A stretch of DNA of 64,000 nucleotides from Betaproteobacteria bacterium (GTDB lineage Bacteria > Bdellovibrionota_B > Oligoflexia > Silvanigrellales > Silvanigrellaceae). The position numbers and the translations under genes were made by a program. This document shows, piece after piece, positions 1-64,000 of the stretch (position 1 is the first letter of the stretch; each line of letters starts with the position of its first letter). The stretch covers positions 15,834 through 79,833 of the forward strand of contig VGHE01000013.1 in the NCBI GenBank assembly GCA_016868315.1. Direction: 5' to 3'. The notes beneath the pieces are model-generated. The model was not told where the DNA came from. It did not search any database and was given only the letters and a program-made list of their open reading frames with translations.

Positions 1-915
1 GATTTCGATCGCAAGACGGTTCAAGATCTCTTTTCCACCTTTGGTGCAAATTCGACGCTGTCTTTTGTCAGCAAAATTCCATGGCAAATGCTCGCTAAAG
101 AAGACAACACTCTGGTTCTGCGCAATTCAGCCAGCAACGCTGTGGCGACCTTCAATAGTCTGCGCCTGATTGGTGCGCAAACAGTCTACGCAAAGTTTGT
201 GGACAAGCAGCTCATTTCCATTCGGGGTCTGCAGATCACCGACTCCGTGGGTGGTCAGCTCAGAACCGTAACGCATATCGATCTTTCACGCCCCAGCCGA
301 TTGACTTTGGTCACAGACCGAGAGCGCATCACGGATATTCCCGTACAATTTTTTCAAGTCCCTGGATTTCAGCAGCCACCGACTCTGACACCTTCAGCTG
401 CATTTAATTCGATTGCGAACGTTGTGCTTGAACCAGGGTTCGACTGGAGAAAAAACCTGCATATTCTTCTCAACGGCAGAAATCTCCGAAACATATATGC
501 GCGGATTCAATCGTTTATTCCAGAAGGTTCCGCCGATGAAACGACACGCAAAATCATCGAAAATACGACAACCTTTATGGTGGGCGGCGCTTCCTCCGAC
601 ATCCTGATCTCAATGCAAATGAGCAAGCCACTCAAGTGCACAACAAAAATCAGCAACATACCCGTGCTTGGGAATGTGAATTTCGACATTGATTTTTTGG
701 CGGGATTTGGGCTGAGCGATTTGGTTCGGGTGAAGTCCGACGGCGTTAAAACCAGCATGTACGGTGTGACAACCTCGATTGGTCGAGTTGAAAATATAGA
801 GGTCGACGCCAAGCAAATGCGGATGAAAATCGGGATGATCACCGTTCCCATCGATTTCAAGCCTTCTGCTCCAGGATCCGGAGGTCCTCGGATCGACGCC
901 GTCCTCTGTCGTTAA
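1..915 (+). CDS. Hypothetical protein, 5' end outside the window
   Basis: The frame is open from base 1, so the gene starts upstream; the internal ATG at 88 is only the first methionine inside the window. About 304 residues are visible. They contain alternating hydrophobic/polar stretches typical of beta-rich envelope proteins, one cysteine near residue 212 and one three residues before the end (VLCR). I see no catalytic motif and do not recognise a family. A good intrinsic terminator follows 35 bases after the stop, so this is the last gene of its transcript. An exported or envelope role is only suggested by composition and by the neighbours. Confidence 0.7.
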   Translation, partial: DFDRKTVQDLFSTFGANSTLSFVSKIPWQMLAKEDNTLVLRNSASNAVATFNSLRLIGAQTVYAKFVDKQLISIRGLQITDSVGGQLRTVTHIDLSRPSRLTLVTDRERITDIPVQFFQVPGFQQPPTLTPSAAFNSIANVVLEPGFDWRKNLHILLNGRNLRNIYARIQSFIPEGSADETTRKIIENTTTFMVGGASSDILISMQMSKPLKCTTKISNIPVLGNVNFDIDFLAGFGLSDLVRVKSDGVKTSMYGVTTSIGRVENIEVDAKQMRMKIGMITVPIDFKPSAPGSGGPRIDAVLCR

Positions 916-949
916 AACGCATCGGAATTGGAACTTTGCAAAAGAAAAG

Positions 950-975
950 CCCGCAGCTCAAGCTGTGGGTTTTTT
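950..975 (+). terminator. Rho-independent terminator after the first gene
   Basis: An 8-bp GC-rich stem (CCCGCAGC paired with GCTGTGGG, one G-U pair) with a TCAA loop is followed directly by TTTTTT and further T-rich sequence. It lies between the stop at 915 and the next gene at 1093. Confidence 0.85.
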
Positions 976-1092
976 AATTTTAGGGAGCATTGCATTCAGT
1001 GCAATTTGGAATCTTTTATTGCCCACAGATTTCTGACCTGGTTCTAACCATTACGCTCATTCTGGCGATACTCTGCGTCGACAGGAGGCCAC

Positions 1093-1746
1093 ATGATCTT
1101 CAACGATCGCATTCAGGCTGCCCGACTTCTTCTTGAGAAGCTCAGAAACTATGACAGACAGCGTGTGGTGGTGCTAGCGATACCGCGGGGTGCGGTTCCC
1201 ATGGCAGAATGCATTGCGAAAGGCCTGGGTGGTCGCATCGGCCTCGCCCCCGTGCGAAAAGTGTCTTCACCTCTGGCGCCTGAGTTTGCATTGGGAGCTG
1301 CAGACATCGAGGGCAACTTCTACCCTGAGCGCAGTGTTCTGCAGTTTCCACAGGAACAGCTCAAAACTTGGTTTAAGAAAAGTCTCGAGGTTCTCCGTTA
1401 TAGAAATTTTCGGTGGCGACAGTTTCTTGCCCATGATGATCTCAAAGACAGGATCGTGATTGTGGTTGATGATGGTATCGCGACGGGGGCGACAATGCGT
1501 GCTGCACTCATGTGGTTGCGGCGGAAAGAACCTCGAAAGATCGTCGTGGCTGTTCCTGTGTCATCGCAGGAGGGTTCTGAACTCATCAATAATCTTGCCG
1601 ACGAGGTTGTTTGTCTAGAGGTTTCTCCCGATTTCGCAGCTGTGGGAGAATTCTATCTTCACTTCGAGGGGGTGACTGAGGAAGATGTTTGCTCCATTCT
1701 GAGGAATCAATTTCAGGAAAAAGAACAAGCAGAAACGCAAAGATAG
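1093..1746 (+). CDS. Phosphoribosyltransferase-family protein
   Basis: A 217-residue cytosolic protein with a clear PRPP-binding loop, VVDDGIATGAT, at residues 124-134: two acidic residues followed by the small-residue turn of type I phosphoribosyltransferases. The N-terminal half has a strand-turn (VLAIPRGAVP, residues 27-36) that is common in this fold. It belongs to the uncharacterised bacterial PRTase-domain group rather than to Apt, Hpt, Upp or PyrE, because the hood residues of those enzymes are not evident. The substrate base cannot be assigned. The start is supported by an AGGAGG-type site seven bases before ATG. It follows a terminator, so it is probably its own transcript. Confidence 0.85.
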   Translation: MIFNDRIQAARLLLEKLRNYDRQRVVVLAIPRGAVPMAECIAKGLGGRIGLAPVRKVSSPLAPEFALGAADIEGNFYPERSVLQFPQEQLKTWFKKSLEVLRYRNFRWRQFLAHDDLKDRIVIVVDDGIATGATMRAALMWLRRKEPRKIVVAVPVSSQEGSELINNLADEVVCLEVSPDFAAVGEFYLHFEGVTEEDVCSILRNQFQEKEQAETQR

Positions 1747-1892
1747 CAAAAAAATACATCTAAGATTCGGTGTTCGATTTGCAACGCGAAGCGGAAATCA
1801 TCTGGCCAGAGAGTCAAAAAAGTCTTGGCAGCACCGGTATTTCCCGATACGAACTCCTCTGACTGGCATCGGTCTTTTCGAGGGGGGATGAG

Positions 1893-2081
1893 ATGCTTTT
1901 TCGAGCTGTTTCAATTTTGATTTCATTAACAATCACCGCGGCATTTTTTGGATGGGTGCGTTCTTCGTCGCAGACTCCTGCCTCAACCCGGTTAGATGAA
2001 ATTTTTTCTTTGGAGTCGGGCACGCCGGCCAAGAAGTCACGTGCGTCGCGTCGTTCGGTTGCAGAAGCGAGACCCCAGTAA
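1893..2081 (+). CDS. Small membrane-anchored or secreted protein (62 aa)
   Basis: The predicted peptide begins with a short charged start and a hydrophobic segment (residues 3-21), then a Ser/Thr/Arg-rich polar tail (KKSRASRR near residues 47-54). A purine-rich GGGGGG run sits just upstream of the ATG, and a strong terminator follows 27 bases after the stop, so the region looks like a short transcription unit. No family is recognised. A 72-codon ORF on the opposite strand overlaps it but lacks such flanking signals. Confidence 0.5.
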   Translation: MLFRAVSILISLTITAAFFGWVRSSSQTPASTRLDEIFSLESGTPAKKSRASRRSVAEARPQ

Positions 2082-2107
2082 AAACAGATGCGCTAAATCT
2101 CTTGTGA

Positions 2108-2153
2108 TTGGACGCTGGGATGAATTCTTTCCTGCGTCCAAAAATTTTTTTTT
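2108..2153 (+). terminator. Rho-independent terminator after the 62-aa gene
   Basis: A perfect 8-bp stem (TTGGACGC / GCGTCCAA) with an 18-base loop is followed by AAA and a run of nine T residues. Confidence 0.75.
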
Positions 2154-2211
2154 GAATTTAGCTTTGGATGAGTGAATGGTGGGCATGATTCTCTAAAAGG
2201 AGGCTCCCATC

Positions 2212-3177
2212 ATGAATTTTGTCTCTCTTGCATGGTTGATGTCGATCGGTGTTTTGAGTCAGCTGCACTGGGTTTCGTCTGTTCAGGCCGGGAGCAAACC
2301 GGCAGAGTATCTCGATCTTTTTCTGCGGGCTTCCGAGAATTCGCAGGGTGAATCTTTGATGTCCGAGGACTGCCTTGCTCTGAGGTCGCTCACGGAGGTG
2401 CAGAGCACGGAATCAGTCCGTTGGCGCAAAAGAGCTCAGACTTTTTTTCAGGCGCGTTGTGCTGAACAGTTAACCGGAAAAATGGGTTTCGAGGACGCTC
2501 CTGCGTTGTCTGATAAGTCCGCCGACGCGATTTGGGATGGAACTGCGTTGTGCAGTGCTGGCGACCAGAGGCTCATACGCTGCGAACACCGGGGCGAGAA
2601 TGGGCGGGGGTTGTTGGTTTATGCAGGTCGCGATTCCTGGGACAATAGCCCTACACTCGTCTGTGCTCATGTTGAGGCGACCTATCGGAGTCCTTTCGAA
2701 CACGAGCAGCAGGTTGCGGCACGTTGCGTGGTGACGGAGTTTGATTGGCGCTACGAGGGCCTACGCTCTGACGTTTATGGGGTAATAAATTGGTTGTTAC
2801 AGAAAGCGCCGCATGCACCGTTACAGATTCCTGCTGCGCTCAAATCGCAATGTACCGAGGTCTTCCCAGATGCGATTTACTGCACGCCCACCCTGATTGT
2901 GTTTCCTGAGACAGACCCGACTCGTGTAGGCATTTGTCAACTGAACACGCACGATCGAGTTCTCGGCTTGGGCGCAATTTTGAAGATCGGTAGCTGGAAT
3001 AGCCATTGGGTATGCGAGTCTAAATCACTCATTGTTCCCGACATGGATAGTCGGCTGAGCGTCGAAGAGCGTCAGTGTGTTCCCGATCACCTGGGTCAGC
3101 ACAAGACTCCCTACTGCCGCTTTCCGTATATGCCAGTGGCTCGCAAACCTGTTCGAACATATATCGAAACTCGGTGA
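2212..3177 (+). CDS. Secreted cysteine-rich hypothetical protein
   Basis: A 321-residue protein with a typical signal peptide (hydrophobic core at residues 5-20, likely cleavage after SVQA near residue 26). The mature part has about 14 cysteines, many in pairs 6-12 residues apart (for example LCSAGDQRLIRC and QCTEVFPDAIYC), which suggests a disulfide-bonded periplasmic or extracellular protein. No enzymatic motif is visible. The AAAGGAGG site nine bases before ATG is near-ideal, so expression may be strong. Its stop codon lies in a hairpin shared with the convergent desaturase gene. Function unknown. Confidence 0.8.
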   Translation: MNFVSLAWLMSIGVLSQLHWVSSVQAGSKPAEYLDLFLRASENSQGESLMSEDCLALRSLTEVQSTESVRWRKRAQTFFQARCAEQLTGKMGFEDAPALSDKSADAIWDGTALCSAGDQRLIRCEHRGENGRGLLVYAGRDSWDNSPTLVCAHVEATYRSPFEHEQQVAARCVVTEFDWRYEGLRSDVYGVINWLLQKAPHAPLQIPAALKSQCTEVFPDAIYCTPTLIVFPETDPTRVGICQLNTHDRVLGLGAILKIGSWNSHWVCESKSLIVPDMDSRLSVEERQCVPDHLGQHKTPYCRFPYMPVARKPVRTYIETR

Positions 3178-3194
3178 GCCTCGGATGGGCTCAC
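3174..3194. other. Hairpin spanning both stop codons of two convergent genes
   Basis: GTGAGCC and GGCTCAC form a 7-bp stem with a 7-base loop. The stem contains the TGA of the plus-strand gene (3175-3177) and the complement of the TGA of the minus-strand gene (3191-3193). There is no T-tract on either side, so it would be a weak terminator or an mRNA-end structure at best. Confidence 0.4.
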
Positions 3195-4204
3195 TGATAT
3201 TGGCTGGTGTTGATAAGTTTCAACTCACGCGTGAGTCCAACGAAGGTTCTGATATACCCTTTGGACTGTGGCATCGGCTGAGCGTTTTCGTTGTCTAGCA
3301 AATTTGTCATGCGGTTGTGTGCTTCCTCAAGGTGATAAAAGGGAACTTTGGGGAATGCGTGATGAATCGAATGAAAATTGAGGCCGTTGAACAACCAGCT
3401 CATCGCAGTGTTGGTCTCGATGTTGCGGCAAGCATGAATTTGGGTTGAAAAGTAGTTCGCTCTTTTTCCTGCGATGCCATAGTGCTCGACGTGAGCTCTG
3501 AGTTGCAACAGTCCACCACCGACGCGTTCAACGATAAGATACAGGATGAGAGCTTTTGCAAGCTGACCCTGCGCTGCAGCCAGTGCGTACAATGTCCCGT
3601 TGATTGCAACGATACCCACGACGTCGATCACCAATTGCCGGCGGAGCCCCTTTGACTGTTTCATGAATCCTGAAGCGCGGCTCAGATGTTCCATGATCAT
3701 GCCAATTCCACCGCCCAAAAAAACTGCGATAAGCAATTGGTGTCGGATTCTAAAGCGCTTGAGAGCGCCAGCCTGTTCGTACTCTTGCTGCGTGTAGGTC
3801 ACGCGCTCCGGGTCGCGCTCATCAATTCCATTCATCTTGTGATGCAGCTTGTGTAGCTCAGAGTAAATTCCATGAGGCCATAGAACGCCCCAGGTCGCTA
3901 CGCGCGCTGAGATTTCGTCAAACCAGCCGATTCCTGTGAGGGTATGGTGAATGGCATCGTGTGTGGTGACCGCCGCAGCAGCAAAAAAGATTCCTGCAAT
4001 CATGGCGGCAAGGTAAAAGAGCAGGCTGTCGAGCCCGTGCTGATATGCTACTGCGAGTGATGCAAAAAGAATCGCCATTGAGCTGAAGTAACGCCACAAT
4101 CCTGGACCTGGACGAGTTGTTTGAAGATCCGCAACCGTGCGTCCGAGAGCCTGACCTGGCAGGTCGGCAATGCGAGATTCAGTTTGAACATGAGCAGCGG
4201 TCAT
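3191..4204 (-). CDS. Membrane fatty-acid desaturase family protein
   Basis: A 337-residue integral membrane di-iron enzyme. All three histidine boxes are present: HDAIHH (82-87), HKLHH (118-122) and HSIHH (278-282), with an extra HVEH at 238-241, as expected for the fatty-acid desaturase / carotenoid hydroxylase superfamily. Hydrophobic helices lie around residues 43-80, 157-172 and 191-226. It most likely introduces a double bond or hydroxyl group into acyl lipids or a related hydrophobic substrate; position and substrate cannot be read from sequence. A GAGGAG site lies about ten bases before the ATG. It is separate from the next minus-strand operon by about 140 bases. Confidence 0.88.
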   Translation of the reverse strand: MTAAHVQTESRIADLPGQALGRTVADLQTTRPGPGLWRYFSSMAILFASLAVAYQHGLDSLLFYLAAMIAGIFFAAAAVTTHDAIHHTLTGIGWFDEISARVATWGVLWPHGIYSELHKLHHKMNGIDERDPERVTYTQQEYEQAGALKRFRIRHQLLIAVFLGGGIGMIMEHLSRASGFMKQSKGLRRQLVIDVVGIVAINGTLYALAAAQGQLAKALILYLIVERVGGGLLQLRAHVEHYGIAGKRANYFSTQIHACRNIETNTAMSWLFNGLNFHSIHHAFPKVPFYHLEEAHNRMTNLLDNENAQPMPQSKGYIRTFVGLTRELKLINTSQYQ

Positions 4205-4342
4205 AATTTCTTATCTCCTCAACTCGGCTCACCTAAAGTGGCCGTGTCGAGCGTAACAAGCAAAAATCAGAGCTTGCAATTGTTTTCCGTCGAAGCTTTG
4301 GCAAGGCACCGTGAATGCTGCATTAACTTGCAACTAAACGCG

Positions 4343-4906
4343 TTATTTTGGGATGTTTCCGGGCGATTTCTCTGCCCATCCGAGCGCCCAGGTCGCATCC
4401 ATGCCCCATTGTCCGGTTCGGCGCTCGTCGCCCTCGATCCAGGTCAGCCTGTAAAAAGGTTCAATCAGTAGCTGCCCCGATGCTACCGGGATGCCAAGCC
4501 CCCAGGCCAGAGCCTGAGAATTCAACCATTCGGTTGCAGGCAAGGCCGATGAATCTGGCGCAATACTGCTGCTGGTTGTCAGCCCAAGGTTGCGCATCAC
4601 GAGCGAGCTTTGCCAACTGAGTGACGGAATCAAAAAACCCTCATAAAGAATGCCTAATTCAAAGGTGCCGCTCCATGTTTTCTCATCGATGCTTAACGCC
4701 TTGGGGTCATCCGGATAGGGTATGTACTCAAATCCAAGTCGGAATCCTGGGCGAAGAAACCAAGGGGTGCGATCGAGACTGATGTAGCCCTGAGCAACCA
4801 GCTCTGCTTGGTGCAGGCGCGTTGTGATGTTGCTTGCGTCATTGCGCTCTGCAACTGAAATGGATGCACCCAGCCCAATGAGCTTTATCAATCCCTCAGG
4901 GCTCAC
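4343..4906 (-). CDS. Outer-membrane-like hypothetical protein, last gene of a four-gene operon
   Basis: A 187-residue product with GTG start. Alternating aromatic/hydrophobic strands (FRLGFEYIPY, GTFELGILYEG, LLIEPFYRLTW) suggest a small beta-barrel or beta-sandwich envelope protein. A signal peptide is not evident, so the start may be misplaced. It overlaps the 3' end of the metallopeptidase lipoprotein gene by 11 bases, which implies translational coupling. No family is recognised. The operon context points to a role with the preceding secreted hydrolase and lipoprotein genes. Confidence 0.6.
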   Translation of the reverse strand: MSPEGLIKLIGLGASISVAERNDASNITTRLHQAELVAQGYISLDRTPWFLRPGFRLGFEYIPYPDDPKALSIDEKTWSGTFELGILYEGFLIPSLSWQSSLVMRNLGLTTSSSIAPDSSALPATEWLNSQALAWGLGIPVASGQLLIEPFYRLTWIEGDERRTGQWGMDATWALGWAEKSPGNIPK

Positions 4907-6197
4907 AGACCACCCTCACTTTTTGGGCGAAACCGGTGGTACCAAACAGCTCCGTGAAATTCTCACACAACAATTTCTTCTCTTCTCCGGCTGTAAAGGA
5001 TTGGAGGAATGCTGCAAGGAAGCTGCTGGTCAGAGCGCCATCATAGGTGAGCACCGGCCTATCGCGGCGCTTACACATCAGCGCCTCCTGATTTGCGAAT
5101 GGAATGATATCAACCGCGGGTGATTTGCGCATGTTCTCGGCAGTCTTCTCAAGAGCTGCATAAACGCGGCGGCTGAAGCCCATCAGTTCGGCTCGGTTGT
5201 TCGAGTACCGTTTGGCAACGTTGTAAAGTGATCGAGCAAACAGTGTTCCAATGCAGTAAAAACGGCCTGCACACGCACTGTCATTTCCGAGCTGGGAGAA
5301 GTTGAATTTTATTCCGTTCAATGCCCTACTGTTATTTGCTATCGCGGGGTTTAGCTCAGCAAAGATATCTGCCGACGAGGTCACTACGTAACTGTGGAAA
5401 TCGGCAAACCCCTCATTCAGTCCAGAAATTGCATATTCAAGACTCCAGCGCCCACGAAAAAACTTATCCTCGCGTCTTGTTTGGAGTTCGGCCTCATTTG
5501 GCAGCGTGCAGTTTTCCACAGTGTTCTGATTGAAAGAGGTTTTAAACAGTGCGTGTCCAAATTCATGGGAGATGACTTTGATGTTGGCTGAGAACGGAAT
5601 TGATTCAATTTCCGAGCGTCTAAATAAATAAAACTGATTGTTTTCTGAATTGAAAGCGGCATTAAATTTGATTGTGTAAAACGACTTGTGGGCTCCATCT
5701 TTTTCTAGAATTGTTGGTTCAAAATAAAGATTGAATGGGCCGTTTATTTTCTCTTTGAGTGATTGTGGCTCTAGTCCGGTTGATGCTTTCAGCGCGTTTA
5801 TCGTTCTCTCAAAGGCATAGAAGCTCGATAAAGCGAGTAGTGACGAGGTGTCTCGCGGAATAATCACGCCATTCTTGACTGTATATCGTAATCGACCACG
5901 ATTCGAGGTTGAGTCGAGTTCAGCGCTGACGAGAGAACCAAAATTGGAGCTTATTTTGATTACTCCTCCAAGATTTACCGAGAAAAAATTACTTTGGAGC
6001 GTATCGATATCTTCGAGCAGCGAAAGGTTCCGTGGCGCGACCAACCATTGCTCTCCACGCTCTGTTGTCGGGGGCAGATGATCAATCACCTCGGCTTTGT
6101 AGGGCTTCGGTGCCGAACTGCTGTCCATGGCACAGCCACCTGCTATCGAACATGTGAGTGAGGCCAGGCCTACTGCGAACCAATTGTTGGATGTCAT
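4896..6197 (-). CDS. Predicted zinc-metallopeptidase lipoprotein
   Basis: The start is set at ATG 6197 because it has a GGAGG site and overlaps the previous stop by four bases (ATGA); the longer open frame upstream is inside the previous gene. The 433-residue product has a lipoprotein signal with cysteine at residue 22 (SIAGGC). The catalytic signature HEFGH is at 211-215, and NEGFAD at 261-266 gives a plausible third zinc ligand, E262, the arrangement of gluzincin metallopeptidases. It probably acts at the outer membrane or in the periplasm. Substrate unknown. It is flanked on both sides by beta-rich envelope proteins in the same operon. Confidence 0.78.
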   Translation of the reverse strand: MTSNNWFAVGLASLTCSIAGGCAMDSSSAPKPYKAEVIDHLPPTTERGEQWLVAPRNLSLLEDIDTLQSNFFSVNLGGVIKISSNFGSLVSAELDSTSNRGRLRYTVKNGVIIPRDTSSLLALSSFYAFERTINALKASTGLEPQSLKEKINGPFNLYFEPTILEKDGAHKSFYTIKFNAAFNSENNQFYLFRRSEIESIPFSANIKVISHEFGHALFKTSFNQNTVENCTLPNEAELQTRREDKFFRGRWSLEYAISGLNEGFADFHSYVVTSSADIFAELNPAIANNSRALNGIKFNFSQLGNDSACAGRFYCIGTLFARSLYNVAKRYSNNRAELMGFSRRVYAALEKTAENMRKSPAVDIIPFANQEALMCKRRDRPVLTYDGALTSSFLAAFLQSFTAGEEKKLLCENFTELFGTTGFAQKVRVVCEP

Positions 6198-7126
6198 TCT
6201 GAAGCCTCCGTAGCTTTGTCTGCTGTCGGAGTTGAATCCAACAATTGCCAAGCAGTATTGAGGCCAAAATAGGGAAAGATTTGTTGAGGCTCGTTTGGAT
6301 TTGCGAAAGCTCCGAGCGTGAATAACCAGGAGGGTGATGAACGCCAGTTGACGAGCGTGCGCCAGACTGTATTCAAAGCGTTTTCTCCGAGGCATCCAGA
6401 GGTGGCGTCTTTGCGTATACCCGGGTTCGATGAAATGAAGCGAGCGTATGGGCAGATAGTCAATGTGCTGATGGCATCGAATTTGTGAGAGATTTTGATC
6501 TTCCACAAAGGCGTGAACGCAAGTGCAATACTTCGTTCGTGCTCTTGCTCGATCATGCCCAGGTCACCCCGATTGCTTGCCTGGTGCAGAAAGGCAGAAG
6601 AGAGGCCGAATACATTCCGGCCTGAGTGTTTACTGATGTTGATGGTGCCAGCAAGAATACGATTGCGCTTGAGGGTTTTTTGCTCTCCCGTAGGTTCCAG
6701 ACTGTTCACAGCAAGGAAATAACCCGTGAGCGTACCTTTCCATCCAGAGTCCGCGAAAACTGCGTGCCGGCTTTTGAGGAAGAAATATGGCACTCCGCTG
6801 TTGAGTTTGGTTTGCATTAAATCCGAAAGCCCGAGGACGGTTGAGATCGCATTTGTGCCGATAGTCCAGCGGTCGTTGATGCCATAGTCGAGTGCAAAGG
6901 AGGGAAACTCACCTATGATTTCGCCGGTACGAGAAAGTTCGGTATCGAAGACTCCTGGAATACCCGACGACGCGGTGTCAGTTTCGCCGAGCTCATCAGT
7001 CCGGTAAGGGATGTCTTGTCCGCGTTGTGCGAATGCGAAGACTTGAAACACAGAGGCGATAAGCCAAGAGACACCGCAGGACATGACCCGAGACAGCACG
7101 ACAGCGGTGTGCTTTCTATCTTCCAT
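6194..7126 (-). CDS. Outer-membrane-like hypothetical protein with signal peptide
   Basis: The start at 7126 (MEDRKH) is preferred over an ATG 42 bases upstream because it gives a clean signal peptide: basic start, hydrophobic core, and FAFAQ cleavage near residue 33. It overlaps the upstream hydrolase gene by 11 bases. The roughly 280-residue mature protein has many amphipathic strands with aromatic residues (SFALDYGINDRWTIGT, IFPYFGLNTAWQLL) and no catalytic motif, so a barrel or outer-membrane location is likely. Family not recognised. It sits between an alpha/beta hydrolase and a metallopeptidase lipoprotein gene. Confidence 0.65.
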   Translation of the reverse strand: MEDRKHTAVVLSRVMSCGVSWLIASVFQVFAFAQRGQDIPYRTDELGETDTASSGIPGVFDTELSRTGEIIGEFPSFALDYGINDRWTIGTNAISTVLGLSDLMQTKLNSGVPYFFLKSRHAVFADSGWKGTLTGYFLAVNSLEPTGEQKTLKRNRILAGTINISKHSGRNVFGLSSAFLHQASNRGDLGMIEQEHERSIALAFTPLWKIKISHKFDAISTLTICPYARFISSNPGIRKDATSGCLGENALNTVWRTLVNWRSSPSWLFTLGAFANPNEPQQIFPYFGLNTAWQLLDSTPTADKATEASE

Positions 7127-7928
7127 TCTGTGGGTTTTCCTGTGGGCTAAGAGAGATTGATTTTTCAAGTGAATCTTTCAGGATATTCCAGGCAACAGTG
7201 CCCATGCTTCTTTGGTCTATCATCAGATGATAGTAACGTGGAGTTAACGTGGCGTCATCATTGCTTAGCCAAAGAACTTTCCACAGACTCAATGATTTAT
7301 TCACAATCGTCTTGGCAAGAGTCTGACTGTCGACAAGTTCATCTTTCTCCGAAAGTACAACAGTTGTCGGTATCGATGCCGTTGTGTTCCAGGAGGCTGT
7401 TCTCCATTCATCGTGAAGGTCAAACAGAGAATTATAGGATTTCAGTGGAGTGGTGTTGCGTGCCCGATAGTCAGGATGGTTCAGACTTGGCAAACTTCCA
7501 AAGGGCAGCCATGCGATGCTTCGAATCACGAGGACTTTATATCGAAAACTCAATGCAGGTGAGAGGAGAATCATTTGTGTGGGAAGTGGGAGTTGAGTCT
7601 GTGAGTCAAAGACGTTCATACCAGCTAGTGCACCAAGTGAGTATCCAACAAAGAGACGTTCATCATTTTTACCTCTGCATTTTTCAGTCGCGCGGTTCCA
7701 TTGCTCAATGAATTCACTCTTCCAGTGGATGGCCGAGATGCTCTTGTCGTCTGCGGCTGTATTTGTGTGGCCTGCAAGTTGACCCACGGTCGTTTGGAAT
7801 TTCTGCTGCTCAATGAGAGCTGCCAGTTCTCCCATCCGTTCGGGGTTGGTGTTGAGGCCGTGCAAAACGAAGGCACAGGCCTGTTTTGCGTGCATTGCTG
7901 GCGTTGTTTGTGCCAGTGTAGGGCTCAT
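7116..7928 (-). CDS. Alpha/beta hydrolase, first gene of the 4.3-7.9 kb operon
   Basis: A 270-residue alpha/beta-hydrolase-fold protein. Visible elements are the oxyanion-hole strand VLHGLN (21-26), the nucleophile elbow GYSLG with S97, an acid candidate in SEKDELVD (D196 or D200), and H234 in YYHLMID. The pattern fits carboxylesterases and serine-aminopeptidase-like lipases. No convincing signal peptide is present, so it may be cytoplasmic or the true start may lie elsewhere. An AAGGA site precedes ATG 7928. It leads a chain of four genes overlapping by 11, 4 and 11 bases, so the four products should be made together. Confidence 0.8.
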   Translation of the reverse strand: MSPTLAQTTPAMHAKQACAFVLHGLNTNPERMGELAALIEQQKFQTTVGQLAGHTNTAADDKSISAIHWKSEFIEQWNRATEKCRGKNDERLFVGYSLGALAGMNVFDSQTQLPLPTQMILLSPALSFRYKVLVIRSIAWLPFGSLPSLNHPDYRARNTTPLKSYNSLFDLHDEWRTASWNTTASIPTTVVLSEKDELVDSQTLAKTIVNKSLSLWKVLWLSNDDATLTPRYYHLMIDQRSMGTVAWNILKDSLEKSISLSPQENPQNGR

Positions 7929-8129
7929 TGCCAGGATTCCTTACTGCCTGTGGCTTCGGTTGCACGTTGGTGAATTGATGTTCGCTGATTGTGGTGAATC
8001 TTTGACCGGAACACAACACATCCCTCTGTAGCAAGCTAGACCCAATCGAACGCGCTCACGAATTTCAGACTTTTTTCCGATATTTCTCAATGGAAAGGCT
8101 GGTTTGTCATCCGTGGGAGTATCTTGTTT

Positions 8130-8453
8130 ATGAATGCCTTTGAAATAATAGCAGAAAACAAGATTCGAGAGGCCATCGAAAATGGTGAGTTAGATAACTT
8201 GAGCCTCAGTGGCCAGCCCCTCGAATTGGATGATGGTCAGTTTGTCCCACTTCACCTCAGGCTTTCGCAAAAGATTCTCAAAAATGCGGGTTTTCTGCCC
8301 ACTGTCCTGCAGCTTAAAAAGGAAATCCTTCAGCTCTCAGAGCGACTTGCCGAGGCTTCCGACGAGGCAGTGCGGGAAAGCATCAAGCGTCGGCTGTTTG
8401 AAAAGACACTCCGGCACGACGTGTTGATGGACTCAGAGCGATCAGCTTCCTAA
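8130..8453 (+). CDS. DUF1992 (DnaJC28-like) domain protein
   Basis: A 107-residue protein matching the conserved DUF1992 pattern from end to end: an N-terminal FEIIAENKIREAIENGELDNL stretch, then a GQPLELDD turn, then KNAGFLP and a charged helix. This domain is found alone in bacteria and in the DnaJ-family protein DNAJC28; its biochemical role is not settled. ATG 8130 is chosen because GGGAG lies ten bases upstream; a TTG six bases earlier in frame is possible. It is divergent from the hydrolase operon and appears monocistronic. Confidence 0.85.
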   Translation: MNAFEIIAENKIREAIENGELDNLSLSGQPLELDDGQFVPLHLRLSQKILKNAGFLPTVLQLKKEILQLSERLAEASDEAVRESIKRRLFEKTLRHDVLMDSERSAS

Positions 8454-8580
8454 GCACCAAGGATGCTCATAAATAATCGAAATCGAAATAACATTTACCT
8501 TTGTATTAAGAAATCTCGGTGTGATTCCGAAACGACTTTTGTAGTTTTGCACAGAACCCAATGGATGGAGTGAAGCAACG

Positions 8581-9159
8581 ATGGTTCGTGTCCTGAGTAC
8601 GATTTCATTCGCATTGCTTATGATGGGTTGCCGTAATTCCTCGGACTCAATAGCGTCGAGTCTCTCAGGCGCGCTGAAGCCAGAGGGGTTTCTTGTCATT
8701 AAAGAGCTCGTTCCCGACTCTTCCAAGCCGGGCTATTTTCTTGTGACGTGTGCTTCAAGCTCTGGCGACAAAAAGGCAAGTGTGAGCCAAGCAGAGATCG
8801 AATCGAACAAGGTGTGCTTGCCGACAGCGGCGGCTGCATCTTCGAGCGGTGCATCTTCGGCTGGTCAGTCGCCAGCGGCATCGAATACGCAACCGGCATC
8901 TGGATTTCAGGCAAAGAACTTGCAGCCAACTTATCTGAAGGCGCGAGCAGCAATTGACGTGACGTCAACAATGGCCGGTTTGAAGGTCGGCTTAGACTAT
9001 TGCGTGATCTCCGGGCCTCTTTCCGCCACGAATATCTGTGTTTATTCTGAAAAGGAGCTCAAAGCGACGGGGGTAAAATTATCTGGTTGTGACCTGACCT
9101 CTGGATATCTTTTCGCCCAACATTTTTCAGTTTCACCAGCTGTTTCAGCTTGCCGTTGA
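8581..9159 (+). CDS. Lipoprotein of unknown function
   Basis: A 192-residue product with a short lipoprotein signal and lipobox LMMGC (cysteine 17). The mature part has a Ser/Ala-rich linker (residues about 83-108) between two small cysteine-containing domains. A GGAG site is nine bases before ATG. Ten bases separate it from the next lipoprotein gene, and the two probably form an operon. No family is recognised; an outer-membrane or periplasmic location is expected from the lipobox. Confidence 0.75.
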   Translation: MVRVLSTISFALLMMGCRNSSDSIASSLSGALKPEGFLVIKELVPDSSKPGYFLVTCASSSGDKKASVSQAEIESNKVCLPTAAAASSSGASSAGQSPAASNTQPASGFQAKNLQPTYLKARAAIDVTSTMAGLKVGLDYCVISGPLSATNICVYSEKELKATGVKLSGCDLTSGYLFAQHFSVSPAVSACR

Positions 9160-9169
9160 GGTGTGAACA

Positions 9170-9937
9170 ATGATGCGTCATGTTTTTCATAAGAACGTCA
9201 AGGTGAGCGCAATGAATTCTTCCATGCTCTCGGTCATCGTTCTGGGCAGTGTCTTCGCAGCATGCACCCAGGAGCCAGTTCGACGCTCTGCAGTAGATGC
9301 AGCTTCGATTTGCGGCACGAATGCAGACAAGCCCGTGTGGAAAGGTGAGTGCTTGCGCACTCAGTCGGTTCAAGCTGAAGCAGATGCTGGAGCTGCGCCC
9401 TCCGAGCCTGAACCCGTTGCTCCGGGGGACAAATCTCCCCCCGAATCAGTCCGAGTTGAACCCGGAGATGGTGCTGGAGAGCGTCCAGGTGCACCGGTGG
9501 CACCAGTTGCACCAGTTGCACCAGCTGCTCCGGCGGCGCCTGCAAAGCCCGATCCTGATCAGCAAAAGGCAGATGCCATCAAAGTGATCACCGATGCGAT
9601 TGATAAGCATGGTGCTGATGCTGTTGCTGGAATTGAGAAAACACTTAACCGTGGACAAACCACCAAGGTTTATGTGGTGACTTTCAGCAAGGATTCGTTC
9701 GTTGGCATTGCAGACAACTCCGTTGTTAAGAACTGTTTTGTGGGTGCTGGGTCGGTGGTCGAAGTGAAGGGTCAACCTCTCAAGGTCACTGAGTTCAGTA
9801 GCATGGGAGTGAACCAGTACGTGACCGGTGAAGCTCTCGAGGTCAATGTTGCAGGTGGCTCATCGGATGACTGTGGTCTGAAAGGCAAGGATTTTGTGTA
9901 TATCGGCGGACACGCGAGTGTCGCTGCGAAACCTTGA
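9170..9937 (+). CDS. Lipoprotein with a Pro/Ala repeat linker
   Basis: The 255-residue product has a lipoprotein signal ending in VFAAC (cysteine 32 from ATG 9170). A second in-frame ATG at 9212 (with AAGGTGAG upstream) would give a more ordinary signal length and may be the real start. After a cysteine-containing segment comes an acidic, proline-rich linker with an APV/APA repeat (residues about 105-125; DNA copies of GTTGCACCA near 9506-9530). A globular C-terminal domain follows, with two cysteines (KNCFVG, DDCGLK). The linker could span the periplasm. Function unknown. Confidence 0.72.
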   Translation: MMRHVFHKNVKVSAMNSSMLSVIVLGSVFAACTQEPVRRSAVDAASICGTNADKPVWKGECLRTQSVQAEADAGAAPSEPEPVAPGDKSPPESVRVEPGDGAGERPGAPVAPVAPVAPAAPAAPAKPDPDQQKADAIKVITDAIDKHGADAVAGIEKTLNRGQTTKVYVVTFSKDSFVGIADNSVVKNCFVGAGSVVEVKGQPLKVTEFSSMGVNQYVTGEALEVNVAGGSSDDCGLKGKDFVYIGGHASVAAKP

Positions 9938-9983
9938 CGCCAGCAACTAGAAAAAAACAAAAGTTCCGGAAAAACGTGTCGAT

Positions 9984-10012
9984 ACCCCTCCTAACTGAGT
10001 TTGGCGAGGGGT
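9984..10012 (+). promoter_or_regulatory. Hairpin that pairs with the ribosome binding site of the next gene
   Basis: ACCCCTC (9984-9990) can pair fully with GAGGGGT (10006-10012). The second arm is the Shine-Dalgarno sequence of the gene starting at 10016. It is not followed by a real T-tract, so an RBS-sequestering structure is more likely than a terminator for the lipoprotein operon. Confidence 0.45.
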
Positions 10013-10015
10013 TTC

Positions 10016-10852
10016 ATGAATTTTACCTTTCATAGAAAGAGTGTTGCGCTGGCGCTTTTCAGCGCGTGTTACATTCCGACTTCGGCCTCCGCGTTCTCGT
10101 TGGGCATCCGTCCTAATGCCGGTCTCGAGATGATTACAGTCAATTCTCTCAAATTGGTCGATGCAGACGGTCGCGCATACGTGCCGGCGGACGAGGTCGC
10201 ACGCAGCTTTCTATTTTTTGGTGCGGATGTTGTTTTCACGCCTATCAAGTTCAACAACAACATGTCGGTGAGCGCTCTCCTTGGCCTGCGCATGGCTTCA
10301 TCCAAGCTCACGGGTGCATTCGTAGATGAGCTCAGTTTTATGTACATCCCGATCGGTGCATCATTCGACTACATGCTGGGCAGTTTGAGGTTTTCTGCTT
10401 ACTCGACGTTTGACTTGGGTTTGTCGCCGAAATTAAAAATCACTGTTCCCGCAACGAGCGCATCTCTTGAACCCAAATTGGCGTCTTTGTCACGCATTCG
10501 ATTTGGTGCATTTGGAGAATATTTCATTATTCCGGCGTTGAGCGTCTTTGCGCAGGGTGATTACGGCATCGGTGGCTACAAAAGCGAAAAAGGCGAGAAG
10601 GAAATAGATCTTGGAGACACTGGGCAAGGCGAACGTATAGGTTTTTTGAGCGCCAATGATAATAAACTCAAAGGATTGACCTTCGGAGGAGGCGTCGCCT
10701 ACTACTTCCCTCCACCCAACCGCGGTGCGGTGTCCACGGGCAGCAAAGCTGCACCGGCGAAGAAGCCTGTTCGAGGAACGGGCAAGAGGCCAGCCGTGAA
10801 GCCGAAGCCCAAGCCTAAGGCACCACCGGCGGATGCTGGTTCAGGGATGTGA
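10016..10852 (+). CDS. Outer-membrane beta-barrel-like protein with basic proline tail
   Basis: A 278-residue protein started at ATG 10016, four bases after GAGGGG. It has a signal peptide (core VALALFSACYI, cleavage after ASAF near residue 26), and then about 200 residues of alternating strands with glycine/aromatic ends, as in OmpA/OmpW-type barrels. The C-terminal 40 residues are low complexity and Lys/Pro/Ala rich (KPKPKPKAPP), which could bind peptidoglycan or periplasmic partners. It overlaps the following GMC oxidoreductase start by four bases (GTGA), so the two are translationally coupled. Exact family not recognised. Confidence 0.72.
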   Translation: MNFTFHRKSVALALFSACYIPTSASAFSLGIRPNAGLEMITVNSLKLVDADGRAYVPADEVARSFLFFGADVVFTPIKFNNNMSVSALLGLRMASSKLTGAFVDELSFMYIPIGASFDYMLGSLRFSAYSTFDLGLSPKLKITVPATSASLEPKLASLSRIRFGAFGEYFIIPALSVFAQGDYGIGGYKSEKGEKEIDLGDTGQGERIGFLSANDNKLKGLTFGGGVAYYFPPPNRGAVSTGSKAAPAKKPVRGTGKRPAVKPKPKPKAPPADAGSGM

Positions 10853-12516
10853 TCGCGGAACTCAATACATGCAATGAGGTTCGAGTTTTGATTCCACAAA
10901 CAGGTTCCTCTGATACATTCGACTATGACTTTATCGTGATTGGCTCCGGTTTTGGGGGCAGTGTTTCTGCTTTGCGTTTGAGTGAAAAGGGTTACCGAGT
11001 TTGCGTGATTGAGCAGGGCAAACGCTTTGCAGCCAAAGATTATGCCAAGTCAAATTGGGATTTGCCTCGTTATCTGTGGGCTCCTTTTGCAAAGTGTTTT
11101 GGAATTCAGCGACTCACCTTCTTCAAGGATGTGTTAATTCTCAGCGGTGCGGGTGTCGGTGGAGGCAGTCTTGTTTACGCCAACACTCTGATGGTTCCCT
11201 CGGATAAGGCTTTCCAGAGTGAAGCCTGGCGACCGATTGGAAATGCACGCGAGGCGCTTGCACCTTTCTATGCGCTTGCAAAGAAAATGCTGGGCGCTGC
11301 AACAAATCCCAAGATGACCTTCATCGACAACACCATCGAGGCATATGCAAAGCACGCCGGCGTTCACGACACCTTTGCACCCACCGAGGTGGCAGTGTTT
11401 TTCGGCGAGCCTGGAAAGAGGGTTCCCGATCCCTATTTTGGGGGCGAGGGTCCCGCACGATCGGGATGCAACTTCTGCGGTGGTTGCATGGTCGGATGTC
11501 GCTTCGATGCCAAGAATACGTTGGATAAGAACTATCTGTATTTGGCAGAAAAACGTGGAACAGAGATCCTGCCTTTAACACGTGTGTCACGCTTATCGCC
11601 TTTGAATGACGATGGTTCGGCGGGTTGGAAAATCGAAGTTGAGGCTGTCGATCAAATTCTTTTTCCCAAAAAACGGACTCTGCGTGCACGCAATGTGGTT
11701 TTGGCGGGTGGTGTCTTGGGTACGCTGCGTTTACTGCTTGAGTGTCGCGATCGGCACCAGACGCTCACGCGTTTATCACCTTTTTTAGGTCATCAGGTAC
11801 GCACCAACAGCGAAGTATTTACGGGTTCAAGTCAACCGGGTGCGCGTCGCGAAGTTCCGTACTCTCATGGCATAGCTATCTCTTCGATTTTGAAGGTTGA
11901 TGAACGCACGGCTATTGAGCCGGTGCGTTATCCGGTGGGTTCTAATTTTATGAAGCTCTTGGCGGCTCCGCTTGTGAGCGACCCGAGCGAGTTTCGTAGA
12001 ACCCTGAAATTTTTGTGGCGCATTGTGAGCAGACCGGTTGAGTTTCTCAAGCTGACGTTTAATCCGCGATGGGCTGAGACCAGTGTTATTTTTCTTGTGA
12101 TGCAGGATCTCGACAATCGCATTCGGGTAAATTTTGGACGCAGTCCGTTCACGTTGTTCCGCGGTGGACTCGTTTCTGAGCGTGAAGATGGAAGTGAAAA
12201 AGTTCCCTCAGAAATCCCCGCAGCAAACCAGTTCACCGAGTGGTTCGCAGAAAAGGTCGGCGGCACGGCGCAGTGTGCGGTGACTCAGGTCACAGTGAAT
12301 ATTCCGACCACGGCTCATATCTTGGGCGGATGTCCGATGGGCGATGCACCCGAAACAGGCGTTATCGATGCGCAGCACAGGCTGTTTGGTTACACTGGGA
12401 TCTGGGTGTGCGACGGGTCGGCTGTGCCGGCCAATCTAGGAGTGAATCCAAGTCTCACGATCACGGCCATGACCGAACGCGCCATGACTTTCATTCCTCC
12501 GAAGGCCTCGAGCTGA
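10849..12516 (+). CDS. GMC-family FAD oxidoreductase (cholesterol-oxidase-like)
   Basis: A 555-residue flavoprotein with GTG start. The FAD-binding GSGFGG is at 32-37, and the second GMC region GAGVGGGSLVY is at 100-110. A cysteine cluster, C207-x2-C210-x2-C213-x3-C217, reads like a [4Fe-4S] ferredoxin motif. The C-terminal region has HILGGCPMG and the conserved CDGSAVPANLGVNPS. This matches the GMC / cholesterol oxidase-like group that oxidises alcohols or sterol-like substrates; the substrate is not known. The gene overlaps the preceding barrel-like gene by four bases. There is no signal peptide, so it is cytoplasmic. Confidence 0.88.
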   Translation: MIAELNTCNEVRVLIPQTGSSDTFDYDFIVIGSGFGGSVSALRLSEKGYRVCVIEQGKRFAAKDYAKSNWDLPRYLWAPFAKCFGIQRLTFFKDVLILSGAGVGGGSLVYANTLMVPSDKAFQSEAWRPIGNAREALAPFYALAKKMLGAATNPKMTFIDNTIEAYAKHAGVHDTFAPTEVAVFFGEPGKRVPDPYFGGEGPARSGCNFCGGCMVGCRFDAKNTLDKNYLYLAEKRGTEILPLTRVSRLSPLNDDGSAGWKIEVEAVDQILFPKKRTLRARNVVLAGGVLGTLRLLLECRDRHQTLTRLSPFLGHQVRTNSEVFTGSSQPGARREVPYSHGIAISSILKVDERTAIEPVRYPVGSNFMKLLAAPLVSDPSEFRRTLKFLWRIVSRPVEFLKLTFNPRWAETSVIFLVMQDLDNRIRVNFGRSPFTLFRGGLVSEREDGSEKVPSEIPAANQFTEWFAEKVGGTAQCAVTQVTVNIPTTAHILGGCPMGDAPETGVIDAQHRLFGYTGIWVCDGSAVPANLGVNPSLTITAMTERAMTFIPPKASS

Positions 12517-12556
12517 TCTTCTGCGTGATGCTGCGGATTCAACTCATCAACAACGG

Positions 12557-12585
12557 CAAAAGCCCACTGCGTAAACGCAGTGGGC
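12557..12585 (-). terminator. Rho-independent terminator for the minus-strand lipoprotein gene
   Basis: A perfect 11-bp stem (GCCCACTGCGT / ACGCAGTGGGC). Read on the minus strand it is followed by TTTTG. On the plus strand the hairpin may also help end the GMC transcript, but no T-run follows there. Confidence 0.75.
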
Positions 12586-12624
12586 ACTGTGCCATGAATT
12601 TTGCATGAGGGGCGCTGATTTGAA

Positions 12625-13398
12625 TCAGCGCGGACCTGGAACGAGAACTGCAGTTTCACCAGCCTTGATGGTCACCACTTCCTGAACGCTTGGGAACAGA
12701 ATGGCTGCACCCAATCCACCTGCAGCAGCGCCAATCAGAGGAGCCCACCAGGTGATGCCGCGGTCGCCGGTCAAGCCATCAATCAGGAAGGCAATACCGG
12801 TACCGGCAGCCGCACCCAAGAGAATGTTCGTAACGCTTGCGTCGCGTGTGCTGAGCATGGTGGATGTCACTTCAGCGCTGGCAGCCATGTTGTAAACCAC
12901 TGAGCCGTACTTCACGCCAGTGACGTTGAAGATAGCTCTCGGAGCGCTCATTTTCAGTGTACCGATGAGGCGTGAGCCTGCGGCAAAAACGGGCGCGCCT
13001 TGGATGTCCTTCACTGCAACGGTGACCTGAGGAAGTTTGTCCTCAGAGACGGCGTCATTGCCACTGCCCGGAAGATTGATGTTGTTTCCTGGGTTGGACG
13101 TAACGAACGTGGGGAACTGAATTGCGACCATGCTATTCGCAGGAATCAGGTAGCGGTTTGCACCGTTGGTGGCTTCGAAAAAGCCCGCAGGTGCCTGTTG
13201 CACGGGGGTTTGCTGCACAGGAGTCTGCTGACCAGGGTTGGACTTGTTGGCATCTTGATTCTGCTGAGGAGAATCATTCCTGAGCTGCGCTGCTGGTTCT
13301 TGCGAGCCTCCCTCGGAAGAGCTGTCGTCGGAGCTGCAGGCCACAACAGAAGTAATAGCCAGGATTGCACTCAGGGGAACAAGAAATAGATGACGCAT
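12625..13398 (-). CDS. Lipoprotein with glycine-zipper C-terminal segments
   Basis: A 257-residue product with lipobox SVVAC (cysteine 21), followed by a Ser/Asp/Gln-rich linker containing three QQTP/QQAP repeats. The folded part has IPANSMVAIQF and a GSRLIGTL segment reminiscent of the C-terminal domain of VirB10/TrbI proteins. It ends with two glycine/alanine-rich hydrophobic stretches (LLGAAAGTGIAFL near 192-204, LIGAAAGGLGAAILF near 220-234), typical of glycine-zipper insertion segments. A GGGAGG site precedes ATG. There are no other type IV secretion genes nearby, so a stand-alone envelope role is more likely. Assignment uncertain. Confidence 0.7.
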   Translation of the reverse strand: MRHLFLVPLSAILAITSVVACSSDDSSSEGGSQEPAAQLRNDSPQQNQDANKSNPGQQTPVQQTPVQQAPAGFFEATNGANRYLIPANSMVAIQFPTFVTSNPGNNINLPGSGNDAVSEDKLPQVTVAVKDIQGAPVFAAGSRLIGTLKMSAPRAIFNVTGVKYGSVVYNMAASAEVTSTMLSTRDASVTNILLGAAAGTGIAFLIDGLTGDRGITWWAPLIGAAAGGLGAAILFPSVQEVVTIKAGETAVLVPGPR

Positions 13399-13758
13399 GG
13401 GAACCTCCCGTTGATGATGAAAAAGCTGCCCCGCGAACCTCTGGGCACAGGGGACTGCAACGGGAGTATCAAGAGTCGTGCCAGCGACTCCTCGAAAAAA
13501 GTCAAGCGTTTTCGGGATTGTTTTCGCCCGATCAGGTGCCAGCGGGGTTGACGCACTGTTGAACCATTCGACAGAGGTGTCAGATGTTGCACAGGGGTGT
13601 GCCTGCAGCGGTGATTTGTATGATGCTTGCGACCCTGTGCGCTTTTTTGGAACCCAAGCCGCCGGGCATTGTGCTTTTTTTGGGCTTGGTTGATGGACAA
13701 AGTGGGTATGACGAGCATAACTGTATTAGAATTTGTTGCACATCTCGATGGGGGGTGC
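13399..13758. other. Divergent intergenic region, no gene seen
   Basis: This 360-base region separates the divergent lipoprotein and XRE-cupin genes. Open frames here read into the neighbours without ribosome binding sites. I see no terminator or RNA gene; promoters for both genes must lie here but no good sigma-70 match stands out. Confidence 0.5.
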
Positions 13759-14370
13759 ATGGTCAACTCACCGAACACGAGTAGTGAAACGCAAGGGGCA
13801 TCTCTAGCCTCAAATGTGAAATATTTGAGAAAAGAGCTGTCTCTAAGCCAGGAACAGCTCTCAGAACGCTCAGGCATTCCCCGCAGTACCATCGCCAGTC
13901 TTGAGCGCGGCGAAGGCAATCCAACTTTGCAGGTACTCATGGGCGTTGCGCGCGGATTGGGTGTGACCATTTCCGAGCTTTTGGCACAACGCCAGCCCCG
14001 AGCCACATTTTTTCCGTCCCAAACCCACGGGCGAACACAGTATCCTCTAGAAATTGCCGGTGTTGAAACATCCACTCGGGCTGTCGAAACGTTGCGTTTG
14101 ACGCCAGCGCAGATGCGCTATTTGGTCATTGAGGAACTGGTTCTTGAGGGTCTTGAGACGATTCTCTCTCCGGCTCATCCGGCTGGAACAGAAGAACATT
14201 TTTTCGTGGTCGAAGGCTCATGCGAGGTTGAGGTGAATGGCGAAACATATCGGGTCGGGCAGGGAGACCTGCTCAGATTCGATGGCGACCAAAAACACCT
14301 TTATCGTGGCGTTGGTAAAGGCAAGCGGGCGCGGGGCTTCGCAGTTGTTGTGCAGGTGCCCCGCGTCTGA
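13759..14370 (+). CDS. XRE-family transcriptional regulator with C-terminal cupin domain
   Basis: A 203-residue DNA-binding regulator. The helix-turn-helix covers residues about 16-70 (LRKELSLSQEQLSERSGIP, then STIASLERGEGNPT), as in Cro/C1-type repressors. The C-terminal 70 residues form a cupin (EEHFFVVEGSCEVEVNGE, GDLLRFDGDQKH), which usually senses a small ligand. The start at ATG 13759 has a GGGGG site and begins just before the HTH; longer frames upstream are low-complexity. Genes of this type often control a neighbouring metabolic gene. The adjacent 3-hydroxyacyl-CoA dehydrogenase is convergent, so the target is not obvious. Confidence 0.88.
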   Translation: MVNSPNTSSETQGASLASNVKYLRKELSLSQEQLSERSGIPRSTIASLERGEGNPTLQVLMGVARGLGVTISELLAQRQPRATFFPSQTHGRTQYPLEIAGVETSTRAVETLRLTPAQMRYLVIEELVLEGLETILSPAHPAGTEEHFFVVEGSCEVEVNGETYRVGQGDLLRFDGDQKHLYRGVGKGKRARGFAVVVQVPRV

Positions 14371-14385
14371 GCTCGTGCTTGGTAC

Positions 14386-15255
14386 TCAGTACGAGTAAAC
14401 TCCGCGTCCGGTTTTGCGTCCGAGATATCCAGCATCCACATACTTTTTAAGCAGCGGACACGGACGATATTTCGAGTCGCCCAGGCCTTCATGTAGAACT
14501 TTCATGATGGCCAGGCAGGTATCGAGGCCTATGAAATCTGCCAGAGTGAGCGGACCCATGGGCTGATTTGTGCCCAGCTTCATTCCGGCATCAATGTCTT
14601 CGGGCGTAGCAATGCCTTCCATCAGTGTAAAAAATGCTTCGTTGATCATCGGCATGAGAATGCGGTTGACGATGAATCCAGGATAATCTTGCGAGCAAAC
14701 CGTAGTTTTTTCGGCCTTTTCAGCCAGGGATTTGGTGACCTGGTAGGTGTTTTCGCTCGTCGCATGACCGCGGATGATTTCCACAAGTTGCATGACCGGC
14801 ACGGGATTCATGAAATGCATACCGATAAACTGACCTGCGCGTCGCGTTGAACTCGCAAGGCGTGTGATGGGCAGACTGCTCGTATTGGAAGCGAGAATCG
14901 CATGTGCTGGAAGGATTTCATCGAGTTGTTTGAAGATTGACTTTTTCAGCTCTTCGTTTTCGCTGACAGCCTCGATGGCGAAATCACAATCTTTGAAGTC
15001 AGCCAGGTGAGTGGTTGTTTTAATGCGACCGAGAATGACCGGTGGGTGTTCCGGGAGTTTTCCTTTTTCGAACAGTTTCATGAGGCTTTTTTCAATGCTG
15101 GCCACAGCTTTTTTGAGAGATGCCTCCGAGACATCCATCAGGCACACGTTGAAATCGGACTGAGCCAATACCTGGGCAATGCCGTTGCCCATCTGTCCGG
15201 CGCCCACAACTCCGACCATTTTAATCTGATTGATTTGGGTCAATTCCATTGTCAT
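14386..15255 (-). CDS. hbd: 3-hydroxybutyryl-CoA dehydrogenase
   Basis: A 289-residue NAD(P)-dependent enzyme that interconverts 3-hydroxybutyryl-CoA and acetoacetyl-CoA, in fatty-acid, butyrate or polyhydroxybutyrate metabolism. The Rossmann motif [10 protein letters not shown] is near residues 18-27. The catalytic region has SNTSSLPIT and [15 protein letters not shown], whose histidine belongs to the His-Glu pair. [12 protein letters not shown] and [11 protein letters not shown] at the C-terminus are diagnostic of the short bacterial Hbd/PaaH form. Length matches the family. An AAGGAG site lies upstream of the start. It is divergent from nadA and convergent with the XRE-cupin gene. Confidence 0.93.
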
Positions 15256-15500
15256 AGAAAGTCTGCTCCTTCCAAGAGTTTATCTGCATGAACAGAGAGC
15301 GTCGCCACACGAACGAACAACCCCCCGGTCTTGTTCAGATCCACATCAGAAAATAGGGTTTGCCCGCCGATGTCAAACGTGCGCAGGAAGGAATACCCTG
15401 AAAATCGGGTTGAATTTTGCAACAACTCCGGATTAGGAGTGGGCTTGTGCTCGAAAGTTCCCGTTATTCTGGGGACAACAGACTCCTGGGAGAAGTGCTC

Positions 15501-16592
15501 ATGATTTACCAACAACCCTTACCCTCACCTTATCCCGCCCTGGATGCGGCGGCTCTGACCGAACGCATTTTGGCGGCGAAGGCCAAGTTGGGAGATCAAG
15601 CGGTTGTCCTGACGCACCACTATCAGCGGCCTGAAATTGTTGCTTTGGGTGACATGCGCGGCGATTCGTTGAAGTTGGCTCAGTTTGCGGCCTCCCAGGA
15701 AAAGGCCAAGTACATTGTTTATTGCGGCGTGCATTTTATGGCGGAGAGCGCGGATATACTGAAGCGCGGCCAACAGGTGGTGGTGCTTCCTGATATGGGT
15801 GCAGGCTGCGACATGGCCGACATGGCCGATTCCGATGATGTTGAGTTGGCTTGGGATGAGCTTGTTGGTGTTCTCGGTCACGAGAGCATCATGCCGGTCA
15901 CTTACATCAATTCAACCGCAGCACTGAAGGCATTCGTCGGACGCAAAGGTGGCGTTGTTTGCACAAGCTCCAATGCAGAGAACATAGTGCGTTGGTCATT
16001 GGAGCAGAGAAAGGCTCTGTTCTTTTTTCCTGATCAGCATTTGGGGCGCAATACATGCAAGCGCCTCGGGTTCACTCCCGAGAGTATGGTGCTCTGGAAG
16101 CCAGGTGTGCCACTCGGTGGACAAGCTCCTGAGCGCCTGAAAGACAGTCGTATTTTTCTTTGGCAAGGGCATTGTCCCGTGCACGCGATGTTCACGTTGA
16201 AGCAGATTCATGTGCTGCGCAGCGAGAACCCCGACATCAAAATCATCACTCATCCGGAGTGCCCCATGGAGGTTGTGGATGCCTCCGATGCTGTTGGTTC
16301 GACCGAATTCATCGTCAAAACCATTGCCGAAAGCGCGGCTGGTTCTCACTGGGCTGTGGGCACGGAGATGAATTTGGTGAACCGCATTGCTCAGGAGAAT
16401 CCAACGAAAAAAATCGTCAGTTTGAACCGTTTCATGTGCCTTTGCGGTACCATGAACCGCATTGACCTCGCCCATTTAGCCTGGGCGATGGACTCCATCG
16501 TTGCGGGTCAGCCGGTCAATGTGATTACCGTGGGTGAGCCCCAACGTTCTCTTGCGCGCGCATCGCTCGATCGTATGCTGCAAATGAGCTGA
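15501..16592 (+). CDS. nadA: Quinolinate synthase
   Basis: A 363-residue [4Fe-4S] enzyme that condenses iminoaspartate with dihydroxyacetone phosphate to quinolinate, the first committed step of de novo NAD synthesis with NadB. Characteristic motifs are VLTHHYQRPE (37-46), GDSLKLAQ (54-61) and VYCGVHFMAESADI (73-86). Cluster cysteine candidates lie at C103 (GAGCDMAD), C225 (GHCPVH) and C313/C315 (MCLCGTMNR), with HPEC at 251-254. The start at ATG 15501 (MIYQQP) has GGGAG eight bases upstream; the frame extends further 5' but without family similarity. No nadB or nadC is adjacent. Confidence 0.95.
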   Translation: MIYQQPLPSPYPALDAAALTERILAAKAKLGDQAVVLTHHYQRPEIVALGDMRGDSLKLAQFAASQEKAKYIVYCGVHFMAESADILKRGQQVVVLPDMGAGCDMADMADSDDVELAWDELVGVLGHESIMPVTYINSTAALKAFVGRKGGVVCTSSNAENIVRWSLEQRKALFFFPDQHLGRNTCKRLGFTPESMVLWKPGVPLGGQAPERLKDSRIFLWQGHCPVHAMFTLKQIHVLRSENPDIKIITHPECPMEVVDASDAVGSTEFIVKTIAESAAGSHWAVGTEMNLVNRIAQENPTKKIVSLNRFMCLCGTMNRIDLAHLAWAMDSIVAGQPVNVITVGEPQRSLARASLDRMLQMS

Positions 16593-16653
16593 AAGCTCGA
16601 TTTTAGGTTACGTTGATACGAAACCTTACGCTCATGCCGGATGGGAGACGATT

Positions 16654-17073
16654 TTGGACAAAAACGACCCGAACAATCCTCAATCTCCGCATCTTCCGGC
16701 GTCGACAGCCGCGGCTTCGGGTTCACAGCGTGAGCTGTCGCTTGAGGAAATCATCCAGCTTGCCAACAAAATCGGACTCGAATACGTCGACAAAAGGCGC
16801 GAAGCAGAACGGCTTGAGTTGTTGCGGACAACTGTGCGAGCCAAAATCATGAATCGCATTGAAGCAGAGGCAGGCAGCGAAGCTTCTATTCCTGAAAGTC
16901 GACTCAAGCGTCTCGCAGAAGCAGACAGCGAGTACGTTCAGCTGCTTGAACAGGTTGCACAATTACGCGCCGAATCTGAGAAACTTAGAATTCGCTACGA
17001 GAGCTACCGCAATCTTTTCGACGCTAAGCGCACGATGATTAGCTACAAGAAAACTGAGCTCAAGACTCTCTGA
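16654..17073 (+). CDS. Coiled-coil hypothetical protein
   Basis: A 139-residue acidic/basic-rich protein with TTG start; GGGAG lies six bases upstream. Residues about 1-25 are polar and Pro/Ser-rich. Residues 29-139 are strongly helical with heptad-like Leu/Ile spacing (LEEIIQLANKIGLEYVDKRR, LLEQVAQLRAESEKLR), so a coiled-coil dimer is likely. No catalytic or membrane features. It follows nadA by 61 bases. Its 3' end overlaps the convergent DnaC-like gene by 14 bases. Function unknown. Confidence 0.7.
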   Translation: MDKNDPNNPQSPHLPASTAAASGSQRELSLEEIIQLANKIGLEYVDKRREAERLELLRTTVRAKIMNRIEAEAGSEASIPESRLKRLAEADSEYVQLLEQVAQLRAESEKLRIRYESYRNLFDAKRTMISYKKTELKTL

Positions 17074-18157
17074 GCATTTCCGCCTTGTAGCGTTCGAGGT
17101 AGCTGTCCGCGAGTGCTCTGCGAAAGCTGGGCAGCCCAATGAAATCAACAAAAACTGAAGACTCCACGATGCGATCATACATGCGCGCACCGATGCGTTC
17201 GGGAAGAGATTGTTCCCAGAAAGATTCATTCGCTGGTGCTGTACGGAAGCCAGAGCGAACAGGGTCGTAAGAAAATTCTGGTGGAAGATAGTTGGTTGTC
17301 AGAAGTGTGATGCGCCCTTCGTTGTAGCGGCTATTGAGAAGATCATCGAGTTTCTCAAGTTGCCAAGCTTTTTCGGCGCGCCCTTTTCCGAGTTCATCGA
17401 TAAGCAAAACATCGGCCTCGCGCAGAGGCTTGAGGATTTTTTCTTCGGATGAATTCTGCGAGTAGCTTTCGCGCAGCTGACTCAGTAGAAAAAGGAAATC
17501 GACAAAACGCGCCGAGCAGCCGGTCTCCTCGACCAGCCAGCGCAGCGCCGATGCTGCGAGATGGGTTTTGCCTGTGCCCACAGGGCCAAGCAGTGTCAGG
17601 AAGATTTTATCTGGTGCTGAACCTTTGTGACTCAAAAATGGAACAACGCTTTCACAGAAACTGAACACGCGTGTGCGGCAATCGTTGAGTTTTTGAGCGT
17701 GCTTGCTGTTCTGACCGAGGTGACCCATCTGCAGTGCGTCGAAGGTGGTTTGCTTATAGCGTCGTGGGAATCCAACCTGGTTGAGCAGTTCTGCGCGGCG
17801 TCTGCCTGTGCGACAAACACAGGCACCGGGAATAACCTCGTCTTTGAGGGTCAGTAAATTGAAGCGGCGCAACTGTCCGGTGCCCATGCAATCTTCACAG
17901 CGCGGCTGAGCATCGCATGCAGGACAAACAGAAAACTCACCGGAGTTGAGCTCGGTATTGAGGTAGATACCGAGGGTGTGCTGACCACATATGCAGGGTT
18001 GATCGGCGCTGGGGAGTTTGTTCTCAAATCCACCCTGCGTGTTTGTGCGCGTTCCCGCAACAAGATGCCGCGGTTGAGCATGTTTGTCCCGTTCACGCGC
18101 GAGTCGTTCCAATTCCTCGAATGCAGATTGCAAGTTCAGTGGTGACTCTTTGGGCAT
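17060..18157 (-). CDS. DnaC/DnaI-like AAA+ ATPase with N-terminal zinc-binding cysteines
   Basis: A 365-residue ATPase of the IstB/DnaC/DnaI group. Walker A GPVGTGKTH is at 191-199 and Walker B VLLIDEL at 250-256, followed by the sensor-I TTNY. Before the ATPase domain are four cysteine pairs (C55/C57, C78/C81, C87/C90, C113/C115) like a DnaJ-type zinc-binding module. By family it would load the replicative helicase or act as a DNA-remodelling ATPase; there is no transposase nearby, so an IstB role is unlikely. ATG 18157 is chosen for its GAGG site. It lies ten bases downstream of a small partner gene and of enolase. Confidence 0.82.
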   Translation of the reverse strand: MPKESPLNLQSAFEELERLARERDKHAQPRHLVAGTRTNTQGGFENKLPSADQPCICGQHTLGIYLNTELNSGEFSVCPACDAQPRCEDCMGTGQLRRFNLLTLKDEVIPGACVCRTGRRRAELLNQVGFPRRYKQTTFDALQMGHLGQNSKHAQKLNDCRTRVFSFCESVVPFLSHKGSAPDKIFLTLLGPVGTGKTHLAASALRWLVEETGCSARFVDFLFLLSQLRESYSQNSSEEKILKPLREADVLLIDELGKGRAEKAWQLEKLDDLLNSRYNEGRITLLTTNYLPPEFSYDPVRSGFRTAPANESFWEQSLPERIGARMYDRIVESSVFVDFIGLPSFRRALADSYLERYKAEMLRES

Positions 18158-18167
18158 GATGCGAACC

Positions 18168-18440
18168 TCAGTATTCGTTGGCCTCTCGTACCGCACGCCG
18201 GAGGGGGCGGTCTAGGGCCTTCAGTGAGGTTGGAAAGCGTGTTCCTTTTTCCTGGCAATCTCGATAGATTGCGAGAATAGATTGACACAAGGTCTCGGGG
18301 GCGAGCCGCTCTGTGGCCCAGCCCTTGAGCACCTCGAGATCTTGGGTTGAGACAACAACTCCCCGGCCACGAAGTTCAATGAAAACATTGAGGACGGTGT
18401 TGTACTGGCTCAGGTCGATGTCTTGTGATGGTGAATCCAT
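18168..18440 (-). CDS. Small conserved-looking protein ahead of the DnaC-like ATPase
   Basis: A 90-residue helical protein. ATG 18440 is preceded by AGGAGATCT, a very good site, so the longer reading frame is rejected. The sequence contains a helix-turn-helix-like pattern (STQDLEVLKGWATERLAPE, then ILAIYRDCQEKG) and a basic C-terminus (RPLRRAVREAN). It sits between enolase and the DnaC-like gene with short spacing. A role as DnaD-like adaptor or partner of the ATPase is inferred from position only. Confidence 0.65.
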   Translation of the reverse strand: MDSPSQDIDLSQYNTVLNVFIELRGRGVVVSTQDLEVLKGWATERLAPETLCQSILAIYRDCQEKGTRFPTSLKALDRPLRRAVREANEY

Positions 18441-18482
18441 AGATCTCCTGAGCAGTGTGCGGGACCTGTGGGTGGGCACCCC

Positions 18483-19871
<1,389 letters not shown>

Positions 19872-19881
19872 CTAGGGGCAC

Positions 19882-19910
19882 TTGACTTTGCAAAAGGCCT
19901 CTTGTTTATT
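19882..19910 (+). promoter_or_regulatory. Candidate sigma-70 promoter for the HU gene
   Basis: TTGACT (19882-19887, five of six matches) is followed after exactly 17 bases by TTTATT (19905-19910, four of six). It lies about 100 bases before the HU-family start in the region divergent from enolase. Confidence 0.5.
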
Positions 19911-20009
19911 TTCTCTCAGGCATGTGTAAAAGTCCGAATTAATGCTTGGGTTGTTTTCAACCCTCGGTCAAAACTGTCACTCGTTTCTTTTCATGAAAGG
20001 ATCCGCCAC

Positions 20010-20360
20010 ATGGCAAAGAACACCACTGTCTCCACGAGCCAACTCATTGCAGCGGTCGCTGACAAGTTCAATCAGCTCCCCAAGAAAGTCACCAAGGAAG
20101 TCATCGCAGACTTTCTCGCGACTGTTGAGAGCGAAGTGTCGCACGGCCGCAAGCTGCGCATCGACAAAGTCGGAATTCTCCAAGTGAAAGAGCGCGCTGC
20201 GCGCATGGGTCGCAACCCACAAACAGGCGAAGAAATCCGCATTCCTGCATCCAAGAAAATCGCTTTCCGTCCTGCTAAGTCCCTTAAGGAGCAGGTCACT
20301 GGCGCTAAGAAGGGCGCTCGTACACCCAAGAAGGCTCCTGCTAAGAAGAAAAAGAAGTAA
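20010..20360 (+). CDS. HU-family nucleoid protein with lysine-rich tail
   Basis: A 116-residue DNA-binding protein. Residues 1-95 carry the HU/IHF fold with the DNA-wrapping arm GRNPQTGEEIRIPASKK and the following hydrophobic strand. The last about 20 residues are almost all Lys, Ala and Pro (KKAPAKKKKK), an extension that strengthens non-specific DNA binding in some lineages. ATG 20010 has AAAGGA nine bases upstream. It is flanked by a candidate promoter and a strong terminator, so it is a monocistronic and probably highly expressed gene. Confidence 0.92.
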   Translation: MAKNTTVSTSQLIAAVADKFNQLPKKVTKEVIADFLATVESEVSHGRKLRIDKVGILQVKERAARMGRNPQTGEEIRIPASKKIAFRPAKSLKEQVTGAKKGARTPKKAPAKKKKK

Positions 20361-20391
20361 TTTCTTTTTCTAAATAGGGTTCCTGAACATG

Positions 20392-20427
20392 AAAACCGCT
20401 TGCCTTTTGGCAGGCGGTTTTGTTTTT
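20392..20427 (+). terminator. Rho-independent terminator after the HU gene
   Basis: AAAACCGCTTGCC pairs with GGCAGGCGGTTTT (one wobble) around a TTTT loop, followed by GTTTTT. Confidence 0.9.
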
Positions 20428-20520
20428 GACAAAAGATACAGGTGAGCGAGAACGTGGCGCATGCAAAAAGTGCAGCACTGAATCACTTCGGCGATGCCGA
20501 TACCCCAAGCAGGAGGGGTC

Positions 20521-22794
20521 ATGGCATCTAGCATCCTTCAAAAGCTTCTGCCCAACACCAAGATACAGGCTCACATTTTCAGAGCTGTACTGTATCTGGC
20601 GTTGCTCGTTTGCGTCGTCTTGTTTGCGAGCCAGCTCAACGAGCAGGCCAAACGCAACGATGTGAATGCGACTTTAGAGAAGCTTCTGAATGATGGTCAG
20701 GCGCGAACTCTTCAGAATGTGCAAATCACTTATCTGCTCTGTCCAAAGAAAATTGAACTCGATCAAAGCAAGTGTGACCGCGAGCAATCAGGCAAGCCAG
20801 TTGTGCACGATACACTTCTTGCCAATATTACCAAGATCCCAAAGATCACTCCTATCGTTGGAGAGGCTTTGCAGGCTAACTGGGCTGTTATCCGCTACAA
20901 CTTCACAAACGAAGATTATGATTGGTTTCGAAAGAGTCCTTCGGCCGTGCTCGCTCTTCCTCGGAATATCCATACAGGAACCTATTTCCCGCTTAAGGGC
21001 GATAATTTCCATTTTGCAGCCGGCTTAGGGGCCGACACGACCTTTACCTTTACGCGTGATGATCTTTTGGAAATGGATCACATCGAATTTTGGATTGGCT
21101 TAGCAGGGCTGCCCTACTTTGGTCCGTCTGACATTCCTGCTCATTTTGTGCGTCCGAAGGAACTCCACCGATTTTTGTCACTCATTGGAATGCAGAAGGA
21201 AGCGTCGATTTTGACCCGCCAGCTGGAGTTGGGTCTGCCCGTGGTCTTGGCAGCGATAGCTATTATTCTCGACCACAGTACTGTCATGTCGTATCTCTCC
21301 CTGTATGCAGCATCTCGTGCCATCCACGATTACATCGGCTTCCGCATGGAGGCTGCAGTACCGCACTACATAGAGAAGAAACTGTACTTCATTTCGGTGG
21401 GTACCGGCTTTGCGTTTTTGGTTCTTTTTACTGCGTTGATTGTAGGTTTGAACGTCCGCCGCATTAAATTGGCTCATCGCTGGATGTTTGTGTGTGTCAT
21501 GGGTGGATTGTTCGGAATTGGCGAATATATCGATCCGAGTTTCTCGACCACGAGCGATCTGTGGGGCGATTCTCTCGCCATCTTTTCGTGCTTTCTTGTG
21601 ATTCTGTACGCAGCCTATGACAGGTTCAAATATCCACCCAGTGCCGAAACAAAGGCCAGCAATCCTGAGTCATACAGTCGTGCAAGCGTTGCACTTGTTG
21701 TGACTCGGCTGGCTATTGTCTGCATTGCTTTTGCAGTGCATGGCTGGTCGAATGTGCGCGATCTCATCGGGCACTCGACCGACTCAGACCTAAAGAGCCG
21801 GCTCGATTGGAAGTCGATGATTCTGATGCCCTCCCTCATGACAGCAGCTTTGCTGGAGGTGGGTTCCACGGCGAAGAAGATGCTCAATTTCGGTCGCGAT
21901 ATGGCCACCAAAGCGCTCATTGAACAGGAGCTTCAGGTCGGACGAGAGGTTCAGGCGCGTATGCTTCCGAGTTTGCGCACAACGACCTTCGCTTGGCACT
22001 GGCGAGCCATGTACATGCCTGCCGAGGCATTGGCTGGGGACTGGTTCGACATCCGTGAGCTGAATTTTGCTGACGGCCGATCCTTGCTTGTGGCTTGTGT
22101 TGCCGATGTGACCGGACACGGGGTGGGCTCCTCTCTCGCCACGAGCGTGATTTGTTCTCATTGGGGGCTTTGGTGCAATCGGCTTCTTGAGTCAGGTTTT
22201 CCTGAGACTTCGGAAGAGAAGCACCAAGCCATTAAGCGTGCGCCGTATGCCATCCATTCGGGGTTGAAGGCGCTCCGTGAAAATGAAAATTGCACTGCCA
22301 TCTTCGCAATCTTTGACCCTGTTCGAGAAGAAATTACCTTTTGCTCTGCAGGTCATCCTGGAATCTTATCGATTGGTCAAAAATCGTTCCGATACTTCAC
22401 AACCCAAGGAGAGCGGCTTGGTGGCGATGTACTGGGTGACTTACTTTGGAATGCAAAAACCGAATCCCTCACAGGAGATGAGCTCCTTGTGTTGTACTCC
22501 GACGGAGTTGTGCCTCTGCGTGCCACGGTGTCGAGTTGGGCAGCACAAATTAAGCGCAAGGTGACAGCCGGGAATGTAGACCGTCCTGAGTTGATGCTTG
22601 TGAAGCAGTTGCAATCCAACAAGTATGGATTTGCAGATGCTCCTGACTTGAAAGACGACATGACACTCGTCATGGTGCGACGTAATACCTCGGCAACCGC
22701 GCGAAAGTGCGAGCCTGAGGAACGACAGGAGCAGAGCGTATCTGCGGTGCCTGCAGCTGCTGCGTCCGACCAAGAAGTATCCAAATCGGCCTGA
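20521..22794 (+). CDS. Membrane-bound PP2C/SpoIIE-type serine phosphatase
   Basis: A 757-residue sensor phosphatase. A first membrane helix at about 22-39 is followed by an extracytoplasmic domain of about 190 residues and six or seven helices (about 230-450), resembling 7TM-DISM sensors. The C-terminal SpoIIE/RsbU domain starts at about 470 with ELQVGREVQARMLPS. It keeps GDWFD (about 506), DVTGHGVGSS (about 528), CSAGHPG (about 608), LYSDGV (about 659) and DDMT (about 711), which together supply the metal-binding aspartates. Such proteins usually dephosphorylate an anti-anti-sigma factor; no such partner is adjacent. ATG 20521 has AGGAGGGG upstream. Confidence 0.9.
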   Translation: MASSILQKLLPNTKIQAHIFRAVLYLALLVCVVLFASQLNEQAKRNDVNATLEKLLNDGQARTLQNVQITYLLCPKKIELDQSKCDREQSGKPVVHDTLLANITKIPKITPIVGEALQANWAVIRYNFTNEDYDWFRKSPSAVLALPRNIHTGTYFPLKGDNFHFAAGLGADTTFTFTRDDLLEMDHIEFWIGLAGLPYFGPSDIPAHFVRPKELHRFLSLIGMQKEASILTRQLELGLPVVLAAIAIILDHSTVMSYLSLYAASRAIHDYIGFRMEAAVPHYIEKKLYFISVGTGFAFLVLFTALIVGLNVRRIKLAHRWMFVCVMGGLFGIGEYIDPSFSTTSDLWGDSLAIFSCFLVILYAAYDRFKYPPSAETKASNPESYSRASVALVVTRLAIVCIAFAVHGWSNVRDLIGHSTDSDLKSRLDWKSMILMPSLMTAALLEVGSTAKKMLNFGRDMATKALIEQELQVGREVQARMLPSLRTTTFAWHWRAMYMPAEALAGDWFDIRELNFADGRSLLVACVADVTGHGVGSSLATSVICSHWGLWCNRLLESGFPETSEEKHQAIKRAPYAIHSGLKALRENENCTAIFAIFDPVREEITFCSAGHPGILSIGQKSFRYFTTQGERLGGDVLGDLLWNAKTESLTGDELLVLYSDGVVPLRATVSSWAAQIKRKVTAGNVDRPELMLVKQLQSNKYGFADAPDLKDDMTLVMVRRNTSATARKCEPEERQEQSVSAVPAAAASDQEVSKSA

Positions 22795-22878
22795 TTTTTT
22801 TACATTTCCTGGTGTGGCTTGCCTCGGTCTGATCTGCTGGGCTAATGTGCAGACATAAAGTTTGTCGGGAAAGTCAGC

Positions 22879-24045
22879 ATGTCCAAAACCAGGCCTGTCC
22901 TCGCATTTCTTGAAGAAGCATGGCTCAAGCAGCTCTACACGGAGTTTGACTCCATCTGCTTTCAATTCAGATTGAATCTGCGCAAGCCCCTGTTTGAAAT
23001 TCGTGACATGAAATCGCAGTGGGGGCAGTGGGATCCTCTCACTCGTACAATTTGCATCAGTCGAAATCTGATTCAAGCTCACGGCTGGCATCATGTTTTG
23101 GGTGTTTTGAAACACGAGTTGGCGCACATGTTCGTCAGTGAAGTGTTGCAGGGCGATGCCTCGCACGGTTCTGATTTTCACCGTGCATGTGAGATTCTGG
23201 GAGTTCCCGAGGAGTATCGGGGCGGTGGTCTCGACCTCGGCGAACCTCTGCGCACCTGGCAAGAGATGTCGGAAGTCCCCGAGGAGGATGCTGTCGTTCT
23301 GCGCAAGGTTGAAAAGCTTTTAGCTATGGCGGAATCAACGAATGAGAACGAAGCTTTTCTCGCCATGGCGCGCGTGCAAGAGCTTATTCACAAGTACAAT
23401 CTCGAGCGGGTGCTGAACCGCAAGAAAAACCGCTACGTTTCATTGCTCATCAATCACCGTAAACAAAAGGTCGACAGGCTACAACGCATGATTGCAGGCC
23501 TGCTTACGGGCTATTATTTCGTTGATGTTGTTTTCGCCGACCTCTACGACGCCCAGCAAAATGTGGTTCACAAAACCATGGAAATTCTCGGCACCGAGCA
23601 GAATGTTTACATGGCTGAATATGTTTATGGCTTCCTACGGCAGCAATCCGAGTCGCTGTGGGATAGCTACCGCACGAAGAATGCACTCAAGGGAGCTTCT
23701 CCTAAAATGTCCTTCCAAACGGGAGTTATTGCAGGCTTCAAGAGAAAGCTTGATCAAATGGAAAAGAACGCTCAGCGCGCGGCACGCTCGGCAGCACACA
23801 TTTCTGAAAACCTTCCCTCCGGAGTTGAACCCGAATCGAAATCTCTCGTGCGTTTCGACGATCCTGGCCTAAGGAAGTTCGTCAAATCGCGCTTCCCTCG
23901 GCTGACTTCGATTCGTACCGGAGGACGTGTCTTGGGTGAGCACTACGACAGTGGTCGCGTGCAGGGCGAGCGGATTGTTATTCACAGAGGCATATCCACC
24001 CAAGGCAGCGGTGACCGTGCACTTCTTGGACCTGCCCGAGGCTGA
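22879..24045 (+). CDS. SprT-like metallopeptidase-domain protein with DUF2786
   Basis: A 388-residue protein. The N-terminal SprT-like domain has HELAH at 79-83 and HGSDFH at 96-101, giving three potential zinc ligands. A DUF2786 segment follows (KVEKLLAMAESTNENEAFLA, about 142-180), then a helical region and a basic C-terminus. SprT/Spartan relatives degrade DNA-crosslinked proteins; DUF2786 is seen in phage- and chromatin-related proteins of unknown role. A DNA-protein-crosslink role is therefore only inferred. A weak GGGA site precedes ATG. The gene ends 71 bases before tRNA-Arg. Confidence 0.82.
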   Translation: MSKTRPVLAFLEEAWLKQLYTEFDSICFQFRLNLRKPLFEIRDMKSQWGQWDPLTRTICISRNLIQAHGWHHVLGVLKHELAHMFVSEVLQGDASHGSDFHRACEILGVPEEYRGGGLDLGEPLRTWQEMSEVPEEDAVVLRKVEKLLAMAESTNENEAFLAMARVQELIHKYNLERVLNRKKNRYVSLLINHRKQKVDRLQRMIAGLLTGYYFVDVVFADLYDAQQNVVHKTMEILGTEQNVYMAEYVYGFLRQQSESLWDSYRTKNALKGASPKMSFQTGVIAGFKRKLDQMEKNAQRAARSAAHISENLPSGVEPESKSLVRFDDPGLRKFVKSRFPRLTSIRTGGRVLGEHYDSGRVQGERIVIHRGISTQGSGDRALLGPARG

Positions 24046-24116
24046 ATCAGGTCGCTTCATTGGCAGAAACGTTGCGCGAGGCGCAAGAGTTGAGCTAAAC
24101 CTGTGCGCAGGGTGTG

Positions 24117-24193
24117 GTCGCCGTAGCTCAGCTGGATAGAGCGGTTGTTTCCTAAACAACAGGTCGCATGTTCAAGTCATGCCGGTGACGCCA
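24117..24193 (+). tRNA. tRNA-Arg, anticodon CCT
   Basis: A complete cloverleaf can be drawn: acceptor GTCGCCG/CGGTGAC with one G-U pair, D-arm GCTC...GAGC, anticodon stem GTTGT/ACAAC with loop TTCCTAA (anticodon CCT, reading AGG), T-arm GCATG/CATGC with TTCAAGT, discriminator G, and encoded CCA. The 3' end overlaps the end of the minus-strand flavoprotein gene by 22 bases. Confidence 0.95.
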
Positions 24194-25425
24194 CCTACGC
24201 TCTCGTTCAAACCACTGCGCCAACGTGAAGGGCGCAGCAGTGCCCGCAGGTTTTTTGCTTTCCCAGTTTTAATAATTTCAGTGATGAGAGCCGCAGCCTG
24301 AAATCCGGCCGACCAACCGCATCCAAGCCAGCCCGTTGCACCCAAAATCCGTCCGTGATGCCCGAGGTCACCCAACATCGGCAATTCATCGCAGGGCAGG
24401 CAATCTACACCCAGGCCAATGTGCTGCATTTCGAGCTGTGCATTAGCACACGCAGTGAGGTATTCTGAATTCATGTCGGGTGCGAGAAGAGGCGCGCAGT
24501 GCGGGAGAAGCTGTTTGCGAACCCAGGCTTCGATTTTTTTCGGTAGGGCAGCATCTACCCCATGTGCGGACAGATCCACTCCAGCGCCGGCCTGTGGCAA
24601 AAGAAAGCGTGGTCCACTGAGCTTCAATCTCCAAACCCATTGGCCTGTGCTGATTTGTTCGGGTTGAAAGAGTCCAGCAACATGGCCACTCGCGGCGCGG
24701 AATGGCACGGGCGGTGCATTTTGCTCTGCCGGAATAGATGTTCTCCAAATGGAAAGCACATCGCTCATTGGCACCAGCATGTGCGCAAGCCAGGGTTGAA
24801 GATCACCAATGTGAAATCCGTTAGCAAGAATGATCATCTCGCTTTCGCAGACTGTTCCATTGTCGAGATGCACTCGACAGACGTCTTTGGAGTCCTCGAT
24901 TCTCATGACCTGTGCTGCAATCCACGCGGGAAGATGACTACTTTTACTTTGAGTTTTGAATGGTGTGTTTGAGTTAATCATCACACCAGCGTCAACCTTC
25001 TCCGTGTAGATTTCATCGACTGAAAGTGCAGAGGAAGTCAGCCCCAACTCTAATTGGCACGCTGTTTTGAGTTCGACCCTCTCATGATTTTCGAGCGCAA
25101 TACGATAGGTGGGTAGGCGATGCATGTGCTGGTTGCCAAGAAGGCTTTCAGCGACTGCGATACCCTGTGAACAGAAATCTTGAAGCCACTGTGCCATCTC
25201 GAGCCCGTGTGCAACCACGGCGCGTGTGGGCGGATCATTGAGCGAAGGCCAAAAAACCCCCAAGCCTTGCGATGCCCAATGCGCAGCTCCAGCGCCACAT
25301 TCAGGGGCAATAACGGTTGTTCTAATTTTTTCTTTGGAGAGAAGTTGTGCGCAGGCCCAGCCCAGTGGACCCGCGCCAATCACAATGACGTCAGATTTTT
25401 TCGTTGCCTGCGACAGGTCGCTCAC
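24172..25425 (-). CDS. FAD-dependent oxidoreductase (DAO-like)
   Basis: About 417 residues from GTG 25425; an ATG at 25476 would add 17 residues lying wholly inside prmA. The N-terminus holds the dinucleotide-binding motif VIVIGAGPLGWACA, followed by AHWASQGLGVFWPS, and the C-terminus has GATGWLGCGWSAGFQAA, the closing FAD contact of the D-amino-acid-oxidase / glycine-oxidase family. Substrate unknown. The start overlaps prmA by about 35 bases. The end runs antisense into tRNA-Arg, so the last eight or so codons are shared with the tRNA 3' half. Confidence 0.8.
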   Translation of the reverse strand: MSDLSQATKKSDVIVIGAGPLGWACAQLLSKEKIRTTVIAPECGAGAAHWASQGLGVFWPSLNDPPTRAVVAHGLEMAQWLQDFCSQGIAVAESLLGNQHMHRLPTYRIALENHERVELKTACQLELGLTSSALSVDEIYTEKVDAGVMINSNTPFKTQSKSSHLPAWIAAQVMRIEDSKDVCRVHLDNGTVCESEMIILANGFHIGDLQPWLAHMLVPMSDVLSIWRTSIPAEQNAPPVPFRAASGHVAGLFQPEQISTGQWVWRLKLSGPRFLLPQAGAGVDLSAHGVDAALPKKIEAWVRKQLLPHCAPLLAPDMNSEYLTACANAQLEMQHIGLGVDCLPCDELPMLGDLGHHGRILGATGWLGCGWSAGFQAAALITEIIKTGKAKNLRALLRPSRWRSGLNESVGGVTGMT

Positions 25426-26338
25426 ACACAATCCCCGACCAGTGTCCCAAGGTGACCATCTTCTTAACCACGGCATTGTGACTCTTCACAAGCTCACAGA
25501 AGTCGTCGATCTCTGTCTTGAGAATTCCTGAGACTATGATTGTGCCACCCGGGCGTGTGTGTCCAACAATGTCGCCAAAAATTTTCGTCAAAGGACGAAG
25601 TTGGATGTTGGCAAAGACAAGGTCAAAGTTCGTTTCTTGAATGGCGTCGATTGGAGTTGCAACGAATCGTGCGTTGTTGATGCCATTGTCACGGGCGTTG
25701 ACTTGAGCAATGTGAACGCTGCTTTCGTCGATATCACAGCCAAGAATATTGCTGCTGCCCAACATGGCTGCGGCAATCGCGAGAATCCCCGAGCCTGTTC
25801 CCACATCGAAAATACTCGCTGGCACAGGCTGAGCTTCGAGGAGAAGTTCGAGGCAAAGTTTGGTTGTTTCGTGTTGACCCGTTCCAAAAGCCATCCCTGG
25901 ATCGATAATTATTTTGTGGGGCTGTCGGAAATCACTTGGATTCTCCCAGGGCGGTAGAATGGCGAAGCGACCTGCGATGTCGATAGGCTTGAAAGATGCC
26001 TTCCAAGATTCGCGCCAGTTTTGGTCAGCAATGGGCTGCAGCACGAGCTGCTCGGTTTTTAGTGGAATGCGTCCTGCAGCGGCCTCGGTCAACAGATTGC
26101 TGCGCAGATTTTGAAGATGTGCAAGATCTTCGCTGTAGAGTATGACTGGTACCTGGCGTACGAGTTCACCGTAGTAGTCGCGCGTGAGGTGTTCGTAGTC
26201 GTATTCAAACTCAACATCGCAATCGAGAGCACCTTCAACAAAGTTGTGCTCGTCGTATTCGTGCAGGATTTCGATCAGGGTGTCTTTGTTGGCGTCGTCG
26301 GTGTGAATGCGGAGCTCATAGCAGATCGGATGGGTCAT
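25391..26338 (-). CDS. prmA: Ribosomal protein L11 methyltransferase
   Basis: A 315-residue SAM-dependent enzyme that trimethylates L11. After an N-terminal substrate-binding domain of about 110 residues come the PrmA signature DPGMAFGTGQHETT, SAM motif I FDVGTGSGILAIAA, motif II GCDIDESSVHIA and FANIQLRPL, where other PrmA proteins usually have NI-(L/I)-..PL. The C-terminus matches PrmA length. The next upstream gene on this strand ends only seven bases away, so TPR protein, prmA and oxidoreductase may be one transcript. Confidence 0.93.
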   Translation of the reverse strand: MTHPICYELRIHTDDANKDTLIEILHEYDEHNFVEGALDCDVEFEYDYEHLTRDYYGELVRQVPVILYSEDLAHLQNLRSNLLTEAAAGRIPLKTEQLVLQPIADQNWRESWKASFKPIDIAGRFAILPPWENPSDFRQPHKIIIDPGMAFGTGQHETTKLCLELLLEAQPVPASIFDVGTGSGILAIAAAMLGSSNILGCDIDESSVHIAQVNARDNGINNARFVATPIDAIQETNFDLVFANIQLRPLTKIFGDIVGHTRPGGTIIVSGILKTEIDDFCELVKSHNAVVKKMVTLGHWSGIVCERPVAGNEKI

Positions 26339-26345
26339 GAATGCC

Positions 26346-27605
26346 TCACAGGGTCAACCGATCCTCCATTGTTTTTAGGAGTTGAGCGGCCTTTTCGTAG
26401 TTGGGTTCGCGCGCCAAAGCGAGCTGTGCGTATTGGCGAGCCTCCAGGAACCTCCCCCACTTGGCATAAGCTAGACCAATATTAAAGAGAATTTGATGGC
26501 GGTTGGTATTTGTGGGCAAAACCAGTTGAGCCTTTTTGTAGTGCTCAATTGACTCCTCGTAGCGTCCCGCTCGAACCAGCTGAATTCCATAAGCGTTCAA
26601 GTAGCTTGCAACTTTGTTCACATCTCCGCAGTGTTCCAGGAGTACCCGCGCCGAGTCGAAGTCCCCGAGTGCCAGTTTGACCCGAGCGAGGTCTTCGCGT
26701 GCCTGCATGGAGTGCTCGTCGAGACTGAGCGATTTTGCAAAGGCGCTGTCTGCCTTTTCCATGTTTCCCAAGGCCATGTGACACTCAGCAATCTTGGCAA
26801 GGCGGCCGGGATGGCGTGGGTTGTTGAGCCTGAGCTTCTCAAGAATCGGCAAAGCCTCCTGGATTTGGCCGCGCTCGATGAAAAGGTCAGCCAAGCCTTG
26901 CAACGCCCTGAGATAGTTCGGGTTTTTATCAATGGAGCGTCGCAGCCAGTTTTCTGCTGTTTTGTAATCATTCTCGAGCATTGCGCGCCGCGACATCAGC
27001 TCGCAGTAGCGCGCCGTGTCTCCGAGCTGTCGCAGCAGCTCATCGCTCGCAATGATTTTCTCATCATCACCCACAGCCGACCAGTTTTTCAGAACTCTTT
27101 CGAAGTGCCGGACGCTGCGCTCGGCAGGGTTGCCACCGTTGTCGTTTTCAAGTGCGATCAGTTTTTCGATGCGGCGAGCGAACTTGATGCAATCCTGAGA
27201 CCACTCTGTTTTGAGAGGGTTGAGCGGCTGAACGCACCCCACTCCGAATTCACCGAGAAAAGTCACTTCTTCTCGGGAAAGCGCTTTGGCAAGTACGGTC
27301 GTGCGGCGCAGCAACGGGTCGCCCCCTTGGGAGGCAAGATCGCATACGAGACCTTCACTGCTCCGCTGGGTCACGCTTTTTCGTTCAAGAAGTGTTCTCC
27401 AGTCCTGCTGGGGATTGCTCTCCCAAAGCAGAATGACAACAGCTGCCTCGTCGAGAGCCGCTTCTGGCGATCCCATGCGCAGCGAACCACAGCGAATGAG
27501 AGGTGTTCCCGGGAGCACCTGCGCCAGTGCGGTGGCCATGAGAGACATGCGCTCTTCATCGTCGCCAACAAGCAACAAATTGGTTCGAGATTTAAAGGGT
27601 TTCAT
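26346..27605 (-). CDS. Degenerate receiver-like domain plus TPR protein
   Basis: A 419-residue protein. Residues 1-130 have the strand pattern of a response-regulator receiver (LLLVGDDEERM at the N-terminus), but the phospho-acceptor position reads VVILLWE, so it is probably not phosphorylated. Residues about 180-415 contain five or six tetratricopeptide repeats (for example YLRALQGLADLFIERGQIQE and LFNIGLAYAKWGRFLEAR), a protein-binding scaffold. A GAGGAG site precedes ATG. The architecture is the same as the product at 35920-37290, so the two are probable paralogues. Role unknown; protein-interaction signalling is inferred. Confidence 0.8.
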   Translation of the reverse strand: MKPFKSRTNLLLVGDDEERMSLMATALAQVLPGTPLIRCGSLRMGSPEAALDEAAVVILLWESNPQQDWRTLLERKSVTQRSSEGLVCDLASQGGDPLLRRTTVLAKALSREEVTFLGEFGVGCVQPLNPLKTEWSQDCIKFARRIEKLIALENDNGGNPAERSVRHFERVLKNWSAVGDDEKIIASDELLRQLGDTARYCELMSRRAMLENDYKTAENWLRRSIDKNPNYLRALQGLADLFIERGQIQEALPILEKLRLNNPRHPGRLAKIAECHMALGNMEKADSAFAKSLSLDEHSMQAREDLARVKLALGDFDSARVLLEHCGDVNKVASYLNAYGIQLVRAGRYEESIEHYKKAQLVLPTNTNRHQILFNIGLAYAKWGRFLEARQYAQLALAREPNYEKAAQLLKTMEDRLTL

Positions 27606-27648
27606 GAGCAGCTCCTCTAGACTTATGATACCCTATGAGGGTTATCGG

Positions 27649-28749
27649 ATGGATTCGAAAAAGCCTGAGCGTTGGGTGAGAAAGGGTGTCAGACTTATGA
27701 AGCAGGGCGCGGAAACACCCCGGAATTGCTTAATCCTGGGCGGAGGCGCGCTCGGGCTCTTGTTGCACTACAATTTGACTCATGCGTTTTCCGAAAACGG
27801 CAGCCCAACACGCAGAGTCACACACAGCAGAACAACCGTTCCAGAGCCCATACTGTTTGAGCAAGCAACTGCGGAAGCTCTCCCATTTCAAGTGGAATAC
27901 CACACAGGGTCTGCACAAAGTTGCCTAAAAATAATTGACCCTGAGTTGGTTTTTATTTGTGTTCCTCCGGAGAGCACAGAGGAAGTTTTGCACACCTGGC
28001 TTGCTGCAATGGAGACATGGGGGCAACCCAAAACTCAAGTTCAGATAATTTTTTGCAACAACGGCTGCCTAAGTCCAGCGACACTTGGCCGAATCCAGCA
28101 AGCACATTCACGATTTTCTTTCCTGCGCGCGCTCTTTTTTGTGGGAGCGATGCGCACTATACATGAAGATCATACCGTCATCCGCTGGACGGGTGGAACT
28201 CGTGTTGTTTGGGACTGGCTGCGGCCGCCGCTTGAACACCGGTCGACTGAATTGCCCAACTTTCTGAGTTGCCCTGCAGCCCTCGCCAGTGGTCAGTCAA
28301 CTCGAACTGCGCCAGTCAAGAGTTCGGCTGCAACCCTGGGTTTTACAGAATGGATGCGCGAAACAACTATCTTCGCTGCTGAACGGTGCAAATTCTTTAC
28401 CAACTTCATGCTTGCCGCAGCCGTGGGTCCTCAACTCGCCAAAAACAAAACATTGTCAGAGCGTCTCGAAGACTCCATCGTTTCTCATCAGGCACAACAA
28501 TTCGCCGTTTTGTGGGAGCATCATGGAGTGACTGCCGAACAGCTGAAATTGACCTTGATGTCGACCGTGGCCGACACGGGGGAAAACATCAACTCACTGA
28601 GCTATGCTGCTGTTCAGGGCAAGACCGGAACCATGGCGTGGTTTTTGCAAAGCCTGGAGGAAGACATTCGACGCTCTCCTCGGCGTGCTAAACTTGAGCC
28701 GCTGATTTCGTTTCTGAGTTCCGTCCGCAAAAATTGGAGGATGGAATAA
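27649..28749 (+). CDS. PanE/ApbA-like NAD(P)-binding oxidoreductase
   Basis: A 366-residue protein from ATG 27649 (GAGGG eight bases upstream); ATG 27697 is an alternative. The N-terminal Rossmann motif NCLILGGGALGLLLHYNL (GGGALG at 31-36), FICVPP, and the C-terminal helical domain with TGENINSLSYA and QGKTGT resemble 2-dehydropantoate 2-reductase (the C-terminal Asn/Ser and Glu region). The overall similarity is distant, and pantothenate synthesis cannot be claimed. Its stop overlaps the ATG of the rhomboid gene by one base (TAATG), so it is translated with the protease cluster. Confidence 0.7.
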   Translation: MDSKKPERWVRKGVRLMKQGAETPRNCLILGGGALGLLLHYNLTHAFSENGSPTRRVTHSRTTVPEPILFEQATAEALPFQVEYHTGSAQSCLKIIDPELVFICVPPESTEEVLHTWLAAMETWGQPKTQVQIIFCNNGCLSPATLGRIQQAHSRFSFLRALFFVGAMRTIHEDHTVIRWTGGTRVVWDWLRPPLEHRSTELPNFLSCPAALASGQSTRTAPVKSSAATLGFTEWMRETTIFAAERCKFFTNFMLAAAVGPQLAKNKTLSERLEDSIVSHQAQQFAVLWEHHGVTAEQLKLTLMSTVADTGENINSLSYAAVQGKTGTMAWFLQSLEEDIRRSPRRAKLEPLISFLSSVRKNWRME

Positions 28750-30200
28750 TGAACAGCGAACCATCATCAGCCGATACTGCGGTCGGATACAAGCCTCCAT
28801 TTCTGACTTTTGTTCTGATTGGCATCAATGCCTTCGTCTATTTAATGATTCAACTTCAAGGCGGACCAACCTACGAAAATCTGCTGCGCTACGGCGCTAA
28901 GGAAAATGGTCTAATTGCTGAAGGTGAAATTGGACGCCTGTTTTTTCCAATGTTCATGCATGCAAATCCTGCACATATTCTTTTTAATATGTTTGCACTT
29001 TACCAATTCGGGAGAGTCTTTGAGGTTCTCACTGGCGCGAGAAATCTTTTTGTCACCTACATTCTGGGCGGACTTCTTGGAAATGCGGCGAGTTTCGTGC
29101 TCAGCAGTTCCCTTTCGGTTGGTGCATCGAGCAGTCTCTTCGCGCTTCTTTTTGCCCTCTATGTGCTGGAGCGCTACCAGCAGAAAATAAATCTCGAGAG
29201 CACAGGCATCAAAACCAGAACCTCGCTTGGTCCAGTCATTGTAATTAACGCGGTCATCACCTTTTTAATTCCAAACATCGATTGGGCTTCCCACCTGGGT
29301 GGTAGTATTGCCGGAGTTCTCATCGGGCTGGGCATTGTCATGAAGCACAAAATGAACACCCGTCTGCTGGGCATGGTCAAATACTGGAGAGTCGATCCCT
29401 CAACGCTTCAGCTGCGCTTTTATCAGCGCGAAGGATTATACCTCGCGGTGGTTGGGACTTTAATTTTCGCTGCGTTTTTCAAAATACCGACCGTGAGCTT
29501 TGCCGATAGAGTTTTTGGTCTAGGTGTTCTTGAGGCCAGCAGTAATCCGACGACGGGTCACGCTGAAGCTGAGTTACCTCGTTATCGCTCGGCATTCGAC
29601 GCACCTGAGTCTCCTGTCTATCCGGAGACACTTCTTCAACAGGCCATGGCAAATCTGGCCGCCGGACGTTTCGACGCTGCCGAATCGATGTTCATTGTTC
29701 TCAAGCAACTCAATAAATTTGGGCTTGGAACAACTGAGTTTGCATCGCAGTCAACACACACACTGCTGGAAAAGGCTGAGGAGGCAGCACGCAGCCGTGA
29801 GCAGCTTGATGCGACTCTTGTTCAAGCATTGACCGACGAGAATACATCGGTTGCCGCACAACCAGGATACTGTGATAGAGCGGCAGATTACGCTCGCTCC
29901 ATAGGCTTTTATTCCATTTCTGGACTTTTGTACCGGTGTGCATTCTTCATGGATTTTGGCAACAAAAAATTTGCTCAATCAGCCATTGCGGACTTGTGGT
30001 TGGAGAGCAGTCGATGTGAAAAGAATCTTATTCTCACCTTTAGAAACAGCAACGCAGATGGTTTTGGTGACTTCCGTGTGCAACGTGAGTCGTGTTCCAA
30101 CCACCTTGATGAATTCAGAGCGCAGCTCATTCAATTAGAAGGCCTCGGCTTTCTTACTAAGAATGGTGCTGTTCCAGAAAAAAAAGCATCTTTTAACTAA
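28749..30200 (+). CDS. Rhomboid-family intramembrane serine protease with C-terminal soluble domain
   Basis: A 483-residue membrane protein. The rhomboid core (about 15-200) has HANPAHILFNMF with H76/N80, the nucleophile motif GASSS with S127, and the partner histidine H182 in WASHLGGSIAG, each in a hydrophobic helix. One further helix lies at about 232-248. Residues about 270-483 are soluble, helical and cysteine-containing, unlike minimal rhomboids. GGAGG is eight bases before ATG. It is followed after 12 bases by two subtilisin genes whose products share a C-terminal membrane tail. By analogy with rhombosortase and MYXO-CTERM proteases, it is a good candidate to cleave those tails. This pairing is inferred from context. 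Confidence 0.9.
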   Translation: MNSEPSSADTAVGYKPPFLTFVLIGINAFVYLMIQLQGGPTYENLLRYGAKENGLIAEGEIGRLFFPMFMHANPAHILFNMFALYQFGRVFEVLTGARNLFVTYILGGLLGNAASFVLSSSLSVGASSSLFALLFALYVLERYQQKINLESTGIKTRTSLGPVIVINAVITFLIPNIDWASHLGGSIAGVLIGLGIVMKHKMNTRLLGMVKYWRVDPSTLQLRFYQREGLYLAVVGTLIFAAFFKIPTVSFADRVFGLGVLEASSNPTTGHAEAELPRYRSAFDAPESPVYPETLLQQAMANLAAGRFDAAESMFIVLKQLNKFGLGTTEFASQSTHTLLEKAEEAARSREQLDATLVQALTDENTSVAAQPGYCDRAADYARSIGFYSISGLLYRCAFFMDFGNKKFAQSAIADLWLESSRCEKNLILTFRNSNADGFGDFRVQRESCSNHLDEFRAQLIQLEGLGFLTKNGAVPEKKASFN

Positions 30201-30212
30201 CTAAGGCAGACG

Positions 30213-32327
30213 ATGTTGATGAAGAGTATAAAATATTCAACGTTGTTTCAGAGCATCTTCATTGCGTTGGTGGTGTTTTTCGTTGGTTGTGGCCAGCAGG
30301 GTCTTGAGACTGGCATTCGCGCGAAAATTCCCGAGAAGAGTGTTCGCCTTCCGACCCCCGCCAACGTCGATGCGTGGTGGTCACAATGGGACAAGAAGAC
30401 GTTTATTGTCGGCATGGTTGAACGCGAAGAGGTGTCGACCTCAGAAGCTCTTCTTCAAACGCGGCAGTTGCTCGCGGGGGCTTTGATTTCGTCAGTTTCA
30501 AACACCGATGGTCTTCGATCCGGGCAATCCCGCTTGGCTCTCGATGCTCTTGCCGGAGCCCTTGTCCTGGAGCGCCAAACACTCATTCCCGACCTTCCAG
30601 AAGTGGGATTGGAGCTTTCATCGAGTTCGCCGACCCCTCCGTCCAACCGGATTCAGGTGTCCCACTATTTTGTTTCTGTGCCTTCTGTTGTGCAGGGTGC
30701 GGAAAAAGCATCTCAGTATGGTCTTGAGGGGTTGTTGCGCTTCAGCGACGCGCTGACGAAGCGTCAAGGTACGGCCGGGTTGCTGCAAGCTCTGGCGCGT
30801 GCACGGGGAGTTGAATGGGTAGAACCTAATTTGGTTGGTTACTTGCGTTCACAGAGAAGGCCTGGTGCGGAACAAGCCGGCGCACTCGGAATTGCGCCCG
30901 AGTTCAAATACAACACGTCAATTGTTTCAGTGCTCAAGAGAATTCGCGCCGACACAGCCTACTCTTATGTTGAGCGAACCAAGCCAAAGCTCTCTTCGGT
31001 CACGGTGGCCATCCTCGATACCGGTGTTGACTCCGATCATCCTGAACTCAAAGACCAGATGTTCGTGAATCCTGGGGAAACCAAGGATGGATTAGACAAC
31101 GATAACAATTGTTACGTCGATGACATTTTTGGAATTGATGCCACGCTTGAGTGTGGCCGCGATGATGGCGTTGTTCCGCGACCCGGTCATGCTGATTTAG
31201 GTGGATCCGGTAAGCAGTGTCCACGCACGCGTGCCGACGATGAGCTGTCTGCAAACTGTGGCCACGGTAGCCATGTTGCGGGAATTGTTGCAGCCAAACA
31301 TGGTGGAGATCTCAGTACCATTGGTGTTTGTCCGAGCTGTAAGATTCTCTCTGTTCGTGTAGCCGAGCGCTGCGTGCAGCCCGACACCAATCAAGCTGGA
31401 GAATGTCGGCGACCCATGACCGCATTTGACCCGCTCACCTCGTATGAGGTCGACGGTGGAATTTCAGATGCTTCTCAGGTGCGAGCTCTGGCTTATCTTT
31501 ACAATCTGCGCGCTCCTGACAATCGGAATCGTTTGCTTGTCAATGTGGTCAATCTGAGTCTTGGTAAGTATTTTGCATCGCGCTCAATGAGTTACATTAT
31601 TCGCAATCTGCAGCGCAAAAATATTATTGTGGTAGCAGCAGCCGGCAACGACGGAACTGAGACCCCGAGCTATCCTGCTGCTTACGACAGTGTGGTTGCT
31701 GTTTGTGCCACCAGCGAGGACTATGCAAAGGGCGTCTACGGCCGCGCACCCTTTAGCAACTTCGGCGACTGGGTCGATATTTGCGCTCCGGGAACTGACA
31801 TAGTTTCGACCACGCCGGGAAAAACCTTCGATGGCGGCGGGCTTTTCGTAGACAAGAGTGGAACAAGTCAGGCAACGCCCTTTGTTGCAGGTGCGCTTGG
31901 TTATCTGCTTTCTTATTATGGCAACGATAAGAGTGCTCCGCAGATCGTAGAGATGCTCAAGGACGCTGCTGATTCTGAATCACTTTATAATTCACCGAGC
32001 AATCGCGTGCCGGGAACGGGTGAGAGACTTTACCGTGCGTGCTACACGGATACCTCCAACTGCGACAATCTTCTCGGATCTGGTTTTCTTGACCTCGATG
32101 CTGCGCTTCAGGGAAGGAAGCAAAGCAAAACAAATTTTGACTATCTCTCCAATCAACCGGGAGGCTGTATTGTGAGCTCGGCTGCAGCGCTGCACTCACG
32201 CTCGTTCAGTGATCAGCTCTTGTGGTTTCTCACCAGCATGCCAGCTCTTTTGGCTCTGGCTTATATGATTTTGCTTGTCCTCCGTTGGACATCTCGCAGA
32301 AAAATATCCGGGAGAACGAGACAATGA
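30213..32327 (+). CDS. Subtilisin-like (S8) protease with C-terminal GCIVSS-membrane-basic tail
   Basis: A 704-residue exported protease. The N-terminal signal ends in a lipobox-like VGC (C26). A propeptide-like region of about 200 residues precedes the catalytic domain: D269 (AILDTGVDSDHP), H351 (CGHGSHVAG), oxyanion N479 (AAAGNDG) and S552 (SGTSQATP). Calcium-binding-like DGLDNDNNCYVDD is inserted at about 292-304, and there are extra cysteines. The last 55 residues carry GGCIVSS (650-656), a hydrophobic helix (about 668-691) and RRK, a tripartite sorting tail. It overlaps the next paralogue by four bases (ATGA) and follows the rhomboid gene. Substrate unknown. Confidence 0.92.
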   Translation: MLMKSIKYSTLFQSIFIALVVFFVGCGQQGLETGIRAKIPEKSVRLPTPANVDAWWSQWDKKTFIVGMVEREEVSTSEALLQTRQLLAGALISSVSNTDGLRSGQSRLALDALAGALVLERQTLIPDLPEVGLELSSSSPTPPSNRIQVSHYFVSVPSVVQGAEKASQYGLEGLLRFSDALTKRQGTAGLLQALARARGVEWVEPNLVGYLRSQRRPGAEQAGALGIAPEFKYNTSIVSVLKRIRADTAYSYVERTKPKLSSVTVAILDTGVDSDHPELKDQMFVNPGETKDGLDNDNNCYVDDIFGIDATLECGRDDGVVPRPGHADLGGSGKQCPRTRADDELSANCGHGSHVAGIVAAKHGGDLSTIGVCPSCKILSVRVAERCVQPDTNQAGECRRPMTAFDPLTSYEVDGGISDASQVRALAYLYNLRAPDNRNRLLVNVVNLSLGKYFASRSMSYIIRNLQRKNIIVVAAAGNDGTETPSYPAAYDSVVAVCATSEDYAKGVYGRAPFSNFGDWVDICAPGTDIVSTTPGKTFDGGGLFVDKSGTSQATPFVAGALGYLLSYYGNDKSAPQIVEMLKDAADSESLYNSPSNRVPGTGERLYRACYTDTSNCDNLLGSGFLDLDAALQGRKQSKTNFDYLSNQPGGCIVSSAAALHSRSFSDQLLWFLTSMPALLALAYMILLVLRWTSRRKISGRTRQ

Positions 32328-34420
32328 ACGTCTTTAAATATTTTTTAGCATCTCTCGTTTTTGCATTGCCTTCCTGCGGAGATAAAAAATCTGAATACGA
32401 GGTGTACCAGAAGGTCAGCGGAGTGACCTGGCCAACGCTGGAAAATCCTACTGCGTGGCGAAAGCTTTGGGATGGTAGGTCTTGGATTGTTGCACTTTCG
32501 CGTGACTATCAACAATTAAAGAGCCGTGAGAGGTTGCGCGATCAGCTTGCTTTTTCACTTGTGCGCACTCTGCAGGAGAGAGACCCTGCATTTGTTGTGA
32601 GTGCAGATTTTCACGCACGTGCTGCACAACTCATTAATGCGCATGTGGTTGACATCCGTAACATGGAGCAGACCTTGAGTTCGGGGCACGCACCGATGCC
32701 TGTCTTCGGATTCGGCACGCTCTCGCTCCGTGGAGGATCCGCTGGCCTGGAGCAATTGTTGATGGCCAGCGAGTTTCTTGGAAGTCAGTTGCGCGGGCTA
32801 GAAGCCGAGGTCAGGAATAACTACCTTCTCGAATTCATGTGGTCTTCACTCGAGAGAACACCTGGGGTTGAGTTTGCCGAGCCCGACTTGGAGAGCCAGA
32901 CTCAGGCCACGCCTGCTGAGATTCAGACCTTTCTGAAGAATCAGTGGAATACAAATGTGATTGGTGTTGCTGAACTTGCTCCACTCATGGCTCAGAGCGG
33001 ACAGTCTGTTGTGGCAATCATCGACACAGGTGTAGACAACGCGCTCGATGCAGCCGGTTCGCCGCTGGATGGGCGTTTCTTCAAGAATCCGGGCGAAGAT
33101 CCTGCACGTGGAAAAAGTGAGGGTTCCGACGACGATGGCAACGGTTGGGTCGATGACTTCATGGGTATTGACGCAACGATTCCCAAAGGTGAAGTCGACA
33201 GAAGTCCTGCTCCACGGCCAGGTTCCAACGATGTTGGCGGCAAGGGCGCCCGGTGTGATGACACGGGCGCAAAGAATGCATCAAGCTGTGGCCACGGCAC
33301 GCACGTTGCTGGGATTGTTGCTGGATACGGACCTGCTGGTGCATTTCCATATGCGGGTGTGTGCCCGTTAAATTGCCAAATTCTCCCTATCCGTGCAGCG
33401 CGCCGTTGCTTTGGTCCAAAGAGTCAACCCGATGCTCTCTGCCAGCCGGCAGAGGAGGCGGGTGCCTTTAATCCCGAGCAGCAGCGTGAGTTTGACGGCG
33501 GAATCACGGATTCTTCGCAGCTGCGGGCACTGGCCTATATTCTTGATTTGGAGTCACCCTCGAGTCCGGGTCGCCTGGCCACCAACGTGGTGAACCTCAG
33601 CATCGGTAAGTATTTTTCAAGTCGCTCGTTGTCGCTCATTTCGAGACGTTTGATTCAAAACGATGTGTTAATGGTCGCAGCAGCAGGTAATCAGAACGTT
33701 GAGGTTCCGATGTTCCCTGCTGCCTACCGTGATGTTATTGCGGTGTGCGCAACGAGTAAGGCTCCTGGCGAGCAAGAGCCCACGGGAAGTAGTGACCCTA
33801 CCAAGGGTGCTGCCGGTTCTCGTGGCGAACGATTTAAGGCGCGCTACAGCAACTTTGGTGACTGGGTAGACATCTGTGCCCCAGGCACACGAATAATTGC
33901 TTCAGTTCCGGGTGGAGATACGGATTTTAAGAGTGGAACGAGTCAGGCGTCGCCGCATGTTTCGGGCATCGCTGGGCTCATTAAGGCGCTGCGTCCGAGC
34001 CTTTCAGCCCTCGAGATTCGTTCGCTTCTCATCAAGTATTCTGATTTTGATTTTCTCTACGGTTTGTTGGCCAACGGTCGGCGCGTGAACGCTGATTTTG
34101 AATACTCACCCTATCCGGACATCAAGGTTTTTCTTCTGGGCGCAGGGGAGTTGAGCGCATCAAATATCTTTTTCGCACTCACCGATCCGAGTAAAGCGCG
34201 TCTGAGTCAGGCGAGCTCCGCAATTGAATCTGGAGATACCAGCCAAGTGAAGGAGGGCTGTATCGTGTCGAGTCTTGCGGCAAATCATCCTCTCAAGACT
34301 CTCGAGCGCACCACAAGCATGCCTTTCATGTTATTGCTTTCGTATGCCATTTTCTTCCTCTTTCGGGTTTCTAGGCGCAAAAAAAAGTCCGGCGGGCTGC
34401 CGGACTCTCCTCATGAATGA
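32324..34420 (+). CDS. Second subtilisin-like (S8) protease with the same C-terminal tail
   Basis: A 698-residue paralogue of the preceding protease. The start ATG 32324 overlaps the previous stop; the lipobox-like signal ends at LPSC (C18). The catalytic triad is D234 (IIDTGVD), H324 (CGHGTHVAG) and S540 (SGTSQASP), with N456 in AAAGN. A DDDGNGWVDD insert and cysteine pairs match the first copy. The last 55 residues begin EGCIVSS (644-650), then TSMP, a hydrophobic helix and RRKKK, and align with the first copy without gaps. Tandem duplication followed by divergence is likely. The 3' codons also encode a minus-strand terminator. Confidence 0.92.
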   Translation: MNVFKYFLASLVFALPSCGDKKSEYEVYQKVSGVTWPTLENPTAWRKLWDGRSWIVALSRDYQQLKSRERLRDQLAFSLVRTLQERDPAFVVSADFHARAAQLINAHVVDIRNMEQTLSSGHAPMPVFGFGTLSLRGGSAGLEQLLMASEFLGSQLRGLEAEVRNNYLLEFMWSSLERTPGVEFAEPDLESQTQATPAEIQTFLKNQWNTNVIGVAELAPLMAQSGQSVVAIIDTGVDNALDAAGSPLDGRFFKNPGEDPARGKSEGSDDDGNGWVDDFMGIDATIPKGEVDRSPAPRPGSNDVGGKGARCDDTGAKNASSCGHGTHVAGIVAGYGPAGAFPYAGVCPLNCQILPIRAARRCFGPKSQPDALCQPAEEAGAFNPEQQREFDGGITDSSQLRALAYILDLESPSSPGRLATNVVNLSIGKYFSSRSLSLISRRLIQNDVLMVAAAGNQNVEVPMFPAAYRDVIAVCATSKAPGEQEPTGSSDPTKGAAGSRGERFKARYSNFGDWVDICAPGTRIIASVPGGDTDFKSGTSQASPHVSGIAGLIKALRPSLSALEIRSLLIKYSDFDFLYGLLANGRRVNADFEYSPYPDIKVFLLGAGELSASNIFFALTDPSKARLSQASSAIESGDTSQVKEGCIVSSLAANHPLKTLERTTSMPFMLLLSYAIFFLFRVSRRKKKSGGLPDSPHE
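34379..34406 (-). terminator. Rho-independent terminator of the HPF operon, inside the second protease gene
   Basis: On the minus strand AGTCCGGC / GCCGGACT (8 bp, 5-base loop) is followed by eight T residues. The complementary A-run encodes the lysines of the RRKKK tail of the plus-strand protease. Confidence 0.85.
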
Positions 34421-34440
34421 ACTGAGCAATCGAGCTCGGT

Positions 34441-34764
34441 TCAACTTGCCTGAGCAATGCCTTTCACAGGCTTGTGATGATCATAGCGCTTGCTGTGCGC
34501 CTTTTTAATTTGCTCCATCGCACGACGGGTCGCCCCATGAATGCTGTGATACATATCGGGCGAACGTATTGTCACGTCACCATGAAATGGACCATCGTTC
34601 CAGGTCAGGTGTACAACGTGGTCATTGCCTTCCAGCGACAAAGCCCAGCGGCTCCCGAAGTTGTGAAGTGCAAGTGGCTTCAACTTTTCTGTTGATTCTG
34701 CCTCGCAGCACTCGCGCAACGCTTGGGTTAATTCAAAACCATGAGCCGCAACCTGATTCGCCAT
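34441..34764 (-). CDS. HPF/YfiA-like ribosome hibernation factor
   Basis: A 107-residue protein. The pattern GFELTQALRECCEAESTEKL at the start and DMYHSIHGATRRAMEQIKKA near residues 70-89 match the S30AE (HPF/RaiA) fold, which ends in a basic helix (HSKRYDHHK). These proteins bind the 30S decoding site and inactivate ribosomes in stationary phase. The usual first beta strand is weakly conserved, so it is a divergent short form. ATG 34764 has an AAAAAGGAG site; longer frames are inside the upstream gene. It is the last gene of a three-gene operon with a DUF4388 protein and a receiver-TPR protein, and ends at a strong terminator. Confidence 0.72.
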   Translation of the reverse strand: MANQVAAHGFELTQALRECCEAESTEKLKPLALHNFGSRWALSLEGNDHVVHLTWNDGPFHGDVTIRSPDMYHSIHGATRRAMEQIKKAHSKRYDHHKPVKGIAQAS

Positions 34765-34777
34765 GAGAAACTCCTTT

Positions 34778-35923
34778 TTAGGAAATTGCTTCAGCCACTC
34801 GCGAAAAGTACGAACCTCTCGTACTGACCAATTCGGCATGAATTCTTCTTGCGTCCTCCTCAAATCCTCGGTTGTTTGAGAGTTCAAAGAGTAAATACAG
34901 TAAAGCTTTGTGCAGACCCTCCTGAACGAGTGTAACAACGGAGACAGGCCAACGGTTTGCCATTGAGCCTCTCGCCCGCAATTTGAAATCGCGGTTCAGT
35001 GCAATCACTTTGTGGAGTTGTTGAATGACGAAACCGTGGTTTGGAATCAGTTGGACACCTGCACCAAATTCAGATTCGAGGATTCGAATCGCTCTGTTCA
35101 CTGCCACGTCCCATCCGGTCAGATTCTTCTCGATGAAGACAGCTTCCATCAACAAAAATACCTTGTTGGCGGAGCCCACGACCTCTTGAAGCTCATTTTC
35201 GGCGGCCTTCGGTAGATCTTGAGCATGAAGATTCCAAGTGTCCACAATGATTCCCATTGCGTACATTTTGAAGATCGCTTTGAGTGTATAAATTTTCGAC
35301 AATCGGCTCTTCTCGTCGATAATTGTTGTGAAGTCTTTGTGCTGCTCCACGAGGGTCAACATGTCTTTTAGAAAATCTGTTTTTGCGAGTGGTCGAGCGC
35401 GTTCATCGATTTTTAGCGCCGGTGACTGGCGTGCAGCAGCCTCGAACAGGCGGATGTGGCGATTATCCTCTTCACATTCATCGAGGGTTTGATCCCAGCG
35501 AAAGCGCAGACCCAAGTCGGGTGTTTTCAATTTTTCGATGCCGCTGACTTCAATATCCAAAGTGGGGTAGAGCGAGAGCGAAGTGAGAATTTCTTTCGAC
35601 TGAAGAACAAGTGCCTCCCACAGGTCGGTCATGTTGAGTAAGCCCGTCTGAACCAGCAAGTCTCCAAATCGGAATCTCTCGTTGACCTTGCCCGCAAGCT
35701 CAACGAACAGGTCAAGAGAGATTCTTCCCTCACGGTAGATCACATCACCAAGGCGATCATCAAGCAGGTTTGAATTGCAATGAGTGATCTCTCCGCCCTG
35801 CAGGAAGACGTTTTTCTGTCCCTCCGAGCAGGAGAATTTTACCGATCCGGTAAAGTGCATTGTCCTTAGGTCGAGGAGAAAATCCCTCAACATTCTTCCG
35901 TCAATAGTGGTTCGCTGATTCAT
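34778..35923 (-). CDS. DUF4388 (PatA-like N-terminal) domain protein
   Basis: A 381-residue cytoplasmic protein. Residues about 12-60 contain the DUF4388/PatA N-terminal signature: FTGSVKFSC, then VFLQGGEITHCNSNLLDDRLGDV, followed by FGDLLVQTGLL typical of the next helical part. This domain occurs in signalling proteins of deltaproteobacteria, cyanobacteria and relatives, often with receiver or TPR partners. The start overlaps the stop of the receiver-TPR gene by four bases (ATGA), so the two proteins are likely partners. Exact role unknown. Confidence 0.83.
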   Translation of the reverse strand: MNQRTTIDGRMLRDFLLDLRTMHFTGSVKFSCSEGQKNVFLQGGEITHCNSNLLDDRLGDVIYREGRISLDLFVELAGKVNERFRFGDLLVQTGLLNMTDLWEALVLQSKEILTSLSLYPTLDIEVSGIEKLKTPDLGLRFRWDQTLDECEEDNRHIRLFEAAARQSPALKIDERARPLAKTDFLKDMLTLVEQHKDFTTIIDEKSRLSKIYTLKAIFKMYAMGIIVDTWNLHAQDLPKAAENELQEVVGSANKVFLLMEAVFIEKNLTGWDVAVNRAIRILESEFGAGVQLIPNHGFVIQQLHKVIALNRDFKLRARGSMANRWPVSVVTLVQEGLHKALLYLLFELSNNRGFEEDARRIHAELVSTRGSYFSRVAEAIS

Positions 35924-37290
35924 AACGCGCCCTGTTCTGCTTCTTGTAGCTCTTCGCCCTGAGCCTCCTGCACGAGAGGCAATTCAGTGAGAAACAAAAT
36001 GTGCATGATGTTCTTTTTCATTTGCAGCCACTCGTTCACACTTTCTGGTGGGACACTCGATTCTTCCATTTTTCCGAGGAAAACCATTTCGAGAACTTCT
36101 TCTTTATTGAAGGCTCGATATTTGGGTTGTCGCTTTGTGGTGGGTTTGGTGTCGAGGAGATCTGGAGCCGCCGTGGCTCCGGATCGGAACGTCGGTTTTT
36201 GCAGTTGTCCGAGTGCAGAGGGGGCATTCTCTTGGACGCAGAGCGCGAGCAGGCCGTCGATTTTTTCGTTCAATTCCGCCGGTGCGAGAGATTTTGTTTC
36301 CAAGAGGTCGCGGCTGGCATCGTTGTATCGTCGAAGCTTCAAATACAGACGCGCGCGGTTGAAGAGTGTCACAAACCGCGATTCTGGGGTCTCAAGCGGA
36401 CCAAGTGCCTTTCGGTAGAGAAGCAGAGCATCTTCGACGTGACCAGTTTTGCTCAGCTGCAGCGCGAGGTTGTTGAGCAAGGCAGTCATTCCCTCGCGGG
36501 TTGCGAAGTCCTCGCAAAAGCTCAGCTCGGCCTCTTCTGCAACTGTCAGCTGGTGCGCCGGGCCATGCACGCGCTTCGCCTCCAGACGCGCAATAGTCTT
36601 CTCCTCTTTGGCGAGAATCTGTACGGCCTCATTTAATTGCCCCAGACGAAGCGAGACGCGGGTACGCACTTGCAGGCCAGGGAGATAGTCGCTTTTTAAT
36701 TTGAGCACTTTGGCGATGGTTGCATTGGCGCGATAGAATTCTTGCTTCTTGAGGTACTGCAGTGCCTGAAGCGTGAGGGCTTCAAGAGATTCGGGTTCCT
36801 TCTCAATCCAGATGGCAAGAGTTCGCTCGGCTTCGAAGACACCACCCCTCATGAAGAGGTCATGCACTTTGCGCAGGGCGATGCGGTTAATAGGCAGAGT
36901 GCGTTCGCGTTCAATCAATTCCGAGAAGGCCTGCTCCATCATGCCAATGCTCACCGGTTTGATAAGCACGGTGGCAAAGCCTTGGGTGCGCAGGGTGACA
37001 ATCTCCTCACGCGATTGAACCCGAGCGAGCGCGACAAGTAACCCCTTGATCTCAGTCTTGAGCTTGCTTAGCTTCTCGAGAAAGCCCGATTTTTCGGTTT
37101 CCGGCAAACTGTCGACGTCGATAAGCACCAAAGCAGTGTTCTGAAGCGTGGTGTGGTTCTCAAGGTCTTTGGCGTCCTTGATGACGGTCAGTTTTTTGAG
37201 CCCGAAGCTGCGCAGGGCCATCTGAATGTCGGCAGCTAGTCCGCCTTCCGGGGAGAGCAGCAGAGCCGTTGGGAATTTGTTTTGCCGCAT
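35920..37290 (-). CDS. Receiver-domain plus TPR protein
   Basis: A 456-residue protein with ATG at 37290 (GGGAG nine bases upstream; a TTG six bases earlier is possible). The N-terminal about 125 residues are receiver-like: ALLLSPEGG, VLIDVDSL with a possible phospho-aspartate, and VLIKPVS with the conserved lysine. Residues about 135-350 hold TPR repeats (LALQLSKTGHVEDALLLYRKAL, FNRARLYLKLRRYNDASRDL). The C-terminal tail is charged and disordered. Same architecture as the product at 26346-27605. It heads the operon with the DUF4388 and HPF-like genes and is divergent from rpsP. Confidence 0.82.
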   Translation of the reverse strand: MRQNKFPTALLLSPEGGLAADIQMALRSFGLKKLTVIKDAKDLENHTTLQNTALVLIDVDSLPETEKSGFLEKLSKLKTEIKGLLVALARVQSREEIVTLRTQGFATVLIKPVSIGMMEQAFSELIERERTLPINRIALRKVHDLFMRGGVFEAERTLAIWIEKEPESLEALTLQALQYLKKQEFYRANATIAKVLKLKSDYLPGLQVRTRVSLRLGQLNEAVQILAKEEKTIARLEAKRVHGPAHQLTVAEEAELSFCEDFATREGMTALLNNLALQLSKTGHVEDALLLYRKALGPLETPESRFVTLFNRARLYLKLRRYNDASRDLLETKSLAPAELNEKIDGLLALCVQENAPSALGQLQKPTFRSGATAAPDLLDTKPTTKRQPKYRAFNKEEVLEMVFLGKMEESSVPPESVNEWLQMKKNIMHILFLTELPLVQEAQGEELQEAEQGAL

Positions 37291-37567
37291 GCTCAAGAGC
37301 TCCCAGTTGTCTGCAACAGGTCTTGGTCAAAGGTCATCCCATCCCTATTCTACACCTGCCAGACGGGGTGTGGGTTGCCAGGGCTTTTGAATTGACAGAT
37401 GCAAAATCGGGCGGTAAGCGAGGTTTCCCACATGACGTTGGGATGTTTCTGGCAACGCGTCCACGAGTCTTTAACGGAAATCACTCAAATGGTTGGGTTA
37501 TTTTCAGAACTCGCGAGATGCCGGGTATGTGGTCCCTGTTTATCCACGGCAATGAAGGATTTAGCAA

Positions 37568-37816
37568 ATGGCTCTTAAGTTCCGCATGCAACGTTTTGGC
37601 AGCAAAAACGCCCCATTCTTCCAGGTTGTCGTGACTGACTCCCGCAATGCCCGCAACGGCCGCTTTATCGAGCGCGTTGGCCACTACAACCCCATGACTG
37701 AGCCCTCAACTATCTCCTTTGAAGTTGAGCGCATGAATCACTGGTACAAAGTGGGTGCACGTCCATCCGACTCCGTTGCAAATCTTCTCAAGAAGACCAA
37801 CACCAAGCTCGGCTAA
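37568..37816 (+). CDS. rpsP: 30S ribosomal protein S16
   Basis: An 82-residue ribosomal protein of normal length for S16, with the conserved start MALKFRMQRFGSKNAPFF, then VVTDSRNARNGRFIERVGHYNP and the WYKVGARPSDSVANLL segment. AAGGA lies nine bases before ATG. In most bacteria rpsP is followed by rimM-trmD-rplS; here it is followed 137 bases later by rpsT, so the usual operon has been split. Confidence 0.97.
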   Translation: MALKFRMQRFGSKNAPFFQVVVTDSRNARNGRFIERVGHYNPMTEPSTISFEVERMNHWYKVGARPSDSVANLLKKTNTKLG

Positions 37817-37953
37817 TTGTTTCTTTGTTTCGGTTTTCCCCGTGTTCTCCAGAGCAGCGCGGGGTTGGGCAACGAGGGTCTGGTTCAATCCAGTGAGTGT
37901 CTGTCTCTCGTTCGCCGTCACTCAAGCACAGTCACTCCCTTTTGGAGTTTTCC

Positions 37954-38229
37954 ATGGCTACTCATAAGTCCGCTGAGAAACGCGCTCGTCAAACCATCGT
38001 CCGCAATGCCCGCAATCGTCAGGCACTGAGCACGATGAAAACAGCAATCCGCAAGCTGCGCGATGCTATCGAAGCTAAGCAGTTCGACAAGCTCGACGCC
38101 CTCTTCAGCGAAACACAGTCCGTTATCGCTGTGACCCGCCGCAAGGGCGTTATCCATGCAAACAACATGGCTCGTCGCATCAGCCGCCTGTCCGCACAGG
38201 TCAAGAAGGCGAAGGGCACCACCAAGTAA
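37954..38229 (+). CDS. rpsT: 30S ribosomal protein S20
   Basis: A 91-residue basic helical protein that binds 16S rRNA. The sequence starts MATHKSAEKRARQT and continues NARNRQALSTMKTAIRKLRDAI, then GVIHANNMARRISRLSAQV, all diagnostic for S20. GGAG is seven bases before ATG 37954. A strong terminator follows the stop. ileS is about 600 bases downstream on the same strand, an arrangement also seen in enterobacteria (rpsT-ribF-ileS), but without ribF. Confidence 0.97.
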   Translation: MATHKSAEKRARQTIVRNARNRQALSTMKTAIRKLRDAIEAKQFDKLDALFSETQSVIAVTRRKGVIHANNMARRISRLSAQVKKAKGTTK

Positions 38230-38251
38230 TTGGTTTGTGTTCCCGAAATAC

Positions 38252-38284
38252 AAAAAGCCCCGGTTTTGGCCGGGGCTTTTTTTT
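38252..38284 (+). terminator. Bidirectional terminator between rpsT and the IHF-like gene
   Basis: AAAAAGCCCCGG and CCGGGGCTTTTTTTT form a GC-rich stem. The T-run serves rpsT; the A-run on the other side gives a CTTTTTG tract for the convergent minus-strand gene. Confidence 0.92.
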
Positions 38285-38307
38285 GTGGGGAAAGGCAGCT
38301 GTGGCGG

Positions 38308-38598
38308 TCAGGCGTTTACACCAAGGCCATCCACACGTTGACGCAGCTCCAATCCGGTCTTCCAGAAAGGTAGCTTCTTCTCGGGTACCTCAATCTTCTC
38401 GCCGGTCTTTGGGTTGCGACCATCGTAGGACTTGTATTTGCGCACAGTAAATGCGCCGAATCCGCGGATTTCGACGCGACCATCGGTTGTCAGAGAGTCA
38501 ATGATGGCCTGGAAGAACAGATTGACGACTTCTTCTGACTGCGTTGTCGTGATATCTGCCTTAGATGCCAGAACCTCAATCAGTTCACTCTTGACCAT
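38308..38598 (-). CDS. IHF/HU-family DNA-bending protein (IhfB-like)
   Basis: A 96-residue protein from ATG 38598 (MVKSEL; AAGGTGG upstream). VEIRGFGAFTVRKYKSYDGR followed by NPKTGEKIEVPEKKLPFWKTG is the DNA-binding arm and C-terminal strand typical of integration host factor beta subunits rather than plain HU. No alpha subunit is nearby, so it may act as a homodimer or with a distant partner. Divergent from ileS and convergent with rpsT. Confidence 0.9.
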   Translation of the reverse strand: MVKSELIEVLASKADITTTQSEEVVNLFFQAIIDSLTTDGRVEIRGFGAFTVRKYKSYDGRNPKTGEKIEVPEKKLPFWKTGLELRQRVDGLGVNA

Positions 38599-38834
38599 AG
38601 CCGCCACCTTCTCCGTTGAATTCCCCACCTCGAGCCAAAAGAGCCCTAAGCGCGTGCCAATGCTCCGACTTTACTCCAAAGTTAGCGAGCCGTGCATCGG
38701 GCTCAGTTCAAAGTTTTGTCATTTGTGTACCGGGTTGCGCAGTCTGAGGCTTCCGGCGGTGGAAAGACTGGCAAAAGGCATGCTAGAAGGCTGCAATCTG
38801 GTTTAGGTTTCCATCTCTTTATTGAGGTTTCAAC

Positions 38835-41800
38835 ATGCGCGTTGAGCGTCCGGAAAAATCCATCCACTTCCCCTCCGTCGAAAAGGCTGTTGCCGAAAAG
38901 TGGGATCGGGAGAAAACGTTTCAACGCAGTATCGATGAGCGTCCAAAAGACAAGAAGTACAACTTCTACGATGGACCTCCCTTCGCGACAGGTCTGCCGC
39001 ACTTCGGACACTTCGTTCCCTCCAGCATCAAAGATGCCTTCCCGCGCTATTTCACCATGAAGGGGCACAGGGTTGAGCGCCGCTTTGGTTGGGATTGTCA
39101 TGGCGTTCCTGTTGAGATGCTCATTCAAAAAGAATTGAATTTGAATGGCCGTCCCGAAATCGAGAAATACGGCGTTGCCAATTTCAACGCTGCGTGTCGT
39201 GCATCGGTGTTGCGCTACACATCCGAATGGCGCAATTACATGCGGCGTTTGGGGCGTTGGGTCGACATGGAGAACGAATACCGCACCATGGATCTAAAGT
39301 TCATGGAGAGCGTGTGGGCTGTCTTCAAAAATCTGTGGGCAAAAGGCCTTGTTTATGAAGGTCGCTTTGTGATGAGCTATTCGTCGGCGCTCGGATCAAG
39401 CTTGTCAAACTTCGAAGCAAGTCTCGACTATCGCGATATTCAAGATCCTTCGGTCACTCTTCGAGCTAAACTCACCGGAAAATTCAAAGGCAAAAGTCTG
39501 CTTGTGTGGACAACTACGCCCTGGACTCTCCCTGCTAACCTTGCTGTCGCAATTGATGGTGACGCTCAGTACTGCGAGGTGCTAGACGTCAAGAACCAGG
39601 AAACAGTCATTCTGCTTGAATCGCGTGTCAGTGCTTACTTCAAAGATGGCGAAGCCGAAATTAAGCGCACTTTCCCTGGCTCTGAAATGGCGGGCGAAAC
39701 CTATGAGCCGTTCTTCGACTCTTATCTAGATCAAGCTGGCGCGAATGCTTTTAAAGTCTATGCAACCAATTACGTTTTGCATGACACAGGTACAGGTGCA
39801 GTGCACACCGCTCCTGCGTTTGGTGAAGACGACTTTCGCTGTGCCAAACAATATAACTTGCCTATCATCGACCACCTCGATGTGAGCGGTCGTTACAACA
39901 GCAAGAACCATCCTGAAGTGGTTGGTCTTGACTTCAAAGCTGGAGACAAAATTCTTCTGGCTGATCTTAAAAAGCGTGGTTTCATATATCGCCACGATAC
40001 GTTCGTGCACAGCTACCCAATGTGTTACCGCTCCGGTCTTCCGCTTATGTACCGCGCTGTGCCGAGTTGGTTTGTGGATGTTGAGAAAATCAAATCCAAA
40101 TTGCTGGCCTCCAACGACAAAATCAACTGGACTCCCGAGCACATCAAAAACGGGCGGTTTGGGAAATGGCTTGAGAATGCACGCGAATGGAACGTGGCGC
40201 GCACCCGTTACTGGGGAAATCCGATTCCGATTTGGAAGAATGATGAAACCGGTGAAACACTTTGCCTTGGTTCTGTTGCAGAGCTCGAGAAATACGCCGG
40301 CCGTAAAATTGAAGATCTGCACATGGAGTTCATCGACGACATCACTATTCCTTCACCTACAGGCAGAGGCGTGTTGAAGCGCGTTCCGTTTGTGTTCGAC
40401 TGTTGGTTTGAATCGGGCTCCATGCCCTATGCAGAGAGACACTGGCCGTTTGAAGGTGCTGCGGAGTTTGAAAAGAATTTTCCTGCAGATTTCATTTGCG
40501 AAGGTATCGACCAAACCCGTGGTTGGTTCTACACGCTCAATGTTCTGAGCACCGCTCTCTTCGAGCAACCAGCATTCAAGAGTGTGGTCGTCAATGGTCT
40601 CGTGCTTGCCGCCGATGGCCGCAAGATGAGTAAGAGCCTGAAGAACTATCCGGACCCCATGGTTACGCTTGATGAGTTCGGTGCCGATTCAGTGCGTCTA
40701 TTTTTGTTGAACTCACCTGCAACGGTTGCCGAAGAAGTGCGCTTTAATGTCGAAGGGGTCAAGGAAAATACCCGGCGAGTGCTTCTCCCGCTCTGGAATG
40801 CTTATTCGTTCTTTGCAACCTATGCTGCGCTCGAGAACTTTGATCCGGAAACGGATTGTGTGACGAGCAAAAAAGAACTCGATCGTTGGATTCTCTTGCG
40901 CCTCAACGAGTTGCTGCGACTGGTTGATGAATCGATGAAGTCCTATCAAATCGCCAAGGCAGTGCCCTCGATTGTCGATTTCCTCGATGAACTTAACAAC
41001 TGGTATATCCGCCGCAGCCGTCGCCGTTTCTGGGAGGCCGACAAAGAAGCGTTCTCAACGCTCTTCCATGTTCTTGTGCAAACAGCTCAAATCCTCGCTC
41101 CATTTGCTCCTTTTGCAACCGAGTATTTCTTCGAGAGACTCGCGCTGACCAAAGAACTCAAGGCGACAGGCAGTGTGCATTTGTCGCTCTTGCCAAGCGC
41201 GCGGGCTCTGACTGCAGATGAAACGAACCTACTTGAACGTGTTGAACTCGCACGTCGTGTGGTTGAGTTGGGTCGCAACATTCGCACAGCGCACAAGCTC
41301 AAAAACCGTCAACCACTCGCTAAAATCACAATTGGCGTGGTGCAGGAGCAGGCTGCCAGCAAACTTGAGAGTATGCGTGAGTTCATTGCCGACGAGCTCA
41401 ACGTAAAGAGCGTTGAAGTCACCCGCGATCCATCGTCGCTAGCGCGCATCATTGTGAAGCCTAACTTCAAGGTTCTTGGCAAGGTTCTCGGCGACAAAAT
41501 GAAAGACATGCAGGCTGCCTTGGCTCAGCTCTCTCCGGAGCAGTGCCAGAAGGCTCTCCAGAAGCAGAACATTCAGGCTCTGGGAATGGAACTTTCGCCC
41601 GACATGTTGACCGTGGAGCTGCAAGGCACTGGCCACCAGCTCGTGGCAACCGATGCAGAGCTCGTGGTTGCGCTTGACCCAACCCTGACCGAAGAGTTGC
41701 GCTTTGAGGGGCTTGCGCGCGAAGTGGTGAGCTTGGTGCAAAAAGCACGCAAGAGTGCCAACTTCGAGGTTGAAGATCGCATCTTTCTGCAGGTGGTCAC

Positions 41801-41957
41801 CGGCAATGCGCTCTTCCACGCGGCCATCGAAAAGAACAAGGCCTATCTGGAAGATGAAACACTGGCGCAGTGTGTGAACTCTTTGGCTCAGCCCGACTTC
41901 GAGCAGAGCCTTGAAATCGAGGGTCAGGCCGTGACCCTCAAACTCAAGAGGCGTTGA
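38835..41957 (+). CDS. ileS: Isoleucyl-tRNA synthetase, large eukaryote-type form
   Basis: A 1040-residue class Ia synthetase that charges tRNA-Ile. The HIGH element reads HFGH (56-59) inside DGPPFATGLPHFGH, and KMSKS is at 597-601 within GRKMSKSLKNYPDP. The editing domain (TTTPWTLPANLAVA) and the C-terminal anticodon-binding region are present. The length and the ATGLPHFGH / RRFGWDCHGVPVE wording match the eukaryote-type (IleS2) clade, members of which are often insensitive to mupirocin. GAGG is eight bases before ATG. It appears to be the only synthetase gene of its type in the window. Resistance is inferred, not shown. Confidence 0.96.
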   Translation: MRVERPEKSIHFPSVEKAVAEKWDREKTFQRSIDERPKDKKYNFYDGPPFATGLPHFGHFVPSSIKDAFPRYFTMKGHRVERRFGWDCHGVPVEMLIQKELNLNGRPEIEKYGVANFNAACRASVLRYTSEWRNYMRRLGRWVDMENEYRTMDLKFMESVWAVFKNLWAKGLVYEGRFVMSYSSALGSSLSNFEASLDYRDIQDPSVTLRAKLTGKFKGKSLLVWTTTPWTLPANLAVAIDGDAQYCEVLDVKNQETVILLESRVSAYFKDGEAEIKRTFPGSEMAGETYEPFFDSYLDQAGANAFKVYATNYVLHDTGTGAVHTAPAFGEDDFRCAKQYNLPIIDHLDVSGRYNSKNHPEVVGLDFKAGDKILLADLKKRGFIYRHDTFVHSYPMCYRSGLPLMYRAVPSWFVDVEKIKSKLLASNDKINWTPEHIKNGRFGKWLENAREWNVARTRYWGNPIPIWKNDETGETLCLGSVAELEKYAGRKIEDLHMEFIDDITIPSPTGRGVLKRVPFVFDCWFESGSMPYAERHWPFEGAAEFEKNFPADFICEGIDQTRGWFYTLNVLSTALFEQPAFKSVVVNGLVLAADGRKMSKSLKNYPDPMVTLDEFGADSVRLFLLNSPATVAEEVRFNVEGVKENTRRVLLPLWNAYSFFATYAALENFDPETDCVTSKKELDRWILLRLNELLRLVDESMKSYQIAKAVPSIVDFLDELNNWYIRRSRRRFWEADKEAFSTLFHVLVQTAQILAPFAPFATEYFFERLALTKELKATGSVHLSLLPSARALTADETNLLERVELARRVVELGRNIRTAHKLKNRQPLAKITIGVVQEQAASKLESMREFIADELNVKSVEVTRDPSSLARIIVKPNFKVLGKVLGDKMKDMQAALAQLSPEQCQKALQKQNIQALGMELSPDMLTVELQGTGHQLVATDAELVVALDPTLTEELRFEGLAREVVSLVQKARKSANFEVEDRIFLQVVTGNALFHAAIEKNKAYLEDETLAQCVNSLAQPDFEQSLEIEGQAVTLKLKRR

Positions 41958-41978
41958 GCCTCCTGACTCCTCCTGCGC

Positions 41979-42010
41979 AAAAAAATAGAGCCGCTGCGAA
42001 AGCGGCTCTA
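41979..42010 (-). terminator. Rho-independent terminator after infC
   Basis: A perfect 10-bp stem (TAGAGCCGCT / AGCGGCTCTA) with a 5-base loop. On the minus strand it is followed by a run of T residues (the A-run 41979-41985 on the plus strand). Confidence 0.88.
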
Positions 42011-42091
42011 AAAACGCAACAAAAAGGAGGAGAAAACTGACCCCCTAAGATTAGTTAAATCCTTTCGGACGTGTCAAATTCCGATGTGGGA

Positions 42092-42643
42092 TTATTTTTC
42101 CTTCTCGCCCTTCGGAAGAAGGGTGATGACGAGGCGGCGGCCTTCCATGCGGGGCGGCGCCTCGGGCACAACGATATCTTCAATGCCTTTCATAAGGTCT
42201 TGAAGAACTTCGTGGCCGAGTTCTTGGTGCGACATTTCACGACCGCGGAACTTGACGCCCACACGCACGCGGTTCTTTTCAGCAACCCAGCGGCGGACGT
42301 GATTTTGCTTGGTTTCGATATCGTGTTTGTCGGTGTTGGGAGTGAGGTTGAGTTCCTTCACTTCAATCACGACCTGTTTTTTCTTGGCTTCTTGAGCCTT
42401 CTTACTTTGTTGGTACTTGAATTTACCAAAGTCAATCAGGCGGCAAACGGGTGGCACAGCGTCCGGTGAGACTTCCACCAAATCGAGTCCAACTTCTTCC
42501 GCACGCGCAAGTGCATCACGGGTTGAGAGCACGCCAAGCTGCGCACCTGTTTCATCAATCAGGCGAACCTCAAGTGCTTTGATACGCTCATTGATACGAG
42601 GACCTTCTTGAACGGGAGCGCGATTTGGAGCCGCTGGACGCAT
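42092..42643 (-). CDS. infC: Translation initiation factor IF-3
   Basis: A 183-residue two-domain protein that binds the 30S subunit and proofreads start-codon selection. Recognisable blocks are INERIKALEVRLIDETGAQLGV, LDLVEVSPDAVPPVCRLIDFGKFKYQ at the end of the N-domain, the lysine-rich linker, and VRVGVKFRGREMSHQELG in the C-domain. It starts with ATG after GGAGGT at a rather long spacing of 11; an in-frame stop just upstream rules out an earlier start such as AUU. rpmI and rplT, which usually follow, are absent: a strong terminator lies about 80 bases after the stop. Confidence 0.97.
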   Translation of the reverse strand: MRPAAPNRAPVQEGPRINERIKALEVRLIDETGAQLGVLSTRDALARAEEVGLDLVEVSPDAVPPVCRLIDFGKFKYQQSKKAQEAKKKQVVIEVKELNLTPNTDKHDIETKQNHVRRWVAEKNRVRVGVKFRGREMSHQELGHEVLQDLMKGIEDIVVPEAPPRMEGRRLVITLLPKGEKEK

Positions 42644-42704
42644 ACTGGTTGATTACCTCCTAGAGGGAACTGACTTTTGGAACTCGATTATAGCACACTA
42701 ATAC

Positions 42705-42743
42705 GCAAAAAAGCGAGGCGCTCCACGCGGGGTGGAGCGCCTC
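42705..42743 (-). terminator. Rho-independent terminator after the 48-aa gene
   Basis: A 12-bp perfect stem (GAGGCGCTCCAC / GTGGAGCGCCTC) with a 5-base loop. On the minus strand it is followed by GC and TTTTTT. Confidence 0.9.
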
Positions 42744-42764
42744 AATTGTCAAACTTTAGTTGAT

Positions 42765-42911
42765 TTACTTCTTCTCATTCGCTGGCGGCTTATTGAGAAT
42801 AAAGAGAGCAGGTGTCGTGCCGTTGGTGCGGACTTGGTTCTTGCGAGCGGTTCCGCGCTTGGCCATCTTAGCTGCGCGACGGCGATTGGTGATGTCGGTT
42901 GGTGATGTCAT
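42765..42911 (-). CDS. Small basic protein (48 aa)
   Basis: The product from ATG 42911 (AAGGA eight bases upstream) is strongly basic in its first half (NRRRAAKMAKRGTARKNQ) and ends in TTPALFILNKPP. The very good start signal and the 12-bp terminator directly after the stop support a real, separately transcribed gene. The composition suggests an RNA- or ribosome-binding peptide, and the position beside infC fits that, but no family name can be given. Confidence 0.68.
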   Translation of the reverse strand: MTSPTDITNRRRAAKMAKRGTARKNQVRTNGTTPALFILNKPPANEKK

Positions 42912-43032
42912 GGGGCGATCCTTTTCATAAGCATAAGCAAGCAGAACTTGCATGAAACGACGCGATGGTTAGCACCTTCAATCGCTGTTGGCAATGGCAA
43001 GTCGTCTTCCGAAGACGAAACTTTCATGGATT

Positions 43033-43998
43033 TTAACGAGCTTGAATTTCAGGAGCTTGCGGGGGAGGCATGACCCCGGATGGTGCCGGTGAGCCTCCGG
43101 CATCCTGGGAGGGCTCGGCATCAAGGGGTGCTTCGGGCAAGTCCAGTTCAGCGGCCTGTTCTGCCTGTAGTTCCAAATCCTTGAGCTGCTGTTGTGGCGG
43201 ATTGGAAGGGGTATTCGGTGCCTTTGGAGCCGACCCTCCCCCCGCTGATTTGCGAGACCGGTTTGCTGCGAGTGCGGCCTTCGATTCTTCGTCGGTTGGA
43301 ATCATCTTCATCCGCGCCTGTATGGTTCCAATACGCGATGCCAGGAAACCCGAGGGGCTGCCCACCTTAAGTGATTTGTTCCAGCGGTTCGGGCTTGGAA
43401 GAATGGCCACGAGGCTGGCGCATTCACGGGTTGAGAGCGCTTTGTGAGACTTCTTGAAATAGAATTGAGCTGCATTCTTGATGCCGTAAACTTGTGGTCC
43501 GAATTCAACAATGTTGAAGTACCAGGTGAGCTGCATGTCTTTGCTCGAGGTTGCATCGAGCAGCACTGCGCCAACCATCTCCCTCGCCTTGCGCAGATAA
43601 CTGCGTTCCCTCGAAAGGAAGGCGTTTTTCACCAATTGTTGGGTAATGGTGCTCCCACCGCGCCTGGGCTTCTTTTTACGCTGATTATATTCGTAGCTTT
43701 TCTCGATGCTCTCGAGGTCTACACCATGGTGAATGAAAAATTTGGTGTCCTCGGCAGCGACCAGGGCAAGCTTACAGGCTCGAGGAATGTCGGCGCTGGG
43801 TACCCAATTTTTACGATAAGGACCCGAAAGCGCGCCAGTAACGCGCAGGTAGCGTTCTTCACTTTTTGGTAAATATGGAAAATATGCGAGAAATCCGAGA
43901 TGCAGCGTAAATACCCAGGGAATAAACCAAGATATTGCTATGGTAACCAGCACCCCGAGTAGCGTGAAAAGCATGGAAACTGAGCGAAAGATAAACAC
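43033..43998 (-). CDS. mtgA: Monofunctional peptidoglycan glycosyltransferase with extended tail
   Basis: A 321-residue GT51 enzyme that polymerises lipid II into glycan strands. One N-terminal membrane helix (about 8-38) is followed by catalytic E83 in AAEDTKFF and the RRGGSTITQQLVKNAFL block (112-128). KAREMVGAVLLDA and FYFKKSHKALSTRECASLVAILPSPN complete the domain by about residue 215. No transpeptidase domain is present. The last about 90 residues are an unusual Ala/Pro/Ser/Glu-rich extension (SAPKAPNTPSNPPQQQ, later PPPQAPE), probably disordered in the periplasm. Transcribed alone, divergent from pepA. Confidence 0.92.
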   Translation of the reverse strand: MFIFRSVSMLFTLLGVLVTIAISWFIPWVFTLHLGFLAYFPYLPKSEERYLRVTGALSGPYRKNWVPSADIPRACKLALVAAEDTKFFIHHGVDLESIEKSYEYNQRKKKPRRGGSTITQQLVKNAFLSRERSYLRKAREMVGAVLLDATSSKDMQLTWYFNIVEFGPQVYGIKNAAQFYFKKSHKALSTRECASLVAILPSPNRWNKSLKVGSPSGFLASRIGTIQARMKMIPTDEESKAALAANRSRKSAGGGSAPKAPNTPSNPPQQQLKDLELQAEQAAELDLPEAPLDAEPSQDAGGSPAPSGVMPPPQAPEIQAR

Positions 43999-44126
43999 AA
44001 AAAACCTTTCAGACGCTTGAATTCAGCTACACTCTAGGCCATTCTTCCCGCCCATGTGTGCGGTTCAAAGAAAGCCACACTTCACGGTACTAGGCAATCC
44101 CAATTGAACATTGAGTGAGGATCTCT

Positions 44127-45665
44127 ATGACAACTCTTCCACCCGTCAAACCCGTTACTGTTTCGGCTGCAAATACAATCGCGAATCAATCGGCCGATGT
44201 CGTTGTGGTTGTCTTGGATGAAACTGACCTTGAGCAAGGCAAAATCAAGAGCACCGAACTCCAGAACATCGATAGCCAATTGGGCGGTGCTGTTGCGGCA
44301 CTCGTTGCGTTGAAAGACTTTGAAGGCAAATGGCTCTCCACTGCGGTCACTTTGTGTCCGGTCAACGCCGTTGCCAAACGCGTTCTGCTTGTTGGCGGTG
44401 GCAAGAAAACCGACGAGAAACCAGCGCGCGCGCGCCAGCTCGGACTCAAGATTGCTGAAGAAACGGCACGCTTTAAGTCAGTTAAAGTTACACTTTGCGG
44501 CACAAGTACTTTCCTTTCGACTGGTGAACTCGTTTCACAAATGACACTTGGCCTGCGCATGGGTTGCTACAAATATCCCAACTCGAACCTCACTGCCGAA
44601 GCGCGCAAAGAACTCGAGACACCTGTGGAATTCAAGGTCGCAGGCACGCAAAGCAATGTGGAAGCGCACCTCAAGCAGGCTGCAATTGTGGCGGATTCCA
44701 TTGAAACCTGCCGTCTTCTCCAAGATGCTCCTCCCAATGTTGCCACACCTGCATACGTTGCCAGCGTTATGTCTGAAAAAGCACGCGCTGCAGGCCTGAG
44801 TGTTCAGGTTTACGGTGGCGAAAAACTGCGCCAAATGGGCTTTGGCGCAATGATGGCTGTGGCAGGCGGCAGCGCCAACGACGCTCAGTTCGTGGTGTTT
44901 GAATACGCTCCGACCAACGCCAAGAAGTCTTTGGCTTTTGTCGGTAAAGGCCTGACCATGGACACGGGTGGCTACTCCATCAAGACACCTTCAACGCATC
45001 AGGTTGGCATGAAGTACGATATGTCGGGCGCAGCGGTGACTCTCAACGCCGTGGTGGCGATTGCTAAGTTGCAACTTCCCATTCGTGTTTTTGGAGTTGC
45101 AGCACTGTGTGAAAACATGGTCGATGCGCACGCCTACCGTGTGGGCGATGTGCTCACCACCTACAACGGCAAGACCATTGAAGTGCTCAACACTGATGCT
45201 GAAGGTCGCATCGTTCTCTCTGATGCACTTGCTTACACAGCAAAAGACCTCAAGGCTGACACGATCATCGAGTATTCTACTCTCACGGGTGCAATGATCA
45301 CTTCGCTGGGTCACCTCGGCGCGGGCGTATTTGCATTCAACTCCGACACGCTCGAGAAGACTGTTGTGAATGCAGCGCAGCAGGTTGGTGAACGCGTGTG
45401 GCCTATGCCCACGTGGGAAGAAATTGGCGAAGACATTAAAGGCACAATCGCTGATGTCACCAACATCGGTGCGACAGCGGGTGCTGCGGGCTCGAGCGTG
45501 GGTGCTATGTTCCTGAAGGAATTTGTTGAGAACAAGCCTTACTGCCACGTGGATATCGCTGGCGTTGCTAACGGCAATATGGCGCTAGGTTTCCCACGGA
45601 AAATCAGCTCAGGCTATGGCGTGCAGCTCTCGATTGAAATTGCACGCGCACTGAGCCTGAACTGA
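44127..45665 (+). CDS. pepA: Leucyl aminopeptidase (M17)
   Basis: A 512-residue cytosolic dizinc aminopeptidase. The C-terminal catalytic domain has FVGKGLTMDTGGYSIK, KYDMSGAA, and the family signature NTDAEGRIVLSDAL at 355-368. The N-terminal about 180 residues form the less conserved hexamer-assembly domain; in E. coli the same protein also binds DNA (XerA). GAGG is six bases before ATG 44127. The next gene, a PolB-like exonuclease, starts 12 bases after the stop, so they are probably co-transcribed. Confidence 0.95.
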   Translation: MTTLPPVKPVTVSAANTIANQSADVVVVVLDETDLEQGKIKSTELQNIDSQLGGAVAALVALKDFEGKWLSTAVTLCPVNAVAKRVLLVGGGKKTDEKPARARQLGLKIAEETARFKSVKVTLCGTSTFLSTGELVSQMTLGLRMGCYKYPNSNLTAEARKELETPVEFKVAGTQSNVEAHLKQAAIVADSIETCRLLQDAPPNVATPAYVASVMSEKARAAGLSVQVYGGEKLRQMGFGAMMAVAGGSANDAQFVVFEYAPTNAKKSLAFVGKGLTMDTGGYSIKTPSTHQVGMKYDMSGAAVTLNAVVAIAKLQLPIRVFGVAALCENMVDAHAYRVGDVLTTYNGKTIEVLNTDAEGRIVLSDALAYTAKDLKADTIIEYSTLTGAMITSLGHLGAGVFAFNSDTLEKTVVNAAQQVGERVWPMPTWEEIGEDIKGTIADVTNIGATAGAAGSSVGAMFLKEFVENKPYCHVDIAGVANGNMALGFPRKISSGYGVQLSIEIARALSLN

Positions 45666-45676
45666 GGATTTTCGAA

Positions 45677-46678
45677 ATGAACACAACAGGTGAATCTCCG
45701 TCACCGGTTTTTGGAAGTCAGCGCCTGGGCGAGCGACCTGCCGCCCCGGTGCTGGTTTTTGATATTGAAACCGTACCAGATGTTCCTCTGTTGTATGCCG
45801 GATTCGAACCTCAATTGCCTGCAGGGAAAACCTTCAGCATTGAAAACGATTGGAACAATCTGGCTATCGTCAATCTCATCCGCGAACAACGGCAAATCAA
45901 TTTTCCGGCACCGATGTATCACGTAGTGATGTGTATCTGTGCGATTTTTGTTCATCCGGAAACGCATACAATCATCGACGGCTTCAAAAAAACCTTGCCT
46001 CCGTGCGACAGCTACGCAGAACTGCTTGCAGCCGAGGCACAGCTTATTCGTGAGTTTTGGAGCTTTTGTACAAAACATGCCGATGCGGCGCGGATTTGGT
46101 ACGACCACGTTCAATCCGATTATCGCATGAACGATTACCAGCGGAAGAAGCTCAAGCCACTTCCCGTGACCTTCTGTGGCTACAATATTTCAGGCTTCGA
46201 CCTGCCGGTCATCGAGCAGCGCAGCATGAAGCATTTTATTCCCTGCCCTATCCCCGAATATGGCCGAGAGTTCGGCTACGATTCCTACCGTTCGCGCTTT
46301 GCCTTCGACAAATCCTTTGATTTGGCGCAATTCGTGAATGGTAACGCCTCTCAGAAAATTGGTCTCGATATTCTGGCGCGCTCGATGGGGCTCGCTGGCA
46401 AACTCGAGGGCATGGATGGCAGCCAGGTGGCCGAGGCCTACTACCAGAGCGGTGCTTCGCAGAAGATTGAAGACTATTGCGCTGTGGACGTGCTCATTAC
46501 CTACGGTGTCTTCCTGGGAGTGCAGCGTTTTCGTGGAATTCTTGATCCAGAGCAGTTCGCCGAATGCGCCAAGCAGTTCGAGAAGTTCTTGCGCCACGAG
46601 GCTCGGCCGTTTCCCTACCGCATTTTAGCCGAGCAAAGCCAAGAATACTTTGAAAAATCTCAACTGAAGCTTTCCTGA
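45677..46678 (+). CDS. PolB-like 3'-5' exonuclease domain protein
   Basis: A 333-residue protein of the 'predicted 3'-5' exonuclease related to PolB' group. Exo I LVFDIETVPD lies near residues 26-35, a region GYNISGFDLPVIEQR near 168-182 corresponds to Exo II, and EDYCAVDVLITYGVFL near 267-282 to Exo III, giving the four metal-binding acidic residues. It would remove nucleotides from DNA or RNA 3' ends; a specific pathway is not known. It follows pepA closely and precedes citrate synthase by about 130 bases. Confidence 0.88.
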   Translation: MNTTGESPSPVFGSQRLGERPAAPVLVFDIETVPDVPLLYAGFEPQLPAGKTFSIENDWNNLAIVNLIREQRQINFPAPMYHVVMCICAIFVHPETHTIIDGFKKTLPPCDSYAELLAAEAQLIREFWSFCTKHADAARIWYDHVQSDYRMNDYQRKKLKPLPVTFCGYNISGFDLPVIEQRSMKHFIPCPIPEYGREFGYDSYRSRFAFDKSFDLAQFVNGNASQKIGLDILARSMGLAGKLEGMDGSQVAEAYYQSGASQKIEDYCAVDVLITYGVFLGVQRFRGILDPEQFAECAKQFEKFLRHEARPFPYRILAEQSQEYFEKSQLKLS

Positions 46679-46811
46679 CACCACCCTTCAAGATTGCCCG
46701 GTGCGGGTCGATATTAGGCCATCAAGCCCTGTGATGCTGTTGAGCAGGGGAGCCATTTTACGTTACATTTGTTACCTAATCGTTTTGTTCAAGGTTTAGG
46801 GAGGCAAGTCC

Positions 46812-47963
46812 ATGGCAGAAGAACTCGGGTTTTCCAAAGGTCTGGCAGGTGTGGTCGCCGACGCGACTTCCGTGAGTCAGGTTCAAGGTGAAGTAGGCCG
46901 TCTCATTTATCGTGGAATTTCGATCGAAGAAATTGCTGAAAAATCTACATTTGAGGAAATGACTTATTTCCTTCTGCGCGGAAAAATGCCAACACAGCCC
47001 GAGCTCAACAAAGTCACTGCCGAACTCAAAGAGTTTCGTGCACTGCCTAAAACCGTTGAGGCCGTTATCGATGCAGCACCCAAAACGGCGCACCCTATGA
47101 TGGTTCTCCAGGCAGCTATGGCTGCTTTGGCTTGGGACGAAGCTCCCGTGAACCTCAAAGATGTTGATGGCAACGTGCGCAACGCAGTTCGCCTAACAGC
47201 ACAACTGGGAACAGCGGTTGCACGCATCTCGCGCCGCCGCCGTGGTCTGGCTCCTGTTGAGCCACGCACTGATCTCAGCCACGCTGAGAACTTCCTTTAC
47301 ATGCTCGATGGTAAGGTTCCGAGCAAAGATGTTGCGCGTATGTTCGACGTTGCACTCATGCTGCACATGGATCACGACTTCAACGCATCGACCTTCTCCG
47401 CACGCGTTATTGCTTCGACCGAAGCACGCCTCACGGCTTCCGTGTCCGGTGCTGTTGGTGCACTCAGCGGCCCTCTGCATGGCGGCGCGAACGAAAAAGT
47501 GCTCGAGATGGCCGACAAGATCGGTGCACCTGAGAAGGCAAAAGACTGGGTTGCCAACGCACTGGCAACCAAGGCAAAAGTTATGGGATTTGGTCACCGC
47601 GTGTACCGCACCATGGATCCGCGCGCTAAAGTTCTTCGCGGCATGCTTGAACAACTCGTTGCCCAAACCGGCGACAAGAGCACCTACGAAACTCTCCGCA
47701 TTGTGCACGACACCATGATCGATGAGCTCGGCAAAACATCCAAGGACTACATTTGGCCGAACGTCGACTTCTGGTCAGGAGCTCTCTATCGCCTCATGAA
47801 GATTGAAACCATCGACTTCACACCTATCTTTGCTGTGGCACGTGTGGTGGGTTGGTCTTCGCACATCATCGAAATGTGGCAGGACAACCGTATTTATCGC
47901 CCTGCTGCGAAATACGTGGGTCCCACTGAAGCAACCATCTCTCCAATCGCTTCGCGCGGCTGA
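46812..47963 (+). CDS. gltA: Citrate synthase
   Basis: A 383-residue enzyme that condenses oxaloacetate and acetyl-CoA at the entry of the TCA cycle. The three catalytic residues are H223 (GPLHGGAN), H262 (GFGHRVYRTMDPRA) and D319 (VDFWSGALY). The length is that of the short dimeric bacterial/archaeal type, close to 2-methylcitrate synthases; no other methylcitrate-cycle gene is nearby, so citrate synthase is preferred. A GGGAGG site precedes ATG. Its stop overlaps the start of a degenerate ABC ATPase gene (TGATG). Confidence 0.93.
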   Translation: MAEELGFSKGLAGVVADATSVSQVQGEVGRLIYRGISIEEIAEKSTFEEMTYFLLRGKMPTQPELNKVTAELKEFRALPKTVEAVIDAAPKTAHPMMVLQAAMAALAWDEAPVNLKDVDGNVRNAVRLTAQLGTAVARISRRRRGLAPVEPRTDLSHAENFLYMLDGKVPSKDVARMFDVALMLHMDHDFNASTFSARVIASTEARLTASVSGAVGALSGPLHGGANEKVLEMADKIGAPEKAKDWVANALATKAKVMGFGHRVYRTMDPRAKVLRGMLEQLVAQTGDKSTYETLRIVHDTMIDELGKTSKDYIWPNVDFWSGALYRLMKIETIDFTPIFAVARVVGWSSHIIEMWQDNRIYRPAAKYVGPTEATISPIASRG

Positions 47964-48757
47964 TGAGCTCGACTCAACAGCCCATCATTGAGCTCAAAGA
48001 CTATGCCCTGCAGTCGGGATACTCAGCCTTGCTGCAGGGTATTCAGCTTTCCGTGCACGCGGGCGAGTCCTTGGGTGTGGTGGGTCCGGCAGGCTCAGGC
48101 AAGAGTCTGCTGCTTAAGGTGATCTCGCAATCCATTTGGGACAAAGATCTCAGTGGTCTGGAAAGTCCGCTCCAGAGTGGTGAATGCCGCGTTTTTGGTG
48201 AGTCTTTTGGCGAGCGTCGCCCTGGCATGAGTATTCTTGCAGCCATACAGCGGCAGATGGCTGTTGTGGGCGAAACGAGTACTTGGCTTCCCATTTCAGT
48301 CGCTCAGAATTTTGAGGCCGTTCGGGTCGTCAGTGGGCTCGAGGCGATGCCTTTTGAAGACTTCGTTGAGAGTCTCCCCATATCAAGTCGCAACAAAGCA
48401 CAGTTGATGTCGGTGACCGAGTTGGTTCCTGCACAGGTAGATCAGCCGTTGTTGCAGCAGCTAGCCATTCTTCGTGCGCTGTTGCGGAAACCGCGTTTGC
48501 TCATGCTCGATGAGGCTTTCACTCGGATGGATCCTGTGTTGTTGAAAAATACAGAGGCAGTGCTTTTTTCTCAAAGCGAAAGTCTCACACTTATTCTTGC
48601 AACGAACGATCTTCTTCAAGCGAGTCGTTTGACCGACAAGATCCTATTTTTGCTCGATGGGCGGGTGATTGAGTGCACACCCACAACGCGATTCTTTACA
48701 AATCCGAAAACGCGCCAGGCTGAAAGTTTCATTGCCGGGCGCGACGATTCATTTTGA
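47963..48757 (+). CDS. Degenerate PstB-like ABC ATPase without permease genes
   Basis: A 264-residue ATP-binding protein. Walker A GPAGSGKS is at 41-48 and Walker B LLMLDEA at 179-185. The ABC signature LSGGQ is lost, and the equivalent region reads VPAQVDQPL (155-163). The C-terminus ATNDLLQASRLTDKILFLLD...FTNPKTRQAESFIAGR resembles PstB, the phosphate transporter ATPase. No pstS, pstC, pstA or phoU lies nearby, and it is translated from a one-base overlap with gltA. It could be a former PstB turned regulatory protein, or be non-functional in ATP hydrolysis; both are inference. Confidence 0.78.
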   Translation: MSSTQQPIIELKDYALQSGYSALLQGIQLSVHAGESLGVVGPAGSGKSLLLKVISQSIWDKDLSGLESPLQSGECRVFGESFGERRPGMSILAAIQRQMAVVGETSTWLPISVAQNFEAVRVVSGLEAMPFEDFVESLPISSRNKAQLMSVTELVPAQVDQPLLQQLAILRALLRKPRLLMLDEAFTRMDPVLLKNTEAVLFSQSESLTLILATNDLLQASRLTDKILFLLDGRVIECTPTTRFFTNPKTRQAESFIAGRDDSF

Positions 48758-48780
48758 TTTGATGCGTTATTCAGGGCGGC

Positions 48781-49557
48781 TCAGTAACGGAAGTGCTTGA
48801 TGGTCTCACCCTTGGACTCAAGCTCGCGCAGCGATTCAATGCCAAGCTCAAGGTGAATGTCTGTCCATTGCGCATTCACAACCTTGTCGGAAGCTTCGGT
48901 TTTCACGCCATCGGGAGTTGTGGGGACGTCGGAGACAAGCAGCAATGCGCCGCGTGAAATGTTGTTGTAGTGACCAACAATAAACACAGTTGCCGTTTCC
49001 ATGTCGATGGCAAGACAGGTCATGTCTTGAAGGCGCTGCCGGAACGCTTCGTCGTGTTCCCAAACACGGCGGTTAGTGGTGTAGACCACGCCTGACCGGT
49101 AATCTAGGCCGCGTTCAACAATCTTCTGCGAAACAAACTTATGCAGCTTGAAGCTTGGCAGAGCTGGAACTTCGGGCGGGAAGTAGTCGTTGGATGTTCC
49201 CTCGCCGCGGATGGCTGCGATGGGCAGCACGAAGTGGCCGATTTCCGTACTTTTCTTCAAACCACCGCATTTACCCAGGAACAGCACAGCTATAGGATTG
49301 CGGGCGCTCAGGAGATCCATGATACTCGCTGCGTTCGCACTGCCCATGCCATAGTTAATAATTGTGACATTGGATTTCTTGCAGGTCGCGTTGGGCATGG
49401 CCCGATCGAGACCCTGAACAGGGACTCCGGCAAGCTGCGAGAAGCGATTCACATAGCTTTGAAAGTTCGTGATAAGGATGTAATCGGCGAAGTCTTCGAG
49501 CTTTGTGCCGGTGTAACGGGGAAGCCAATTCTGACATATTTCGAGTTTCGTTTTCAT
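48781..49557 (-). CDS. AMP nucleosidase-like phosphorylase-superfamily protein
   Basis: A 258-residue protein from ATG 49557 (GAGGGG upstream); the frame continues 5' but overlaps the divergent pabBA gene. Visible are LFLGKCGGLKKSTEIGHFVLP, the RGEGTSNDYFPPEVPALPS block, and MTCLAIDMETATVFIVGHY, where the Glu/Met pair contacts ribose in nucleoside phosphorylases, followed by LLLVSDVP. The DYFP wording and YILITNFQSYVNRF at the start fit short AMP nucleosidases that split AMP to adenine and ribose 5-phosphate. Other purine nucleosidases remain possible. Confidence 0.83.
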   Translation of the reverse strand: MKTKLEICQNWLPRYTGTKLEDFADYILITNFQSYVNRFSQLAGVPVQGLDRAMPNATCKKSNVTIINYGMGSANAASIMDLLSARNPIAVLFLGKCGGLKKSTEIGHFVLPIAAIRGEGTSNDYFPPEVPALPSFKLHKFVSQKIVERGLDYRSGVVYTTNRRVWEHDEAFRQRLQDMTCLAIDMETATVFIVGHYNNISRGALLLVSDVPTTPDGVKTEASDKVVNAQWTDIHLELGIESLRELESKGETIKHFRY

Positions 49558-49619
49558 GAAGCCCCTCGAGTGTTCAGAGAACAAGTTACACGATGAATGT
49601 GATTGGGAGAAGCGGGTCG

Positions 49620-51839
49620 ATGAGTTGGTTGAATTCCATTGGGACTTTGGCGCATCTGTTGGAGCGCCAAGCGCATCACTGGATTTGTTTTCTGCAGTTC
49701 GAGTCACCCCACGTGGCACGGCATCCGCAGGCGACCGACCAATCGTGCGGGGCTGTCACGCAGCCACACGAAGGTGAGCCCTGGGTCAGGTGTTTCTTTG
49801 CAGCCCAGCCCGTTGTTGAGTGTTGTGAGTTTGTGGCGCGGGATTTCTACTCTCACCCGGCAGTCCGCAATGCAGCATCAGGAGCATTCCTGATTCCTTA
49901 CTCTCCGCTCGATGAGTTTGATAGGCCGCAATCTGTGCCCTTTCTTAAGTTCGCGTGTGAAAATTTCCTCGAGTTGAGTGGCACTCTCCATGGTGCTGAA
50001 CCACGCGTGCGTGCACGCGGAACTGTACTTGACCGCTGTCTCAGCGATTTACGGGAGCAGCTTCTCTCGGGCTCTCCGCCTTCCACAGGGGCGGTGTTAC
50101 AGAAGAAAGCAACTGATCACAGAAGCGATGCATCTTGGTCACCCAGTGAGTCGAAGCAGTCCTTACGTGAAATGTTTGAATCTTTGATGAGTCTGATGCG
50201 CGATGGCGAATCCTACCTAGCCAATGCATCGACGCGTCTTTACGGCCCGACGCGAGAGCAGGTGGAAGTCTCTCTGAGTGCGTTTGTTTCAAGTTGGCTG
50301 CAATCGCCCTCGCGCTTCGGTGTTTTTGTTAGCTCTGGTGCAGAAGTTCCTGCTATCTTGTGTTTTTCCCCAGAGCGTTTCGTGCAGCGGGAGGGCGGCC
50401 GAATTGTCACTGAGCCCATCAAGGGCACAGCCAAGGCCAATGCAGCGGAGCAATGCCTTGGTGCTTCAGCGCTGTGGAACAGCACCAAAGAGATGTGCGA
50501 GCAAAAAATGGTCACTGACCTGCTGCGCAACGATCTCAACGCACTGTGTGTTCCAGGGAGTGTTTGTGTGGAAGCACCGTTTGCAATGCGCTGCGCCGGT
50601 GAGCTGTTGCAAATGCAATCCGTGATTTCGGGGCAGCTTCAGGAACCTCAAATCGCTCACGCAGATATCTTTCGAAGCATGCTCCCGGCAGGTTCTGTGA
50701 TTGGAACACCCAAATTCGCGGTCGGGCAACAGCTGCGCGCTCTTGAGAAGAGCCAACGTGGATACTACACCGGTGTCTTTGCGCTGGCCGACGATGCTCA
50801 GAATTTTGAATCGACTCTTCTTATTCGTGGTTTTTTTGCCGGCAAAGAGCTTTGGGAAGTGGGCTTGGGAGCAGGTATTACTGCGCTGTCGGATGTTGAT
50901 TTTGAGCTCGCGGAATTCGATCTCAAATGGCAAAGCTTTGCGCAGCGTTGGCTTGCTGCTTCTGCACGAACCGATTCCATTTCAGACACAGAAGGGTGCC
51001 GCTGGCTACTCGGTGCCCAAGTCATGCAACAACACAATGTACATCAATCTGCAGTTGCAGCCCCATGTGCAGCTCTGAAGCAGCTGAGCCCTTCCATTGC
51101 ACTTGATGCAAATGAACTTTGCAATCACATTCTTTTCGTTGATCATCTCGACTCATTTTCATGGAACCTGCTTGCCGCACTGCGTGCGCAGGGTTGCCCT
51201 ACAACGCGTGTCGTTTCTCACCCTGCGAAAAATGAATTCGCGCAAGCCAACACGCAGGAGCTGTCTGCCTCTTGTGCCTGGGAAGAGCTTCTTGTGGATT
51301 TTGCAGCACAGGGTGTTTTTTCTGCGTTGGTGTTTTCACCCGGACCCGGCAGGCCTGAGGATTATCCTCTGTCGCAGAATCTTCTTAGGCATTGGCCGCA
51401 CACAAAGCCGCTTCTGGGAGTGTGTTTGGGGCACCAACTTTTGCTCACCGATGCAGGATGTTCATTGCGCCGAGCAGGCTCTCGCCCCGCACACGGCCGT
51501 GCGCAAAGCCTGCTGATGGCCGAGCAGCCCCAATGGCTCACATCTTTGAGCCTCGAGCCACAAGAGTGCACTTTCTACAACTCATGGAATATCGCTTGTG
51601 ATGAGGCACAGCTGCGTGCACCACAGTGGCGGGTGTGTGCTTCAGTTGCCGATGTCGAGACACCAGATAAGCCCGCGTCAATGGAATTGCTCACGCCTAT
51701 ACTGGGAAACAGCGTTGCGCTGTGTGAGCACCGCAAAAATCCCTGGATTGGGATGCAATTTCATCCCGAGAGTTTTGCGACAGTGCCGGGCAAGTCACTG
51801 ATTGCGGCATTTGTTGCCTTGTGTCGCGGCGGCGCGTAG
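49620..51839 (+). CDS. Fused aminodeoxychorismate synthase, PabB-PabA order
   Basis: A 739-residue fusion for the folate pathway. Residues about 190-460 are the chorismate-binding domain with PIKGT (lysine 268, the PabB nucleophile, where TrpE has alanine), KMVTDLLRNDLNAL, and AGSVIGTPKFA before RGYYTGVFAL. Residues about 500-739 are the class I glutamine amidotransferase: FVDHLDSFSWNL, FSPGPGRPEDYP, GVCLGHQ with C602, and FHPES with H715. It would make 4-amino-4-deoxychorismate from chorismate and glutamine. Known fused ADC synthases usually have the PabA part first. ATG 49620 is preferred; ATG 49593 is possible. Confidence 0.88.
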   Translation: MSWLNSIGTLAHLLERQAHHWICFLQFESPHVARHPQATDQSCGAVTQPHEGEPWVRCFFAAQPVVECCEFVARDFYSHPAVRNAASGAFLIPYSPLDEFDRPQSVPFLKFACENFLELSGTLHGAEPRVRARGTVLDRCLSDLREQLLSGSPPSTGAVLQKKATDHRSDASWSPSESKQSLREMFESLMSLMRDGESYLANASTRLYGPTREQVEVSLSAFVSSWLQSPSRFGVFVSSGAEVPAILCFSPERFVQREGGRIVTEPIKGTAKANAAEQCLGASALWNSTKEMCEQKMVTDLLRNDLNALCVPGSVCVEAPFAMRCAGELLQMQSVISGQLQEPQIAHADIFRSMLPAGSVIGTPKFAVGQQLRALEKSQRGYYTGVFALADDAQNFESTLLIRGFFAGKELWEVGLGAGITALSDVDFELAEFDLKWQSFAQRWLAASARTDSISDTEGCRWLLGAQVMQQHNVHQSAVAAPCAALKQLSPSIALDANELCNHILFVDHLDSFSWNLLAALRAQGCPTTRVVSHPAKNEFAQANTQELSASCAWEELLVDFAAQGVFSALVFSPGPGRPEDYPLSQNLLRHWPHTKPLLGVCLGHQLLLTDAGCSLRRAGSRPAHGRAQSLLMAEQPQWLTSLSLEPQECTFYNSWNIACDEAQLRAPQWRVCASVADVETPDKPASMELLTPILGNSVALCEHRKNPWIGMQFHPESFATVPGKSLIAAFVALCRGGA

Positions 51840-51892
51840 CATCCAGCCCATGATAGACTCGGGAAAGCCCCGAATGTTTTGGAAGACAAGTT

Positions 51893-52573
51893 GTGATCGC
51901 ACGCATCTATTCATTGCTGTTTCTTGCTTTGATGGTTGTGGGATTCATATATCAGGAATCCTACATGCAGATGTCGCTTTCTGAGCTCAACACAAATCTT
52001 GAAACCGACAAATTCCCCGTGGAGGTTTTCTCCATGACTCCGTTGCAGCTGCACCAATACAAAGATGGTGCATTGGTGGCCGAGCTTTCGGCCAACGAAG
52101 GTCGCCTGGTTACAACAGGCAAACTCACTGCACTGGGTGACGTACAGCTCAGAATGGTCGACGAAGACGCTGATCCAGGTTTTCGACTTTCGACTCTGAA
52201 TACGGAACGTCTCGTTGCACTTTCTTCGCGCCCGGGTGGTGTAGCCTTTAATATTTGGGGCGAGGACACGAAGTTTGACCGCATCGAAATCCCCGGTGCC
52301 GCTGAATTCAAGTTGCGCGGTCATACCCTGACCGGGCGTGTTTTTAATTTCGACGCCTCAAAGATGACATTGGTTACAAATGAACCTGTGCGGATGGTCG
52401 GACCTCGACGTACGCTCGATGCACGAGGTCTTGAGATGGATTTCAAAGATCGTGGCTTCAAATTTGTGGGGCCTGTTAAGGGAACAGAAAGTCCACCACC
52501 ACAGTCGCTGCGTGTTCGGTCTGAGCCGTCGCCTGCCTCAAAACCTCGCCGTGATTCAAGGAGTGCAAATTGA
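51893..52573 (+). CDS. lptC: LPS export protein LptC
   Basis: A 226-residue single-pass protein with GTG start. One N-terminal membrane helix (about 3-20) is followed by a periplasmic beta-jellyroll of LptA/LptC type: QLHQYKDGALVAELSANEGR, GDVQLRM, WGEDTKFDRIEIPGAAE, then MTLVTNEPVRMVGPRRTLDARGLEMDF. It anchors the Lpt bridge to the LptBFG transporter. Its stop overlaps the lptA start by one base (TGATG), and lptB follows. The C-terminal about 30 residues are polar and probably disordered. Confidence 0.88.
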   Translation: MIARIYSLLFLALMVVGFIYQESYMQMSLSELNTNLETDKFPVEVFSMTPLQLHQYKDGALVAELSANEGRLVTTGKLTALGDVQLRMVDEDADPGFRLSTLNTERLVALSSRPGGVAFNIWGEDTKFDRIEIPGAAEFKLRGHTLTGRVFNFDASKMTLVTNEPVRMVGPRRTLDARGLEMDFKDRGFKFVGPVKGTESPPPQSLRVRSEPSPASKPRRDSRSAN

Positions 52574-53400
52574 TGCATCGCCGTGATACAAACCCAATGA
52601 CCAGTGTCTCTGCGCGTTGGGCCTTTGTGCTTGGTCTCGCTGTTCTCTCGACCCCGGTGTGGGCCGACTTTGAAGATGCACCTGTTGCAAACGAACCTGC
52701 TCCAGCAGCATCTCCTGCGCAGCCCGCTGCACCCGTGAACACCGCTCCCTCACCACAAACAGACGCTTCTCCTACGGCGAGCCCCACCCGCAGTGGGGGT
52801 TCCGGAAAATCGGGTTCGGGAACGAAGTCGTCTCCCAAAAGCACTCCGGCTCCAGCTTCAGTTGCACCGGCATCCGGACAGGGCGGTACTCCGGGCGCAA
52901 AGTCAGGCATTGACCACAACAGCAACGCGCCGGTTGCCTATTCGGCACAGTCGCTCGAAGGCTCGCTGAACCAAGGTCGTGTGCTGCTTAAGGGTGATGT
53001 GGAAATTGAGCAGGGCGATGCCCTGATGAAATCCGATGTTGCTGAAATTTTCTCTTCCAAGGGCAGCACGACCCCGAACCGAGCGCTCGCCAAAGGGCGA
53101 GTGAGTTTGTTTAAAAGTGCTTCGGCTCAAAGTGCAGAACTCCGCGCAGTTGCAAATGAGCTCGAATTCTTCATGGCCTCTCGTAAGGCCGTACTCAAGG
53201 GTAAACCTAAAATCTGGCGTGGCAGAGAGTTGCTCCAAGGTGAGGTCATCGAGGTCTTTCTCGACACCAACGAAATCAAGGTGCGTGGTGCGCGCGGTGT
53301 GATGGATCCCTCTGCCAATAATCCACCGGTTGGAAATCAGAGCGGCTCTGGCGTACAAACAGCACCGGCGAAAAAAACCTCTGGACAAAAGCCACGCTGA
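52573..53400 (+). CDS. lptA: LPS export periplasmic protein LptA, with long linker
   Basis: A 275-residue protein with a signal peptide (cleavage after PVWA near residue 31). A Pro/Ala/Ser/Gly-rich linker of about 85 residues is uncommon for LptA. The OstA/LptA domain (about 120-245) has SLEGSLNQGRVLLKGDVEIE, DALMKSDVAEIF, KGRVSLFK, KAVLKGKPKIWRGRELLQGEVIEVFL, the repeating strand pattern that shields the lipid A chain of LPS across the periplasm. A second short disordered tail ends the protein. Position between lptC and lptB supports the call. Confidence 0.87.
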   Translation: MHRRDTNPMTSVSARWAFVLGLAVLSTPVWADFEDAPVANEPAPAASPAQPAAPVNTAPSPQTDASPTASPTRSGGSGKSGSGTKSSPKSTPAPASVAPASGQGGTPGAKSGIDHNSNAPVAYSAQSLEGSLNQGRVLLKGDVEIEQGDALMKSDVAEIFSSKGSTTPNRALAKGRVSLFKSASAQSAELRAVANELEFFMASRKAVLKGKPKIWRGRELLQGEVIEVFLDTNEIKVRGARGVMDPSANNPPVGNQSGSGVQTAPAKKTSGQKPR

Positions 53401-53444
53401 AGGGGTGAGGAAGCGCCAAACAGACTGTTGCCACGGAGTGCCTG

Positions 53445-54182
53445 ATGTCATCTCAACAAGCAGTACTCGCCTCGAAGAACCTCATGCGTCGGTTCGATAG
53501 CAGGGTTGTGGTCGAGGACGTCAGTTTTCACGTGAAGCGTGGTGAGATTGTTGGTCTCCTCGGACCAAACGGTGCCGGTAAAACAACCAGTTTTTATATG
53601 ACCGTGGGACTCTTGCGACCCACAGCGGGCAAAGTTGAAGTCGACGGCAACGACATCACCCCTTTACCTATCCACAAACGGGCGCGCATGGGGATAGGTT
53701 ACCTGCCCCAGAACGCAAGTGTATTTCGTAAACTGACCGTTGAAGACAACATTACGGCCGTGATGGAAGTGTGGGGTATCCCGCGGGCTGACCGCAAAGC
53801 GATGCTTGAACGCCTGATTGAGCAGTTCGGTATTGGTCACATCCGCAAATCGATGGGAATCGCCCTTTCGGGCGGCGAGCGCCGGCGCCTTGAGATTGCG
53901 CGCACACTTGTTATGTCCCCGCGTTTTCTTTTGCTGGATGAGCCTTTTGCGGGAATTGACCCCGTGACTGTGGATGAAATTCAAAAGCTGGTGGCGCGCC
54001 TCGTGCGTGAGGAGAATCTTGGGGTTCTCATCACTGACCACAACGTACGCGAAACGCTGGGAGTGTGTCATCGGGCTTATATTCTTGCCGGTGGAAAAAT
54101 TCTCGCCGAAGGCGACCCTCAAGAAGTCGCACGCATGGACAAGGTTAAGGAAGTTTACCTGGGAGAGAATTTTACGCTGTAA
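53445..54182 (+). CDS. lptB: LPS export ABC transporter ATP-binding protein LptB
   Basis: A 245-residue cytoplasmic ATPase. Walker A GPNGAGKTT, Q-loop YLPQNASVFRKL, signature LSGGERRR and Walker B FLLLDEPFAGIDP are all intact, followed by the switch ITDHNVRETL typical of LptB. The GENFTL C-terminus is also typical. It powers extraction of LPS from the inner membrane with LptFG, which are not in this window. GGAG precedes ATG. In many proteobacteria rpoN follows; here the next gene is convergent, leaving about 250 bases of non-coding sequence. Confidence 0.95.
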   Translation: MSSQQAVLASKNLMRRFDSRVVVEDVSFHVKRGEIVGLLGPNGAGKTTSFYMTVGLLRPTAGKVEVDGNDITPLPIHKRARMGIGYLPQNASVFRKLTVEDNITAVMEVWGIPRADRKAMLERLIEQFGIGHIRKSMGIALSGGERRRLEIARTLVMSPRFLLLDEPFAGIDPVTVDEIQKLVARLVREENLGVLITDHNVRETLGVCHRAYILAGGKILAEGDPQEVARMDKVKEVYLGENFTL

Positions 54183-54429
54183 AGTTTTCGGGTTGCTTCT
54201 AAAGAATGGCCGCGTCAGCCGAACAGATTCAATGCCTTGGAACCAACCGATAAAAGTGGAAGAGCCAGAGAGAGGTCCCTCTCTTCCGCCTTTGGCGCCC
54301 CAGTCCCTGGGTGAACTCCAGCCCTCTATTCACTTTTATTGGTCGTTTGACGAACTTTTATAGTTTCGTTAGCTGGCCGTCAAGTCAAGTCTTGGGCTGA
54401 ATCACAATATTCTGAAATATTGGGAATTT

Positions 54430-55416
54430 TCAGAGTGAAAAATCAGTTAACCCTGCCACCAGCGCCCGGGCTCTGCCGCAAAGTGGCAGTGCGTAAGTGT
54501 TGCCCGTGTTGGCCAGGAGATCTTGAAGCGGAATCCAAGCCGCCTGTTTGACCTCGTCGCACGGGATACGGTCGGGAACGTCCTGAAGGAGGCGTCCATC
54601 TTTGGGTTCGACGAGATACACAAATCCGCGGATCATGCCGTTAACCCACTGACGGGTCACCTCAAGCTCTTGATCAACGCTCCAGCCAAGTTCCTCTTTC
54701 AGTTCGCGGTGCAGAGCCACTCGGGGCGTTTCGCCGGCGTCGATTTCTCCGCCGAAGGTGTCCCAGGCAAAGTCCAGATAATTTCTCTGCATCAAGAAAC
54801 ACTCAAACTCCGTAGGGGCAGCGCAGATGGCTCGGTGCTGCTCTACGAGAGTCTTGTTGAGAAAGTCGGGCTGATCTTGCTTTGCACGGGGGCGAATAAA
54901 GAAGGCCGTTGCGAAATAGGGAGGCTGTGCCTGCTTCAGAAGGCTTTTCACAGAGTCGGTGATTTCAGCATAAAGAAGGTCGAGCGGCTGTTTGGGTGAT
55001 GTGTGGAAAAGAGCCTCCGCGGGAAGATCGGCAAGCTCCCACGGGTTCTTTTGTGGGTGTGTTTCACCCTCGAAGCGGGGAATCAGATGCCAATGCAAGT
55101 GCTCAACCACATTGCCGAACTTCACCACGTTCATGTGGTGAGCACGGGTTGTGGTGCGGATGGCATTCTCAAGTGCGTAGAGCTCGGCCTGGCTGTGGAT
55201 AAAATGTGGATATTTGAGTTGCCCAGGGTCGCGCAGGTGCCTCTTGCAGGTCACTTGAACTGCGCCGGGCCAGCGCTGCGCAAACGGCCCGCGGGTCACA
55301 ACCACGTTCTGTAGCTCGCAAATGAATTCGGGATTCTGTGCCCCAGTTACAACGACCTGACACAACGGGCAGTTGCTTACGAGGGTCTTTGAGCGGTGAC
55401 TGTGCGAAGAGTCCAT
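54430..55416 (-). CDS. HIT-domain / Nudix-domain fusion hydrolase
   Basis: A 328-residue protein joining two nucleotide-hydrolysing folds. The N-terminal HIT domain has a CPLC pair (16-19), FGNVVEHLHWH with H106/H108/H110 and LIPRF. The C-terminal Nudix domain has a perfect Nudix box at 223-245 (G-x5-E-x7-R-E-L-x-E-E-x-G-W). HIT enzymes cleave dinucleoside polyphosphates and adenylates; Nudix enzymes cleave nucleoside diphosphates linked to another group. Combined in one chain, clean-up of Ap4A-like or adenylated nucleotides is plausible. The start overlaps the ymdB end by 40 bases, and GAGG is nine bases before ATG, so it belongs to the rny-ymdB operon. Confidence 0.9.
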   Translation of the reverse strand: MDSSHSHRSKTLVSNCPLCQVVVTGAQNPEFICELQNVVVTRGPFAQRWPGAVQVTCKRHLRDPGQLKYPHFIHSQAELYALENAIRTTTRAHHMNVVKFGNVVEHLHWHLIPRFEGETHPQKNPWELADLPAEALFHTSPKQPLDLLYAEITDSVKSLLKQAQPPYFATAFFIRPRAKQDQPDFLNKTLVEQHRAICAAPTEFECFLMQRNYLDFAWDTFGGEIDAGETPRVALHRELKEELGWSVDQELEVTRQWVNGMIRGFVYLVEPKDGRLLQDVPDRIPCDEVKQAAWIPLQDLLANTGNTYALPLCGRARALVAGLTDFSL

Positions 55417-56315
55417 TCTTCGGCGTCCTCTCTGTACTGGATACGGTGCGCAGCGCGCGTGAGTCCGGATTTCTCGGAAATCTCTAACAGAAAACCGCAG
55501 AGCCAGACGTCTTTTTCCGAGACTTCCTGCGGCTTCTTTTGTTTGGGCGTGAAGTAACGTGGCATGGAGCCATCGAGGGTCATGCCAATCACAGATTCAT
55601 AAGGGCCGGTCATGCCCACATCGGTGAGAAATGCAGTTCCCTTGCGGGTTACGCGCTCATCGCTCGTGGGGGTATGAGTGTGCGTGCCGATGAGCCCGGC
55701 AGCAACACCATCCATGAACCAGGCAATCGCTTGTTTCTCGCTGCTGGCCTCTGCGTGCACATCGACCACCACAATGCTCTGGCCGCCCTGCACTTTAGCT
55801 TCGAGCACAGGCCGCGCCTTTTCAAGAAAGGCGAAAGGGTCGTTGTATTCGTGCTTCATAGCGAAGATGCCCATGAGATTCACAACACACAGCGTGCGGC
55901 GCGAGCCTGGGATTTCAAATTCAGGGATGAGCTCAACGCCTTCAAGATTTTTGAGGTTCTGGGGCAGCACGATGCGGTTGCTTGCTTTGCGAATCGCATG
56001 CACTTCGGGTTTGTCGCACCAGTGGTTGCCCATGCTGATGATATCGACGCCGGTTGCAGGTGCAGTGAGCTCGTTGAAGATTTTTTGGGTGATCCCAAAA
56101 CCGCCCGCAAGGTTTTCACCATTGACGGTTGCTATGTTGATTTTTGCGCGGTGTTTAAGCTGCGGCAGAAGGCTTTTGACAATTTTACGGCCTGGGCGCC
56201 CTATGACATCGCCAAGCATCAGTACACGAATAATGCCCTCCGGCTCCTGTGGAAGCAGGGCGCTCGGGAGGGCTTCAAAGAAGGCGTCGTTGCCTTTGCA
56301 AACAAGGATACTCAT
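55377..56315 (-). CDS. ymdB: YmdB-family metallophosphoesterase
   Basis: A 312-residue dinuclear-metal phosphoesterase of the TIGR00282 family. Metal ligands are in MLGDVIGRPGR, NGENLAGGFG, SMGNHWCDK, DVHAEASSEK and the GTHTHTPTSDER block. YmdB of Bacillus hydrolyses cyclic nucleotides and controls biofilm and motility gene expression. It lies 27 bases downstream of rny, the conserved rny-ymdB order. ATG 56315 is taken as start; a TTG nine bases earlier is possible. The N-terminus is about 30 residues longer than in typical homologues. Confidence 0.93.
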   Translation of the reverse strand: MSILVCKGNDAFFEALPSALLPQEPEGIIRVLMLGDVIGRPGRKIVKSLLPQLKHRAKINIATVNGENLAGGFGITQKIFNELTAPATGVDIISMGNHWCDKPEVHAIRKASNRIVLPQNLKNLEGVELIPEFEIPGSRRTLCVVNLMGIFAMKHEYNDPFAFLEKARPVLEAKVQGGQSIVVVDVHAEASSEKQAIAWFMDGVAAGLIGTHTHTPTSDERVTRKGTAFLTDVGMTGPYESVIGMTLDGSMPRYFTPKQKKPQEVSEKDVWLCGFLLEISEKSGLTRAAHRIQYREDAEEWTLRTVTAQRPS

Positions 56316-56342
56316 GAAACTCAAACCACCTTGGCAGCTATC

Positions 56343-57917
56343 TTACTTCGCCAGGTGGGTGACTCTCTGCTCGCGCACCATGGTGACGCGCACTTGGCCT
56401 GGGTAGTTCAGATCGCTGCGGATTTTCTTTGCCACCGAACGTGCCAGTGCACTCACGGCGCTGTCGTCGGTCACCGTGGACGAAACCATCGCCCGGACTT
56501 CACGACCCGACCTAATCACATAGGCCTGTTCGACGCCAGACATATCTGCAACGATAGTTTCCATTTCACGCATGCGACCCATGGATTTCTCCAAGTAATC
56601 GCGGCGTGCACCGGGGCGGTAGGAGCTCATGGAGTTGGCAATCTGTACAACCACGGCAATCGGCCCAACGCTCTGGTTTTGTTCGGCGTGGTGCTTGAGT
56701 GCCGCTTCAATGACCTCAGGCGATTCACCACATTTCTGCAGGAACTGCGCACCCACAGAGGCATGATGACCTTCGTTGTCTTCGTTGATGGCCTTGCCAA
56801 TGTCGTGCAGAAGGCCTGCGCGCTTAGCGATACGCACATTCAATTCGAGTTCACCCGCGAGGATGCCCGAGAGTTGTGAGACCTCAACCGAATGCTGCAG
56901 CACCGACTGTGCACCGCTTGTGCGGAACTTCAGCTTGCCAAGCGCCATCACGAGTTCGGGATGCAAGCCCTGGACTCCGCAATCGAACGCTGCACGCTCG
57001 CCGGCTTCGCGGGTCATGTCGTCAAACTCTTTAGAAACTTTGCTTACGATTTCGTCGATGCGTGCCGGGTGAATACGGCCATCAGCGAGCAAGCGTTCAA
57101 TGGCGACCTTCGCGATTTCGCGGCGGGTTGGATTGAAGCATGAAATGAGAATGGCCTCAGGAGTGTCGTCAATGATGATGTCCACACCTGTAGCCTGTTC
57201 GATGGCGCGAATATTGCGCCCCTCACGGCCAATGATGCGGCCTTTCATGTCGTCCGAGGGCAGTGAGATAACGCTCACGCATGCATCGGTAACAAACTCG
57301 TTGGCCATGCGTTGGATAGATGTAGCAACCACCGAGCGTGCTTTATCTTCAGCTGTGCGGCGCGCTTCCTCTTCGAGCCTACGAATTTCTTCGGCGGTGT
57401 CGCGGCGCACTTCGCTTTCAATGGATTGGCGCAGCATATCGCGCGCCTCTTCGAGCGAAAGGCGAGCGACGCTTTCAAGTTTCTCCTGGCTCTCGCGCAG
57501 AGCACGTTCGGAGTTTTTGATCGTGTCTGAAGCGCGGCGCTCTTCGCGTTCCACATGTTCGCCGAGCTTTTTGAGATCTTTCTCTTTCTGCTCGAGCTGC
57601 TGTTCGCGCTTGTCGAGGGTTTCCTCACGCTTTTGAATGCGTTTCTCCACACGTTGCAATTCAAGGGTCTTCTCTTTCTGGACGCGATCGTGATCGCGAC
57701 CTTCGCGGAGGGCGAGCTCCTTGGCTTCCCGGAGAGAGTTCTTCACAATTTGATCGGATTCCTGGCGAGCTTGGTTCAGGCGGCGTTCGGCATCAGTTCT
57801 CAAAAGTTCAAGTTCTTTTGATTTTGCACGCATATTTATGGCGTAGACAGCAACAAACGCGACCGCAGCCACCAATAATCCCACAGCAAGTATCAGGGTG
57901 ATTTCTAGGGCGGTCAT
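56343..57917 (-). CDS. rny: Ribonuclease Y
   Basis: A 524-residue membrane-anchored endoribonuclease that initiates mRNA decay. One N-terminal helix (about 4-27), a long charged coiled coil (about 35-200), a KH domain with GRIIGREGRNIRAIEQATG, and the HD domain with AGLLHDIGKA and GHHASVGA, then HHAEQ. Length and order match RNase Y throughout. Found mainly in Gram-positive bacteria and a few Gram-negative phyla, so it is informative for the placement of this genome. The operon continues with ymdB and the HIT-Nudix gene. Confidence 0.97.
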   Translation of the reverse strand: MTALEITLILAVGLLVAAVAFVAVYAINMRAKSKELELLRTDAERRLNQARQESDQIVKNSLREAKELALREGRDHDRVQKEKTLELQRVEKRIQKREETLDKREQQLEQKEKDLKKLGEHVEREERRASDTIKNSERALRESQEKLESVARLSLEEARDMLRQSIESEVRRDTAEEIRRLEEEARRTAEDKARSVVATSIQRMANEFVTDACVSVISLPSDDMKGRIIGREGRNIRAIEQATGVDIIIDDTPEAILISCFNPTRREIAKVAIERLLADGRIHPARIDEIVSKVSKEFDDMTREAGERAAFDCGVQGLHPELVMALGKLKFRTSGAQSVLQHSVEVSQLSGILAGELELNVRIAKRAGLLHDIGKAINEDNEGHHASVGAQFLQKCGESPEVIEAALKHHAEQNQSVGPIAVVVQIANSMSSYRPGARRDYLEKSMGRMREMETIVADMSGVEQAYVIRSGREVRAMVSSTVTDDSAVSALARSVAKKIRSDLNYPGQVRVTMVREQRVTHLAK

Positions 57918-57972
57918 TCGGGCAAACCTCTATAAGGACACAAAGTTCAAACGAAACCATAGTGCAAAACGC

Positions 57973-58001
57973 AAAAAAAAACGACCCCAACAGGAGTCGT
58001 T
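57973..58001 (-). terminator. Rho-independent terminator after tRNA-Leu
   Basis: On the minus strand AACGACTCC pairs with GGGGTCGTT (one mismatch) and runs into nine T residues. It lies between tRNA-Leu and the rny start. Confidence 0.8.
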
Positions 58002-58021
58002 TCTTGCCCTTCGAGAGGGGA

Positions 58022-58106
58022 TGGTGCGGATGGACGGACTCGAACCGTCATGCCTCGCGGCACACGCCCCTCAAACGTGCGTGTCTACCAATTTCACCAC
58101 ATCCGC
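58022..58106 (-). tRNA. tRNA-Leu, anticodon GAG
   Basis: An 85-base class II tRNA: acceptor GCGGATG/CATCCGC, D-arm with TGAAATTGGTAGACA, anticodon loop TTGAGGG (anticodon GAG, reading CUC/CUU), a long variable arm (TGCCGCGAGGCA), T-arm GACGG/CCGTC with TTCGAGT, discriminator A and encoded CCA. Confidence 0.95.
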
Positions 58107-58169
58107 AGTGGAGCGGTGTGTAGCCTAGGGGACCCCCTTCGTCAACACCAACGAGCACAATCTTGAAAA

Positions 58170-58499
58170 TTAGTCACTCGACGAGGTCGAGGGTGCGCTT
58201 GCGGGTGCAGTGCTCGGGCTTGAGTCGCTGCTTGCGCTGCTTTTTGAAGAGTCGGCTGGCGTGGCTGTGTCGGTCGTTGCGTTGGTTGATGGAGCCGAGG
58301 CTGCGCCAGGGTTGCCCCCCTTATAGTCTGTCACATACCAACCCGAGCCCTTCAGAGAGAAGCTGGTTTGGCTCACAAGCTTTTCGATGGGAGAGTTGCA
58401 CTTCTCGCAATTGGTGGGCATTGGATCGGAATGACGCAGCAGGTGCTCTTCAACGTTGTTGCAGGCTGTGTTGGTGCATTTAAATTCATAGATCGGCAT
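58170..58499 (-). CDS. FmdB-family zinc ribbon protein with Ser/Thr/Ala tail
   Basis: A 109-residue protein. Residues 1-45 are the FmdB zinc ribbon: MPIYEFKCTNTAC (C8, C13) and CEKC (C31, C34), then FSLKGSGWYVTDY, the usual conserved end of the domain. The last about 45 residues are low complexity (Ser, Ala, Thr, Pro). FmdB proteins are putative regulators of unknown mechanism. GAGG precedes ATG. It is near but on the opposite strand to tmRNA. Confidence 0.88.
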   Translation of the reverse strand: MPIYEFKCTNTACNNVEEHLLRHSDPMPTNCEKCNSPIEKLVSQTSFSLKGSGWYVTDYKGGNPGAASAPSTNATTDTATPADSSKSSASSDSSPSTAPASAPSTSSSD

Positions 58500-58697
58500 A
58501 CAAAATCCTCAATTCTCAGAGCCTTGGGCAAAGCCGCCGGCTGTTGGAATGATTGTGTACTCCCCAATTGAGGAGGCCTGGCCGGGGAAAATGTGTCCGG
58601 GAAGGGCAGGATGTCAAGGCAAACTCAGGAGCGCTCGGCGCTGGTGGAGCTCACCGACTCATGCTACAGCTCGATATGACGATACAATCGTTGAAGT

Positions 58698-59054
58698 GGG
58701 GGTGACTTGGCTTCGACGGAGAGAGATGAACGTCAGGTGCATGCAGGGGTTGGTTACAGCGCTCCTTAAACCGTTGTGGCAGCCAGAAATGGCAATGATT
58801 ACGCTCTCGCAGCCTAATTGATGGCAGCGCAGCGACCGACAGTGCGGCAGCACGTGCATTGCGGAAGCTGTAAAGTTACGTGCGGGTTTCGTTGAATCTT
58901 CTGTTCGTAGATTCACAAACCTATTAATCGGACTGGTTCCGTCACCGTGGGGGCCCTCAAGCACGGCGGAATAAGATTAGGAGAGGGAGAAGCATGTGGT
59001 CGCCGAGCGCAGATTCCTTTTCGGACCCGGGTTCAATTCCCGGCACCTCCACCA
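58698..59054 (+). ncRNA. ssrA: Transfer-messenger RNA (tmRNA)
   Basis: A 357-base RNA for ribosome rescue. The 5' end GGGGGTG pairs with CACCTCC before A-CCA at the 3' end; the conserved GACTTGGCTTCGACG follows the start, and the T-arm is CCCGGGTTCAATTCCCGG. The tag frame at 58779-58817 reads AARNGNDYALAA then TAA (resume codon GCA or the next GCC), ending in the diagnostic YALAA. A TACAAT hexamer about ten bases upstream of the 5' end may be its -10 box. Confidence 0.96.
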
Positions 59055-59203
59055 TTCTTTAAATGATTTCAATGAGCTACAAAGAAACCGAAGTTCAATA
59101 ACAATTTCAACACGATCCTGAGAAGCAGCGTTTGAAGTTCAGACTCGAAATGTCATTGCAAATCAGGGCAGATAACCTCAGTTGCAGCACCACTCGTTTT
59201 TAG

Positions 59204-59521
59204 CGGCGGTTTCCAACGCTTCTCGATCTTGTCCAACAAGGATTCGTCAGTCTTGCGGCGGTCGATGAATTTGTTTTGGATGGAGCGGATCGCATGCTCG
59301 ATATGGGTATCATTCACGACATTCGTAAAGTTCTCGCGCTTCTTCCGAAAAAGCGTCACAATCTTTTGTTTTCAGCCAGTATGGCACCAGAGATGGAGAA
59401 GCTGGCGCATTCAATTCTGGTGAATCCGCTGCGCGTTGCAGTGACTCCGCCTTCCTCCACCGCTGAGATGATCAATCAAAGCGTTCTGTTCGTTGATAAA
59501 GCGCAAAAGTTTCACTGGAGC
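59204..59521 (+). pseudogene. Remnant of a DEAD-box RNA helicase (RhlE-like)
   Basis: The frame from 59204 reads LLDLVQQGFVSLAAVDEFVLDGADRMLDMG and then IRKVLALLPKKR and LLFSASM, clearly the motif II-III region of RhlE-type helicases. The DEAD box itself is changed to DGAD. Similarity to motifs continues to about VDKAQKF and then stops; the remaining sequence to 59671 is not helicase-like. There is no start codon or motif I upstream (an in-frame stop lies at 59201). It is a short, decayed gene fragment directly after tmRNA. Confidence 0.78.
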
Positions 59522-59824
59522 ATCCTTTTCATTCCGACGCAGCTCAGCATTCAAAAGCACGGCCTCCTGTTCAGGGAACACATTATCTCACCACATGGGC
59601 CTACGACTCACAGTCAAAGGGACTCGTTGAATCATCTTGTCAGTCACAAGCCTCAGGTCGCGGCGGTATGACCGCAGTTGTTCTCAAGCCATGAGACAAC
59701 AACTTTTCTCCGATTTTCGTGCGCGAAAAGAGTCTTTTTGATGCGGAACAAACCGACAGATGTAAGGAGTGTTCATTGACGCTCTCGCATGTAAATTTCC
59801 CAAAAGGAGTTCCACTTTTTTGAT

Positions 59825-59846
59825 TAATGAGAATTGGTTCTAATTA
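59825..59846. promoter_or_regulatory. Dyad resembling a Fur box upstream of the 121-aa gene
   Basis: TAAT-g-AGAA-ttgg-TTCT-a-ATTA is a nearly perfect 22-base inverted repeat, 24 bases before ATG 59871. Its left half AATGAGAAT equals half of common Fur boxes, but the spacing is one base off the 7-1-7 consensus. Confidence 0.45.
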
Positions 59847-59870
59847 GTTTTGAAGAGAGGGAGTTTGAAG

Positions 59871-60236
59871 ATGAAGAATGCTCATTTGACGGTGTTGGCT
59901 CTTGGATTTTTGCTCAGTTCAGCGGCGATTCCTGCATCAGAGGCATTAGCACAGGCTGATGCAGCAAAGCCGGAAGCTGCAAAAACCGAAGCAAGTAAAG
60001 TTGATGAGGAAGCGAAGGCCGAGCATGAGAAAGCAAAGGCTGAACATGCGGCAATGTTAGCGGAGCACGAGCAATGGAAAAAAGATTTTAAAGAAGCTCG
60101 CGAGATTATCTCTGCAACTGAAAAATTGCTCCGCAAACACTCAAAAGAAGTTGCTGATCATGGACGTATCATTGCAAAGCACGATGCCATCATGGCGGTA
60201 CTGCGTAACTTGAAAGCTGAACTCGAAAAGAAGTGA
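59871..60236 (+). CDS. Small secreted coiled-coil protein
   Basis: A 121-residue product from ATG 59871 (GGGAG nine bases upstream). A signal peptide (hydrophobic core LTVLALGFLLSSAAI, cleavage near ALAQA, residue 29) precedes a mature domain rich in Ala, Glu, Lys and His with long helices (EEAKAEHEKAKAEHAAM, then ISATEKLLRKHSKE). It probably forms a periplasmic coiled coil; the regularly spaced histidines could bind metal. A Fur-like dyad lies just upstream, so iron-dependent control is possible. No family recognised. Confidence 0.72.
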   Translation: MKNAHLTVLALGFLLSSAAIPASEALAQADAAKPEAAKTEASKVDEEAKAEHEKAKAEHAAMLAEHEQWKKDFKEAREIISATEKLLRKHSKEVADHGRIIAKHDAIMAVLRNLKAELEKK

Positions 60237-60248
60237 GATGATGCACCT

Positions 60249-60290
60249 CCGATAGAGACTCAGCCTTCTCCCGTTCTCTATCGGGGATTT
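60249..60290 (+). terminator. Possible terminator after the 121-aa gene
   Basis: A perfect 10-bp stem (CCGATAGAGA / TCTCTATCGG) with a 16-base loop; only a short GGATTT follows, so termination may be incomplete. Confidence 0.5.
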
Positions 60291-61168
60291 GCTCCTGTTC
60301 TAACGCCCGCAAAGCGAATTCCTGTCAAAGCTGATACATTCATTGAGATGGTCGATAGATCTCGCTTTTCGAATCCACTGAGTTGCGCGTGTCCACAGGC
60401 CCGTGCGAGGATCTTCATTAAATGAACGGTTGCCTCAAACCAGTTTTGCAACCTTTTTGCACTCGCCTCGATGATCAGCCGGTCTCTCAGATGTTGTTTT
60501 TGAGTGGCAATCCCCACCGGACAGTTGTTCGTACTACAGGCGCGCATGCCGAGACATCCAATCGCCTGCAATGCCGCATTCGACACTGAAATTGCATCGG
60601 CGCCGAGGGTCGGAATTGAAATATTATTTTTGAAGATGTCAGGATCTGGATATCGTCCCAGCGCGGCAATTCAGATCGTGGAATACCCGTGGAACTGATG
60701 AAGCCACGGTGACCAATCCCTTTGAGACCTTCCCTTGCAAGAGTTTCAATGTAATGAACCTTGTCCTCTTCGACCGGCTCATGTGAGGGATCCTTGTACA
60801 AACCGAGATAGGCGGAGCGATCGAACGGCTGAGGGAATTCTTTCTCCCAGGCTGCGATCTCTTTCGCATCCACACATCGAATCGTCCTCAACCCATGCTG
60901 TAAACTTTTTGAGGACCTCTTTATTATTGTATTCTGAGACACCTGTATCAACGCGATAATCCCAGCGGTGGAGCCCGCAGATGAGATTGTCACCTTTGAC
61001 GTATCTATCCGCCATCAATGCGCCTCTGTGAAGACATCGGCCGTAAAGTACACTGACCTTGCTGTCGTATTTGACGATAACCAGATCGACATTCGCAGCA
61101 CAGGCATAGGCTGGCTTGCAATCATTCAGTTCAGAAAATTTTGCAATGGAAACGGCTGTCATGAACAA
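60278..61168 (-). pseudogene. Broken Rieske plus FMN-binding glutamate synthase-like gene
   Basis: Three pieces in different frames belong together on the minus strand. The 5' part (61168 to about 60900) is a Rieske [2Fe-2S] domain with CLHRG and CGLHRWD. The middle (about 60900-60640) has KEIAAWEKEFPQPFDRSA and LKGIGHRGFISSTGIPRSELP, typical of the N-terminal part of FMN-dependent glutamate synthase-like proteins. The 3' part (60586-60278) has CSTNNCPVGIATQ and a helical end, as in the C-terminal part of the GltB FMN domain. The FMN barrel core is missing and at least two frameshifts are needed. It cannot make a functional enzyme. Confidence 0.82.
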
Positions 61169-61203
61169 TTTCGCCTTGCGTTGTCTGCTCAGGCAGCGTT
61201 TTT

Positions 61204-63156
61204 TTAGATGAGGAGTGGGTCGGTTAAGATTTCGAGTAGAGCAGGCCCGTTGGTCGTAAACAACTCCTGCAGCGCAGCGTCGACTTCATCATCGTTGCGA
61301 ATTTGTTTGCCCCATGCACCACAGGAACGTGCGAACGCAGCAAAATCGGGATTGATCAGAGATGTCTGCCAGACCTCAAATTCGCCGGCTCGTTGTTCTT
61401 TAGAGATTTTTCCCAACTCGTTGTTGTTGAGGATGATGAGTTTGACTGGAATTTTATACTTCACAAGTGTCGTGATTTCCGACAAGTATTGGCATGCGCC
61501 GCCATCTCCCGACAGCGCAACCACAGGTCGGCTGTCTTTGACAGCTGCCCAGGCACCCAACGAGGCGGGGAGCGCAAAGCCGATGGATCCGAGATACCCC
61601 GACATCAAAAAATCTTGTTGTGAGCATTCGAAATAGCGACCAAACGAATAGGCATTGTTGCCGACATCAACGCACATGACCGCATTTTTTGGAGCGAAGT
61701 GATTCATGCCCTCGAACACTTTTATCGAGCTGACCCCTCGGCTGGATGATTCTTTAAGTCGTCGTTCTTTTTCCAGGCGCCAAATGTTCCAGCGCTCAGC
61801 AACCTCGGGTCGCTGGTCGAGGTACGGCAGTGTCTCGCCTGACATTCTTTCTTGGAGGCAATCAAGGGTCGTAGAAATATCACCCCAAAGTGCAACTTCG
61901 ATTGCATGAAATTTCGCCAGTGCCAGTGGGTCGGAGTCGACTTGAATGATGGGCTTCGAGGATGAGATGCCTGTGTGCTTGGAAAAGGAGGCACCGAAAA
62001 CAAGGAGGAGGTCGGATTCATTCATGAACCACGATGCAATTGGTGTACCACTCCGTCCGAGCACACCGCAGCCTAGGGGATGAGAGTCAGCGATGAGGCC
62101 TTTGCCTTTGAAGGTTGTCAAGACCGGTGCATGCAGCTTCTCAGCGAAGGCGATGATCTTCTCCTTATGAAAACGTGCACCATGCCCCATGATAAAAACC
62201 GGCCGCTTTGCTTTTCTCAGCAGTGCCAATGCTTCCTGGAGCGACTGCCGGGGAGGAGCAATATCAGTCGCAGTGATTCTCTTTTCTGGCGCTCCGAGTT
62301 TTTTGCTCAAACCTGCGGGTGTCTCTTGGACTTCATCCGGAAAGGTCAGATGTGCAACATCCCGACAAAGCCGCGCATGCTTGATTGCCAGACCCACGAG
62401 TTCTGCATGTTTGCTGTCCTTTTGGACGCGATGGTTAAAAACCGCGACCGATGAGAAGGCTTGCACCAAATCAAGCTCCTGAAAATTGCCGGTACCCACG
62501 ACCTGTGTGGCAACTTGTCCCGTCAGTGCGAGAAGTGGCGCTCGGTCCACTTTTGCATCCCAGAGCCCCGTGTACATGTTGGTCGCACCGGGGCCCGCAA
62601 TCGAAAAACACGCTGCAGGTGTTCCAGTGAGTTTGCCATAAGCAGACGCTGCAAAGGACGCAGCACCCTCATGCCTCACGCTGATGAATTGCAGTCTTCC
62701 ACTCTGTTCTTGCCGTCGCATGGCGTCTGCAAGTCCCAGATTCGAATGTCCAACCATGCCAAAAACGGTGTGCACTCCCCATTCAATCATGGTTCCCACG
62801 ACGACATCAGAGATTGTCTCTTGGTGGGGGAGCTCATCAGTCAGACCGACGTAAATTGCATCTCCCTCTTCTTTAACGGGATACGAATGCAGGCAATCAT
62901 CATAGCCTGCAGGCGGTTGTCCCGTGCACGGATGGTAGTCCCATCCGTGCCATGGACACCGCAACAGACCCTTTTCAATGGATCCTTCTCCGAGTGGGCC
63001 TCCTTGATGCGGACACTTGTTTTCGAAGGCAGAGAAACGCCCTTCATAGTGGGTGAGGCAAACATCTTTTCGACCCGCTGTAACCGTTTTAACCCGACCC
63101 TCAGGAAGTTCAGACTTCGATGACAGCACTCTAAACCAACGCATGGACGCGTTCAT
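61204..63156 (-). CDS. Rieske domain fused to a ThDP-dependent (acetolactate synthase / pyruvate oxidase-like) enzyme
   Basis: A 650-residue fusion. Residues 1-105 are a Rieske [2Fe-2S] domain with C48-P-H50 and C67-P-W-H70. Residues about 112-650 form a full thiamine-diphosphate enzyme: FGMVGHSNLGLADA, catalytic E163 in SVRHEGAASFAA, the GPGATN block, a central domain, and the ThDP motif GDG (550-552) to NNNELG (577-582). It resembles pyruvate oxidase / acetolactate synthase rather than a decarboxylase. The Rieske domain may pass electrons to or from the reaction. ATG 63156 (GGAG ten bases upstream) is preferred to a start 111 bases earlier. Its neighbour is a broken gene with a similar Rieske domain. 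Confidence 0.88.
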   Translation of the reverse strand: MNASMRWFRVLSSKSELPEGRVKTVTAGRKDVCLTHYEGRFSAFENKCPHQGGPLGEGSIEKGLLRCPWHGWDYHPCTGQPPAGYDDCLHSYPVKEEGDAIYVGLTDELPHQETISDVVVGTMIEWGVHTVFGMVGHSNLGLADAMRRQEQSGRLQFISVRHEGAASFAASAYGKLTGTPAACFSIAGPGATNMYTGLWDAKVDRAPLLALTGQVATQVVGTGNFQELDLVQAFSSVAVFNHRVQKDSKHAELVGLAIKHARLCRDVAHLTFPDEVQETPAGLSKKLGAPEKRITATDIAPPRQSLQEALALLRKAKRPVFIMGHGARFHKEKIIAFAEKLHAPVLTTFKGKGLIADSHPLGCGVLGRSGTPIASWFMNESDLLLVFGASFSKHTGISSSKPIIQVDSDPLALAKFHAIEVALWGDISTTLDCLQERMSGETLPYLDQRPEVAERWNIWRLEKERRLKESSSRGVSSIKVFEGMNHFAPKNAVMCVDVGNNAYSFGRYFECSQQDFLMSGYLGSIGFALPASLGAWAAVKDSRPVVALSGDGGACQYLSEITTLVKYKIPVKLIILNNNELGKISKEQRAGEFEVWQTSLINPDFAAFARSCGAWGKQIRNDDEVDAALQELFTTNGPALLEILTDPLLI

Positions 63157-64000
63157 GGCAACACTCTCCGACACCGTGGAAGAAGTTTCAAAACACACTT
63201 GAGTCATCTGCAATAATTGTGGGGCAATAGTATCATGGCTTTCGATCACACAGAAAGTGAGTGGCATGGGGAGTCTGTGGGAACTTGACGAACGCAGCTT
63301 CCGCTCAAGATGATGACATCCAGATCGACCGCGATGCTCGACTGCGTCGCTGTCGATTTAACATTCACAGACCCAGCACTTCGAACGAATCTCATTCAGG
63401 GACGATCAATTTGCTTTTCTAAGTTTTCCTTCCTATCGATATTTTTTCGCTTAATTCTGGGAATTTATCAGTCTATTTTGAACCTATGAGGAGAGAGGTC
63501 GGGTGGGGCGTCTTGAGCGCGCTGGGGACAGAGGACGTGTTCCCTGTAAGGTTCAGCTCGCGAAGTGAATCAAAGTTGAATCCATTTTTGTGAAAGTGAT
63601 TCTTTCGTGGTCACTCTCGTTTTCATCCCACGGAAGCATTCATCACTGAGGTTCGTCATGGAACAGCAAATCTCTAAAAAATTCGAACGCGATCTGACCT
63701 TTGTCATGAGTTCGTTTCGCGAAGCGGCGTCTAAGCCAAATTAAGCCAATTGCGCCTTGAGTCCTCCTCAAAATTTCACCTCAGTCAGCCTTCACAACCC
63801 CACCTTTGCGTCAACCGGAGTCCGTGCTTTTGCTCAATTTTGCCATTTGGCAGGGCAACCCGCCCAAATCTCCACTCATCCCGAGGTGTGTGGGTCAAAA
63901 ATGGCAAACACCCTCCGTCCTCGGCCAGTTTGGATAACTGAGCCAAGCGGGTGGTTTGAGTTTTTTAGGATGCGGAAGTGGCCTTCGTTAGTCGGGCCAG
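63157..64000. other. No convincing gene in the last 844 bases
   Basis: Only short open frames without family features are present. The best of them is 28 codons at 63658-63744 (GAGG six bases before ATG). The promoter of the Rieske-ThDP gene must lie at the left edge. I see no tRNA, strong terminator or repeat here; the composition is slightly more AT-rich than the core-genome part. Confidence 0.5.

Follow-up and report, generated by a model that had tools for sequence, protein, structure and literature searches.

Subtilisin-family lipoprotein proteases with a cysteine-type C-terminal tail in Oligoflexia-type bacteria: a rhomboid neighbour and a candidate unlinked CPBP partner

The rhomboid-S8 locus

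The DNA considered here (the window, 64,000 nucleotides in all) is part of a 3.24-Mb genome from the family Silvanigrellaceae, class Oligoflexia, Bdellovibrionota. The closest named relatives of the source genome are uncultured Silvanigrella MAGs, Silvanigrellales MAGs, Fluviispira multicolorata, and Spirobacillus cienkowskii. Genera are designated below by g numbers, and f2 to f13 denote the other families of the Oligoflexia-type class, as grouped by the database. The genes and features of interest are listed in Table 1.

Table 1. Genes and protein features of the rhomboid-S8 locus, in positions of the window.
Feature	Position	Strand	Basis or remark
ApbA-like (ketopantoate reductase-like) Rossmann gene	27694..28749	+	PF02558 weak, E 0.12; start codon approximate
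Rhomboid protease, 483 aa	28749..30200	+	PF01694 E 5e-29; 7 predicted TM helices and helical C-terminal domain
S8a, subtilisin-family protease, predicted lipoprotein, with C-terminal Cys-TM-basic tail	30213..32327	+	PF00082 E 7e-38
S8a lipobox FVGC (Cys26, then Gly)	30279..30290	+	read in translation
S8a tail: GCIVSS, hydrophobic helix, RR.K	32163..32324	+	G651, C652, P677 invariant in family
S8b, paralogous subtilisin-family protease, predicted lipoprotein, with tail of the S8a kind	32324..34420	+	PF00082 E 1e-28
S8b lipobox LPSC (Cys18, then Gly)	32366..32377	+	read in translation
S8b tail: GCIVSS, hydrophobic helix, RRKKK	34256..34417	+	read in translation; tail profile

The stop of the ApbA-like gene overlaps the start of the rhomboid gene (TAATG; 27694-28751), 12 bases lie between the rhomboid stop and the S8a start, and the S8a and S8b genes overlap by ATGA. 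A first-pass annotation of this DNA had described just such an arrangement, a rhomboid with S127, H182 and a long C-terminal domain followed within 12 bases by two overlapping S8 genes, and both parts of that description are confirmed by the gene layout, the match to PF01694 and the alignment of orthologues.

The rhomboid scores 101.7 bits against PF01694 (cut-off 22.6) and has the Ser/His dyad of a rhomboid protease, S127 and H182 being invariant in the 8 family orthologues. The catalytic motif at residues 125-128 (29121-29132) reads GASS rather than GASG in g1, as it does in some orthologues of g5. The AlphaFold model (pLDDT 82.9) matches GlpG over its core (TM 0.79 by target length), and the fold search returned no match beyond the GlpG core, leaving the helical C-terminal domain (residues ~250-483) without a clear structural counterpart. 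A predicted seventh TM helix would place this domain in the periplasm, together with the putative substrates. Two further invariant residues of the 8 orthologues, C375 and C397 (29871-29939), lie 22 residues apart on an apparent helical hairpin of the domain, a spacing and a setting that would fit a periplasmic disulfide. By model score the protein is neither a rhombosortase (TIGR03902, 26.9 bits, cut-off 84) nor a member of the GlpG equivalog family (TIGR04239, 45.7 bits, cut-off 250).

The rhomboid YqgP of Bacillus subtilis carries an extracytoplasmic C-terminal TPR domain (PMC7231995). The present rhomboid would share with it an extracytoplasmic C-terminal domain, if the predicted topology holds, but differs in that the domain is helical with no clear structural match and contains the invariant Cys pair. 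Outside the family, the only matches in the genome collection are Bacillus rhomboids at 32-36% identity, a figure that refers to those proteins and not to YqgP itself.

Within the Silvanigrella/Spirobacillus genus, five genomes have the rhomboid orthologue interrupted at one and the same run of nine T's, CGTTTTTTTTTCC, and a -1 shift restores the protein (L044:6040-6130, L046:6000-6120, L047:6450-6545, L048:6170-6260, and L049:6440-6560). The roughly 360 codons downstream remain open, differences fall mostly at third positions, and the catalytic residues are kept in the four cases checked. Such a split could come from programmed frameshifting, from transcriptional slippage, or from a homopolymer sequencing error that the five genomes share.

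Both S8 proteins contain the D/H/S triad motifs (DTGVD, GHG(S/T)H, and SGTSQA). They are 35% identical end to end and are thus tandem paralogues. Since the two are related over their full lengths, a common tail is what duplication would lead one to expect, and its presence in both reflects shared ancestry rather than two independent cases. The tail had been described as a gap-free segment of 55 residues, identical in kind in the two proteins; GCIVSS, the helix and the R/K cluster are indeed found in both, but the alignment requires a gap of 4 residues (by BLASTP and by MAFFT). Absent from that description is an N-terminal lipobox, present on both proteins and likewise on their relatives. The lipoboxes of S8a, S8b and the relatives in the class were identified by eye, without a signal-peptide predictor. 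A signal peptide ending in a lipobox Cys marks S8a and S8b as bacterial lipoproteins, which would presumably be lipid-modified.

The C-terminal tail across the class

A profile of the tail finds only S8a and S8b in the source genome (E 2e-36 and 2e-33; the next best match is at 0.24), which, with the conservation of the motif across the class, makes the tail more than a chance resemblance. Within the family the profile matches all three g1 genomes as well as g2, g3 and g4, in each readable case on an S8 lipoprotein, and matches nothing in g5, the genus that includes Fluviispira and Spirobacillus. When the profile (built from 5 rows) was run against 56 genomes, no protein outside the S8 family matched below E 0.004.

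A search of the class with S8a as the query retrieved orthologues from 44 of 56 genomes (among them G001, G002 and G003), about one per genome and mostly 557-705 residues long. The sequences read out begin with a lipobox and end with a Cys motif and a helix. Their tails (n=43 sequences) conform to RVx(P/S/A)GCGx(I/V/L); a hydrophobic helix comes next, in most cases with basic residues after it. The Cys is present in all 43, with G(-1) in 35, V(-4) in 35, R(-5) in 32 and G(+1) in 32, while no residue is found in more than 13 at any position of the preceding linker (-20 to -7). GCIVSS is therefore the Silvanigrellaceae variant of a motif found throughout the class. The Cys and the helix are separated by anything from about 8 to 30 residues, and several tails (genus g12) have no basic cluster. 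In G036, one S8 protein (L193) has an aberrant long tail from which the usual layout is missing, and a second (L267) retains the Cys motif.

None of the NCBIfam CTERM models recognises a tail of the source genome, and none of 17 tails reaches a cut-off. Specifically, the 17 isolated tails gave no match to the MYXO-CTERM model TIGR03901 (E<=10, HMMER filters on). The literature searched yielded no published description of the S8 tail.

Two earlier suppositions can be judged at this point. That the tail behaves as a C-terminal signal is supported by its tripartite, Cys-type layout. That it belongs to a lineage-specific system is not supported, as S8 proteins with Cys-helix tails occur across the class. 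Throughout the class, one dedicated lipoprotein protease bears a genuine signal of the Cys type.

The tail might instead never be cut and act as a permanent anchor in the membrane, or tie the inner membrane to the outer, its Cys serving some other end, such as a disulfide. The g12 tails and the variable distance between Cys and helix would be readily accommodated by such an anchor. It is nonetheless fairly unlikely: a short motif with an invariant Cys, set after an unconserved linker, resembles signals known to be processed, and neither Lol nor a secretin could easily take over an N-lipidated protein that its C-terminal helix retains in the membrane.

The rhomboid as neighbour

The first-pass annotation regarded the rhomboid as the enzyme dedicated to the tail. 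According to this idea, the operonic rhomboid would cut the tails of both S8 proteins and thereby release or relocate them. In a wider form of the idea it would do so beside a CPBP enzyme, much as VesB of Vibrio cholerae is cut by two rhomboids, at different sites. The attractions of the idea are the tight operon in g1 (with the 12-base gap) and the ATGA coupling in g2, the intact catalytic Ser and His, the probable location of the C-terminal domain on the same side of the membrane as the substrates, and the analogy with rhombosortase, which acts on S8 and VesB proteases (PMC3237569, PMC11389362). Rhombosortase and its GlyGly-CTERM substrates are like the present case in combining a rhomboid with S8-type proteins that end in a helical tail, but here the tail has a Cys and no match to GlyGly-CTERM, the rhomboid falls far short of the rhombosortase cut-off, and there is no set of many substrates for one enzyme.

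The distribution of the two genes also speaks against the idea. Only g1 and g2 have the S8 genes next to the rhomboid; in g3 and g4 they lie on other contigs, without a rhomboid, beside DUF genes that also flank the S8 genes of the source genome. The rhomboid orthologue is retained in seven g5 genomes that lack this S8 family and the tail, and a rhomboid of this type is absent (at E<=1e-8) from four genomes that have S8: G029, G036, G044 and G048. Outside the family, the S8 neighbourhoods of G015, G016 and G017 contain no recognisable rhomboid and are occupied by unrelated genes such as gmk/spoT. Over the class, the rhomboid is found in 33 of 37 S8-bearing genomes and in 8 of 12 without S8 (p 0.09). 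Because each occurs without the other, neither needs the other. The constant neighbour of the rhomboid is the ApbA-like gene, a homologue of which is directly upstream in 11 Silvanigrellaceae loci, and which is therefore a better clue to its function than the S8 genes are.

The annotation had itself named two findings that would count against a dedicated rhomboid, and in substance both were made. The first, tails in genomes without such a rhomboid, is in substance what the four genomes present. The second was a rhomboid that groups with GlpG and persists without S8 neighbours; the persistence is seen in the seven g5 genomes, but the protein lies outside the GlpG equivalog model. The claim that the rhomboid is a dedicated tail enzyme is thus not sustained, and cutting by the rhomboid in any form seems quite unlikely.

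The link between rhomboid and S8 is mostly one of neighbourhood. It may even be incidental synteny with no shared function, the S8 locus having the ApbA-rhomboid pair on one side and ribosomal/DUF genes on the other. The rhomboid locus of g5 is syntenic without S8, the genes for HPF, S16 and S20 coming next, and the S8 genes of g3 and g4 sit by their DUF genes with no rhomboid, while in two genera the overlapping reading frames and narrow spacing point to co-transcription. An incidental association is a serious possibility, though short of probable, and it is compatible with the cutting of the tail by another enzyme. Two other rhomboids of the source genome were considered as partners and rejected: L002 is absent from the tail-bearing G001 and widespread elsewhere, and L003 is confined to G000, G001 and a few weak matches.

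A candidate CPBP enzyme for the tail

The Cys-type tails described so far are substrates of CPBP proteases. The source genome has two CPBP genes (PF02517 above cut-off). One of them, G000:C7:46466-47221, lies outside the window, unlinked to S8. Within the family its homologues occur in all six tail-bearing genomes and nowhere else, g5 having none. A quick tree of 108 CPBP sequences places it in a subfamily (SH-aLRT 95) that is represented once in each of 32 genomes with S8. The subfamily is thus found in 32 of 37 genomes with S8 and in 0 of 12 without (Fisher p 7e-8). This p value ignores relatedness: the 12 S8-less genomes go back to few independent losses, since they consist of one genus, a single reduced genome and a few genomes of f5. 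The clade is also joined by a long-branch CPBP of the reduced genome G014, which would change the p value to 2e-6 if counted, and by two more (from G003 and G015) that stand beside the regular members of those genomes. No member was detected in five S8-bearing genomes (G022, G026, G036, G046 and G055), some of which are incomplete. In G036 no CPBP of any kind was detected.

The catalytic residues of the subfamily (P..EE...R, H, and H...N) are invariant. The best structural match to the model of the candidate is Rce1 (4cad, probability 0.98, TM 0.50), and with its PF02517 domain, EE..R and H residues, and predicted Rce1 fold the protein qualifies as a CPBP/Rce1-like protease. It scores 34.4 of the 100 bits required by Mrt_core and 26.2 of the 75 required by MrtJ. 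Ten members of the subfamily were sampled, of which all 10 match MrtJ and 9 also match MrtS or Mrt_core, in every case below cut-off. Other CPBP clades match the MrtJ and MrtS models too, and the similarity is therefore non-specific. The second CPBP of the source genome (L109) was set aside as a partner, being found in the family only in g1 and g2, as were CPBP clades B and C, which are absent from all tail-bearing family members as well as from all 12 S8-less genomes.

The explanation I favour, at about an even chance, is that the S8 lipoprotein proteases end in a Cys-type processing signal cut by the unlinked member of this CPBP subfamily. It draws on the anatomy of the genes, the conservation of the tail and the co-occurrence of CPBP and S8, and is tempered by the distance of the CPBP gene from S8, MrtJ and MrtS scores far below cut-off, the g12 tails that lack a basic cluster, the relatedness of the S8-less genomes, the five S8-bearing genomes with no member detected, and the absence of two other CPBP clades from the same 12 genomes. 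Lgt and LspA constitute the known lipoprotein pathway. The S8 proteins would be exported by Sec, and by that pathway the N-terminal Cys would be lipidated and the signal peptide cut. The C-terminal helix would keep the protein in the inner membrane while it folds; there the tail Cys would be modified and/or recognised, and the CPBP enzyme, an intramembrane glutamic protease, would cut the tail. The freed protease might then reach the outer membrane or the cell surface by Lol or by type II secretion (the secretin gene gspD is encoded in the source genome). The rhomboid, a conserved protease of the GlpG/YqgP-like kind, would act on other substrates and has come to share an operon with S8 in two genera.

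The nearest parallel is the MYXO-CTERM/MrtX system of Myxococcota, in which MrtX cleaves Cys-containing tails and the cysteines are required (PMC11980579). The two have in common an exported protein with a short invariant-Cys motif, one helix and, usually, a basic end (here the helix in nearly all tails and the basic end in most), a CPBP (Rce1-like) intramembrane protease as the putative partner, and type II secretion. They differ in that the CPBP here is far below the MrtX cut-off, as the tails are outside the MYXO-CTERM model, that the substrates are one family, represented in the source genome by S8a and S8b alone, as against dozens of substrates, and that they also carry an N-terminal lipobox. 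JDVT systems pair one enzyme with one target, and a pairing of that kind is proposed here. The JDVT-CTERM/MrtJ and Synerg-CTERM/MrtS systems likewise consist of a Cys-containing tail and a CPBP enzyme, and the present subfamily matches MrtJ and often MrtS, but the tail reaches at best 9.6 of 27 bits for JDVT and 16.5 of 22.5 for Synerg, the enzyme scores no higher than 43 of 75 bits for MrtJ, and the genes are not adjacent.

It is conceivable, if somewhat less than probable, that Oligoflexia-type bacteria have an undescribed C-terminal processing system of their own, in which a single family of S8 substrates, anchored at both ends (by N-terminal lipid and by Cys tail), is served by a dedicated CPBP, unlinked but accompanying it through the class. 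It was in myxobacteria that experiments first established C-terminal signals of the Cys type and the CPBP proteases that go with them. A case in a second phylum that spans a whole class at nearly one copy per genome, on a protein with a lipobox, would provide a clean pair of one enzyme and one substrate, and one that would escape searches limited to gene neighbours.
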